45,149 nucleotides of DNA from Porticoccaceae bacterium (GTDB lineage: Bacteria > Pseudomonadota > Gammaproteobacteria > Pseudomonadales > Porticoccaceae). This document shows, one piece after another, positions 1-45,149 of the stretch. The notes below the pieces were generated by a model that was given only the letters and a program-made list of their open reading frames with translations, ran no database searches and had not been told where the DNA came from. The translations under genes were made by a program, and so were the position numbers. The stretch lies in contig JAQWMF010000029.1 in the NCBI GenBank assembly GCA_029246925.1, positions 1 to 45,149 of the forward strand, written 5' to 3'. Each line of letters begins with the position of its first letter. Positions within the stretch are counted from its first letter, which is position 1.

Positions 1-346
1 CTTATTTAACTAAGTCTAGACTAGTTCAATTCTTTTTGGGGGATGGCTTAGTTATTGTTCTTACAATTCTGTAAAAAAGCGACAAACTATAACGTGGCTA
101 AATGATCCTAACTAAATATCATTCAAACCAACAAAAACACTCAATAAATCTTTGTTACGCTTAAGGAGTCAGTGTTCTTTTATATCCTTTAGTGTTAATT
201 CATCGTGATTACTCGGCCGAAGGTCGCCAAACTATTTATTTTAGAATCCGAACCAATTTTCTAGGAGTTAAAAGAATATCTGCGCTTAAACCTCAGCCCT
301 GTTTTAAAAGGCTATTTAACGCAATTATGTTAATAAGGAAATTAAT
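1..346. other. Gene-free stretch at window edge
   Basis: No convincing coding region on either strand. A short plus-strand reading frame open from the window edge ends in TAA at 72-74 and could be the tail of an upstream gene, but it is too short (23 codons) to assign. The rest is AT-rich. A ribosome-binding-like TAAGGAA lies at 333-339, just ahead of the ATG at 347. I saw no clear promoter or terminator. Confidence 0.4.
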
Positions 347-1833
347 ATGAATATTCAACACGATTTTTCTGAAAAAGAAACCAGCCAACAAACAAACCTA
401 AATGCCGTCCCCGAAAAAATGACTGATATGTCTTGGCTATTAAAATTAACCTCAGATAGTGTATGGGAAAAGGATAAAAAAAAAGGTTTGATGTAACCAA
501 CTTTACCAAATTATTCCATGATTCGGTGCCTGTGCTTTCTTTTTTAAAGTGGCGTATTTCTAAAATAGAAAGGGGATTTACTCAAACGGTACTGCCGTTA
601 AATGTGGAGTCTTCGAATCAATATATTACCCAGCAAGCTGCACTCATGCTTTTGGCGGCCGATTACACGGGCGGTATTGCGTTGTGCACGCTTTTCAATG
701 AGATACCTGTAATGGGTTTTCACCCCATGCAGGGTGACTATGGTGCGTATATGTGGGGGGCTAAAGCAAACATAAAATGGCATCGCCCTAGTGCAGATGA
801 TTTAACCTGTGAAGCAGTGATACCAGAAGAGGAATGGGGTAAGGTTGCAAAACGGTTTTTTGAAGGTCGAGATGTGATTATTACTATCCCAGTTATTATG
901 CGCAATGGTGATGATTTAGTGGCCACTGCGGATTTTACTTACTGGGCAAAAAATACACATGCACTTCGAGAAACTGCGCGCGACGAAGAAAAGACGCATA
1001 TTCTATATACCCATCAAATAAAAACTTCGGCACAGCTTATCGCTGGTCTTCGCTCACTGAATGAGAATCATAATGACCCTATTGCAGAGGATGTTGCAGG
1101 AAAACAGGGTTTAATTTTGGCGAAGAAGTTTTGTTTAACCGCGCCACAACTTCAACAAATGGTCGAAGCTAGAACAGAACACTGTGATCGTTCGCTTGAA
1201 CTGTTTGCTAAAAAGCATTCTAGCTTTTCTATTGTCAATATTGGTGTTGGTTTGGATACGCGATTGTGCCGATTCAAACACCTTAACAATATCAATGCAG
1301 TCTATGAATTAGATTTGCCGGTTATGCTCTCACTAAGAAGTGAAAAGCTAAAAGGTGTTGATGATACTGACTTCCCAGTGCATCGTATTGCCATCGATCT
1401 AAGAGAAAATGTATTAGATGATCGTCTTTTAAAAGCGGGACTTGACCCTCAGCAACCAATATTTTTTATATGGGAAGGCGGGTCAATGTACTTTTATAAA
1501 GAAGAAACTCACCAAACCTTTACCGCTATTAGAAAACTAATGCAAAACTCAGAAAGTTTGTTATGGCTCGACTACACTAGTAAGAAAGTAGTAGCCGATG
1601 AGACAAACATACAAGAGGTGGAGGATTTTATGGCGAATATGCGACGTATGGGGGAGCCATTTATTCAAGGGTACGAAACAATACTCAGTTCTGAAAATTC
1701 TCGCTTGTTTGAAATGAAACACCTAACCTCAAGTGACTATTGTGTTGACAAGTAGGATGCGGTTTATGGTCATTACAGTTTTCGTATTTTAGGGTCAGCA
1801 GAACAAAGTGATAACGAATTGGATAAAACGTAA
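347..1833 (+). pseudogene. Broken DUF4442-like/LCM methyltransferase gene: 9-A frameshift plus in-frame TAG
   Basis: An ATG at 347 with TAAGGAA in front opens a 49-codon frame that stops at 494-496. It contains nine consecutive A (476-484). If one A is added, or the ribosome slips -1 there, the reading continues into the long frame downstream with coherent protein sequence (KRFDVTNFTKLFHDS), giving about 469 residues up to TAG 1753-1755. Past that TAG the same frame stays open for 25 more codons, beginning DAVYGHYSFRILG, to TAA 1831-1833; this resembles the C-terminal strand of LCM-family methyltransferases. The restored gene would overlap the next start (1808) by 26 bases, normal for an operon. 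Two separate lesions favour a decaying gene over programmed recoding, but recoding or sequencing error cannot be excluded. Confidence 0.6.
526..1755 (+). CDS. Main open segment of a hotdog-like (DUF4442) / leucine carboxyl methyltransferase family fusion
   Basis: This is the largest intact frame of the broken gene. Residues about 1-150 resemble DUF4442/PaaI-like hotdog proteins, with a ligand-loop type segment near GGIALCTLFNE. Residues about 185-409 look like a class I SAM-dependent methyltransferase of the LCM (PPM1/TcmP) family: SAM loop VNIGVGLDTRLCRF, acidic strand YELDLP, and FIWEGGSMYF typical of that family. No ribosome-binding site precedes GTG 526, and in-frame coding signal continues upstream to about 484, so 526 is unlikely to be a natural start. 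The substrate is unknown. Its place directly before a membrane histidine kinase suggests a linked function, but that is inference. Confidence 0.55.
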   Translation: MPVLSFLKWRISKIERGFTQTVLPLNVESSNQYITQQAALMLLAADYTGGIALCTLFNEIPVMGFHPMQGDYGAYMWGAKANIKWHRPSADDLTCEAVIPEEEWGKVAKRFFEGRDVIITIPVIMRNGDDLVATADFTYWAKNTHALRETARDEEKTHILYTHQIKTSAQLIAGLRSLNENHNDPIAEDVAGKQGLILAKKFCLTAPQLQQMVEARTEHCDRSLELFAKKHSSFSIVNIGVGLDTRLCRFKHLNNINAVYELDLPVMLSLRSEKLKGVDDTDFPVHRIAIDLRENVLDDRLLKAGLDPQQPIFFIWEGGSMYFYKEETHQTFTAIRKLMQNSESLLWLDYTSKKVVADETNIQEVEDFMANMRRMGEPFIQGYETILSSENSRLFEMKHLTSSDYCVDK

Positions 1834-3025
1834 TGTTGTAGGCGATATAACCTATTTTTGGGGCGGGTGGCTTGGCTTAGTCTCTCACCCCATTTACTGG
1901 CTTATATGGACTTTTTGGTTTCCCCAGCCCTATGAGTCGGCACTGTTGCGTTTTTTTTGTTGCGCTATCTCTGTTCCAATTATCCTCAGACATTACTGGC
2001 CCAATAAATTAAAACCTCTGCTACCCATCTACTGGTTTTGGTTTTTAATGTGCCAACTACCTATTACCTTCTCTTATTTAACCCTACAAAACCAATTTTC
2101 AGGGGTGTGGTTAATTTGCGAAACACTAATGGTTATGGTTCTATCTGTTTTCTATCCCAACAGACTCTTTGTCTGCAATCTACTCATTGGCATTGCCATT
2201 GCTTATGGCCTGTATTTTTTTCCTGAGGGTCAGCATTTTGCGTGGCAACAACAACATCTAATGTATTTATTACCACTGCCCATTGGGGTAGTTCTTACCA
2301 TGGTGTTTAGTTACACCATTAAAAAAGAGATAAAGCAGAAAAATAAATTACTTAAATCCCTCGCTGGCTCTATTGCCCATGAAATGCGCAATCCGCTTTT
2401 TCAGATTCATAGCACTTTGCATTTATTGTTGGGTGAAAAATCGTCAAAAAATGATGGTTCTGAAGTGTATTTAGAGGGTTTAAAACAGGTGATTAAAAGT
2501 AGTTTTCAATTAATTGATATTACTATGGATGCCATCAATGAAAAACCGATTGATAAAGACAATTTTCAGCTGCTTTCTGCGATGGATATAAGCGTGGAAG
2601 CAGTATCAGACTATGCCTATAAAGATGCTAAATTCAGTGAAAAAGTCACTTTTTCTGGCAATGATTTTCAGATTTTGGCGGACCCTGTGTTGGTTAAATA
2701 TATTCTTTATAACCTGATCGGTAATGCGCTTTATTATGTACAAAATACGCCCAATGCAGGCATTGTAATTTCAATGTTTCCAGTTACTCGGCAAATTGAA
2801 GTACGTGATACGGGGCCGGGCATTGCACCAGAAGCTATCCCCAAGCTATTTGATGGCTTTTACACCTCGGGTAAACAGGGTGGCACGGGTTTGGGGTTGG
2901 CTTATTGCAAGCGCACTATGCTGGCTTTGGATGGTGATATTTATTGTGAATCTGAGCTGGGTAAATATACGGCGTTTGTTTTAACTTTTCCTACATTAGA
3001 TAAGGTGAGTGACTTGGTAGCTTGA
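1808..3025 (+). CDS. CqsS/LqsS-like membrane sensor histidine kinase
   Basis: The 405-residue protein has about six hydrophobic segments in residues 15-170, a short coiled linker, and a kinase core. The H-box SIAHEMRNPL puts the phospho-His at H191. The ATPase part has an N-box (YNLIGNALYYV), G1 (DTGPGIA) and G2 (GGTGLGLA). A multi-pass sensor followed directly by SIAHEMRNPL is characteristic of the CqsS/LqsS quorum-sensing kinases, which detect alpha-hydroxyketone signals; assignment to that group is by pattern only. No receiver domain is fused, no response regulator is adjacent, and no CqsA-type synthase is visible. GTG 1808 is used as the start, with only a weak AGGG upstream. It would overlap the restored end of the broken methyltransferase gene, so the two were probably co-transcribed. 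Confidence 0.75.
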   Translation: MITNWIKRNVVGDITYFWGGWLGLVSHPIYWLIWTFWFPQPYESALLRFFCCAISVPIILRHYWPNKLKPLLPIYWFWFLMCQLPITFSYLTLQNQFSGVWLICETLMVMVLSVFYPNRLFVCNLLIGIAIAYGLYFFPEGQHFAWQQQHLMYLLPLPIGVVLTMVFSYTIKKEIKQKNKLLKSLAGSIAHEMRNPLFQIHSTLHLLLGEKSSKNDGSEVYLEGLKQVIKSSFQLIDITMDAINEKPIDKDNFQLLSAMDISVEAVSDYAYKDAKFSEKVTFSGNDFQILADPVLVKYILYNLIGNALYYVQNTPNAGIVISMFPVTRQIEVRDTGPGIAPEAIPKLFDGFYTSGKQGGTGLGLAYCKRTMLALDGDIYCESELGKYTAFVLTFPTLDKVSDLVA

Positions 3026-3065
3026 ATTTAATATTGAGTTATAGGTAACTGCGACCTGTCACAAT

Positions 3066-3090
3066 AACAGCTGCCTATTTGGCGGCTGTT
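3066..3090. terminator. Hairpin between the histidine kinase and holC
   Basis: A 10-bp inverted repeat (AACAGCTGCC / GGCGGCTGTT, one G-T pair) has a 5-base loop and touches the holC stop codon. It sits between two convergent genes and could terminate either. The T content after it on the plus strand is weak (TTAATT). Confidence 0.4.
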
Positions 3091-3515
3091 TAATTGACTT
3101 CTCGTCCGCTTAAATCATGAAAATCTAGGGCGTAGCCGCGCTCTTTATAGAAGCGAAAATTCTCGCGTTTAACCTGTTCATGTTCTGATTCTGACTGTAC
3201 TAGCTCAATCACCCGTTCAAAGCGGCTAAACCATGTGGGGATTTTCCCCTGTAAATTGATCAAAATCTGATGATGCTCGCCCGGTTCTGCAGTTGAGCTA
3301 ATCGCTACTGGTTTTTTATCGATCCCTATACCATGGGGGATAAAGGCTTCTGCTTCAAATTCCCATAATAATTGATCTAGCTGTTCTGCGGTTTGGTCAT
3401 CGTCGACTAAACACAGCACCTGTTGCTGAGTGGCACAGGCTTTTTTAATCAACTGGCAGACAAATTTTAATGTAGGTGCAGTATTGGCAAGCTTGTAAAA
3501 AGTAATCTTAGTCAC
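3090..3515 (-). CDS. holC: DNA polymerase III chi subunit (HolC)
   Basis: The 141-residue protein matches HolC: N-terminal TKITFYKLA, a central segment with LVDDDQTAEQLDQLLW, and FIPHGIG. Chi binds psi (HolD) in the clamp-loader complex and contacts the SSB C-terminal tail at the replication fork. Its usual neighbour pepA lies directly upstream with a 3-base gap, so the two are probably one transcript. The start is GTG at 3515. The window also encodes SSB and a HolD-like protein elsewhere, so the whole chi-psi-SSB contact set is present. Confidence 0.9.
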   Translation of the reverse strand: MTKITFYKLANTAPTLKFVCQLIKKACATQQQVLCLVDDDQTAEQLDQLLWEFEAEAFIPHGIGIDKKPVAISSTAEPGEHHQILINLQGKIPTWFSRFERVIELVQSESEHEQVKRENFRFYKERGYALDFHDLSGREVN

Positions 3516-3518
3516 AGT

Positions 3519-4985
3519 TTATTTCGCTTTTTGACGCAGATATTCCATTAATAATGGTACTGGACGCCCCGTCGCACCTTTATTGCCTCCAGATACCCAT
3601 GCGGTGCCAGCCACATCGAGGTGTGCCCATTTGTAGTCTTTAGTATAGCGCGCCAGAAAACAGCCGGCGGTAATGGTGCCGGCCTGAGGGCCGCCAATAT
3701 TAGCCATATCGGCAAAGTTACTTTTAAGCAGCTCGTCATATTCTTCCCACAGCGGTAGTTGCCAGACGGGGTCGGCACTCTGGGTGCCAGATTCGATCAG
3801 ATCATTGGCAAGCTGTTGGTCATTAGATAATACACCCGATGCCACCTTGCCAAGGGCGCTAATAACTGCACCGGTTAATGTGGCTATATCAATTACTGTA
3901 TCGGGCTCAAATTTTGCGGCATAGGTCAGTGAGTCACAGAGTATTAAGCGGCCTTCAGCGTCGGTATTAAGAATTTCAATAGTCTGCCCTGACATACTGG
4001 TCACTACGTCGCCAGGTTTGGTGGCGCGACCATTGGGCATATTTTCGGTGGCTGGAATAATGCCCACTACGTTGATGGGGAGTTGTAGTTGAGCTAGAGC
4101 ATTCATAACACCTAACACTGATGCGCCACCACACATATCGTATTTCATTTCGTCCATGCCGCGACCGGGTTTGAGGCTAATACCACCAGAATCAAAGGTT
4201 ACGGCTTTGCCTACTAAGACTACGGGTTTGGTATTGGCATCTGTACCCTGATAGTTGATAACAATCAGTTTGGGGGGCTCGTCTGAGCCTTCGGCAACTG
4301 AAAGTAGGGAGTCCATTTTGAGCTTTTGCATATCTGCGCGATCTAAAATTTCAGTTGTGATACTGGCTTTATCGAGTTTTGTCTTTGCTATTTTTATAGC
4401 CTGCTCTGCAAGGTAGCTGGGGGTGCAAATATTAGCGGGCAAGTTACCCAATTGCTTGGCTACGTTCATTCCTTCGCCAACAGCGGCACCGAACTTAAGG
4501 CCAGTATCAGCTGATTGGATTGCAGATTGTTCTGCGTTCCAAAAAGTCAGTGACTCAAGGTTGGGGCTTTTCTTTGCATTATGTTTTTTGTAGTTATAGA
4601 GAGAGGCATTGCTTGATTGGGCAACAATTGATGCCTCGGCTTCAATGTTATCGGTCAATAGGCCGCCGACCCAAAGCACGGTTTTGGCATTAGTTTTATT
4701 TAATGCTTGGCAGGCAGTCATAACAGCTTTTTTAATCTGTCTTTGGTTTGATAGTCCGTCAGTGCCAAGCAGGATAACGCGCTTAAATGGTGACTGAGGA
4801 AGGTTTAATGCCAAAACCTGTCCAGACTTACCCTTAAATTCGCCGTTTTCAATGGCTGAGTCGATGCTGTTTAGGGTTAATTTATTGACTACTTTTGCGC
4901 TATTTGAAAGCTCTGAGCCGGTGGGTAGAATAAGTGAATCTGCTTTTAAATCTGACAGTTCGGCGCAAGATGCAGTAAACTTCAT
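3519..4985 (-). CDS. pepA: Cytosol (leucyl) aminopeptidase, M17 family
   Basis: At 488 residues this is a full-length PepA. The N-terminal domain covers about residues 1-170 and the catalytic domain the rest. Metal and catalytic motifs are intact: GKAVTFDSGG at 259-268, MKYDMCGG around 280-287, and NTDAEGRL at 340-347. It removes N-terminal residues, preferably Leu, in the cytosol using two metal ions; in E. coli PepA also binds DNA, as accessory factor in Xer recombination and in carAB control. The ATG start sits 95 bases from the divergent lptF start, so the two promoters must share 4986-5080. Confidence 0.95.
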   Translation of the reverse strand: MKFTASCAELSDLKADSLILPTGSELSNSAKVVNKLTLNSIDSAIENGEFKGKSGQVLALNLPQSPFKRVILLGTDGLSNQRQIKKAVMTACQALNKTNAKTVLWVGGLLTDNIEAEASIVAQSSNASLYNYKKHNAKKSPNLESLTFWNAEQSAIQSADTGLKFGAAVGEGMNVAKQLGNLPANICTPSYLAEQAIKIAKTKLDKASITTEILDRADMQKLKMDSLLSVAEGSDEPPKLIVINYQGTDANTKPVVLVGKAVTFDSGGISLKPGRGMDEMKYDMCGGASVLGVMNALAQLQLPINVVGIIPATENMPNGRATKPGDVVTSMSGQTIEILNTDAEGRLILCDSLTYAAKFEPDTVIDIATLTGAVISALGKVASGVLSNDQQLANDLIESGTQSADPVWQLPLWEEYDELLKSNFADMANIGGPQAGTITAGCFLARYTKDYKWAHLDVAGTAWVSGGNKGATGRPVPLLMEYLRQKAK

Positions 4986-5080
4986 AAATTATCCATTAGG
5001 TAGCTAAGTTAAAAGAGTGAAAATGTTAATAGAACCATACCACTTAGTACAGCTGCACCCAAGAGTTTAAGCCGAATCTT

Positions 5081-6202
5081 GTGATTATTTTTCGTTATTT
5101 AAGTCGTGAACTTTTATCAGTAACAACTGCTGTATGTCTTGTGTTATTGATGGTGCTTATTAGTGGGCGATTTGTAAAATACCTATCCAATGCTCTTGCG
5201 GGCAATATGGATCCGGAAGTTATTTTTGCCGTTATCGGCTATCGTATCCCTGGGTTTTTGGAGCTTACGTTGCCCTTGGCATTCTTTTTGGCGGTTCTAC
5301 TTACCTTTGGTCGCCTGTATGTTGAAAATGAGATGAGTGTGCTTAAGGCCTGCGGGTTTTCTGAGCGTAAATTATTGGCATATACCTTGATAGTCGCTAC
5401 TTTTCTAGCCTTAATAGTTGGATCGCTAAGTTTGTATTATACGCCGACGGGGGTGAAAAAAGCTGAGGCAATTTTCGCTGTTCAAGAGCAAAAAAGTGAG
5501 CTTGATCGAATAACCGAAAAACAATTCTATTCACTCCGAGGCGGCAAAGGGGTTACTTGGGTCGATTCGGTGTCTGAAGACCGTCGTCTTGAGAATGTCT
5601 TTATGTCAGCCACATTGGAGGCGACAGAATCTTCGAATGGTAGTCTGGTGTTGGTGATTGCTGATCGTGGCATGCAAAGTACAGCTATGGATACTGAAGA
5701 GCGCTATCTCACATTAGAGCAGGGCTACAGAGTGGAAGGGGTTCCTGGTAGATATGACTATCAGATTACATATTTTGAAGAGTTTGGTACTAGATTAGCA
5801 CCGCCAGAAGAGTTATCAGAAGATACAGCCACTGATGCTATGTCGACGCAAGCGCTAATGAATTCATCTGAAATTGAGCATCGGGTTGCTTTGCAGTGGC
5901 GTTTTTCAATACCGATTATGATGCTGGTTGTTACATTATTAGCGGTGCCGCTAAGCCGTGTTGATCCTAGGTCAGGGCGTTTTGCGCGGATTCTTCCCGC
6001 GGTATTATTGTATTTTGTTTATTTGGTATCACTAAACTCTGTTCGCGGCGCGATTGAAGAGGGTAGTTTGCCAATTGGGATTACATTAATACCAGTCCAT
6101 TTAGTATTTTTACTGATTGCCCTAATGTTTATATTTTCTGAAAAATTAGCGGCTTTTTTACGTGCTGCCCTTAGATTTACTCATTGGAGCAACAGGTCAT
6201 GA
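5081..6202 (+). CDS. lptF: LPS export ABC transporter permease LptF
   Basis: The 373-residue protein begins with the typical IIFRYLSRELL and has transmembrane segments near residues 10-35, 50-75 and 95-120, then three more after residue 295. The central part (about 125-290) is the periplasmic beta-jellyroll domain. LptF with LptG forms the inner-membrane channel of the LptB2FG transporter, which extracts lipopolysaccharide and passes it to LptC and LptA. GTG at 5081 gives the expected N-terminus. It lies divergent to pepA, as in many gammaproteobacteria, and overlaps lptG by four bases (ATGA), implying translational coupling. Confidence 0.95.
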   Translation: MIIFRYLSRELLSVTTAVCLVLLMVLISGRFVKYLSNALAGNMDPEVIFAVIGYRIPGFLELTLPLAFFLAVLLTFGRLYVENEMSVLKACGFSERKLLAYTLIVATFLALIVGSLSLYYTPTGVKKAEAIFAVQEQKSELDRITEKQFYSLRGGKGVTWVDSVSEDRRLENVFMSATLEATESSNGSLVLVIADRGMQSTAMDTEERYLTLEQGYRVEGVPGRYDYQITYFEEFGTRLAPPEELSEDTATDAMSTQALMNSSEIEHRVALQWRFSIPIMMLVVTLLAVPLSRVDPRSGRFARILPAVLLYFVYLVSLNSVRGAIEEGSLPIGITLIPVHLVFLLIALMFIFSEKLAAFLRAALRFTHWSNRS

Positions 6203-7269
6203 GTAAGCGGCTATCGCGTTATATTGGTGTTAATGTGCTCTCGGCAATTACGGTGGCACTTGTTGCTCTAATTGGCTTGGATGTTGTAGCCGGTATTATT
6301 GATCAAATGGGTGATATAAAAAACAACTACCAGTTTGCTGATGTGCTGATCTATACCGCGACCAAATTGCCTTCCACCATATACGAATATATCCCTCTAG
6401 CATCCTTGATTGGCTGTTTAGTAGGGTTGGGCATGCTCGCCACTAATAGCGAGGTAGTAGTGATGCGCGCCGCGGGTGTTTCGTTAATGCGAATTGTACT
6501 GTTTGTGTTTAGACCGGTAGTTTTGTTTATCCTGCTTGCAGCGCTAATTGGTGAATATTTTTCACCCTATCTTGATCAGCTAGCTGATAGTAAACGAGAA
6601 TATTTGCTCAAGGGTGAGTCAGCGCTGGATTCTACCTCAGGGTTTTGGGCTCGAGAGAGGGGTGAATTTATCCACTTCAATGCTGTTTTTCCAGGGGGTG
6701 TTCTGTTTGGGGTTACCCGTTACAAATTAGATACTGATCGCCAGTTAAAAGAAGCGAGTTTTTCATCAAGAGCTACCTTTAACAAAACGGAAGGTTTTTG
6801 GGTCGAAGAAAATGTTTCCTCTACGATATTTTTGGAGAATCAAATTTACACCCGAAAATGGGTTACCCGAAAATGGCAAACTGAGTTAACACCAGAGGTT
6901 TTAGCGTTAAATGTGTTACCTGCCGATGCTCTATCTGCAGGTGCGTTAAATGATCATATTGATTATTTAGAAGAGCGCAAAGCCGATGTGGAACAATATA
7001 GATTAGCTTTCTGGCGAAAGGTGCTTCAACCTGTGGCTATTTTTAGCCTGGTGTTGGTGGGTATAGCATTTGTATTTGGACCATTGCGACAGGCTACAGT
7101 GGGCTTTAGAGTTTTTGTGGGGGTCTTATTTGGTATAAGTTTTAAATTGCTATCAGATATTTTGGGGCCGCTCAGTATAGTATTTGAAATGTCGCCAATT
7201 TTGGCTATTTTAACCCCTATAGTTATATGCTTTTCTATTGGCCTTATTTTATTGAGGCGTGCCGGATAG
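6199..7269 (+). CDS. lptG: LPS export ABC transporter permease LptG
   Basis: The 356-residue partner of LptF has the same architecture: N-terminal transmembrane helices up to about residue 120, a periplasmic domain, and three C-terminal helices. ATG 6199, overlapping the lptF stop as ATGA and preceded by GGAG at 6187-6190, is chosen over the in-frame TTG at 6184, which has no spaced ribosome-binding site. The N-terminus SKRLSRYIGVNVL fits LptG. The last gene of this two-gene operon faces the RDD gene; a hairpin with arms 7268-7275 and 7291-7298 lies just past its stop but lacks a T-tract. Confidence 0.95.
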   Translation: MSKRLSRYIGVNVLSAITVALVALIGLDVVAGIIDQMGDIKNNYQFADVLIYTATKLPSTIYEYIPLASLIGCLVGLGMLATNSEVVVMRAAGVSLMRIVLFVFRPVVLFILLAALIGEYFSPYLDQLADSKREYLLKGESALDSTSGFWARERGEFIHFNAVFPGGVLFGVTRYKLDTDRQLKEASFSSRATFNKTEGFWVEENVSSTIFLENQIYTRKWVTRKWQTELTPEVLALNVLPADALSAGALNDHIDYLEERKADVEQYRLAFWRKVLQPVAIFSLVLVGIAFVFGPLRQATVGFRVFVGVLFGISFKLLSDILGPLSIVFEMSPILAILTPIVICFSIGLILLRRAG

Positions 7270-7326
7270 CAGGCATTTTGATACCTTTTTTGCCTGCTTG
7301 AATGGTGCCGTCCAGCTAAGCGCCGA

Positions 7327-7797
7327 TTAACTTTTTTCTAAAACAACCACGTTTGTTTGAGTGAAAAAATCATGAGCGCAAATTTTCTTTGGTGGAATTA
7401 AGCAATAAAAATAACCTAAACCTAAAGCGGCTAAGGATAGAAAAGCTAATGGACATCGTTTCAGACATTGCTTAGTCGAGGCTAGTTTGCCGTCTGTTTG
7501 CTGTAGTCTAAGCCGCCAAGCTTTCATTCCTAGAGTTTGTCCCTGTTTGCGCCAACAAATAGAGTAATAAGCTATCAGGCAGGCTATCCAGCCAAAAAAA
7601 CTCAGCCACTGAACAACGGCGTTGGGCTGAATATCTTCAAGGCCCTCAGTGCCGAAGGCAATTATCTTAATGCCTAAAAGAATTGCACCATAGCCAAGAG
7701 TAATGGCAAAAAGTAAAAATGCATCATAGACGAAAGCTGCAAGTCTACGAAAAAGACCGGCAGAGGGTAGTTCATGAAATTCTAGACGGGGTTTAAT
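7327..7797 (-). CDS. RDD family membrane protein, apparent ATT start
   Basis: Reading upstream from the internal ATG at 7527 stays open and gives a coherent 156-residue RDD protein: LFRRLAAFVYDAFLLF with the conserved Arg and Asp in the first helix, a second helix around WLSFFGWIACLIAYYSI, then the hallmark WRKQGQTLGMKAWRLRL, and a third helix. An in-frame TGA lies just upstream, and no ATG, GTG or TTG occurs between it and 7527, which falls inside the domain. The best start is ATT at 7797-7795, seven bases after GGAG (7808-7805). AUU initiation is known for infC in E. coli. The function of RDD proteins is poorly defined (some act in ion transport). It is convergent with lptG and divergent from rlmB. 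Confidence 0.75.
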   Translation of the reverse strand: MKPRLEFHELPSAGLFRRLAAFVYDAFLLFAITLGYGAILLGIKIIAFGTEGLEDIQPNAVVQWLSFFGWIACLIAYYSICWRKQGQTLGMKAWRLRLQQTDGKLASTKQCLKRCPLAFLSLAALGLGYFYCLIPPKKICAHDFFTQTNVVVLEKS

Positions 7798-7907
7798 GGT
7801 AAATCTCCAAATTCAGCATTAGATTAATAGCAGGATTCTGCACAAAGCCAGTACAATGTGCAATTGATTATATAATGTGTCAACAAAGGTACTCTAGGAG
7901 AGCTAAC

Positions 7908-8636
7908 TTGGATTGGATTTTTGGTATTCACGCAGTGCAGTCAATTCTAAAGACATCACCTCAGCGTGTTAAGGAATTGAGAATGGTTAGAGCGCGTCAA
8001 GATGCACGATTGCAAAAGCTGCTAAATTTAGCCGATCAGCATGGGGTAGCTATCCAGTGGTCTACAGCACAGAATTTAGACGCATTGGTTGAGGGGCGTC
8101 ATCAGGGGGTGGCTGCTCTATGCAAAGAGGGAGAAACCTACGATGAGACTTATTTGACAAAGCTAGTTGAACAGCAGGGTCAAGCAGGTTTCTTTCTAAT
8201 GCTTGATGGTGTTACTGATCCACACAACTTGGGTGCCTGTTTACGTTCAGCTGAAGGGGCAGGGGTTCAGGCGGTGATTGTGCCTAAGGATAATTCAGTG
8301 GGCTTAACGGCGGTGGTTTCTAAAGTCGCTTCGGGGGCTGCTGAAACAATTCCTTTAGTCGTTGTTACTAATTTATCAAGAACGCTCAAAGATCTTCAGG
8401 GTAGGGGTGTCTGGGCTGTGGGCACTACAGGTGATGCCGAGAAAACTATTTATGATATAGATCTGACGGGCCCTATTGTTATGGTGATGGGGTCTGAGGG
8501 TACGGGGATGCGAAAATTAGTGACTAGTCAATGTGACTTTTTGGCCAAATTGCCCATGGCTGGTAAGGTCAGCAGTCTCAATGTATCGGTTGCCGCAGGC
8601 GTTTGTTTATTTGAGGCGGTAAGGCAGCGAAGTTAG
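7908..8636 (+). CDS. rlmB: 23S rRNA (guanosine-2'-O-)-methyltransferase RlmB
   Basis: SpoU/TrmH-family protein of 242 residues with an N-terminal L30e-like substrate-binding domain (about 1-75) and a SPOUT knot domain. The three SPOUT motifs are present: DPHNLGACLRSAEGAG, VMGSEGTGMRKL and SSLNVSVAAGV. RlmB methylates the 2'-OH of G2251 in the 23S rRNA P-loop. TTG 7908 is chosen because it gives the family N-terminus (DWIFGIHAV) and follows AGGAG at 7896-7900; longer in-frame starts from 7875 add residues not seen in the family. A TATAAT box lies at 7871-7876 without a clear -35 partner. Confidence 0.93.
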   Translation: MDWIFGIHAVQSILKTSPQRVKELRMVRARQDARLQKLLNLADQHGVAIQWSTAQNLDALVEGRHQGVAALCKEGETYDETYLTKLVEQQGQAGFFLMLDGVTDPHNLGACLRSAEGAGVQAVIVPKDNSVGLTAVVSKVASGAAETIPLVVVTNLSRTLKDLQGRGVWAVGTTGDAEKTIYDIDLTGPIVMVMGSEGTGMRKLVTSQCDFLAKLPMAGKVSSLNVSVAAGVCLFEAVRQRS

Positions 8637-8728
8637 TCGTTTTAATTTTTTTTCGTTAAATCTAAAATTAATTAAAATAAGAAATTAACCTTTTGTTAGA
8701 ATTGGCCAAAGACTATGAAGCGGTGGTT

Positions 8729-9307
8729 ATGGTTAAAAATATTTACTCTATACCCAACTTGTTGAGCCTGTTGCGATTGGCGTTAGTGCCAGTGTTGGCG
8801 CTAGCGGCTACCTTAAATCAGGCGACCCTGTTTCTCTGGTTGATGGCAATTTCTCTTGCCAGCGATATGCTTGACGGCTATTTTGCCAGAAGGTTGCATC
8901 AGGTTACTGAGCTTGGCGCGCGACTCGATAGCTGGGCAGATATGGCCACCTATGCGGTGATGATTTTGGGTCTGTATATGATTTGGCCCTCTATTTTTAT
9001 TGAGCAAGTCATCTATCTTATCGCGGCCACTCTAAGTTATGTGTTACCTGTGGTGATAGCCTTGACTCGTTTTGGTAGCTTTCCTAGCTACCATACTTGG
9101 GGCGCTAAACTGGCAGCCGTTTTGGTTGCACCAGCCTACTACCTGTTAATACTTTATGATAATCAGATATTTTTTAGAATGGTGATTATCTTTCATGTGG
9201 TGGTCGCTTTAGAGGAGATAGCCATTACATTTATACTCAAACAGCCTAAGACTAATGTTGCATCTATTCTCACAATTCTCCGTGTTCGCGGTGATAAGTC
9301 ACAGTAG
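8729..9307 (+). CDS. CDP-alcohol phosphatidyltransferase family protein
   Basis: The membrane protein (about 192 residues) carries the complete family signature, DMLDGYFARR followed by the spaced G, D and D of GARLDSWAD, which binds the two metal ions and the CDP group. About five further hydrophobic segments follow. The family makes phospholipids such as phosphatidylglycerophosphate; the acceptor alcohol cannot be read from sequence, and the C-terminal half is unlike classical PgsA. The start is uncertain: ATG 8729 gives the usual short N-terminus (YSIPNLLSLLRL follows), while an in-frame TTG at 8693 would add 12 residues; neither has a good ribosome-binding site. It follows rlmB by about 90 bases. 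A second family member, pssA, lies at 18500. Confidence 0.8.
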   Translation: MVKNIYSIPNLLSLLRLALVPVLALAATLNQATLFLWLMAISLASDMLDGYFARRLHQVTELGARLDSWADMATYAVMILGLYMIWPSIFIEQVIYLIAATLSYVLPVVIALTRFGSFPSYHTWGAKLAAVLVAPAYYLLILYDNQIFFRMVIIFHVVVALEEIAITFILKQPKTNVASILTILRVRGDKSQ

Positions 9308-9331
9308 CCAGATAAAACCCCTAAGCTTTTG

Positions 9332-9360
9332 TTGCAACCTGAGCTGCAAATCTCTATAAT
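9332..9360 (+). promoter_or_regulatory. Sigma-70 promoter of the rpsF operon
   Basis: TTGCAA (9332-9337), a 17-base spacer and a perfect TATAAT (9355-9360). Transcription should start near 9367, giving a leader of about 108 bases before rpsF. Confidence 0.8.
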
Positions 9361-9377
9361 CGCGCGGCTTGAAGGGT

Positions 9378-9451
9378 CTGAGAGGTTTGTATTTGCTTTT
9401 CTCAGGCGCTCCTTGTCTTACTGCATCACCACAATGGTGTTGGCGGGAGAC
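9378..9451 (+). promoter_or_regulatory. Structured 5' leader of rpsF, candidate S6:S18 autoregulatory site
   Basis: Two hairpins can be drawn in the rpsF leader. The first pairs CTGAGA (9378-9383) with TCTCAG (9400-9405). The second pairs GTCT (9415-9418) with AGAC (9448-9451) enclosing CACCA-CAA-TGGTG (9427-9439) with unpaired bases between. Many bacteria have a leader where the S6:S18 complex binds an RNA mimic of 16S helix 22 and represses translation. Position and general shape fit, but I did not find the characteristic CCG bulge clearly, so this is inference. Confidence 0.45.
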
Positions 9452-9474
9452 TTTTAAATCCATGAGGAGAAATA

Positions 9475-9990
9475 ATGCGTCACTACGAAATAGTGTTTCT
9501 GGTCCACCCGGATCAGAGCGAGCAAGTTGCGGGTATGGTAGAAAGATATACTTCTGCTATCGAAGCTGGCAAGGGTTCCGTTCATCGTCTTGAAGACTGG
9601 GGTCGTCGTCAACTAGCTTATCCAATCAATAAAATTCACAAAGCACATTATGTTCTTATGAACGTAGAGTGCGATCAAGATATTCTTGATGAGTTAAATT
9701 CTTCCTTCAGATACAACGATGCTGTAATCAGAAGCATGGTTATTCGTCGCGATGAGGCTATCACCGAAGAGTCACCCATCATGAAACAAGAAAATGCTGA
9801 AAAAGCTGATAAAGAATCGCGTGAGCGTCAAAAGGCTGCAAAAGCAAAAGAATCAGCGGATAAAGCTGAAGCGGCAGCAAAAGCAAAAGCTGAAACTGAA
9901 GCTGAAGTAGCTAAAGAGGCTCCTGCAGAAGAGGTTTCTACAGAAGATGCCCCAGCAGCAGAAGCCCCAGCAGCGGAAGGAGAAGAATAA
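9475..9990 (+). CDS. rpsF: 30S ribosomal protein S6
   Basis: Residues about 1-100 are a canonical S6 domain ([30 protein letters not shown], and [12 protein letters not shown] at the end). S6 binds S18 and helix 22 of 16S rRNA on the platform of the small subunit. The protein is 171 residues, against about 131 in E. coli; the extra part (about 105-171) is a low-complexity tail rich in Ala, Glu and Lys that turns purely acidic (Ala/Glu/Pro) at the end, likely disordered. ATG 9475 follows GAGGAGA at 9464-9470. Its stop overlaps the rpsR start (TAATG). Confidence 0.97.
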
Positions 9991-10217
9991 TGGCTAGATT
10001 TGTTCGAAGAAGAAAATTCTGTCGCTTCAGTGCTGAAGGTGCTACTGAAATTGATTATAAAGATCTCGATACGCTAAAAGGCTACGTATCTGAAACGGGT
10101 AAAATTGTACCTAGCAGAATTACTGGTACTAAAGCGCGCTATCAGCGTGAGTTATCAGAAGCTATCAAGCGCGCACGCTATGTCGCTTTATTGCCGTATA
10201 CTGATAGCCATAGTTAA
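9990..10217 (+). CDS. rpsR: 30S ribosomal protein S18
   Basis: The 75-residue S18 has the conserved core [41 protein letters not shown] and the basic C-terminus ending [13 protein letters not shown]. It forms a heterodimer with S6 and binds 16S rRNA. The start codon overlaps the rpsF stop, with AAGGAGAAG as ribosome-binding site inside the end of rpsF, so S6 and S18 are translationally coupled in equal amounts. Confidence 0.98.
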
Positions 10218-10233
10218 AAAATAGGTAACTATT

Positions 10234-11103
10234 TTGAAAGCCCTAGCTGAATATATATTGCGCGGGCGGGTGCAAGCTTTATTAGTGGCATTAGTTGGAA
10301 TTTTTTTTCCATTAATTAGTTCGGCTACAATAGCGTTAGTATCTATTTGTAAGGGTGCCAAAGAAGGAGTGCTTTTGTTCCTGTGGGTTTCATTAGCACT
10401 AGTGCTTGTTCAGCAAGTCAGTTCAGAGAACCCTCTTTTGACAGCTGTTTCTATAGCACCTTTAGGAATTATGGTTATTGCTGCTACAGTGCATAGAGTT
10501 TTAGCGTCGTGGCAATGGACCTCGTTAGTAACAGTTATAGTGGCAGTCTTTTGTGCCTTAGCTTTCGGGCTGTTAATGGGTTCATCGGTCACTGCATTTA
10601 TGGCAACTGTGCAACAGATATTGGATGTGGTCAAAGGCCAACAGCAGGATGCACAGTTAAGTTTGGTACTATCTGAGACGATATTGCTGGGACTTGTAGC
10701 TACAATTTTGGCTATTGGCTCAATTATGAGTTTGATGTTAGCGCGATGGTGGCAAGCTGGGGTACAAAACCCAGGTGGATTTCAAAAGGAATTCCATAGC
10801 TTTACCATCGAGGCAAAAATTGCAGCGCTACTAATTGCAATTGTGCTAGCGGGACAGCTTTTGCCGCAAAGCTCGCAAATTTGGACAGACTTAGCGGTCT
10901 TGCCTTTATTGATTGCTGGCATCGCGTTAGTTCATTTTGCGGTTAAGTTATTTGGTCAAGGCAGACAGTGGTTGGCATTTTTATATGTCGGAATGATTAT
11001 GGTGGGAAAGCCAGTAACACTTATCTTGGTGATACTGGGTTTAACAGACAGTTTAATTGATTTACGCTCGAGATTAGAAGGGTATAAGAACTCCAAAACT
11101 TGA
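10234..11103 (+). CDS. DUF2232-like multi-pass membrane protein between rpsR and rplI
   Basis: The 289-residue hydrophobic protein has about seven or eight membrane segments (roughly 15-50, 55-75, 80-110, 135-165, 195-215, 220-245, 255-280). Pseudomonas and relatives carry a predicted membrane protein of the DUF2232 type at exactly this place between rpsR and rplI, so synteny supports the same family; its role is unknown. TTG 10234 is the most plausible start, giving a short polar N-terminus before the first helix, with an AGGT-type ribosome-binding site. The gene is only 16 bases after rpsR and 29 before rplI, so it is part of the ribosomal operon. Confidence 0.7.
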   Translation: MKALAEYILRGRVQALLVALVGIFFPLISSATIALVSICKGAKEGVLLFLWVSLALVLVQQVSSENPLLTAVSIAPLGIMVIAATVHRVLASWQWTSLVTVIVAVFCALAFGLLMGSSVTAFMATVQQILDVVKGQQQDAQLSLVLSETILLGLVATILAIGSIMSLMLARWWQAGVQNPGGFQKEFHSFTIEAKIAALLIAIVLAGQLLPQSSQIWTDLAVLPLLIAGIALVHFAVKLFGQGRQWLAFLYVGMIMVGKPVTLILVILGLTDSLIDLRSRLEGYKNSKT

Positions 11104-11132
11104 GTTTATTAATAGATAAAGAGGTGTAAGAG

Positions 11133-11582
11133 ATGGAAGTTATTCTATTGGAAAAAATGGGTAAGTTGGGAAATATTGGCGATCTAGCCAATGTTAAAGC
11201 TGGCTATGGCCGCAACTACCTCATACCTCAGGGTAAGGCATTGTTTGCTACTAAAGCTAATCTCGAAGAGTTTGAAACTCGTCGTGCTGACTTAGAAGCT
11301 GCAGCTGCCAACAAAATGGAAAAAGCGCAAATTCGTGCCAATAAGTTGTCAGAGATTGCAACAGTGACTATTGCTGCAAATGCTGGTGACGAGGGCAAGC
11401 TTTTTGGTTCTGTTGGGACTCGTGAGATTGAAGAAGCAGTGAATAATGCTGGCGGTGATATTTCAAAGAGTGAAATCAATTTGCCTGAAGGCGCTCTTCG
11501 CAATATCGGTGAATTCGAAGTTGAAGTTCAGTTGCACACAGATGTAACTCAGTTAATCACCGTTGTGGTAGAGGCTGAATAA
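11133..11582 (+). CDS. rplI: 50S ribosomal protein L9
   Basis: The 149-residue L9 has an N-terminal RNA-binding domain ([17 protein letters not shown], then [15 protein letters not shown]), a long connecting helix (about 40-75) and a C-terminal domain with [13 protein letters not shown]9 binds 23S rRNA domain V at the base of the L1 stalk and affects reading-frame maintenance. ATG 11133 is preceded by GAGGTG. It is the last gene of the operon starting at rpsF, followed by a strong terminator. Confidence 0.97.
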
Positions 11583-11615
11583 CGCTTATTCAGCACCTTA
11601 CAGCAGGTATCGAAG

Positions 11616-11656
11616 CGGCATTGATTCCAATTAGAGTCAATGCCGTTTTAGTTTTT
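11616..11656 (+). terminator. Rho-independent terminator of the rpsF-rplI operon
   Basis: Perfect 9-bp stem CGGCATTGA / TCAATGCCG (11616-11624 and 11637-11645), 12-base loop, then TTTTAGTTTTT. Confidence 0.88.
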
Positions 11657-11680
11657 GAAAAATATTTTCAATTGCCTGTG

Positions 11681-11708
11681 TTAATTTAGCTTCTAGTCGC
11701 TCTATAAT
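11681..11708 (+). promoter_or_regulatory. Likely dnaB promoter
   Basis: Perfect TATAAT at 11703-11708 with TTAATT at 11681-11686 (16-base spacer) as a weak -35. It lies between the upstream terminator and dnaB. Transcription would start near 11715. Confidence 0.6.
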
Positions 11709-11737
11709 CTAAGCCTAAAATATTGAAATTCCAAACT

Positions 11738-13186
11738 ATGAACGAAGCACTATTTGCCGAACCAACAATAAGCCAGCCCCTGCCGCATTCCCTTGAAGCG
11801 GAACAGGCGGTTTTAGGCGGCCTCATGTTAAAGAATGATGCCTTTGATTCTGTTGCGGAAGTTCTTGGTGAAAATGATTTTTTTGGTGCAGATCATCGAT
11901 CTATCTTCAATGCTATGGTCGGATTGGCCTCAGAGGGTCAGCCCTTTGATCCTATTACTTTAACTGAGCACCTGCAAAATTCTAACGAATTAGGTGCTGT
12001 AGGTGGAGCGGATTATCTAGTCGATCTGGCACAAAACACGCCCAGTTCTGCCAATGTCAAAGCCTACACGCAAATTGTTTTAGAGCGATCTATTGTACGG
12101 CAGTTAATTACCGCCTCCAGTGAGATTGTGCGGAAAAGCTACAATCCAGTGGGCTGGGATAGTGGCAAACTTCTAGCAGAAGCAGAGGCGCGATTACAAG
12201 AAATTATTGAAAATCGTCCTAAGCAGGGCGGTTTTAAAGATGTTAACAATCTGATTAAAGATGCGGTTGCGCGTCTAGATGAGTTGTTTAACAACGATGC
12301 TGACATTACCGGTATGAGCACTGGCTTTTCCGATTTGGATAATATGACCTCTGGGTGGCAAAAGTCAGATTTAATTATTGTTGCTGGTCGTCCCTCCATG
12401 GGTAAAACCTCTTTTGCCATGAATATGGTAGAGCACGCTACCCTTCATCAGGATCGTCCTGTATTAGTATTTTCGCTAGAAATGCCAGCCAGTCAGCTAA
12501 TTACTAGAATGCTGTCATCAATGGGTAAAATTGATCAAACTAGAATGCGCTCTGGCAATCTTCAAGAAGATGATTGGCCAAGGTTGAGCAGTGCCGCGCA
12601 GCGTCTTAAAGATCGTCCACTATTTATCGATGATTCAGCGGGTATAACGCCGCTTGAAATGCGCAGTCGCATCAAGCAGTTTACTCGCGAGCGCGTAGAG
12701 CAACTTCGGCAAATTTGGCATAAAGAGCATGGTGAAGATTCCCAGCCCGACAATGAAGAGCTCTATCGTCAAGCCCAACCCGGGATGATTATGGTGGATT
12801 ATCTTCAGCTAATGAGTGGCAGTAATTCATCCGAGGGCAGGGTTCAGGAGATCTCGCAAATATCTCGAGAATTAAAGGGCTTGGCCAGAGAATATGAGTG
12901 CCCAATGATTGCACTATCTCAGCTCAGTCGTAATGTAGAGCAGCGGCCCAATAAACGTCCGGTTAATGCAGATTTGCGTGAATCTGGTGCCATTGAGCAA
13001 GATGCCGATGTTATTGCCTTTATCTACCGAGACGAGGTCTACAACGAAGACAGTCCCGACAAGGGTACGGCAGAAATTATATTGGGAAAGCAGCGTAATG
13101 GTCCCATAGGTACCTGCCGTCTAATGTTTATGGGTAAATATACGCGTTTCGAAAATCTTGCTGTCGATAATTTTTCTGAATACTAA
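11738..13186 (+). CDS. dnaB: Replicative DNA helicase DnaB
   Basis: 482 residues, close to E. coli DnaB (471). The N-terminal collar domain starts at PHSLEAEQAVLGGLMLKN. The RecA-like motor domain has Walker A GRPSMGKTSFAMN, the DnaB signature MIMVDYLQLM as Walker B, and a C-terminal SGAIEQDADVIAFIYRDE. The hexameric helicase unwinds DNA at the fork and recruits primase. No intein or insertion is present. ATG 11738 is preferred over the in-frame TTG at 11723, because 11723 lies very close to the expected transcription start; neither has a strong ribosome-binding site. Confidence 0.97.
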   Translation: MNEALFAEPTISQPLPHSLEAEQAVLGGLMLKNDAFDSVAEVLGENDFFGADHRSIFNAMVGLASEGQPFDPITLTEHLQNSNELGAVGGADYLVDLAQNTPSSANVKAYTQIVLERSIVRQLITASSEIVRKSYNPVGWDSGKLLAEAEARLQEIIENRPKQGGFKDVNNLIKDAVARLDELFNNDADITGMSTGFSDLDNMTSGWQKSDLIIVAGRPSMGKTSFAMNMVEHATLHQDRPVLVFSLEMPASQLITRMLSSMGKIDQTRMRSGNLQEDDWPRLSSAAQRLKDRPLFIDDSAGITPLEMRSRIKQFTRERVEQLRQIWHKEHGEDSQPDNEELYRQAQPGMIMVDYLQLMSGSNSSEGRVQEISQISRELKGLAREYECPMIALSQLSRNVEQRPNKRPVNADLRESGAIEQDADVIAFIYRDEVYNEDSPDKGTAEIILGKQRNGPIGTCRLMFMGKYTRFENLAVDNFSEY

Positions 13187-13214
13187 GCTGAGCTTATAAG
13201 AATAGGGGAAAGCA

Positions 13215-14066
13215 ATGCAGGTATTCCATACGGTAAATGGGCTAAGAGATATTCTTCGCAAGCACCGCAATAGCGAGCAATCTATTGGGTTTGTACCCAC
13301 TATGGGAAATTTACACGACGGTCACTTGGCGCTGATTAAACAGGCCAAAGAAACCAATGATATCGTTGTCTGTTCAATATTTGTCAATGCACTTCAATTT
13401 GGTCTCAACGAAGATTGGGATAAATACCCTCGGACCTACGACTCAGATTGCAAAAAACTCGAAGAAGCGGGCTGTAATTACCTATTTTATCCAGACGATA
13501 GTGAGATGTACCCCAATGGATTGGATACCCAGAGTCGAGTCATCTGTCCCACCATGACCGATGTACTCTGCGGCGCTAGTCGTCCTGGGCATTTTGAAGG
13601 TGTTACCACGGTGGTTAGCAAGTTATTTAATATAGTCCAGCCAGATGAGGCAATCTTTGGCATTAAGGATTATCAGCAGTTAGCCGTGATTAAGCGAATG
13701 ACGGAGGATCTTTGTCTACCGGTAAAGATTACCCCTGCGCCTATTCACCGTGAGGCCGATGGTTTGGCAATGAGTTCCAGAAATAGCTATATCACCGAAG
13801 ATGAGCGCCCCAAAGTAAAGGTATTAAAGGAAGTTTTAGAGCTAATCGCCCAGCAAATCAAAGCGGGTAACTTAGGCTTTATAAAGCTTGAGTTGGAGGC
13901 GAAAAAGCGCATTGAATTTGAGGGTTTCAAAGCTGACTATGTGACCGTCAGTAACAGTAAAACACTTCAGCCAGCAGCGGTAGACGATCGTCAAATCACC
14001 ATACTAGGTGCGATGTATACAGAGTCAGCGCGTTTAATTGATAATGTTAGTATCACTTTAGATTAG
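13215..14066 (+). CDS. panC: Pantothenate synthetase (pantoate-beta-alanine ligase)
   Basis: 283 residues with the nucleotidyl-transferase fold: [12 protein letters not shown] contains the HIGH-like motif, then [29 protein letters not shown], and [10 protein letters not shown] as the KMSKS-equivalent region. It joins pantoate and beta-alanine using ATP to make pantothenate for coenzyme A. Small departures from the usual motifs: FVNALQF where FVNPxQF is usual, and FGIKDYQQL where FGEKDYQQL is common; all main catalytic residues appear kept. ATG 13215 follows AGGGGAAAG. panD, which supplies beta-alanine, follows 76 bases later but with its own promoter. Confidence 0.95.
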
Positions 14067-14102
14067 TTGGTCTATCTATATTTCCCAAACAATAACCTCT
14101 GT

Positions 14103-14111
14103 TGGTATAAT
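14103..14111 (+). promoter_or_regulatory. Extended -10 promoter of panD
   Basis: TGGTATAAT: a perfect -10 (14106-14111) preceded by TGN, with no good -35. It lies 31 bases before the panD start. Confidence 0.55.
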
Positions 14112-14142
14112 AGCCGCATTAATGAAAAATTAGGACAATGCT

Positions 14143-14526
14143 TTGTTATCAGCCTTTTTAAAAGCTAAATTACATATGGCTTCTGTTACCCAAGCTGAGC
14201 TTTGGTACGATGGTTCCTGCGCTATTGATGCTGACCTTCTCAAACTGGCAGGTATGCGTGAGTTTGAGCAAATCGATATCTATAACGTCGATAATGGCGA
14301 GCGTTTTACCACCTATATTATTTCGGCTGAGGCGGGTTCTGGTACTATTTCTATTAATGGTGCAGCGGCGCGTCTTTGTCAGGTGGGCGACCGTATTATT
14401 ATTGCGACCTATGGTCAGTTTAATGAGCAGGAAGCGGCTGAACACAAGCCCAAACTGGTCTATCTTAATAAAGATAACTCAGTTGAGCGCACTTCAAACA
14501 CCATTCCAGTACAGCTAGCTGGTTAA
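14143..14526 (+). CDS. panD: Aspartate 1-decarboxylase (proenzyme)
   Basis: 127-residue PanD. The enzyme cleaves itself between Gly24 and Ser25 to form the pyruvoyl cofactor and converts aspartate to beta-alanine. With TTG 14143 as start the motif [12 protein letters not shown] places G24-S25 exactly at the canonical position, and the N-terminus [19 protein letters not shown] aligns with the family, so the TTG is the real start rather than the internal ATG at 14176. TAGGAC (14131-14136) is the ribosome-binding site. Other conserved parts are [19 protein letters not shown] and [11 protein letters not shown]. Confidence 0.96.
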
Positions 14527-14554
14527 TTTTTAAGCAAATTTCTTACAGTTTTAG

Positions 14555-14582
14555 TTGACTACTTGCAAAAAAGTGGTAAATT
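14555..14582 (+). promoter_or_regulatory. Promoter of the ilvI-ilvH operon
   Basis: TTGACT (14555-14560), a 16-base spacer and TAAATT (14577-14582) with an extended TGG in front. It lies about 250 bases ahead of ilvI, leaving a long leader. Confidence 0.6.
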
Positions 14583-14835
14583 AGCCCCAAATTGACTCGT
14601 ATTGAGTTAGATTTTAAGTCCAAGTACCAGACAGGTGTAACCCATACCGCTGGTCATCATAAGAGATGGCGCTATTATCCATAGCCCCAGAGAGCGGTCA
14701 AAATCACTTATCGGTGAGACTGTTACTAGCTGCATTGCGCGGTGTCCCTATTGATGTTTCAGCTCCAGTCACCACTGGGAAAGGTTCTTTTATGCTCTTA
14801 TATTTTTTGAGAGTTAAGTATTTAGAGGACAAATT
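14583..14835 (+). promoter_or_regulatory. Long leader of ilvI, possible attenuation region
   Basis: About 245 transcribed bases precede ilvI. They include a short open frame from ATG 14666 that runs out of frame into the start of ilvI (to 14863). Its 65 codons are rich in Leu, Val and Ile, with the cluster SVRLLLAALRGVPIDV. A small hairpin CCAGT-CACC-ACTGG lies near 14766-14779 but has no clean T-tract. Branched-chain operons are often controlled by leader-peptide attenuation, so this is a candidate, not a demonstrated attenuator. Confidence 0.3.
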
Positions 14836-16572
14836 ATGGAACGTTTATCCGGTGGCGAAATAGTAATTCGCGCCCTGAAAGATGCAGGGGTAAAACATGT
14901 TTGGGGTTACCCAGGCGGTGCAGCACTGCACATCTATGATGCACTTTACAGGCAAGAGGATGTTCATCATCTTTTAGTTCGCCATGAACAGGCGGCTGTG
15001 CATGCGGCCGATGGTTTCTCAAGAGCAACGGGAGAGGTGGGTACAGCCCTAGTAACCTCAGGTCCCGGTGCAACCAATGCTATCACTGGTATTGCTACAG
15101 CCTACATGGATTCAATTCCATTGGTTGTTATTTCTGGTCAGGTTCCAAAAATTAAAATTGGTCAAGATGCCTTTCAGGAAACTGATATGGTGGGTGTTTC
15201 GCGTCCAATCGTAAAACATAGCTTCCTAGTAACTCACGCTGAGGATATTGCCGAGACTATTGCCAAGGCCTATTACATTGCCTCAACAGGCAGACCTGGT
15301 CCTGTGGTTGTTGATATCCCCAAGGATGTTACCGACCCCAACTACAAGGTTCCATACGAGTGGCCATCGTCGGTTAAGATGCGCTCTTATCAGCCAACCA
15401 ATAAGGGACACCGCGGGCAGGTTAAGCGCGCGGTTAAGACGCTTTTGTCGGCCAAAAAACCAGTTATATACTCCGGTGGTGGTGTTGTCTTAGATAATGC
15501 CTCTGAGCAATTAATTGAGTTAGCTCAACGCTTAAATTACCCAGTAACCCATACGCTTATGGGTTTAGGTGCCTATCCGGCAACTGATCGTCAGTTTATT
15601 GGTATGTTAGGTATGCATGGTACCTTTGAAGCCAATACCGCAATGCATGAGGCTGATGTAATCTTTGCTGTAGGTGCACGGTTTGATGATCGGGTGACCA
15701 ACGATTTGGATAAATTTTGTCCCAATGCGACGATTATCCATATTGATGTGGATCCAACATCAATCTCAAAAAATATCAATGCCCATATTCCGGTGGTTGG
15801 TACCTGTACTTCAGTACTGAATGAGATGCTGAGTATCGTCGATGAATTGGCCACCGAACCTGACGCGCAGGCGATCAAGGATTGGTGGGTGAAGATTGAT
15901 CAATGGCGAGCAGATAAGGGTATCTACACGGCAAGCCGTTATGAGCCAAGCTCAGGTGATGTTATTAAGCCTCAGGATGTTATTAAGGCGTTGTATAAGG
16001 CGACTGACGGTGATGCTTTTGTGACTTCGGATGTAGGTCAGCACCAAATGTTTGCTGCCCAGTATTATTTGTTTGATAAGCCGCGTCGTTGGATCAATTC
16101 TGGTGGCCTTGGCACTATGGGTTTTGGTTTGCCAGCAGCTATGGGAGCGCAGTTGGCGCATCCAGAGGCGACAGTAGCCTGTGTAACGGGTGAGGGCAGT
16201 ATCCAGATGTGTATTCAGGAGTTATCAACCTGTAGCCAATACAATTTGCCGATTAAGATTATCAATCTTAATAATTCGGCATTGGGCATGGTTCGCCAGT
16301 GGCAGGATATGAATTATAGCAGTAGGTACTCACAGAGCCTGTATGAAGACTCTCTGCCCGATTTTGTAGCCTTGGCTGAAGCCTATGGTCACGTGGGTAT
16401 AAAAGTGACTCGCTACGAGGATCTTGAAGAGAAGATGCGTGAATGCTTTGCATTAAAGGATCGCGTGGTATTTATGGATATCTGCGTGGATAAATCTGAG
16501 CATGTATATCCCATGCAGATACCGGGTGGCTCTATGGGAGACCTGTATCTAAGTAAAGCGGAGAAAAGCTAA
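14836..16572 (+). CDS. ilvI: Acetolactate synthase, large (catalytic) subunit
   Basis: 578-residue TPP- and FAD-dependent enzyme with the three usual domains: N-terminal PYR domain (catalytic Glu in [13 protein letters not shown]), central FAD domain (about 195-330), and C-terminal TPP domain with [13 protein letters not shown] and NLNN. It condenses two pyruvates to acetolactate, or pyruvate with 2-oxobutyrate, the first common step of valine, leucine and isoleucine synthesis. The TPP motif starts with GEG instead of the textbook GDG. The ATG follows AGAGGAC. Its stop overlaps the ilvH start (TAATG). Confidence 0.96.
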
Positions 16573-17066
16573 TGAAACGCATAATTTCTATATTGTTGGA
16601 AAACGAATTCGGTGCGCTTTCAAGAGTAGTCGGGTTATTTGCTCAAAGAGGTTATAATATAGACACTTTGACTGTTGCACCTACTGATGATGATACGCTT
16701 TCGCGATTGACACTCACAACACAGGGTGACGATCAGATGGCTGAGCAGATTGTTAAACAGCTCCACAAGTTAATTGACACCATTAAGGTTGTTGATTTAA
16801 CTGTGGGTGCACACATTGAGCGTGAATTGATGCTGGTAAAAATAAAAGCATCAGAGCCTGATGTGCGCGCTGAATTAAAGAGTAGTGTGGAGATTTTTAG
16901 AGGTCATATTGTTGATGTAACAGCCTCGACCTATACGGTGCAGCTCACTGGTGACAGTGATAAATTAGATGCATTTATCGATGCCGTAAGAGAAATCGGC
17001 ATCATGGAAGTCGTTCGAAGTGGTGTTTCTGGCATCTCTCGTGGCGATAAATTTTTACGTGTATGA
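16572..17066 (+). CDS. ilvH: Acetolactate synthase, small (regulatory) subunit
   Basis: 164-residue regulatory subunit with an N-terminal ACT domain (ISILLENEFGALSRVVGLF then GYNIDTLTV) and a C-terminal ALS_ss domain (ELMLVKIKA, then DKLDAFIDAVREIG). It binds valine for feedback inhibition and activates the large subunit. The start codon overlaps the ilvI stop, so the subunits are translationally coupled. A hairpin GAACCAT-GAAAA-ATGGTTC (17073-17091) follows the stop but has no T-tract. Confidence 0.96.
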   Translation: MKRIISILLENEFGALSRVVGLFAQRGYNIDTLTVAPTDDDTLSRLTLTTQGDDQMAEQIVKQLHKLIDTIKVVDLTVGAHIERELMLVKIKASEPDVRAELKSSVEIFRGHIVDVTASTYTVQLTGDSDKLDAFIDAVREIGIMEVVRSGVSGISRGDKFLRV

Positions 17067-17164
17067 CCAGTCGAACCATGAAAAATGGTTCTGTGATTGA
17101 TAGAGAGTTATAAAAAATATCAATGACAAGAAAACAGGGGCAGAAAAAATGATAGAGATGATGA

Positions 17165-17308
17165 CATTTTTTTGGTCCGACGCGGGGTGCATGGATGTGC
17201 CCCCTTGGGTCGAAGGCCCAAGCGAGCAAGCCATGAGCCAGCAAATTTGCGTATTTGCGCTAGAGCATGGCGTAGCGAATCCCTAAAAAAGTCAGGACGA
17301 CTTTTTTA
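17165..17308. repeat. Structured palindromic intergenic element between ilvH and ilvC
   Basis: A dense series of inverted repeats unlike the surrounding DNA: GGGGTGCA / TGTGCCCC around 17183-17202 (two G-T pairs), TTGGG / CCCAA near 17204-17220, an outer pair GCCATG / CATGGC near 17230 and 17270 enclosing GCAAAT / ATTTGC, and finally TAAAAAAGTC / GACTTTTTTA at 17284-17308. The T7 at 17167-17173 could alternatively pair with the A6 at 17285-17290. It may be a REP/MITE-like element or a regulatory leader for ilvC. Which of these it is cannot be decided from one copy. Confidence 0.5.
17284..17308. terminator. Terminator-like hairpin 29 bases before ilvC
   Basis: Perfect 10-bp inverted repeat TAAAAAAGTC (17284-17293) / GACTTTTTTA (17299-17308) with loop AGGAC. 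There is no room for a promoter between it and the ilvC start, so transcription of ilvC from upstream must pass it. Confidence 0.55.
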
Positions 17309-17328
17309 GCATAAACTAACTAAACTAG

Positions 17329-18354
<1,026 letters not shown>

Positions 18355-18378
18355 TCAATTAATAATTTTGATTAAGCG

Positions 18379-18407
18379 TAAACGGCCCTTTTAAAGGGCC
18401 GTTTTAC
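18379..18407 (+). terminator. Rho-independent terminator of ilvC
   Basis: Stem AAACGGCCCTT / AAGGGCCGTTT followed by further T-rich sequence, 25 bases after the ilvC stop. Confidence 0.88.
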
Positions 18408-18467
18408 TTTGTTTTATCAGGGTTTTATTGTTGGCAAACAAATAAGGTTTTTAGTTGGTTAATCGCT

Positions 18468-18473
18468 TATAAT
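18468..18473 (+). promoter_or_regulatory. -10 box of the pssA promoter
   Basis: A perfect TATAAT 26 bases before the pssA ATG, downstream of the ilvC terminator. No good -35 hexamer is at the right distance, so the promoter may need an activator or be weak. Confidence 0.45.
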
Positions 18474-18499
18474 TGCAATAATCGATCAGAGATCATTTC

Positions 18500-19273
18500 A
18501 TGAAAAATACAGATCCACAAAGCAAAATTGTAGAGCTTGATAACAGTAAAGAGTCGCTCGACTCTGAGTCAAATCGGCCAAGAAAGGGCATATATTTGCT
18601 TCCTAACCTGCTGACCACAGGCGCACTTTTTGGTGGTTTCTTTGCGGTTTTGTCTGGTTTTAATGGTGGCTTTGAATTGGCGGCCATAGCTATCTTTGTG
18701 GCCATGGTATTTGACGGTCTTGATGGCCGTGTAGCGCGCATGACCAACACTCAAAGTGACTTTGGGGTGCAGTATGACAGCCTTTCTGACATGGTGTCCT
18801 TTGGCGTTGCACCGGCTGTAGTCGTTTATGGCTGGAGTTTAGAAAGTCTCGGCAAAGTAGGTATAGCAGCAGCCTTTGTCTATGCATCCTGTGCGGCACT
18901 GAGATTGGCTCGGTTTAATGTACAATCTGGGATAAGCAATAATAAGTTTTTTATTGGTTTACCCAGTCCTGCGGCGGCTGCCTTAATTGCCGGTTTTGTC
19001 TGGTCCGCGCAGTCTCTTGAGCCATCAATATGGCTGTCTAGCTTAACGGCTCTGCTGACTACCTGTGCAGGTTTGTTGATGGTGTCTAACTTTAAATATC
19101 CGAGCTTTAAGGCTATTGATCTTCGCGGCAAGGTGCCTTTTGTCGTTATATTGTCTATTGTGATGTCATTTGTGGTGATTACCATTGATCCCCCACGTAT
19201 TTTATTGATGCTTGCATTAGGTTTTGCGCTCTTCGCACCCGTCAAATTTCTCTGGTTAAAATTTCCTCGTTAA
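18500..19273 (+). CDS. pssA: CDP-diacylglycerol-serine O-phosphatidyltransferase
   Basis: 257-residue integral membrane enzyme of the type II PssA family. After a polar N-terminus (about 1-30) comes the family start GIYLLPNLLTTGALFGGFFA and the catalytic motif FDGLDGRVARM with its later G, D and D (FGVQYDSLSD). About eight membrane helices follow. It makes phosphatidylserine, the precursor of phosphatidylethanolamine. The ilvC-pssA neighbourhood is common in Pseudomonas relatives. Its stop faces the stop of the minus-strand secretin gene with only 11 bases between. Confidence 0.93.
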   Translation: MKNTDPQSKIVELDNSKESLDSESNRPRKGIYLLPNLLTTGALFGGFFAVLSGFNGGFELAAIAIFVAMVFDGLDGRVARMTNTQSDFGVQYDSLSDMVSFGVAPAVVVYGWSLESLGKVGIAAAFVYASCAALRLARFNVQSGISNNKFFIGLPSPAAAALIAGFVWSAQSLEPSIWLSSLTALLTTCAGLLMVSNFKYPSFKAIDLRGKVPFVVILSIVMSFVVITIDPPRILLMLALGFALFAPVKFLWLKFPR

Positions 19274-19284
19274 TTAAATCTTAG

Positions 19285-20637
19285 TTATTTTTTAAGAATA
19301 GACGGCCTAATCATAATCCAAATTTCATAGTCTGAATTACGGTGCTTTTGTTGCCCAAATAACCATCCAAGTAGAGGCAATTCTTTTAATTTTGGCAATC
19401 CCTCTGAGTGCTTGACCGCTGATTGCTGCATCATTCCTCCCAATAAAATAAACTCTCCATTATTGACGCTCACCTGATTGGATACTTTGTGTTTTATCAG
19501 CTGCAGATAACCATCACCTCCCACTACAATATCACTAACTGAAGCATCAATTATTTTCAGCGTGACGGTTTTGCTATCAATAATATAGGGGATAATTTCC
19601 ATATTAATTCCATACTCAAGTGTTTCTCTTTCATTATCCTTTTTAGAACTTGAGGACCTCTGAGTGGCCTCGGGATCTTCCTCTTCTACCTGCCACTGAT
19701 TTGCCTGTTGGGTGGTGGAAAACTTGGCTTTTTTACCATGGGCTGAGAGCAGAGAAGGCATAGCTTTAATTTGCGTTTGTCCTGATTTCGCCAGTATTTG
19801 CAGTTGCTTTATTAAATCGGGCTGATCGGAAATAATCCCTTGAGCCAGTGTGGCATTGTTATCATGCCAACGAATACCAAGGCGGCTAATATCGGTGGCG
19901 GTAATTTCTACAATACTCAATTCCAGTAATACCTGCCCTGGTGAATGGTCAAATACCAGTAAGCTCTCTTGTATTTTTTTTTGTAAACCAGGTGGCGCAC
20001 TGATGGTTAAATAATCGGCTCCTTTAGGGTAAAAAACAAATTGTTTTTCAATTTCTCCCAGCGAATTAAACAATAGTTCAGCACTGACATATTGTGGCCA
20101 GTAGCGGCAGTTGATTGATAGAGATGACCAGCTGGGTGTATCGACGGAATTAACGCCCACCAAAATATACTCATTGAAGAATCTATAGCTTAAATTGCTA
20201 GTCGCTGAGATAAGATCAAGCGCCTTATCAAGACGGATATTGCTTGTCTCGATAGTGACTACACCTTCGACAAATTCATCGATCACAATGGGAAAATCAA
20301 TTAATAAACTCATTTCTGCGAATACATCACGCACGCTAGCTTCATAAAAGGATAGGGCTACACTAGGAAGCTGATCAGGATATTCACCACTTTTGCTACA
20401 GTAAATAGGGGAGTGTGGCGTAGGTGATTCTATATCTGATACGGTAGATTGTTGTTGCAATGGTTTATTAGTGTTTGGTATTACCGATTCTAGCTGGATT
20501 TGGTCTTTATATTCCGCGGTTAAATTCTGTTGATTGGAGTGATTTCCTGTATGGCTGCAGGCAGACGATAGCAAAAGACTACAGGCAATAATAATTAGGC
20601 TAATGCGTGGATTTGATGAGCAAAAATTTGCGATCAT
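19285..20637 (-). CDS. Small STN-containing secretin, probable outer-membrane lipoprotein
   Basis: 450 residues. A hydrophobic signal (about 11-26) ends at SSAC, making C27 the likely lipidated residue. A low-complexity linker follows, then an STN/N0-type domain (about 95-165, ASVRDVFAEMSLLIDFPIVI), an N1/NolW-like segment, and a C-terminal secretin domain with the typical end PKLKELPLLGWLFGQQ and GEFILLGGMMQQS. The general plan is MshL/PilQ-like, but a Ser/Lys/Glu-rich insertion lies within the barrel region and the protein is short. Secretins form gated outer-membrane pores. No T2SS, T3SS or type IV pilus partner gene is near; instead it follows a chaperone-like gene (98-base gap), probably in the same transcript. 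Confidence 0.82.
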   Translation of the reverse strand: MIANFCSSNPRISLIIIACSLLLSSACSHTGNHSNQQNLTAEYKDQIQLESVIPNTNKPLQQQSTVSDIESPTPHSPIYCSKSGEYPDQLPSVALSFYEASVRDVFAEMSLLIDFPIVIDEFVEGVVTIETSNIRLDKALDLISATSNLSYRFFNEYILVGVNSVDTPSWSSLSINCRYWPQYVSAELLFNSLGEIEKQFVFYPKGADYLTISAPPGLQKKIQESLLVFDHSPGQVLLELSIVEITATDISRLGIRWHDNNATLAQGIISDQPDLIKQLQILAKSGQTQIKAMPSLLSAHGKKAKFSTTQQANQWQVEEEDPEATQRSSSSKKDNERETLEYGINMEIIPYIIDSKTVTLKIIDASVSDIVVGGDGYLQLIKHKVSNQVSVNNGEFILLGGMMQQSAVKHSEGLPKLKELPLLGWLFGQQKHRNSDYEIWIMIRPSILKK

Positions 20638-20734
20638 CTGTCGTAAAACACTCCTGTATCACTCTATCCACTAGTTGATAGCAGTGCTTGGGTATGCAAT
20701 TCTCTGCCTGTTACCCACAGTGAATGAGCGGTTA

Positions 20735-21646
20735 TTATGATTCTTTTTTTAGAGGATATTTTGCAGTTTCAGCGGTCTTATCCTCAACCATGGACTGACC
20801 TGAATTATCTATACTTAACTTATAATTAAAACTCCGCAGTCTGATGCCATTAAATTTTCCAACAACGCGCATTTCGTAGTCACCAGCGGCTAAGGGTTTA
20901 TCAATCTCACCCTCTACATGGACTAAATTGTTGGGAAATACCAACGAATACAACATATTACTTTTGTGAGATTGATTAGTTAAAAGGGGTATTTTTGTAA
21001 TCAATCGCTTGTTGTGGCGTAAGTGCACTTCTAAAAAAAGCCTTCCTTTGTAGGTAGACTGATTATCAAAATCTAGATGAACCCTACTCATCCCAGATTC
21101 TTTATCCATCTTGATTATAGGATTTAAAATTGCGGTCTTAGGGCGTTTTTTGGATCCAGTAACTTTTAACTCAATGAGACTACCACTGGCATAATTTAAG
21201 GTAACACCAGTTTTTACACTAGGGGTCATCTCGGTCACGCTGATTAAAATATTATGAAAACCATGACTTTTGCGGCTGGGAATTTTGACAGTGCCTTTAA
21301 TCGGCAAGCTTTGCTTGCCATTGATAGAAAATGTATTGCCACTGTCTAACTTGATCCAGTTCCATGGACCCTCTTGAGATTCATCTTCCAGTTTGATCTC
21401 TTTTTGAAAGCCATCTTTATCCTGAGCATAATAGGAGTAGGATATTTTATAGTCCCTCGGAGTATCGTTTATATTTTTTACCTCAAGGTTAAATATGACC
21501 TTATCGCGAGGTTTGGCTTCTATTTTAATACGGGTTGGTGACACGTTTGCGTTTGCATTGATGGGGAGAGTTATCAGTAATGTAACCCATAAAAAGGGCA
21601 AAATGTTGTAACCACCAGTAACCCTTTTAAAGGTGTTTTTTTTCAT
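20735..21646 (-). CDS. Periplasmic fimbrial-chaperone-like (Ig-fold) protein
   Basis: 303 residues with a Sec signal peptide (about 1-34, hydrophobic FLWVTLLITLPINANA). The mature N-terminus NVSPTRIKIEAKPRD is followed by an Ig-like beta-strand pattern (VIFNLEVKNINDTPRDYKI) as in PapD-like chaperones. A second beta domain (about 165-290) contains LHFDFDNQS-like strands ending in GDYEMRVVGKFNG. There are no cysteines. Chaperones of this kind hold pilin-like subunits in the periplasm before export. No usher gene accompanies it; the neighbour downstream is a secretin. A fimbrial chaperone role is inferred from fold pattern and context. Confidence 0.65.
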   Translation of the reverse strand: MKKNTFKRVTGGYNILPFLWVTLLITLPINANANVSPTRIKIEAKPRDKVIFNLEVKNINDTPRDYKISYSYYAQDKDGFQKEIKLEDESQEGPWNWIKLDSGNTFSINGKQSLPIKGTVKIPSRKSHGFHNILISVTEMTPSVKTGVTLNYASGSLIELKVTGSKKRPKTAILNPIIKMDKESGMSRVHLDFDNQSTYKGRLFLEVHLRHNKRLITKIPLLTNQSHKSNMLYSLVFPNNLVHVEGEIDKPLAAGDYEMRVVGKFNGIRLRSFNYKLSIDNSGQSMVEDKTAETAKYPLKKES

Positions 21647-21724
21647 TAGGCAACCTATCCTTGGTTAATTAATCTATACATAAAAGAATAGCACAGCTGG
21701 CTGTAATATATTTTTTGATTAGAT

Positions 21725-21753
21725 AAAAAAACCGACACTAAACTAAGTGCCGG
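21725..21753 (-). terminator. Strong terminator after the secreted-protein gene, inside the operon
   Basis: Read on the minus strand: stem CCGGCACT / AGTGTCGG (one G-T pair), six-base loop, then seven T. It follows the secreted-protein stop (21779) by 26 bases and precedes the chaperone gene, so it should reduce transcription of chaperone and secretin relative to the first gene. Confidence 0.85.
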
Positions 21754-21778
21754 CTTTAGGTGATGATTTAAGAATTTA

Positions 21779-22453
21779 TTATGATACGGTAGGCAAGGCT
21801 CTAACGGTTGCTGTAGCCCTGTAAGTACCAGGAGCCTGAACACTACCCTCTGATCCTATTTGTACACGGAAATAAAATTTGGCCGCATGATCTGTGTAAC
21901 CCACATCTGTATCAAATGCTGTTTGTGCATTAGGCCCGATCAATGTGTAGGCGTTGTTCATATCATTGCTCATTTCAGATACAGCAATACCTGGATTAGC
22001 CACAAAACTTATAGCGTCCACCGAAGATTTCCCAAACACATGTGAGGATTGAGATATATCAATATATACTGATGCATGGGGGATCTCATTGCGCTCGGTA
22101 GTCGCAGTATCTATATGAATTAAGATGAAATCGTCGATTGCAATAGTACTGTCGATATTGGCATGCCATTTAATAACGCCACCGCCAACAAACACCGACC
22201 CTGCACCGCCGGGAACATCTTCTGTGTTGGCTGCATCAGCATCATCAGCGCTGTAGGGGTAGTAATATAGCTCGATATCTGGCATCGCATCTAACAGCAC
22301 AAATTCGTTGATCTCCATCTCTGTGCCATAGCTAGTGGTTTTTTCGCTATCGTCATTGGCAACATCATCAGTGCCATAGACGGCAAAAGCTGATTGTGAA
22401 TAAAAGAATAAAAAGCTGGTGACTGTGACTAGTATAAATTTGAATAGTTTCAT
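21779..22453 (-). CDS. Secreted beta-rich protein, candidate subunit exported by the chaperone/secretin pair
   Basis: 224 residues. ATG 22453 is the start because AGGAG lies eight bases upstream; the earlier ATG at 22471 overlaps that site. A clear Sec signal peptide (KLFKFILVTVTSFLFFYSQ) ends with the cleavage site SAFA. The mature protein is acidic, rich in Asp, Ala and Ser, has no cysteine, and alternates beta-strand-like segments to a C-terminal GTYRATATVRAL. I do not recognise the family; the end is pilin-subunit-like. It has its own sigma-54 promoter and a strong terminator directly after it, the arrangement expected for an abundant surface subunit. Confidence 0.7.
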   Translation of the reverse strand: MKLFKFILVTVTSFLFFYSQSAFAVYGTDDVANDDSEKTTSYGTEMEINEFVLLDAMPDIELYYYPYSADDADAANTEDVPGGAGSVFVGGGVIKWHANIDSTIAIDDFILIHIDTATTERNEIPHASVYIDISQSSHVFGKSSVDAISFVANPGIAVSEMSNDMNNAYTLIGPNAQTAFDTDVGYTDHAAKFYFRVQIGSEGSVQAPGTYRATATVRALPTVS

Positions 22454-22548
22454 GATGGTGACTCCTGTCATTTTCGTTAACTAAAAACCTGTGGTTATAG
22501 TTGTTGAAAATTGAGATTGTTATTTTCAACGACTGTACCCTGATATGT

Positions 22549-22564
22549 TGCAATATCTATACCA
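22549..22564 (-). promoter_or_regulatory. Sigma-54 (-24/-12) promoter of the secreted-protein operon
   Basis: On the minus strand TGGTATAGATATTGCA: GG at -24 and GC at -12 with exactly ten bases between, matching the sigma-54 consensus TGGCAC-N5-TTGCA. It lies about 96 bases before the start codon. A 9-bp inverted repeat GTTGAAAAT / ATTTTCAAC (22503-22530) lies in the transcribed leader. The gene for a sigma-54 activator is immediately upstream. Confidence 0.75.
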
Positions 22565-22651
22565 AATCGAATATAAATATATTAGTAATTGATTTATATA
22601 GTATTGTTTAGTTTCTAGTAAATATTTTTTCTATGAATTTGACGTATCAAT

Positions 22652-22678
22652 CTGTATCACTGGCTGTAACATCAACAG
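22652..22678. promoter_or_regulatory. Candidate activator-binding repeats upstream of the sigma-54 promoter
   Basis: CTGTATC (22652-22658) and CTGTAAC (22664-22670) form a direct repeat 12 bases apart; CTGT-N7-ACAG (22664-22678) is an inverted repeat; a further GTTACAG lies at 22713-22719. They are about 90-155 bases upstream of the -24/-12 promoter, the distance at which sigma-54 activators bind. The sites are a proposal from repetition only. Confidence 0.35.
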
Positions 22679-22713
22679 GGTTTTCTTATAAGTTTGTCAT
22701 TATTGCGATAAGG

Positions 22714-23610
22714 TTACAGAAGATTAAAAGCTTTCATTTTGCGCCACAATGTCATGCGGCTAACGCCAAGGTATTGCGCGGTTTTACCACGACGCCCACT
22801 ATTTAATGACAGTGCATCGACAATTATTTGAGGGTTTAATGTGGTTTTTATTCTTTGGAGATCTAATTCTAGGGCCGTTTGAATACTGTCTGGTAAATCA
22901 CTAATTTTAAGTTTTTTTCCAGTCGCCATGGCAACAGTAAAGCTGGCGCAATTTTCAAGCTCTCTAACATTGCCCGGCCATGGGTAATGTATCAATTTTG
23001 ATTTCAGCAGGGGGTCTAAATCCCAGCTGCTTGATGCCGACGCCCGCTTAAGAAAATAGTCAAAAAGCAATAGGATATCGTCTTTACGATCTCTTAATGG
23101 TGGCGCATAAAGAGGAATCACTTCGAGACGATAACGCAGGTCTTCACGAAATTGATGTTGCTCTATAGCTTTATCTAAACTTAAATTAGATGCAGAGATC
23201 ACAGAGGCGGAAAATTCCTGAAGATTGATATCACCTACAGGATAATACTGTCGCTCTTGAAGTACCCTTAATAATTTGGCCTGTGTGGATGGTGCAAGAC
23301 AGGTGACCTCATCGAGAAAAAGTGTTCCCTCATGAGCGGCATACATCAAACCGGTATTGTTAGTGATAGCCCCTGTAAAGGCGCCTTTTTTATGGCCAAA
23401 TAATTGTGATTCGATTAGCTCGCTGGAAAAATTAGCCACATTAACGGCAATAAAGGGCTCCTTAGCTCTTGCGCTTTCAGCATGTATAGCTCGGGCGATT
23501 AACTCTTTGCCAACCCCAGTTTCTCCCGATATATAGATTGAAACATCAGTTTTAGCCGCTTTTCTGATTTTCTCGAATAGCTCTCGCATTTTGATATTGC
23601 GAGACAACAT
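22714..23610 (-). CDS. Sigma-54-dependent transcriptional activator without sensor domain
   Basis: 298 residues: an AAA+ sigma-54 interaction domain with Walker A GETGVGKE (29-36), the sigma-54 contact loop GAFTGA (76-81) and Walker B LFLDEV (97-102), then a C-terminal Fis-type helix-turn-helix (about 259-298, GKTAQYLGVSRMTLWRKM). No receiver, GAF or PAS domain precedes it, like PspF or HrpR/S, so activity must be set by expression or a partner protein. ATG 23610 has no ribosome-binding site. In-frame coding continues upstream with FHG just before the ATG, as is common at the AAA+ start; an ATC at 23655, six bases after GGAG, would add 15 residues. It sits directly upstream of the sigma-54 promoter it likely controls. 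Confidence 0.88.
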   Translation of the reverse strand: MLSRNIKMRELFEKIRKAAKTDVSIYISGETGVGKELIARAIHAESARAKEPFIAVNVANFSSELIESQLFGHKKGAFTGAITNNTGLMYAAHEGTLFLDEVTCLAPSTQAKLLRVLQERQYYPVGDINLQEFSASVISASNLSLDKAIEQHQFREDLRYRLEVIPLYAPPLRDRKDDILLLFDYFLKRASASSSWDLDPLLKSKLIHYPWPGNVRELENCASFTVAMATGKKLKISDLPDSIQTALELDLQRIKTTLNPQIIVDALSLNSGRRGKTAQYLGVSRMTLWRKMKAFNLL

Positions 23611-23655
23611 CCCATGAAATAAAATGGCTTTGTCTAATTGTGCTTGAGGTTTGAT

Positions 23656-24067
23656 GATACTCTCCCTGAGTCAATCAACAGCTGCCATCCTTGATCAGCT
23701 TAGTACATAAATAATAATATTTATTCATGTATATATATTAAGTGTAGTTTAAATTACAATAAATAGAGATGATATTATCTGATCACTGCTAGTCTGCCCT
23801 AGACTTTGGCTTGGCCGTCTGCTATCTTCATAGGATGAACAGCACCATTTTTCCATCAGATTTCGCACACAACCGAGTCTCACTAGGCTTGGTGTCTATA
23901 GCTTCGCGCCTCCTGCCCTGAGGGGCAACGTACTATTTAATCCAATTAAATCTCGTTTTCGCTCGTAATACTTACATTATTTGAGCGAAATTCTATGCCC
24001 TTATAGGGAAATAAGTTTTACAATACTGCCAAACTATCTGGTGGCAGTTAATCAGGGAAATATAACC
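23656..24067 (+). promoter_or_regulatory. Intergenic region between the activator gene and leuA, with leuA leader structures
   Basis: Some 410 bases without a long gene. The left part (23700-23790) is very AT-rich and should hold the divergent promoters, but I find no clean -35/-10 pair. The right part contains several hairpins: TGCCC / GGGCA around 23914-23926, TTTCGCTC / GAGCGAAA (23957-23964 and 23983-23990), CCCT-TAT-AGGG (23998-24008) and CTGCCA / TGGCAG (24026-24047). The last lies just before the leuA ribosome-binding site. Leucine-dependent attenuation is possible but no T-tract terminator was found. Confidence 0.35.
23835..23921 (+). CDS. Possible leuA leader peptide
   Basis: A 28-codon frame begins at ATG 23835 and ends in TGA within the TGCCC / GGGCA hairpin. 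The second half encodes RVSLGLVSIASRLLP, rich in Leu, Val and Ile, and ends with two Leu codons. Leader peptides rich in the end-product amino acid control leu operons in enteric bacteria. Evidence against: no properly spaced ribosome-binding site and only four Leu codons. Confidence 0.3.
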   Translation: MNSTIFPSDFAHNRVSLGLVSIASRLLP

Positions 24068-25615
24068 ATGGATTCAAAAGATAATTTAATTATTTTTGAT
24101 ACAACATTGCGCGACGGCGAGCAGAGTCCCGGTGCGTCGATGACTAAAGATGAAAAAGTGCGTATTGCCAAAGCCCTTGAAAAGCTTCGAGTCGATGTGA
24201 TCGAGGCGGGTTTTGCGGTATCTAGTCAGGGTGATTTTGATGCGGTGCAGGCGATAGCTAACAGCATCAAAGAAAGTCGTATCTGTAGCCTTTCCAGAGC
24301 TGTTAAAGGTGATATAGAAGCAGCTGCACAGGCACTAAAAGGTGCTGAAGCGGGTCGAATTCATACGTTTATCGCCACCTCGCCAATACATATGAAATAT
24401 AAGCTGCAAATGGAGCCAGATCAGGTCATGGATCAGGCTATTGCCGCGGTAAAGTTGGCGCGAGGTCTAATTGATGATGTTGAGTTTTCTTTAGAAGATG
24501 CCAGTCGCACAGAATTTGATTATATGTGCCGCATAACCGAGGCAGTGATTAAAGCCGGAGCAACGACTATTAATTTGCCAGATACAGTGGGTTATTCAGA
24601 TCCCGGCGAATATGGCAGCATGATTCAGCGTTTGATGAGCACCGTACCCAATGCGGATAAGGCTATTTTTTCAGTACATTGCCACAATGATTTGGGGCTT
24701 GCAGTTGCCAATAGTTTAGCCGCAGTTAAAACAGGTGCTAGACAGGTGGAATGTACCATTAATGGTTTAGGCGAAAGGGCAGGTAATGCATCACTTGAAG
24801 AGCTAGTGATGGCGATTCGTACGCGCAAAGATATCTTTCCAATGCAAACCAAAATCGATACTACGCAGATTGTACCTACATCGCGATTGGTCTCTTCGGT
24901 AACGGGGTTTCCTGTTCAGCCGAATAAAGCGATTGTTGGCGCCAACGCCTTTGCTCATGAGTCTGGTATTCATCAGGACGGGATCTTAAAATTCCGTGAA
25001 ACCTATGAAATCATGAAAGCAGAAGATGTTGGCTGGAGTACTAATAAGTTGTCTCTGGGTAAGTTATCCGGTCGTGCGGCCTTTGCTGCGCGTCTAGAAG
25101 AGCTAGGTATTACGTTTGAAAGCAAAGATGACTTTAATCAGGCTTTTGTGCGTTTTAAAGAATTGGCCGATAAGAAACGTGAAATTTTTGATGAAGATCT
25201 TCAGGCGCTGGTGTCTGATGTGCAGATAGGTGCGGAAGATGATGCTATTACGGTAAAGGATCTCGAGGTGCTAAGTAAAACTGGTCAATTACCAACGGCT
25301 AAAATTTGTATTCGCTACAAAGACAAAGACCATCAGTCAGAAGCCAGTGGCGATGGTGCGGTTGATGCTATCTTTAATGCCATTGAGAAGTTGATAAATA
25401 GCGAGACTCATCTTCAATTGTACTCAGTAAATGCGGTGACTGAAGGCACTGATTCACAGGGTGAAGTAACCGTTCGTTTGGAAAAAGAGGGGCGTATTAT
25501 CAATGGTCAGGGTGCAGATACAGATATTTTATTGGCCAGTGCCAAGGCCTATGTGAATGCACTAACCATAATGGGCAATCCAGGTCGGCTTCACCCGCAG
25601 TTAGGTGGTGTGTAG
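24068..25615 (+). CDS. leuA: 2-isopropylmalate synthase
   Basis: 515 residues, the length of the standard bacterial LeuA. The TIM-barrel catalytic domain begins [17 protein letters not shown] and contains the metal-binding [13 protein letters not shown] and [14 protein letters not shown]. The C-terminal region (about 390-515) is the allosteric LeuA dimer domain for leucine feedback. It condenses acetyl-CoA with 2-oxoisovalerate, the first step specific to leucine. ATG 24068 is chosen: it follows AGGGA with good spacing and gives the family N-terminus; in-frame extension to 23981 would add 29 unrelated residues. The stop overlaps the next start (TAGTG). Confidence 0.94.
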
Positions 25616-26394
25616 TGGCACAGAATCAGGGATCACCGACTCAGTTACGCGACCACTATTTGCAAACCTTAGGTATAGTGCAATATATACCCAAAGAGCT
25701 TACAGATGAAGTAGTGGTCGATAACTCAGTTGAGGAAACCCCTGTAACTGAGAGTCTTGCTACTGAAAACCCTGTAACCAAAAGTCCAGTTCAATCGGTA
25801 CAGACAAAGTCGAGCCAGCAGTCGGCTATCGAAGCTTTATTGCAAGCTGATGCTGAAGATAATTCACCTAAAAAATTAGATAGAGCTGTTAAACCCTCAC
25901 GTCAGGCGCAACAAGAAACATCCACACTAGCCCTTCAGTTTGTCTTTTGGCAACCCACTGATGAGTTATTAATTGCAACTGCTGCTGACCATCAGTTACC
26001 AGATAGTCAGCAGGTTAGTCTTCTAACAAAAATAGTTGCCACCATTGATAATCAGTTATCTGGGTTACCCCCGTTTGATGTTATCAGTTGGCCACCTCAT
26101 GCGAGTATGCAGGGTGGTGAGCAAGAGGCTAGAGAGTTTCTATCCACTCTGATTAGCTCAAGGTTGGCGGCAAAATCAACGAAGCTTCTTTTAATACTGG
26201 GTGAATCAGCCCAAAACTGGTTGCTTTCTTCCAAGCAAAAAACGTCTGTCAAAGATGGCTTACTGCCGATGACTGCCGATGCAACAGCACTTATTGCCCC
26301 GTCCTTAACTGAAATGCTAAGTCAGCCACAGTCAAAACGCCTGACATGGCAAGTTATTTGTCAGTATTTCACTCAGCAAAAAGCTTCAAGCTAA
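25615..26394 (+). CDS. holD: HolD-like DNA polymerase III psi subunit, enlarged
   Basis: 259 residues. The N-terminal LRDHYLQTLGIVQYIPKE resembles the HolD start that binds chi, and the C-terminus IAPSLTEMLSQPQ...TWQVICQYF matches the HolD end. The next gene is rimI, as in E. coli (holD-rimI). HolD is normally about 137 residues; here the N-terminal motif is followed by a long Thr/Val/Ser/Gln-rich, probably disordered linker (about 30-110) before the C-terminal domain. Psi links chi to the clamp loader. GTG 25615 overlaps the leuA stop. Assignment rests on short similarity plus synteny. Confidence 0.65.
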   Translation: MAQNQGSPTQLRDHYLQTLGIVQYIPKELTDEVVVDNSVEETPVTESLATENPVTKSPVQSVQTKSSQQSAIEALLQADAEDNSPKKLDRAVKPSRQAQQETSTLALQFVFWQPTDELLIATAADHQLPDSQQVSLLTKIVATIDNQLSGLPPFDVISWPPHASMQGGEQEAREFLSTLISSRLAAKSTKLLLILGESAQNWLLSSKQKTSVKDGLLPMTADATALIAPSLTEMLSQPQSKRLTWQVICQYFTQQKASS

Positions 26395-26397
26395 GCG

Positions 26398-26892
26398 ATG
26401 AAATTACCATTGGCATTAGATCTTGTGAATGCCAATGCTTGTTTACCGGCATCTAAAAGTCTTATTATCCGTCAATCAACAGCAGATGATCTGTCTTATA
26501 TTAGTACTATAGAGCAGCTAACATCAGTCAATCCATGGTCCAATAGACAACTCAACAATTGCCTCGAGCAATCACTAGTGCTGATACAAGAAGAGCAGCT
26601 GATAGGCTTTGCCGTTATTATTCTAGTTGAGGATCAGGCTGAACTGCATAATATTGCCATCAATCCTCAGGTCCAAGGGCAGGGGCTTGGCCGCTTTTTT
26701 TTACAAGCACTTATTGAAGCTTTGCCGGTAACAATTAAACAATTATATCTTGAAGTAAGAGTCAGCAATTACCGAGCAATTCGTCTCTATCACCGTATGG
26801 GATTTTCAAAAATTGCCGAACGAAAAGATTACTACCGCAATGGATTAGGGCGTGAAGATGCGGTCATCATGGCGAGGAATTGCGCCACTTAA
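26398..26892 (+). CDS. rimI: Ribosomal protein S18 alanine N-acetyltransferase (RimI)
   Basis: 164-residue GNAT acetyltransferase with the acetyl-CoA loop VQGQGLGRFFLQALI and the RimI-type C-terminus EVRVSNYRAIRLYHRMGF, AERKDYYRNG, EDAVIM. It acetylates the N-terminal Ala of S18, whose gene is also in this window. About 20 residues (1-22) precede the GNAT fold and are longer than in E. coli RimI. It starts three bases after holD. Its stop codon directly abuts the stop codon of the convergent regA gene. Confidence 0.9.
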   Translation: MKLPLALDLVNANACLPASKSLIIRQSTADDLSYISTIEQLTSVNPWSNRQLNNCLEQSLVLIQEEQLIGFAVIILVEDQAELHNIAINPQVQGQGLGRFFLQALIEALPVTIKQLYLEVRVSNYRAIRLYHRMGFSKIAERKDYYRNGLGREDAVIMARNCAT

Positions 26893-27423
26893 TTACTGCT
26901 TGATAGGTTTCTTCTGCAACTTACGCTGCAAAGTACGTCTGTGCATACCCAGACTTCTAGCTGTTGCAGAAATATTACCCTGATTATCATTTAATACCTT
27001 TTGGATATGTTCCCATTCCAAACGGTTTACAGAAGTAGGTGCCGTTGGAACTGGTACCTCATTAATGTTGCTTTCTGAGGATGTAAATGCCAATACAATT
27101 TCATTGGCAGAGGCTGGTTTGCAAAGATAGTTAACCGCCCCCAATTTAATGGCCTCCACCGCCGTCGAAATGCTTGAATAGCCCGTTAAAATAAGAACCT
27201 CAGCATGAGGAAGAATATCTTTAATAGAGGTCAAAATAGATAAGCCAGATTCATTGTCTAACTTTAAATCAAGAATTACACGCTCAATATCATGGCTATC
27301 TTCACACAGACTAAAAGCCTGTGGGCCATTATTCGCGCTTTGAACACGATGCCCCTGACGCTCAAGCACTCTAGTAAGAACTGAGCAAAACGTATTATCG
27401 TCATCGACAATTAAATAGTTCAC
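26893..27423 (-). CDS. regA: RegA/PrrA/ActR-type response regulator
   Basis: 176 residues: a receiver domain with acidic pocket DDD (7-9), phospho-acceptor D52 (VILDLKL), a conserved Thr in LILTGYSS and Lys in LCKPAS, a Pro/Thr linker, and a small Fis-type DNA-binding domain with NISATARSLGMHRRTLQRKL, nearly identical in pattern to RegA/PrrA. These regulators control redox-responsive genes (respiration, electron sinks, sometimes carbon fixation). It overlaps the kinase gene by four bases (ATGA), so the pair is co-translated. The gene symbol is by family resemblance. Confidence 0.88.
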   Translation of the reverse strand: MNYLIVDDDNTFCSVLTRVLERQGHRVQSANNGPQAFSLCEDSHDIERVILDLKLDNESGLSILTSIKDILPHAEVLILTGYSSISTAVEAIKLGAVNYLCKPASANEIVLAFTSSESNINEVPVPTAPTSVNRLEWEHIQKVLNDNQGNISATARSLGMHRRTLQRKLQKKPIKQ

Positions 27424-28709
27424 TCTTCATTCTCAGTTTTAAGCGTTAGATTTACTGGCAGGTTAATTGTCGTCAAGGTGCCGCCATCTTCAATATTTTG
27501 CAAGTTAATTGAACCACCAAAACGCGTCACAGTGCTTTGCGATAAAAACAATCCCAAGCCAAGCCCTTCCGATTTATTAGAAAAGAAAGGTTTGCCGATA
27601 TTTTTTATATTGGTGGCATCAAGGCCCACGCCTTGATCTCTAATCTGAATCTCAATTTCAAATTTAGTCCAACTAATGGTTACCTCAACGGAGTTAGGGC
27701 TAGCATCAGCGGCGTTGTTCAACAGATTTAAGATAGATTGTGCAATGGTAGGGTGAAATGTCAGATCTGGAGCTGATACAGCGCAGTCTGCATAACTAAT
27801 ACTGGCTTTAAGTTCTGGACGCATTAGCTGCCAGCGCTCGAATAATGGGTCAAAATATGAAGATAGAGACTGCGCCGAATAGGCATCTGAAGTAGACTCA
27901 TTAGCCGTCGTTTGCAGTTGCTTTAAGGTTATTCTACATTGATCAATTTGTTGACTTAATAGGGTTAAATCTTGGTTTTTATCCTGCTGTTCTAGCATTT
28001 CGTCCACCAATAACTTCATCGTATTGAGCGGTGTTCCCAGTTCATGAGCAGTCCCTGCAGCCAATGTACCTATGGCTAAAAGCTGTTCATCCTGTAACTG
28101 CTGTTCTCGATGCTCAGCGATTTTTTGTTGTTGCGATTTTAATTCGTTAGCCATGCGACTGACAAAGTAGGTAATAATTGCAGCGCTGATAGCAAAATTA
28201 GCCCACATTCCCAGAATATGTAAATTATTTCCGGCCATGGAATGACCCATACTATTTGGAGCTATAGCCGAGACGGGAATATGATAGTTCAGCAGTAAGC
28301 TATAACAGGCCATTGCAATAGCGGCAATCACAAAGGTATAAAGCCCAGGTAAAGCGATAGCGGCAATACTGATTGAGATTAAATAATAGGATATAAATGG
28401 GTTCGAAGCGCCGCCACTAAAATACAGCAAAATACTAAAGAAAAATATATCCACCAACAGATGAACAAAAAACTCTCTGTCGGTAATTGGTATATTGACT
28501 CTGCCCCTATTGGCAGTTGCTATAGTGACTGAAGCATAAATGGCTAGTACCCAAGCAATTGAGCTAGTTGGCAGATCAATGGGTTTAAACAGGCTAAAAT
28601 AAACAAGTGCAAGCCCTTGACCCAGCAAGACAACGGCGCGAATTAGGCCCAGCCTTTTGAGGTTGTGGCGTGAGGCTGAATCAGCCTGATAGTTTGCATC
28701 ATTTTTCAT
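27420..28709 (-). CDS. regB: RegB/PrrB-type redox sensor histidine kinase
   Basis: 429 residues: six predicted membrane helices (about 22-190), the quinone-sensing RegB motif GGASNPF at 99-105, H-box AAGTAHELGTPL with H222, a conserved Cys at 258 (QIDQCRITL) at the position of the redox-active Cys of Rhodobacter RegB, N-box LNLLNNAADASP, and G-boxes RDQGVGLD and GLGLGLFLS. It senses the oxidation state of the quinone pool or cytosol and phosphorylates RegA. The correspondence of C258 to the RegB regulatory Cys is by local alignment only. Confidence 0.88.
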   Translation of the reverse strand: MKNDANYQADSASRHNLKRLGLIRAVVLLGQGLALVYFSLFKPIDLPTSSIAWVLAIYASVTIATANRGRVNIPITDREFFVHLLVDIFFFSILLYFSGGASNPFISYYLISISIAAIALPGLYTFVIAAIAMACYSLLLNYHIPVSAIAPNSMGHSMAGNNLHILGMWANFAISAAIITYFVSRMANELKSQQQKIAEHREQQLQDEQLLAIGTLAAGTAHELGTPLNTMKLLVDEMLEQQDKNQDLTLLSQQIDQCRITLKQLQTTANESTSDAYSAQSLSSYFDPLFERWQLMRPELKASISYADCAVSAPDLTFHPTIAQSILNLLNNAADASPNSVEVTISWTKFEIEIQIRDQGVGLDATNIKNIGKPFFSNKSEGLGLGLFLSQSTVTRFGGSINLQNIEDGGTLTTINLPVNLTLKTENEE

Positions 28710-28906
28710 AAGCTAAGTTTACCAAAATTCCAGCATAAACAGTTCAAATTAATTGAGCTATAAATAAACATATATTAATTAAAAAGTACTAACAATTATC
28801 CGGCGAATCAGGCTTGAATGGTCTACTATTAAAGTTAACTAAGCGTGATTTTAATTATGGGTGTTAGAGAAAAGGATTCTCTAGAATTTTACAGGGAAGG
28901 TAAGCA

Positions 28907-29587
28907 ATGAAGTTGTATCAATTTAGTTTCAATAATCGCATTTATCGTCAGGGGACTTTTTGCGCGGCTTTTCTTGCTGTGGCATTAATAGTTGGTTGTG
29001 TAAGTGGTCGTCAAGAGACATCCAATGGCGAAAGTTTTATAGTATCAAATGTTCAAAATACGCTTAATTATATTCCGCAAGACATTGATGCTAAAACCAG
29101 TAGCGCTAGGCAGTGGCGCGGCGGTGATATAATTTATGTGGCTAATGGATACATTGATCATATGGCTATGATTGATGACAGTGCCTTTGTTGCAGATAAC
29201 GGTCCAGATATTATTGATAGCAATCGCAATGGTGTGATTAGGCGATATAATAATTTTGATAAATGGGCTGACCACGGGGGATGGGCTATCGTTGAAGGCT
29301 ATTATGTCCCGCGAGAAGAAAAAACAGATTCAGTTGCCCAAAGCACCATAAATACATTTAATATTGGCGATGTTTACAACGCGCAGGCTGAAATTAACGC
29401 TGTGCTCAACCGTTACAAAAGAAATAGCCCGCCAAATACACATAGCTCACAGCTGGTAAGACAGGCCTATAAGCACCTCTATAATATTGACCTTGATGTC
29501 GATGGGGGCTGGTGGTCATGGCCAAAAGATATTCGACAAAATCCCAATGTCAAAGCTATACCTGGGGCCTCATTTGTCCGCTCATAA
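28907..29587 (+). CDS. Lipoprotein with YiiX/NlpC-P60-like fold, catalytic Cys apparently Ser
   Basis: 226 residues. A type II signal (FLAVALIVGC) puts the lipidated Cys at 31. The core GGDIIYVANGYIDHMAM (H85) resembles the N-terminal His motif of permuted papain-like amidases of the YaeF/YiiX type. The C-terminal motif, usually a Cys followed by SELV, reads HSSQLVRQAYKHLY here, with Ser180/Ser181 in place of Cys. No other cysteine remains in the mature part, so classical thiol catalysis looks impossible. A ribosome-binding GGGAAGG precedes ATG 28907. The following gene is another lipoprotein 32 bases on, likely the same operon. Family assignment is tentative. Confidence 0.55.
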   Translation: MKLYQFSFNNRIYRQGTFCAAFLAVALIVGCVSGRQETSNGESFIVSNVQNTLNYIPQDIDAKTSSARQWRGGDIIYVANGYIDHMAMIDDSAFVADNGPDIIDSNRNGVIRRYNNFDKWADHGGWAIVEGYYVPREEKTDSVAQSTINTFNIGDVYNAQAEINAVLNRYKRNSPPNTHSSQLVRQAYKHLYNIDLDVDGGWWSWPKDIRQNPNVKAIPGASFVRS

Positions 29588-29619
29588 TAATATGTAAAAC
29601 GCTGTAGAAGGGTATAGCT

Positions 29620-30864
29620 TTGATAACAAAAATCTCTTTTTTGATGGTTCTTTTTTGGTCAATCTTTCTGTCCGCTTGCGGTTCTGGGTATGACCAAAAT
29701 CAATCAGAAAACAGTTCCTCCAGTTTATTTTCTCAATGCGAAAATACATTCATAGTCTCTGGTTCTAGAAAAATTTATCTATTTGAGCACCAATCCGAGA
29801 GTGTCGAATTTGATCAGCTAGCAGTCTTTAATGATTGGGCACCCCTAAGTGCGTTTTTAGACTGCGCTAACAACCGAATTATTGCCCCCTATGGAGCAAG
29901 AAAAGACAATCGCAACAACTCAGGTGTAATGATTGTTGATTTAAAATCAGGTATTAAGACCGAATATCCTTTAGACACAAAAGGTATTCAGGGGATACCC
30001 GTTAAATATGACAATGGCATACTGCTGAGTACCACCTTGTTAAATCAAACAAAGCCGTCAAAAATACCGCCAGCCTATGGGTATTTGCCGCCAGGAGAAC
30101 GCTATATGGATGCTCGAGGGGGCGACTATAGGCTATTTGCATCCACAGTATTTTTTGATTTATCTAGGTTGCAATTCACAAGGGAATTGGATTTAGATTT
30201 AGGCTATTCAGTCATTCAAGACGATATCCTCTATGCGAAACAGCGTGGCGCTATAACCGCTATCAACCTGCAATCCAAAACAACCGATGTTTTATACCAA
30301 TCAACAGTTAATAGCACCACAGGTGAGGTAAAAAATAATCCCCTAAATCATCTTTCAGTCTTTTTAGACGCCGAATACTATATGGTACTTAACCGACAGA
30401 GTCAGAATAATTCTAGAGGGCAATTGGAAGGGTTTGAGGACAGTGCTCTGTACAAACTAGAGAAAGGCTCAATGGTGAAAGTGACTAATCTTCCCTATGA
30501 CGATGCTGTTTATTTACTCGGATTAGATAGTAAGCTCTATATATTTACAGATTCATTTAAAATCATTGAATATGACCTCAATACAAAAAAAGTAGTCGAG
30601 CGAGAGTTGCCCTATTCGAAAGAAATAGTTGGCTACAGTATTGAGTCTGTGGGTTACACTCATCAAAATTTTATAGTGGCACTGGATAATCAGCGAACTG
30701 ATATCAGTAGCAAAGTTATACTAATTAGCCGTGATTTTAGTCAGGCTAGCGCGCCACAAGTAGTTGATCTTCGACTAATCAGCGTAACCAGTAATTTGGC
30801 AATTGATACCTCTGACAGCAGGGGTGTTCAACTGCCAGTTCATCAAAGTTCTTCATTGAATTAG
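29620..30864 (+). CDS. Lipoprotein of unknown function, beta-propeller-like repeats
   Basis: 414 residues. TTG 29620, preceded by GAAGGG, starts a type II signal (FWSIFLSAC) with lipidated Cys20. The mature part is built of recurring beta-strand segments about 40-50 residues apart (IYLFEHQ, VMIVDLKSG, TVFFDLSR, ITAINLQSK, LYKLEKG, IIEYDLNTK, VILISRDF), as in seven-bladed propellers. No catalytic motif was seen and I do not recognise the family. It is probably co-transcribed with the YiiX-like lipoprotein upstream and anchored in a cell-envelope membrane facing the periplasm. Confidence 0.6.
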   Translation: MITKISFLMVLFWSIFLSACGSGYDQNQSENSSSSLFSQCENTFIVSGSRKIYLFEHQSESVEFDQLAVFNDWAPLSAFLDCANNRIIAPYGARKDNRNNSGVMIVDLKSGIKTEYPLDTKGIQGIPVKYDNGILLSTTLLNQTKPSKIPPAYGYLPPGERYMDARGGDYRLFASTVFFDLSRLQFTRELDLDLGYSVIQDDILYAKQRGAITAINLQSKTTDVLYQSTVNSTTGEVKNNPLNHLSVFLDAEYYMVLNRQSQNNSRGQLEGFEDSALYKLEKGSMVKVTNLPYDDAVYLLGLDSKLYIFTDSFKIIEYDLNTKKVVERELPYSKEIVGYSIESVGYTHQNFIVALDNQRTDISSKVILISRDFSQASAPQVVDLRLISVTSNLAIDTSDSRGVQLPVHQSSSLN

Positions 30865-30962
30865 GTAATCTGTACTATTTAGTTAAGGTAAAAGTGGCAG
30901 CCTTATACTAAAGCGGTTAACATGGCGCCAATTAATTTATTCAATATTTCAAGAAGGCGTTA

Positions 30963-31328
30963 ATGCAGTCACTGTCAGAAAATCTTCAGGAAAACTACGA
31001 TCGTCTTATTATCGAAAGTCTCGAACAAGGCTGTATTTGGGGCTTGAGAGATGAGGATAATAATTGGGCAATGGTTGAGTCGAGTATAGACCCTGACATC
31101 GGCGTTATTCCCTTCTGGTCCAATCAAGGTTTAGCGTCCCAGCTATGCAGTGATCAATGGTCAGTCTATCAGCCTGTGGCCATTGCTATGGAAGAATTTC
31201 TTGATGATTGGCTTATTGGCATGCATGAAGATATTTTGCGAGTTGGCATTAACTGGAATACCGATCTTGAGGGTCAAGAGCTAGAACCCCTAGATTTACT
31301 TGAAGAATTTGAATCCGAATTAGAGTAG
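30963..31328 (+). CDS. DUF2750 family protein
   Basis: 121 residues, cytoplasmic and acidic. The pattern WAMVESSIDPDIGVIPFWS followed by QPVAIAMEEFLDDWLIGM and VGINWNTDLEGQELEP is that of DUF2750, a small family in gammaproteobacteria without a known function. The start is ATG 30963, preceded by AAGAAGGCG. It is followed three bases later by a DUF3581 gene, so the two are likely one transcript ending against uvrA. Confidence 0.8.
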   Translation: MQSLSENLQENYDRLIIESLEQGCIWGLRDEDNNWAMVESSIDPDIGVIPFWSNQGLASQLCSDQWSVYQPVAIAMEEFLDDWLIGMHEDILRVGINWNTDLEGQELEPLDLLEEFESELE

Positions 31329-31331
31329 CAG

Positions 31332-32027
31332 ATGTTTTTACAGCCTTTTTTTTCCCAAGTTAACAACCAGTTGAGCATTAGTGCTGAGCAGGGCAGTCAA
31401 TTTGCAAAACAAATTTGCAATGATTTCAACCCAATTCATGATATTGACTCCAAGCGCTTCTGCGTTCCCGGAGACCTTCTTTTTGCTCTAACCCTAAATA
31501 ACTATGGGTTAAGTCAGAAAATGCAATTTGATTTTTCAGGACTAGTACCCGCAGATAAAGAGCTTATATTTCCCGATTGGATCGAATCTGATTTGTCGAT
31601 TAAAGACAGTCGAGAAAAAGTCTATCTCAATGTTCATCGCGATGGACAGGCCACACAACAACAGACTGCGATTGAACATCTGGTTCGTAGCTATGTTGAG
31701 TTCTCAGGACACAGTTTCCCCTACATTCTGGTGCCACTAATGCAGCAGCATAACGTGATGATTAATACCAGCCGTCCGCTAGTGATGTACCAATCTATGT
31801 CATTAACTTTAGATCAACTATCAATAGCTTCACCTGAGGTGAAATTTATAGAGGCTCAGATGGAAGTCGATGGCAAGCGCGGCAATGTAACCCTGCAATT
31901 TTCCATCAATGACGGTGAAAAATCCGTTGGCTGTGGCGAGAAAAAGTTAGTCCTAAGCGGCCTAAGAGAATTTAATCAGCAAGCGATGGATCAACTTATC
32001 CTAGATTACGAAGCTAGAAAAGCCTAG
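31332..32027 (+). CDS. DUF3581 family protein
   Basis: 231 residues without signal peptide. It starts FLQPFFSQVNNQLSISAEQGS and contains CNDFNPIHDIDSKRFCVPGDLLF, which recalls the substrate loop of hotdog dehydratases (DFNPIH..., FCVPGDL), plus a C-terminal beta-rich part ending LVLSGLREF. This matches DUF3581, a conserved gammaproteobacterial family of unknown role. The hotdog-like resemblance is by eye. Its stop lies two bases from the uvrA stop on the other strand. Confidence 0.75.
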   Translation: MFLQPFFSQVNNQLSISAEQGSQFAKQICNDFNPIHDIDSKRFCVPGDLLFALTLNNYGLSQKMQFDFSGLVPADKELIFPDWIESDLSIKDSREKVYLNVHRDGQATQQQTAIEHLVRSYVEFSGHSFPYILVPLMQQHNVMINTSRPLVMYQSMSLTLDQLSIASPEVKFIEAQMEVDGKRGNVTLQFSINDGEKSVGCGEKKLVLSGLREFNQQAMDQLILDYEARKA

Positions 32028-32029
32028 CT

Positions 32030-34852
32030 TTAAAGCATTTTCTTTAGGAAAGCCCCAGTATGTGACTTCTTCACCTTAGCCACATCCTCTGGGGTTCCTG
32101 TTGCAACGATTGTTCCGCCGCCAGCACCACCCTCTGGGCCCAAATCTATAATCCAATCAGCGGTTTTAATCACATCCAAATTATGTTCAATAACCACTAC
32201 CGTATTACCGTGATCACGCAGTCTATGTAAAACAGTTAACAGCTGCTCAATATCGTGAAAATGAAGCCCTGTTGTCGGTTCATCTAAGATGTATAGGGTT
32301 TTACCCGTATCTCTTTTAGACAGCTCTTTAGACAGTTTTACCCGCTGTGCCTCGCCGCCGGAAAGGGTAGTTGCCGCCTGACCCAGTTTGATATACGACA
32401 GCCCCACATCAGTCAGTGTCTGAAGTTTGCGCGAAACACTGGGAATCGCCTCAAAAAATTCACTGGCATCCTCAATGGTCATATCCAACACCTGATGAAT
32501 ATTTTTACCCTTAAAGGTGATATCCAAGGTTTCGCGGTTATAGCGTTTACCCTTACACAGATCACAGGGAACATAGATATCGGGCAGAAAGTGCATCTCA
32601 ACCTTAGTCACGCCATCACCCTGACAGGCTTCACAGCGGCCACCTTTAACATTGAAGCTAAATCGGCCAGGCGTATAACCTCTAGAGCGCGCCTCTTGGG
32701 TGCCCGCAAAAATCTCCCTAACAGGAGTAAAAATACCCGTATAAGTCGCAGGGTTTGACCTAGGAGTTCGACCAATTGGACTCTGATTAATATCAATGCA
32801 TTTATCAAAATGCTCAAGGCCAGAAATTGCTTTATGAGCAGCAGGTTTCAATGTAGTAGCCTTATTAAGTGCCACTGCCGCCGCAGGGTAGAGTATTCCA
32901 TTGATCAGTGTTGATTTTCCAGATCCAGAGACACCCGTAATACAGGTGAATAGGCCCACCGGAATATTGGCATCAATCGACTGTAAATTATTGGCTTTAG
33001 CGCCATTAATATCGAGGGATTTACCCTTACTCTTATGCCGTTTTTTGGGTACAACAATGCCTCTTGTGCCCGATAAAAATTGCCCAGTAATCGACTTAGG
33101 ACTATCAATAATAGACTGGCTATCACCCATGGCAACGATCTCGCCGCCATGCACGCCGGCACCGGGACCAATATCAATAATATAGTCAGCGGCTTTAATT
33201 GCATCCTCATCATGTTCAACCACAATAACCGTATTGCCTAAGTCACGAAGACGTACAAGGGTTTTAAGCAGTCGTTCATTATCGCGTTGGTGCAATCCGA
33301 TACTGGGTTCATCGAGAATATACATAACCCCCACCAATCCAGCGCCGATTTGACTGGCCAGCCTTATACGTTGCGCCTCGCCGCCAGAGAGTGTTTCAGC
33401 ACTGCGGTTCAGCGACAGATAATTAAGCCCCACATCCACCAAAAAGCAAAAGCGGTCGCGGATTTCTTTAATAATCTTTTCAGCAATTTCACCCTGACGG
33501 CCGGGTAAATCTATGCCTTCAAAATAGTCATAGCACTCACCCACAGGCATAGCGACAATATCTTCAATGCGTCTATCATCGACAAAAACATTGCGCGCAG
33601 ATTTACAGAGTCTGGTACCTGAGCATTCCGGACAGTTAGAGGTTGCCATAAACTTACTGAGATCCTCTCTAACCGAGTTGCTCTCAGTATCTTTATAGCG
33701 ACGCTCCATATTAGGGATAACTCCCTCAAAACTATGTTGTCGGCGAAATACTGTACCGCGATCATTCTCGTAGTTAAAGGTAATTTCCTCATCGTCGCTA
33801 CCAAACAAAATTTTCTGCTGATGCAAAGGCGATAACTTATTCCAAGGGCTTTCAATATCAAAATCGTAGTGCTCAGCTAGACTGCGTAGCATATTGAAAT
33901 AGAACAGTGAGCGTCTATCCCAGCCGCGAATGGCCCCCTCGGCAATCGAAGCCTCTGGATGCTGAATAATACGATCCACATCAAAAAACTGATGAATGCC
34001 AAGACCGTCGCAAGTATCACAGGCGCCAGCGGGGTTATTAAATGAAAACAACCTAGGCTCAAGTTCAGTTAGGCTGTAATTACAAATAGGACAGGCAAAT
34101 TTAGCGCTAAACATTACATCCTTTTCGTCGCCATCCATATAGCTAATAAGAGCGATACCCTCAGCCAGATTAAGCGCCGTTTCAAAAGACTCTGCGATGC
34201 GAATACCAATGCCATCCTTAACCTTAAAGCGATCCACCACAACTTCAATACTATGTTTTTTCTTTTTATCTAAGGCAGGAGTCTCATCTAGATCACAGAT
34301 TAGCCCATCGATACGAGCGCGAATAAACCCCTGACGGCGCAAATTATCCAATAAATGAACATGTTCACCTTTTCTATCCTGAACAACAGGGGCTAAGAGC
34401 ATCAATTTAGACCCCTCAGGTAGCTCGAGTACCTGATCAACCATTTGGCTGACAGTCTGCGCCTTTAGAGGCCGTTTATGCTCAGGACAGCGCGGTTCAC
34501 CCGCGCGAGCAAATAACAGGCGCAAATAATCATATATTTCAGTAATCGTACCCACAGTAGAACGCGGGTTATGGCTGGTAGATTTTTGCTCAATAGAAAT
34601 AGCTGGAGAAAGACCCTCGATATGATCAATATCCGGCTTTTCCATCATTGAAAGAAATTGACGAGCATAGGTAGATAGGGATTCTACATAGCGCCTCTGA
34701 CCCTCAGCGTAGAGCGTATCAAATGCCAAAGATGATTTTCCAGAACCCGAAAGGCCAGTAATAACAATTAACTTATCGCGGGGAATATCGAGGTCGATAT
34801 TTTTAAGATTATGGGTTCTTGCACCGCGAACTTGAATGGTATCCATTGACAC
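32030..34852 (-). CDS. uvrA: UvrABC system protein A (excinuclease ATPase)
   Basis: 940 residues, full length. Two ABC ATPase modules: Walker [13 protein letters not shown] near residue 31 and [13 protein letters not shown] near 642; signatures LSGGEAQRI and LSGGEAQRV; and [11 protein letters not shown] and [11 protein letters not shown]. Zinc-binding segments are [18 protein letters not shown] with CDTCDGLG, and [10 protein letters not shown] with CDLCKGKRY. It recognises bulky DNA lesions and loads UvrB. It is divergent to an MFS gene and ssb, the usual arrangement in Pseudomonas relatives. I saw no convincing LexA box upstream. Confidence 0.98.
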
Positions 34853-35049
34853 TACTTTTATTTAGGTTAAAGGATCTATTATAAGGCTCAATCCATAGGT
34901 CGAGCAAAGTGAAATAGTGAAATAAGTGATTCTATTTACTCTTATTGCATCAAAATAGATGAATAAAATTAACGATAATTATTTTCCCACGCCAAACAGA
35001 CTGTTACTATAGTGATTCTTCACATCACTCGGTAACAAAAGCGCCCAAA

Positions 35050-36423
35050 TTGACAGATTCCTCCCCGCATTCAAACCAATTCACCAGCGTAGAAAAGCGA
35101 GCCATTATTTCGATTGCAAGCCTTTACGGTTTTCGCATGCTAGGTTTGTTTATGGTGCTACCAGTTATGTCGCTGTATTTCGATGGGTATCAGCAAGCCT
35201 CAGCCTTTATGCTCGGGCTCGCCTTGGGGATCTATGGTCTTACCCAAGCAATTTTTCAAATACCCTTAGGGTTATTATCTGACAAAATTGGTCGGCGCCC
35301 AGTTATTTTTGGTGGACTACTATTATTTATTCTAGGCAGTGTAGTGGCGGCAGTCGCAGACAGTGCAATCGGCGTTGTAATGGGTCGCGCACTGCAAGGT
35401 ATGGGTGCCATAGCAAGCACATTGATGGCATTAGTCACCGACCTTACTGCCGAGCAAAATCGCACCAAAGCCATGGCCTCAATAGGCGGTAGTATAGGTA
35501 TATCCTTCGCTATTGCCATGGTATTAGGGCCTATTGTGGCTTCACACTTTGGTATGGCAGGTATATTTTGGCTAACAGCGATACTGGGTTTGATCGGTGC
35601 CGTCATCGTTTATACAGCCATCCCTAAAACATTCTCAATGCGACAAAATCGCGAGACCCAAACCGACCTTCAGCAACTAAGTCGTTTACTGCGAACGCCC
35701 GCATTAATGCGTCTAAATATAGGCATATTTTTTCTTCATTTAACGCTAATGGCCGCCTTTGTAGTTATCCCGAGCATACTGGTGCAACAGCTTCATATTG
35801 ATCCAGATCAGCTTTGGTGGGTCTATTTAAGTCTGCTAGGGGGTGGATTTATTGCCATGTTGCCAGCGATGATTGTGGCCGAAAGACGCAATGCCCAAAA
35901 GCAAAGTTTTGTCTCCGCCGTCGTGCTAATGACAGGTGCAATGTTCGTTCTCGGTAGTGCTCAGACAACGGTGGTTATTTTAGTGATGTTATTTATTTAT
36001 TTCGCCGCCTTTAATCTTCTGGAAGCATCGCTTCCCTCATGGCTCAGCAAAATTTGCCCAGTGGGCAATCGTGGAACAGCCATGGGTATTTATTCAACCT
36101 GTCAATTTTTAGGCGCCTTTACCGGCGGTATTCTTGGCGGTTGGGCACTGAGCACTATCGGTGTAAATGGACTATTCTGGTTATTAGCTTTTATACTGCT
36201 TTTTTGGTGTTTTGTAGCAATCACAATGACCTCCCCCAAACCTTTGCAGACCATGATATTGCGAGTGGGAGAAACAAAAGCCAATGAATTTGTAAAAAGT
36301 ATTTCTACAATCGCTGGAGTAGAAGATATACTGCTCATTGAGGGTGAAGATTTAGCCTATGTTAAGGTGGATAAAACCTTAATAGATCTAGAGCGCATAC
36401 AGCCCTTTATAAATCGCACATAG
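35050..36423 (+). CDS. YajR-like MFS transporter with C-terminal YAM-type domain
   Basis: 457 residues. Twelve membrane helices (about 20-385) with motif [12 protein letters not shown] between helices 2 and 3, and a cytoplasmic C-terminal tail (about 395-457, [17 protein letters not shown] ... LAYVKVDK) resembling the ferredoxin-like YAM domain of E. coli YajR. The substrate is unknown; annotation as multidrug or arabinose transporter would be guesswork. Start TTG 35050: no ATG occurs before the first helix, and there is only a weak ribosome-binding site. ssb follows 13 bases downstream; uvrA-MFS-ssb is conserved in related genomes. Confidence 0.88.
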
Positions 36424-36436
36424 ACAGGGGAAAAAA

Positions 36437-36916
36437 ATGGCACGCGGAATTAATAAAGTAATCATAGTGGGTAACTGTGGACAGGACCCAGAGACAAGAT
36501 ATATGCCTTCAGGTGGCGCAGTCACAAACCTAAGTCTTGCCACATCAGAAACTTGGAAAGACAAAAACACAGGCGATCAGCAAGAGCGCACCGAATGGCA
36601 TCGCGTAGTGTTTTTCAACCGCTTAGCCGAAATTGTCGAGCAGTACGTAAAGAAAGGCTCAAAGGTTTATGTTGAAGGCTCCCTGCGAACCCGCAAATGG
36701 CAGGGGCAGGACGGTCAAGATCGCTACACAACCGAAATTGTCGCTAGCGAAATGCAAATGCTCGATAGCCGCGGCGGTCAGGCAGGACAGGGTGGATACG
36801 ATCAACAGCCTGCGCCATCAGAGCCCCAGCAGCAACAAGCACCACAAAAGCAAGCCACAGCTCAGCCAGCTGCGCCTGCAGGCGGCATGGGTTTTGATGA
36901 CGATATCCCATTCTAG
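36437..36916 (+). CDS. ssb: Single-stranded DNA-binding protein
   Basis: 159 residues: OB-fold (about 1-112, [45 protein letters not shown]), a Gln/Pro/Ala/Gly-rich linker and the acidic tip MGFDDDIPF, which recruits chi, RecO, PriA and others. ATG 36437 follows AGGGGA. It coats single-stranded DNA as a tetramer in replication and repair. The chi subunit that binds its tip is encoded at the other end of the window. Confidence 0.98.
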
Positions 36917-36952
36917 AAAGCTGGGTTTAAATTAAATTATTTGGAGTCATTT

Positions 36953-37429
36953 ATGACGATTAAAGTTGGAGATAAACTTCCAGAAGGCGTATTTACAGTT
37001 ATGGGTTCAGAAGGCCCAACGGGATTAACCACCTCAGAAGTTTTCACAGGTAAAAAAGTGGTACTATTTGCCGTGCCTGGAGCCTTTACCCCCACCTGCG
37101 CAATTGCACATCTGCCTGGTTTTGTCGTCAAATATGATGAGATTATTGCCAAAGGCGTGGATACAGTAGCCTGTCTTTCCGTCAATGATGTATTCGTAAT
37201 GGATGCATGGGGCAAAAGTTCCAATGCAGAAAACCTACTAATGCTAGCCGATGGTAACGGCACCTATGCAACTGCACTCGGCTTAGAGCTCGATGGTACA
37301 GGATTTGGTATGGGCGTAAGAAGTAAGCGTTTCGCCATGATCGTCAATGATGGTGTAGTCGAGTTACTCAATGTCGATGAAAGCGGTTTTGAGGTATCCA
37401 GTGCCGAGGCAGTTCTAGAAGCACTGTGA
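36953..37429 (+). CDS. Prx5-type peroxiredoxin
   Basis: 158 residues with the Prx5 active site VPGAFTPTCAIAHLPGF; the peroxidatic Cys is C49. One other Cys occurs in VACLSVNDVFVMDAW, which could be the resolving Cys or be unrelated. It reduces H2O2 and organic peroxides using glutathione/glutaredoxin or thioredoxin. ATG 36953 is chosen as it follows GGAG with six-base spacing; an in-frame TTG 12 bases earlier overlaps that site. A terminator follows. Confidence 0.92.
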   Translation: MTIKVGDKLPEGVFTVMGSEGPTGLTTSEVFTGKKVVLFAVPGAFTPTCAIAHLPGFVVKYDEIIAKGVDTVACLSVNDVFVMDAWGKSSNAENLLMLADGNGTYATALGLELDGTGFGMGVRSKRFAMIVNDGVVELLNVDESGFEVSSAEAVLEAL

Positions 37430-37447
37430 TTTCAAGCGTTATAAACT

Positions 37448-37476
37448 AAAAAAGGCACCCAATGGGTGCCTTTTTT
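37448..37476. terminator. Bidirectional rho-independent terminator
   Basis: AAAAAAGGCACCC, loop AAT, GGGTGCCTTTTTT: a symmetric hairpin with T-tracts in both directions, between the convergent peroxiredoxin and fabB genes. Confidence 0.93.
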
Positions 37477-37495
37477 ATTAGTATCCAGATATCGC

Positions 37496-38710
37496 TTATC
37501 CTGAATATTTTTCCATAACCAAGGTAGCGTTAGTGCCACCGAAGCCGAAGCTATTAGACATCACGCGATTAACCTGTTTGTCTTTACTTTCACGAAGAAT
37601 CGGCAGGCCTTCTGCCTGTTCATCAACGTTATCAATATGGGCTGAGCCAGCGACAAAATTACCTTCCATCATCAGCATGCAGTAAATCGCTTCATGCACC
37701 CCAGCCGCTCCCAAGCTATGACCAGATAATGACTTGGTTGAGCTAATATCTGGGCAGTTATCGCCAAAGGTATTGCGAATAGCACCTAATTCGGCCAAAT
37801 CGCCTACGGGGGTACTGGTACCGTGAGTATTCAAATAGTCTAGTGGACCATCAATATTTTCCATCGCCATTCGCATACAGCGCTCTGCACCTTCACCCGA
37901 AGGGGCAACCATATCTGCACCATCTGAAGTAGCACCATAGCCAGTGATTTCGCAGATAATATTGGCGCCGCGCGCTAGGGCATGTTCCAGTTCTTCAACT
38001 ACCACTGTCCCCGCACCAAGACCAGGTGCAAAGCCATCGCGATCTGCATCATAGGCACGCGAGGCAACCTCAGGGGTGTCATTGTATTTGCTAGTGAGTG
38101 CACCCATAGCATCAAACATACCGGCCATAGACCAGTGCATATCTTCTGAGCCACCGGCGAGAAGGATATCTTGCTTGCCAAGTTGAATCAGCTCTGCCGC
38201 ATGACCAATACAGTGGGCACTGGTGGCACAGGCAGAGGCGAGGGCATAGTTAACGCCCTTAATTTTAAAGGGGGTAGCCACACAGGCTGAAACGGTGCTG
38301 GCCATAATCTGAGTTACTCGGTAGGGCCCTGCGCGTTTGATACCGCGCTCGCGCATCACATCGATGGTTTCGGTAAACATTTCACCAGAAACGCCGCCAG
38401 AACCCATGACAAGGCCTGTTCTGGGGTTTGAAACCATGTCTTCAGTCAAACCTGCATCGGCAATGGCGCGGTCAGTGGCTATATAGGCATAAGATGCAGA
38501 AGGGCCCATAAAGCGCATAATTTTTCTATCAATATGATCTTTTGGGTCTATATCTAAGGTGGCGCCAACATTACATTTAAGGCCCATCTCGGCAAAATCT
38601 TCGCGGTAACGAATGCCTGAAATGCCTTCTTTTAAAGATTTTGAAACAGTTTCTCTATCATTCCCAAGGCAAGAAACTATTCCCAGTCCAGTAATTACTA
38701 CGCGTTTCAT
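37496..38710 (-). CDS. fabB: 3-oxoacyl-[ACP] synthase I
   Basis: 404-residue thiolase-fold condensing enzyme. Catalytic residues are present: Cys in [14 protein letters not shown], His in [11 protein letters not shown] and His in [12 protein letters not shown], plus the C-terminal [14 protein letters not shown]. FabB elongates the cis-3-decenoyl product of FabA and is needed for unsaturated fatty acids. It lies 38 bases after fabA, so they form an operon as in Pseudomonas. Confidence 0.96.
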
Positions 38711-38748
38711 TGGTGATCCTCTAATTCAATGACTAACAGCCTAAACTG

Positions 38749-39270
38749 CTAGAAATTCTCAGTATTTTCGAAAAGACCTACTTTAAGATCTTTTGCTGTA
38801 TATATTTCGCGGCCATCGACTTCAACGCTACCATCCGCTATTCCCATAACCAATTTGCGTTGAATGAGTCGCGTTATATTAAGCTTATAAGTCACTTTCT
38901 TAGCGTCAGGCAAAATTTGACCAAAAAACTTAACTGTACCAGCGCCTAGTGCGCGACCTCTACCTGGGTTGCCATTCCAACCGAGGAAGAAGCCAACCAG
39001 TTGCCATAGGGCATCAAGGCCGAGACAGCCCGGCATAACGGGGTCGCCTTTAAAGTGACAGTCAAAAAACCAAAGATCTGGGGTAATATCAATTTCGGCG
39101 ATAATCTCACCAAGACCGTGGGAGCCGCCAGTATTGTTGATGGTAATGATTCTATCGATCATCAACATATTAGGCGCAGGAAGTTTGGCATTGCCAGGGC
39201 CAAATAATTCGCCGCGGCTACATTTTAAAATATCTTCTTTTGAGTAAGAAGATGCTGGTATAAAAGTCAT
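38749..39270 (-). CDS. fabA: 3-hydroxydecanoyl-[ACP] dehydratase/isomerase
   Basis: 173-residue hotdog enzyme with the catalytic His in [12 protein letters not shown] and Asp in LGLDALWQL. It dehydrates 3-hydroxydecanoyl-ACP and isomerises the double bond, starting unsaturated fatty acid synthesis. ATG 39270 follows AAAGGATCCC and gives the usual length; an in-frame ATG at 39306 would add 12 basic residues without a good ribosome-binding site. A 19-codon frame ends 16 bases upstream. An AATACGCATATT palindrome at 39358-39369 could be an operator. Confidence 0.95.
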
Positions 39271-39286
39271 GGGATCCTTTTTTGAT

Positions 39287-39346
39287 CTACTCTTTAGAGG
39301 GCGCATCGTAACTAGTTATGGTCTCTGCATCAATAGTTAAATCCAT
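39287..39346 (-). CDS. Possible small leader ORF upstream of fabA
   Basis: ATG 39346 to TAG 39287 encodes 19 residues ([18 protein letters not shown] after Met). AGAGG lies six bases upstream, a better ribosome-binding site than many genes here. It ends just before the fabA ribosome-binding site and could couple or regulate fabA translation. There is no evidence of conservation in this window. Confidence 0.3.
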
Positions 39347-39374
39347 AGAGTACCTCTAATACGCATATTCAGGG

Positions 39375-39403
39375 TTGACAGCGCAGGGCGGTCTGCCTAG
39401 CAT
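39375..39403 (+). promoter_or_regulatory. Sigma-70 promoter of ispB
   Basis: Consensus TTGACA (39375-39380), 17-base spacer, TAGCAT (39398-39403), 38 bases before the ispB start. Confidence 0.7.
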
Positions 39404-39440
39404 TCGGCCTACACAAACTTAGTAGGTAGCCCAGTAAAAA

Positions 39441-40397
39441 ATGGCAATTTTCCACACTTCTGTCGCCGATGAATTCCAGTCGGTCAATCAGCTTATCCTC
39501 GATAGCCTCAAATCTGATGTTGGTCTGGTCGAAGATATAGGTGCTTATATTATTGACGCAGGCGGCAAGCGACTTCGACCTGTGTTGGTGTTACTTAGTG
39601 CTCTAGCAAACGGCTATTCTAGTGGTAAGGATCATATAGCTATTGCTGCGATTATTGAGTTTATCCATACAGCAACCTTGCTTCACGATGATGTAGTTGA
39701 TGTTTCTGCTCTGCGACGTGGGCGCGAGACCGCCAATGAGAAATGGGGTAATGCGCCAAGCGTTCTGGTGGGAGACTTCCTCTATTCGCGTGCATTTCAA
39801 ATGTTAGTTGAAATTTCTGATATTTCAATTATGCGTGTTTTCGCTGATGCTACAAACGTGATTTCAGAAGGTGAAGTTCAACAGATGGTCAATGCGGGGA
39901 ATCCCGATTTGGATGAATCGACCTATAAACAAGTTATATATAGAAAAACAGCAAAACTTTTTGAGGCCGGAATGGAGTGTGGAGCCATCCTTTCAGGTTC
40001 AGAGAGACAAGCGATGAAAGATTATGGCAAGCATCTAGGTATGGCGTTTCAGATTGCCGATGACGTATTGGATCTTCAGGGGGATGCAAGCGTGATAGGG
40101 AAAAATATCGGAGACGATCTCACTGAAGGGAAAATGACTCTGCCACTAATTTATGCTCGTGAAAATTGTGACTCAAGACAGAGAGAAGTGATACGAAGTG
40201 CTATTAGTAATAAGTCATCGGAAAATTTTGATCAAATTTTAAAAATAGTCACAGAAGTTGGTGGGGTAGACTATAGTTTGAATAGGGCTAAAGAGCATTC
40301 AGAGCTTGCACATAAAGCCCTACAGGGTTTGCCAGAAACCGAATACAAAAAAGTATTGACTGAGCTGGCTACATTTGCGGTATCAAGAGACATATAA
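39441..40397 (+). CDS. ispB: Octaprenyl diphosphate synthase (long-chain polyprenyl synthase)
   Basis: 318-residue trans-prenyltransferase with the first Asp-rich motif TATLLHDDVVD, the chain-length region before it (no aromatic block), GGKRLRPVL near the start, and the second Asp-rich motif FQIADDVLD. It adds isopentenyl units to farnesyl diphosphate to make the ubiquinone side chain; exact length (C40 or C45) cannot be read. The gene is divergent from fabA with a shared 170-base promoter region. Confidence 0.93.
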   Translation: MAIFHTSVADEFQSVNQLILDSLKSDVGLVEDIGAYIIDAGGKRLRPVLVLLSALANGYSSGKDHIAIAAIIEFIHTATLLHDDVVDVSALRRGRETANEKWGNAPSVLVGDFLYSRAFQMLVEISDISIMRVFADATNVISEGEVQQMVNAGNPDLDESTYKQVIYRKTAKLFEAGMECGAILSGSERQAMKDYGKHLGMAFQIADDVLDLQGDASVIGKNIGDDLTEGKMTLPLIYARENCDSRQREVIRSAISNKSSENFDQILKIVTEVGGVDYSLNRAKEHSELAHKALQGLPETEYKKVLTELATFAVSRDI

Positions 40398-40479
40398 AGA
40401 ATAACTCTAAGCTATTTCTAAGGTTAATCAGCGCAATTAGTGGCAAGTGTAAAATATGCCTTTTTTCAGAATATTAATG

Positions 40480-40509
40480 CACTCTCAGGTGTTTAATTGA
40501 GAGTGATTT
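40480..40509 (+). terminator. Probable terminator after ispB
   Basis: Stem CACTCTCA / TGAGAGTG (40480-40487 and 40498-40505) with a 10-base loop followed by ATTTTGAT, 83 bases after ispB and ahead of the pnt operon. Confidence 0.5.
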
Positions 40510-40572
40510 TGATAAACTTATACCATAATAAGAGTTCATAAATGTGGGCGTTTTATCATTAAGGAGAATGAC

Positions 40573-41754
40573 GTGATTATTGGAGTTACACGGGAACTAG
40601 CTACAGGAGAGAAAAGGGTTTCACTATGCCCTGATAATGTCCAGTCGCTAATCAACGCAGGAGCAGACCTGTGGGTAGAGCAAAATGCTGGTGTTCAAGC
40701 TGGCTTTTCAGACGAAAACTATCAATCAGTAGGTGCAAAGATTATCTCAGACAGGGATAAGCTTTTTGCCGGTGCTGACACAATACTGCAAGTTCAAAGT
40801 TTTGGTTCTAATACTGAAAATGCTGAACAAGACCTCAAGCGACTTAGATCCAAACAGCTTGTTGTTGGGATGATGGATCCTCTAGCACAGCCTCAAGCGG
40901 CACAGCAGGTAGCCGATACTGGTGCTACAGCTATTGCGCTAGAAATGGTGCCTCGCATCAGTCGTGCCCAGAGTATGGATGTTCTTTCATCAATGGCAAC
41001 CCTTGCAGGTTATAGGTCAGTGCTACTTGGTGCAGAAGCCGCACCTAGAATTTTACCCATGCTTATGACCGCAGCAGGCACACTTCAGCCGGCTAGAGTA
41101 TTAATTATGGGCGTAGGTGTGGCAGGGCTTCAAGCCTGTGCTACGGCTAAGCGTCTCGGCGCTGTGGTTGAGGCCTATGATGTTCGTCCTGCGGCGCGTG
41201 AACAGATTATTTCAGTAGGGGCAACACCGGTAGAGTTAGACTTGCCTACCGAGAGTTCAGAGGGTGCTGGGGGCTATGCCAAGCAGCAGAGTGAAGAGTT
41301 CCTTCAGCTGCAAAGAAAATTAATGACTGAGGTGGTTGCTAGGCAAGATATTATTATCACAACAGCAGCGGTTCCTGGCGCTAAGTCTCCCATTCTAGTG
41401 ACAGAAGATATGTTGAAAGCTATGAAGACTGGTTCGGTGGTTGTAGATTTGGCGGCCGAGCGCGGCGGTAACTGCGAGCTTACCAAGATGGGCCAAACAA
41501 CGGTTGAGCATGGTGTCACCATTTTGGGGCCAGAGAACCTAGCCTCAGATGTTGCCTATCATGCCAGCCAGATGTATGGAAAAAATATACAAACGCTTCT
41601 AGAGTTAATTTTACAGGATGGAAATATTAACCTAGATTTTGATGATGAGATTGTAGCTGGAACCGTAGTCGCTCATGATGGCGAAGTGCCTCACCCGCAT
41701 ATGAGAAAACTATTGAATCTACCCTCGTTAGATAGTGAACCGCAGAGCAAATAA
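40573..41754 (+). CDS. pntAA: NAD(P) transhydrogenase alpha subunit, NAD-binding part (PntAA)
   Basis: 393 residues forming soluble domain I: N-terminal IIGVTRELATGEKRVSL, Rossmann motif MGVGVAGLQACATAKRLGA, and the RQD loop ARQDIIITTAAVPGA that contacts the partner domain. It binds NAD(H) on the cytoplasmic face. The E. coli PntA protein also contains membrane helices; here these are a separate gene, as in Rhodospirillum rubrum. GTG 40573 follows AAGGAG with good spacing. It forms an operon with the next two genes. Confidence 0.94.
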   Translation: MIIGVTRELATGEKRVSLCPDNVQSLINAGADLWVEQNAGVQAGFSDENYQSVGAKIISDRDKLFAGADTILQVQSFGSNTENAEQDLKRLRSKQLVVGMMDPLAQPQAAQQVADTGATAIALEMVPRISRAQSMDVLSSMATLAGYRSVLLGAEAAPRILPMLMTAAGTLQPARVLIMGVGVAGLQACATAKRLGAVVEAYDVRPAAREQIISVGATPVELDLPTESSEGAGGYAKQQSEEFLQLQRKLMTEVVARQDIIITTAAVPGAKSPILVTEDMLKAMKTGSVVVDLAAERGGNCELTKMGQTTVEHGVTILGPENLASDVAYHASQMYGKNIQTLLELILQDGNINLDFDDEIVAGTVVAHDGEVPHPHMRKLLNLPSLDSEPQSK

Positions 41755-41766
41755 AGGACTAAACCA

Positions 41767-42048
41767 TTGGAAATTTTAATTTTATTACTTGCACTATTCG
41801 TATTGTCTCTCTTTTTGGGGGTTGAGCTAATCACTAAGGTACCGCCGACCCTACATACGCCATTAATGTCTGGGACTAATGCAGTATCGGGGATTACCCT
41901 TGTAGGTGCGCTTCTAGCGGCTGGGTCAGAAACCTCACCCATGCTAGTTAATGTATTGGGCTTTTTGGCAGTTACCTTTGCCACCATTAATGTGATTGGC
42001 GGCTATTTGGTAACCAACCGTATGCTCTCGATGTTTAAAAGGAAGTAA
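41767..42048 (+). CDS. pntAB: NAD(P) transhydrogenase alpha subunit, membrane part (PntAB)
   Basis: 93 residues, three membrane helices (about 1-22, 35-57, 62-85), with the conserved ELITKVPPTLHTPLMSGTNA between the first two. It corresponds to the membrane end of E. coli PntA and with PntB forms the proton channel. Start TTG 41767 after AAGGA. It lies 12 bases after pntAA and three before pntB. Confidence 0.93.
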   Translation: MEILILLLALFVLSLFLGVELITKVPPTLHTPLMSGTNAVSGITLVGALLAAGSETSPMLVNVLGFLAVTFATINVIGGYLVTNRMLSMFKRK

Positions 42049-42051
42049 CCT

Positions 42052-43497
42052 ATGAGCTCTTCTATTGTAAATTTAGTTTATTTGTTTGCTGGTGTTCTAT
42101 TTATACTTGGGATCAAAGGTTTAACCAAGCCGTCTACCGCTGTTAGAGGTAATATGTTATCGGCCATAGGTATGCTGGTTGCCGTAGTGATTACACTGCT
42201 TAACTCTGAGGTTGTTAATTTCACCTATATTATTGCAGGGGTTTTATTTGGTGGTGCAGTCGGCGCTTTTATGGCTCTGCGCATACAAATGACCTCCATG
42301 CCGCAAATGGTTGCCTTGCTCAATGGCTTTGGCGGTGGCGCATCATTAACTATCGCCTCAGCTGAATATTTTTCTGTACTAAATGTAGAGGCGCAGTCGT
42401 TTGCTGACTTGCTAGCGCCAGTAGCTCTAGATGCGAATGCATTTGGCCTTGGTGCAGAAGGACAGGTAACACTTGTGTCCATTGGTTTAACCATTCTTAT
42501 TGGTGCAGTAACCCTAACCGGAAGCCTTGTCGCCTTTGCCAAACTTCAGGGTTTAATTAAGAAAAACTTCGGTCTGCCCGGCGGTCCAGTAGGCAACGCT
42601 CTACTGTTTATAGGCGCGCTGGCGGCACTTGTCTGTATAGTTATAAATCCAAGCCAAGCTGTAACTGTTTTAGCTCTAGTGGCGCTGGCTCTGTTGTTGG
42701 GCTTATTTTTGGTATTGCCTATTGGTGGTGCCGATATGCCCGTAGTGATTGCACTACTTAATTCGTATTCAGGACTGGCGGCTGCGTTGGCTGGGTTTAT
42801 TCTCGGTAATACAGTGTTGATCGTTGCTGGTTCATTGGTTGGAACCTCAGGATTAATTCTAACCAAAATTATGTGCGTGGCCATGAATCGTTCACTGGGC
42901 AATGTACTCTTTGGCAAAATGGCAGCTACCGGTGAGGTAGTTGATGCCGATGAGATTTATGCCGGCAAGGTCACCAGCGCGCAACCTGATGAAGTGGCTA
43001 TGATGTTAGAGGTGGCCAAGCGCGTGGTAATAGTCCCAGGTTATGGAATGGCAATGGCTCAGGCACAGCACGCAGTGCGCGAGCTAGCGGATTCCATAGA
43101 AAGCAGGGGCATTGAGGTTGAATATGGTATTCATCCAGTCGCTGGCCGGATGCCCGGGCATATGAATGTATTGCTAGCTGAAGCAGAAGTGCCCTATGAC
43201 AAGCTGGTTGAAATGGATCGAATCAACCCCACCTTTGAAGAGACCGATGTGGTGATTGTGATTGGTGCTAACGATGTGACAAATCCAATGGCGCGCGAAG
43301 CCGAGGGTAGCCCCATTTATGGTATGCCAATTCTCAATGTGGATAAGGCGAGGAATGTGGTGGTTATTAAGCGCTCACTAAGCCCTGGGTTTGCTGGATT
43401 ACCTAATCCATTGTTTGCAATGGATCACACATTGATGGTGTATGGTGATGGTAAGAAAGCAGTGGTCGAGATGACCACTGCGTTAAATCAGAACTAA
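42052..43497 (+). CDS. pntB: NAD(P) transhydrogenase beta subunit (PntB)
   Basis: 481 residues: about nine membrane helices (1-275) and C-terminal NADP(H)-binding domain III with VPGYGMAMAQAQHAV, HPVAGRMPGHMNVLLAEA, VIGANDVTNP and VIKRSLSPGFAG. The enzyme uses the proton gradient to make NADPH from NADH. Its stop is four bases from the stop of the convergent minus-strand gene, with no obvious terminator. Confidence 0.96.
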   Translation: MSSSIVNLVYLFAGVLFILGIKGLTKPSTAVRGNMLSAIGMLVAVVITLLNSEVVNFTYIIAGVLFGGAVGAFMALRIQMTSMPQMVALLNGFGGGASLTIASAEYFSVLNVEAQSFADLLAPVALDANAFGLGAEGQVTLVSIGLTILIGAVTLTGSLVAFAKLQGLIKKNFGLPGGPVGNALLFIGALAALVCIVINPSQAVTVLALVALALLLGLFLVLPIGGADMPVVIALLNSYSGLAAALAGFILGNTVLIVAGSLVGTSGLILTKIMCVAMNRSLGNVLFGKMAATGEVVDADEIYAGKVTSAQPDEVAMMLEVAKRVVIVPGYGMAMAQAQHAVRELADSIESRGIEVEYGIHPVAGRMPGHMNVLLAEAEVPYDKLVEMDRINPTFEETDVVIVIGANDVTNPMAREAEGSPIYGMPILNVDKARNVVVIKRSLSPGFAGLPNPLFAMDHTLMVYGDGKKAVVEMTTALNQN

Positions 43498-43501
43498 TTG
43501 T

Positions 43502-43993
43502 TTAGTCTTGTGGGGTCTCAACCAAAAAGGGTTCAGGCTCCATAAAAGCAAGCTTAACAATAATGCAGTCACTCTCTGGCTTAACCGCCATCATAAGCAC
43601 ATTGATATCCCCATCTATTTGAACGCCGCTAGGAATATTAAATAAAACCTCACCGGTGTCTTGATTAGTAAGCGTTCGCAAGGTCTTTAATTCTTTGTCC
43701 TTTCGTACCTCGGTTTCAAACTTTTGTAGCAGAGCGCGAAGCGCCACATCGAAATTGGGAAAGTTAAATTGACCACAGTATTGCTTTCTGTCTATTTCAA
43801 ACTTTATGGGTATAACCTCGCCAGTTTTATCCGACTTAAGTTGCCCGCCCTTAAGCGTTTCGCCCTGTTTAAGTTGCTTAAACAGCTTTTTTGCGTCGCT
43901 TGAGTTTTGTTTAATAAAACCTGCAATAATAAGATTTACCCCGATATTAAACAGCTTTCTTGGGTCAATATTAATAGTCTGTTCGGTTTCCAT
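43502..43993 (-). CDS. Conserved-looking cytoplasmic protein, function unknown
   Basis: 163 residues, no signal or membrane helix, alternating helix (about 12-45) and beta-rich regions (LRTLTNQDTGEVLFNIPSG, INVLMMAVKPES). Codon use and composition match neighbours, so it is probably a real gene. I do not recognise a family. It lies 33 bases downstream of purC on the same strand and is likely co-transcribed with it. Confidence 0.6.
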   Translation of the reverse strand: METEQTINIDPRKLFNIGVNLIIAGFIKQNSSDAKKLFKQLKQGETLKGGQLKSDKTGEVIPIKFEIDRKQYCGQFNFPNFDVALRALLQKFETEVRKDKELKTLRTLTNQDTGEVLFNIPSGVQIDGDINVLMMAVKPESDCIIVKLAFMEPEPFLVETPQD

Positions 43994-44026
43994 AGTTAGC
44001 TACTCAAGTAATCTAAAAGGTCTTGT

Positions 44027-45130
44027 TTAGTTGATAAGATTATACTTGCTACTCAAAATCTCAATAATCTCAGCTTTTGGATTCGACGATAGTGGCAGTG
44101 GTTGCCCAGTAATTTTCTCTGCTAAGCTCACATAAGTATTGGACACTTCCATCATCATAGATTCAGGTAGCTCGTTATCCTTAGCTAGCGCATAGCGCTC
44201 ATCCATACGATTTTTATCCAGAAGGATATCTGAGTCGTCAAAGTGATTGAGAAGCAGTTGACGGAATACTTCTTTAGAGTTTTCTACCACAGAGCCTTGG
44301 TTGTATTGTTCGCCATCCCAAATACGCGATGAGTCTGGCGTACCTACCTCATCCATATAAATGAGTTTATCTGCACCCGAACGATCTTTAACGTAGCCAA
44401 ACTCAAACTTAGTATCGACAAATACTTGGTCTAACTTAGCTAGCTCATTACTGATAACATCAAAACCCTGCTGAAGTAATTCTTCATACACATTGATATC
44501 TTCAAGGGAATTAAATTTGAAGGCAGCGTGGTTGTTTTCTATATCAGAGCGCGAAATATTCACATCATCCACCTCAGGAACGCCGGGAATTCCCTCAAGA
44601 ATGCCCTTAGTTGATGGAGTGATTAGTAGTTCGGGTAATTTTTGATCTTTCTCAAGGTCATCAGGCAGTTCGATGCCGCAGAAATTGCGCTCGCCTTTAA
44701 CGTAAGAACGCCACATAGAGCCAGTAATATATTGACGGCAAATCGCCTCAATCATTACAGGCTTGGCTTTTTGCACAATCCACACCAATGGGTGGGGGAT
44801 ATCTAAAATATGACTGTCGGCAAGGTTGTTTTCGCGAAACAGCTTAAACCAATGGTTAGAGATAGCATTAAGCGCCGCTCCTTTACCGGGAACACCCTGC
44901 ATATTGCCTTCGCCTTTCCAGATACATTCAAAGGCAGAAATCCGATCGCTAATCACCATAATTGCCAAGGGTGAATCAGGTGCTACGTCATAATTGTTTT
45001 CTTCAATTAGTCTGCGGCTATCGGCTTCAGTTAGCCAATAGACAGAGCGCACCTTACCGCTATGCACAGGTAAATTTGTTCGGATTGGTAAATCATTGTT
45101 TACCGACAACACTTTGTCAGCGAGGCTCAT
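44027..45130 (-). CDS. purC: Phosphoribosylaminoimidazole-succinocarboxamide synthase (long form)
   Basis: 367 residues. SAICAR synthetase motifs: HSGKVRSVY (ATP-binding loop), [41 protein letters not shown] and [14 protein letters not shown]. It ligates aspartate to CAIR in purine synthesis. The length fits the Vibrio/marine long form rather than the about 237-residue E. coli enzyme; the additional part is mainly an insert in the middle and a C-terminal helical extension. The gene starts 19 bases from the window end, so its promoter is outside. Confidence 0.94.
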
Positions 45131-45149
45131 AGTTTGTACCCAGATATAA

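Follow-up and report, generated by a model that had tools for sequence, protein, structure and literature searches.

A sigma-54-associated chaperone and secretin gene set in a Porticoccaceae genome as a candidate route for surface protein export

The gene set and its recurrence

Secretins are known mainly from machines with a motor in the inner membrane; chaperones of the PapD type act together with ushers. A further point of comparison is provided by the WxL clusters of Gram-positive bacteria, which, according to one paper (PMC10599100), pair a small with a large subunit. Literature searches among open-licence PMC papers turned up no chaperone-secretin system. The window, the whole stretch of 45,149 nucleotides analysed here (Porticoccaceae bacterium, contig JAQWMF010000029.1), carries four genes on the minus strand that form a set of activator, subunit, chaperone and secretin (Table 1), in agreement with the original prediction. 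The flanking genes were read as ilvC, pssA and leuA, no phage genes were recognised nearby, and no assembly ATPase, inner-membrane platform or pseudopilin was found in the cluster, a difference from the clusters of type II secretion systems (T2SS) and type IV pili. The predicted absence of an usher and of secretion machinery beside the genes was confirmed, and an usher was also not found genome-wide (PF00577, no matches in a genome about 91% complete; E. coli control positive).

Table 1. Features of the locus, in positions of the window
Feature	Position	Strand	Basis or remark
Short lipoprotein secretin	19285..20637	-	450 aa; lipobox C27, STN/N0-type domain, secretin core; invariant C80, C177
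Periplasmic chaperone with two Ig-like domains	20735..21646	-	303 aa; fold from predicted model
Terminator-like hairpin after subunit gene	21728..21757	-	12 pairs, T-rich tail
Secreted, cysteine-free, beta-rich subunit	21779..22453	-	ORF listed from 22471
Sigma-54 type -24/-12 promoter TGGTATAGATATTGCA	22549..22564	-	predicted; conserved place before subunit gene
Two TGWWACA half-sites, proposed activator binding sites	22653..22671	-	TGTTACA 22665-22671, TGATACA 22653-22659
Sigma-54-dependent activator (AAA+ plus Fis-type HTH, without sensor domain)	22714..23655	-	PF00158 E 1e-59, HTH_8 E 1e-9, alignment

Recurrence of the gene order had been set beforehand as the test of the unit, and the outcome was positive. 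Chaperone and secretin genes are adjacent in nine loci, six of SAR92 type (the window, L007, L008, L009, L010 and L006/L016), two of family f40 (L014, L037) and one of f123 (L026), and the complete order from activator to secretin is found in seven of the nine. The unit lies between pssA and leuA in five of the six SAR92-type loci and in a different place in G009. Homologues did not turn up as scattered single genes, with the one exception of L015, which has subunit and chaperone genes without a secretin gene; the secretin thus adjoins the chaperone in 9/10 loci of this chaperone type. Since dN was below dS in all 19 comparisons of window genes with orthologues (dN 0.11-0.41, dS 0.84-3.29 or saturated) and the gene order recurs, the unit is more than a chance arrangement, and a conserved activator-subunit-chaperone-secretin unit is demonstrated computationally at the level of sequence. 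The other three loci (L014, L026, L037) are less minimal than predicted, with a large subunit that begins with the subunit domain and ends with a DUF4842/LruC domain. The upstream region is covered in two of them, each with a REC-type activator, and two of the three have HD-GYP-type regulators.

The unit is about 4.3 kb long. Genome sizes are listed for five SAR92 carriers; four of these assemblies are small (1.3-1.6 Mb), and the fifth, G009, has 2.1 Mb. That the unit is kept in small genomes points to a role in the ecology of the carriers, possibly at surfaces.

Several further candidates were set aside. Six weak chaperone matches in a class search (6/369 genomes) had no related secretin in 7.9-15 kb and were taken to be other chaperone families, a match in G278 (E 0.0037) contained an internal stop, and the match of the L026 chaperone to an NCBIfam toxin model (15.6 of 600 bits) was at chance level. 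G1141 has a related chaperone, yet no related secretin within 19 kb. The window chaperone had no plasmid match and the L015 chaperone no phage match, while the L014 chaperone gave one weak match in Deinococcus, in a region with no annotated secretin. A search with the L037 secretin found 562 plasmid records, none of which reached 60% identity, and those listed, ten in number, are generic secretins; LruC matched 13 plasmid records, and profiles detected no such chaperone or secretin in two unannotated neighbourhoods.

Chaperone and subunit

The chaperone exceeded no Pfam cut-off (best E 0.071) and had no NCBIfam match. Its model is beta-rich (mean pLDDT 80.9), and the best match by both fold and sequence is WxLIP, the structure of which was solved bound to WxL; usher-type chaperones matched the fold less well, and some unrelated Ig folds equalled their scores. 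By computation on the predicted model, the chaperone has a WxLIP-like fold of two Ig domains, which bears out the original suggestion of an Ig-fold chaperone. The modelled two-domain fold is shared with the periplasmic chaperones of chaperone-usher pathways (CfaA/CFA/I, PapD/FimC, Caf1M, Csu), whereas the window chaperone has no PapD match in Pfam and the outer-membrane partner in the unit is a secretin. It is also shared with the Gram-positive WxL/WxLIP clusters (DUF916-DUF3324), although the chaperone had no WxLIP-family match at E 1 or better, the window subunit had no WxL match (Pfam, E 1), six related subunit domains had none at E 10, and the system is Gram-negative with a secretin added.

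It is very improbable that the locus is a remnant or divergent chaperone-usher operon. Such an origin would account for the chaperone fold and for the weak similarity of the L006 subunit to the Fimbrial family, which is below the cut-off (E 0.034, 14.9 of 25.6 bits), but the genome, about 91% complete, has no detectable usher, the genes are intact with dN below dS, and other families carry the same gene set; this reading is largely refuted. A WxL-like surface complex, in which chaperone and subunit would form a scaffold of the cell envelope and the secretin would serve another task (release, uptake or anchoring), is rather unlikely. The WxLIP match and the lack of a secretin in L015 point in that direction, as does the parallel between the small and large subunits and the WxL clusters (PMC10599100), but the modelled chaperone has no C-terminal membrane helix and the secretin is its neighbour in nearly all loci of this chaperone type.

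As predicted, the subunit is a secreted protein free of cysteine: it has a signal peptide, and its start is more likely at 22453 (MKLF.., with AGGAG 8 nt upstream) than at the listed 22471. It matched no family in Pfam at E 1 or in NCBIfam, PDB profile searches gave chance-level matches only, and the AlphaFold model had a pLDDT of 34.9. The subunit domains of L014, L015, L026 and L037 resemble it weakly but in colinear fashion. The subunit gene evolves fastest (dN 0.33 between L008 and L009, against 0.08 for the secretin), which fits the expectation for an exposed protein.

Secretin

The original prediction of a short, lipid-anchored secretin with an STN domain stands for the core (PF00263, E 3.4e-29) and the lipobox, while the STN match (E 3.4e-5) is under the curated cut-off (24 vs 28.4 bits); an extra N domain was added by our own reading of the alignment. 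The core and STN-type domain are shared with the secretins of T2SS, type IV pili, MSHA and type IVB systems (GspD, PilQ, MshL, PilN). In contrast to these, the window secretin reaches the cut-off of none of the NCBIfam models GspD, PilQ, MshL, HofQ, SctC and PilN (GspD, 109.6 of 351.35 bits), and in a tree of 25 secretins, built without L008 and pIV, those of the unit form a separate clade of eight with a support of 0.991. Both C80 and C177 are present in all eight and in L008, and the other 17 secretins have cysteine in neither column, 9-10 of them being gapped there. The lipoprotein secretins thus form a computationally distinct clade, apart from those of T2SS and type IV pili, and on this ground the cluster is not a remnant of a full operon of either kind.

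An origin from the export secretin of a filamentous phage (pIV) or from a prophage is hardly credible. The secretin is short, and a solved virion export protein was among its profile matches to structures (E 1.4e-16), but GspD scored better (E 8.9e-23), no phage genes were recognised beside it, and no relative was encoded in 600 candidate stretches of viral contigs, a weak test consisting of one scan with the secretin alignment and two peptide patterns.

The genome itself encodes a T2SS (GspD, E, G, K and L score above the respective cut-offs and F, H and C-like genes below; I, J and M by our own reading) and a type IV pilus-like cluster, both on other contigs with their own secretins. A platform borrowed from elsewhere, as had been proposed, is therefore possible. 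The secretin could in that case be an alternative outer-membrane exit of the resident T2SS, the ATPase, platform and pseudopilins of which would push the chaperoned subunit out and bypass GspD. We consider this unlikely, although it is a stronger contender than the WxL-like complex. It is in line with the T2SS genes, with the GspD-clade secretin found in 8/8 genomes searched and with the retained STN-type domain, but the presence of a T2SS is uninformative since it is so common. The separate clade with its cysteine signature argues against it, neither pseudopilin nor ATPase genes travel with the unit, and a T2SS is not known to require an Ig chaperone dedicated to one subunit.

Regulation and the proposed export route

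The activator is listed from ATG 23610 (298 aa), and its conserved frame extends upstream to ATC 23655, a frame kept in four other loci; ATC 23655 is also the end given in the original prediction. It had no Pfam match to REC, PAS or GAF. Each of the five SAR92 loci that have the activator agrees with the -24/-12 consensus at 9-11 of its 11 positions, and L037 at 11/11; L010, which lacks the activator, has no site with nine or more (best 8). Within the window the pattern occurs at chance frequency (nine matches with at most one mismatch, 8.18 expected), and the site is meaningful because of its conserved place only. TGWWACA repeats, a motif picked after the sequences had been seen, occur in 8/10 upstream regions and are absent from L010 and from L014, where the region precedes the chaperone gene and not the subunit gene. 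A perfect palindrome, TGTAACNNNNGTTACA, is missing from the window, L007 and L006, although L026 and L037 show it strongly and L008 and L009 to a moderate degree, so we limit the claim to the half-site. Comparison of these regions shows computationally a conserved predicted promoter with upstream repeats ahead of the subunit gene. Together with rpoN, found in the genome, the AAA+ activator and the promoter supply the features looked for in a sigma-54-controlled operon, and the predicted control by a sensor-less activator is upheld as far as sequence can tell. Possibly the hairpin acts as attenuation ahead of chaperone and secretin; terminator-like sites in the region numbered five, against 3.7 in shuffles. 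No RNA elements were found in the window at the gathering threshold, and a single match near the activator start at a relaxed threshold was at chance level.

We slightly favour a dedicated, sigma-54-switched export unit for a surface protein, with the secretin in place of an usher. Sec would carry the subunit across the inner membrane, the chaperone would keep it in the periplasm, and the self-lipidated secretin would assemble in the outer membrane and release it to form a surface layer or fibre; outside SAR92, the LruC-bearing large subunit may be a minor, anchoring or adhesive component. The energy could come from subunit folding, as in chaperone-usher systems, or from a borrowed platform. 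Only tentatively do we propose a new class of Gram-negative export for surface proteins or fibres, in which a WxLIP/CfaA-type chaperone would deliver subunits to a dedicated, self-lipidated secretin that works with neither an usher nor an ATPase nor a platform in the inner membrane. Sigma-54 would act as the switch, and in other lineages the pathway would be linked to two-component regulators and to HD-GYP regulators (c-di-GMP type).

The chaperone connects the WxLIP proteins of Gram-positive bacteria to the fimbrial chaperones of Gram-negative bacteria, and the pairing makes it testable whether a secretin works without an ATPase-driven platform. If the pairing holds without usher or motor, a secretin could be the outer-membrane exit for chaperoned subunits. 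This small, switchable gene set of a marine bacterium is found as a unit in distant relatives, and it appears to be an undescribed route for the display of surface proteins.

Gene unit and its recurrence

The genome of the window (G000) is SAR92-type, 1.55 Mb in 105 contigs and about 91% complete. The four genes, claimed in the original prediction to share one strand, do so and are flanked by genes reading as pssA and leuA. A sensor domain was sought among the domain matches of the activator and none matched, and for the subunit and chaperone no model passed over cut-off in Pfam or NCBIfam. In structure comparison, the predicted model of the chaperone aligned with two-Ig-domain proteins.

Features of the unit and nearby elements in the window
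Feature	Position	Strand	Characteristics
Gene 1, activator	22714..23655	minus	sigma-54 activator core: PF00158, lid, HTH_8
Gene 2, subunit	21779..22453 (listed from 22471)	minus	secreted, cysteine-free
Gene 3, chaperone	20735..21646	minus	predicted model beta-rich, pLDDT 80.9
Gene 4, secretin	19285..20637	minus	450-aa lipoprotein; PF00263; STN match below cut-off
-24/-12 site	22549..22564	minus	TGGTATAGATATTGCA, 9/11 positions
TGWWACA half-sites	22653..22671	minus	
Terminator-like hairpin	21728..21757	minus	3' of subunit gene
Activator start region	23653-23668	minus	AGGGAG, 6 nt ahead of ATC
Putative two-component pair	26893-28709	minus	histidine kinase and short response regulator with C-terminal HTH; reads like RegB/RegA-type pair

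Searches with the chaperone matched 4/56 relatives, 4/341 genomes of the order, 8/369 of the class, 2/100 of family f40, 1/4 of the order of genome G447 and 2/398 of the phylum, counts that take in already-known genomes and weak matches; loci L007-L010 came from named genome records. Chaperone and secretin genes were adjacent in nine loci, and the order activator-subunit-chaperone-secretin, the recurrence of which had been proposed as a check, was complete in seven of them (window, L007, L008, L009, L016, L026, L037). Of the other two, L010 is without the activator and the contig of L014 starts just ahead of the chaperone. The three loci from other families (L026, L037, L014) have an extra protein of 434-443 aa with an N-terminal subunit domain and a C-terminal DUF4842/LruC domain, and DUF4842 had no match in the window's own genome. 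Their regulators are also fuller than those in the SAR92 loci: L026 and L037 carry REC-type sigma-54 activators, L014 a CHASE histidine kinase and one HD-GYP-type regulator, and L037 two HD-GYP-type regulators, the GYP label being our reading of HD_5 matches. L015 (G098:C103, 2971-4872) is an exception, with subunit and chaperone but no secretin, between genes reading as hisF and hisA; no activator gene was seen on its 7 kb contig despite TGWWACA repeats upstream.

Distantly related chaperones adjoin small secreted proteins in five further loci (L027, L028, L030, L032, L042) and may belong to another chaperone system. A 668-729 aa protein lies close to the chaperone in L027, L030 and L032, and the L030 chaperone has a weak WxLIP_PGBD match (E 0.0032, below cut-off). 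A chaperone-like protein adjoining hypothetical proteins on a Deinococcus psychrotolerans plasmid (NZ_CP034185.1) hints that the family extends beyond Proteobacteria.

A search of 39 genomes of the genus yielded 30 pssA loci in which the pssA-leuA site could be compared. The neighbour of pssA was the secretin in four, leuA directly downstream in 24 and a contig end in one. In the remaining locus (G008:C29), only ~35 C-terminal secretin residues are left between pssA and leuA, and since this remnant is a deletion scar, the locus has been lost in this related small genome. In another genome (G009) the site is empty and the unit sits elsewhere.

Regulation and subunit

The -24/-12 site of the subunit gene ends 78 nt upstream of the listed start. 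With at most one mismatch allowed, the window contains 9 copies of the pattern where 8.18 are expected by chance, and the site alone is thus weak evidence. However, all five activator-bearing SAR92 loci have a site ahead of the subunit gene that fits 9-11 of the 11 consensus positions, a score of 9 being reached in 0.2-2.1% of shuffle trials, whereas in L010, where no activator gene lies between leuA and the subunit, no site scores as high as 9 (best 8, far upstream). Outside SAR92, the site is 11/11 in L037, and L026 has a good -24 element and a poor -12 element. TGWWACA half-sites are repeated upstream in the window, L007, L008, L009, L006, L037, L026 and L015, each of which has 2-5 non-redundant sites (shuffle means 0.2-0.3, both strands counted); shuffle P ranges from 0.012 (window) to <0.001, values that are not independent tests because the motif was picked after the sequences were seen. 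No repeats were found in L010, or in L014 upstream of the chaperone gene. The genome also encodes rpoN. The hairpin is placed as if more subunit were made than chaperone and secretin.

The activator frame has no ATG, GTG or TTG from the upstream stop down to the conserved region, and its ATC follows a Shine-Dalgarno-like motif. The same column is ATT in L007, ATC in L008 and L009 and ATA in L016, making a conserved non-AUG start possible; a GTG lies one codon earlier in L016, and GTG or TTG farther upstream in L007, L008 and L009.

The subunit is the fastest-evolving component (L008 vs L009 dN: subunit 0.33, chaperone 0.15, secretin 0.08); because many comparisons have dS close to saturation, only the ranking of rates is used. 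SAR92 and other subunits show weak likeness (hhalign probability 4.5%) with colinear blocks. Profile scores lay above those of most shuffles, being reached by 1/1800 for five of six SAR92 subunits and by 5/1800 for that of the window; the reverse search was weaker (0 to 4.2% of shuffles).

Secretin and the proposed route of export

In a tree of 25 secretins, eight of the nine locus secretins formed one clade (support 0.991), separate from the GspD, PilQ, MshL and PilN-like groups among the 17 others from the genomes searched, groups being labelled from profile matches and clade membership. All eight share the lipobox cysteine and two more invariant cysteines around the N0 region (C80 and C177 in the window), and the ninth, from L008, also has all three. 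Among the 17 others, neither the C80 nor the C177 column contains a cysteine, but 10 and 9 of these sequences, respectively, are gapped there. The pair looks like a lineage-specific disulfide.

No usher matched in the window's own genome (about 91% complete). T2SS genes are present on its contig C21 (GspD, E, G, K and L over cut-off; F, H and C below), and a GspD-clade secretin was found in 8/8 genomes searched, which makes a platform borrowed from the resident T2SS the main rival to an independent system. A type IV pilus-like cluster lies on contig C15 and comprises a T2SSE ATPase, a weak T2SSF-like protein and a secretin that is PilN-like but below cut-off. Near that contig's end, a protein that reads as pilin-like has a C-terminal Peptidase_S74 domain, the usual place of which is in phage tail fibres.

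The unit and its promoter architecture are conserved, the third protein has a chaperone fold, and the secretin is distinct. In the export route we propose for the unit, the subunit would leave the cytoplasm by Sec export, be captured by the chaperone, be handed over to the lipidated secretin, exit through it and assemble on the surface, with LruC subunits as a probable minor component in other lineages. Searches of open-licence papers listed no chaperone-secretin pairing. Chaperone-dependent surface export, which we infer for this unit, is already a known kind; if the secretin were shown to export without a platform, the system would be categorically new.
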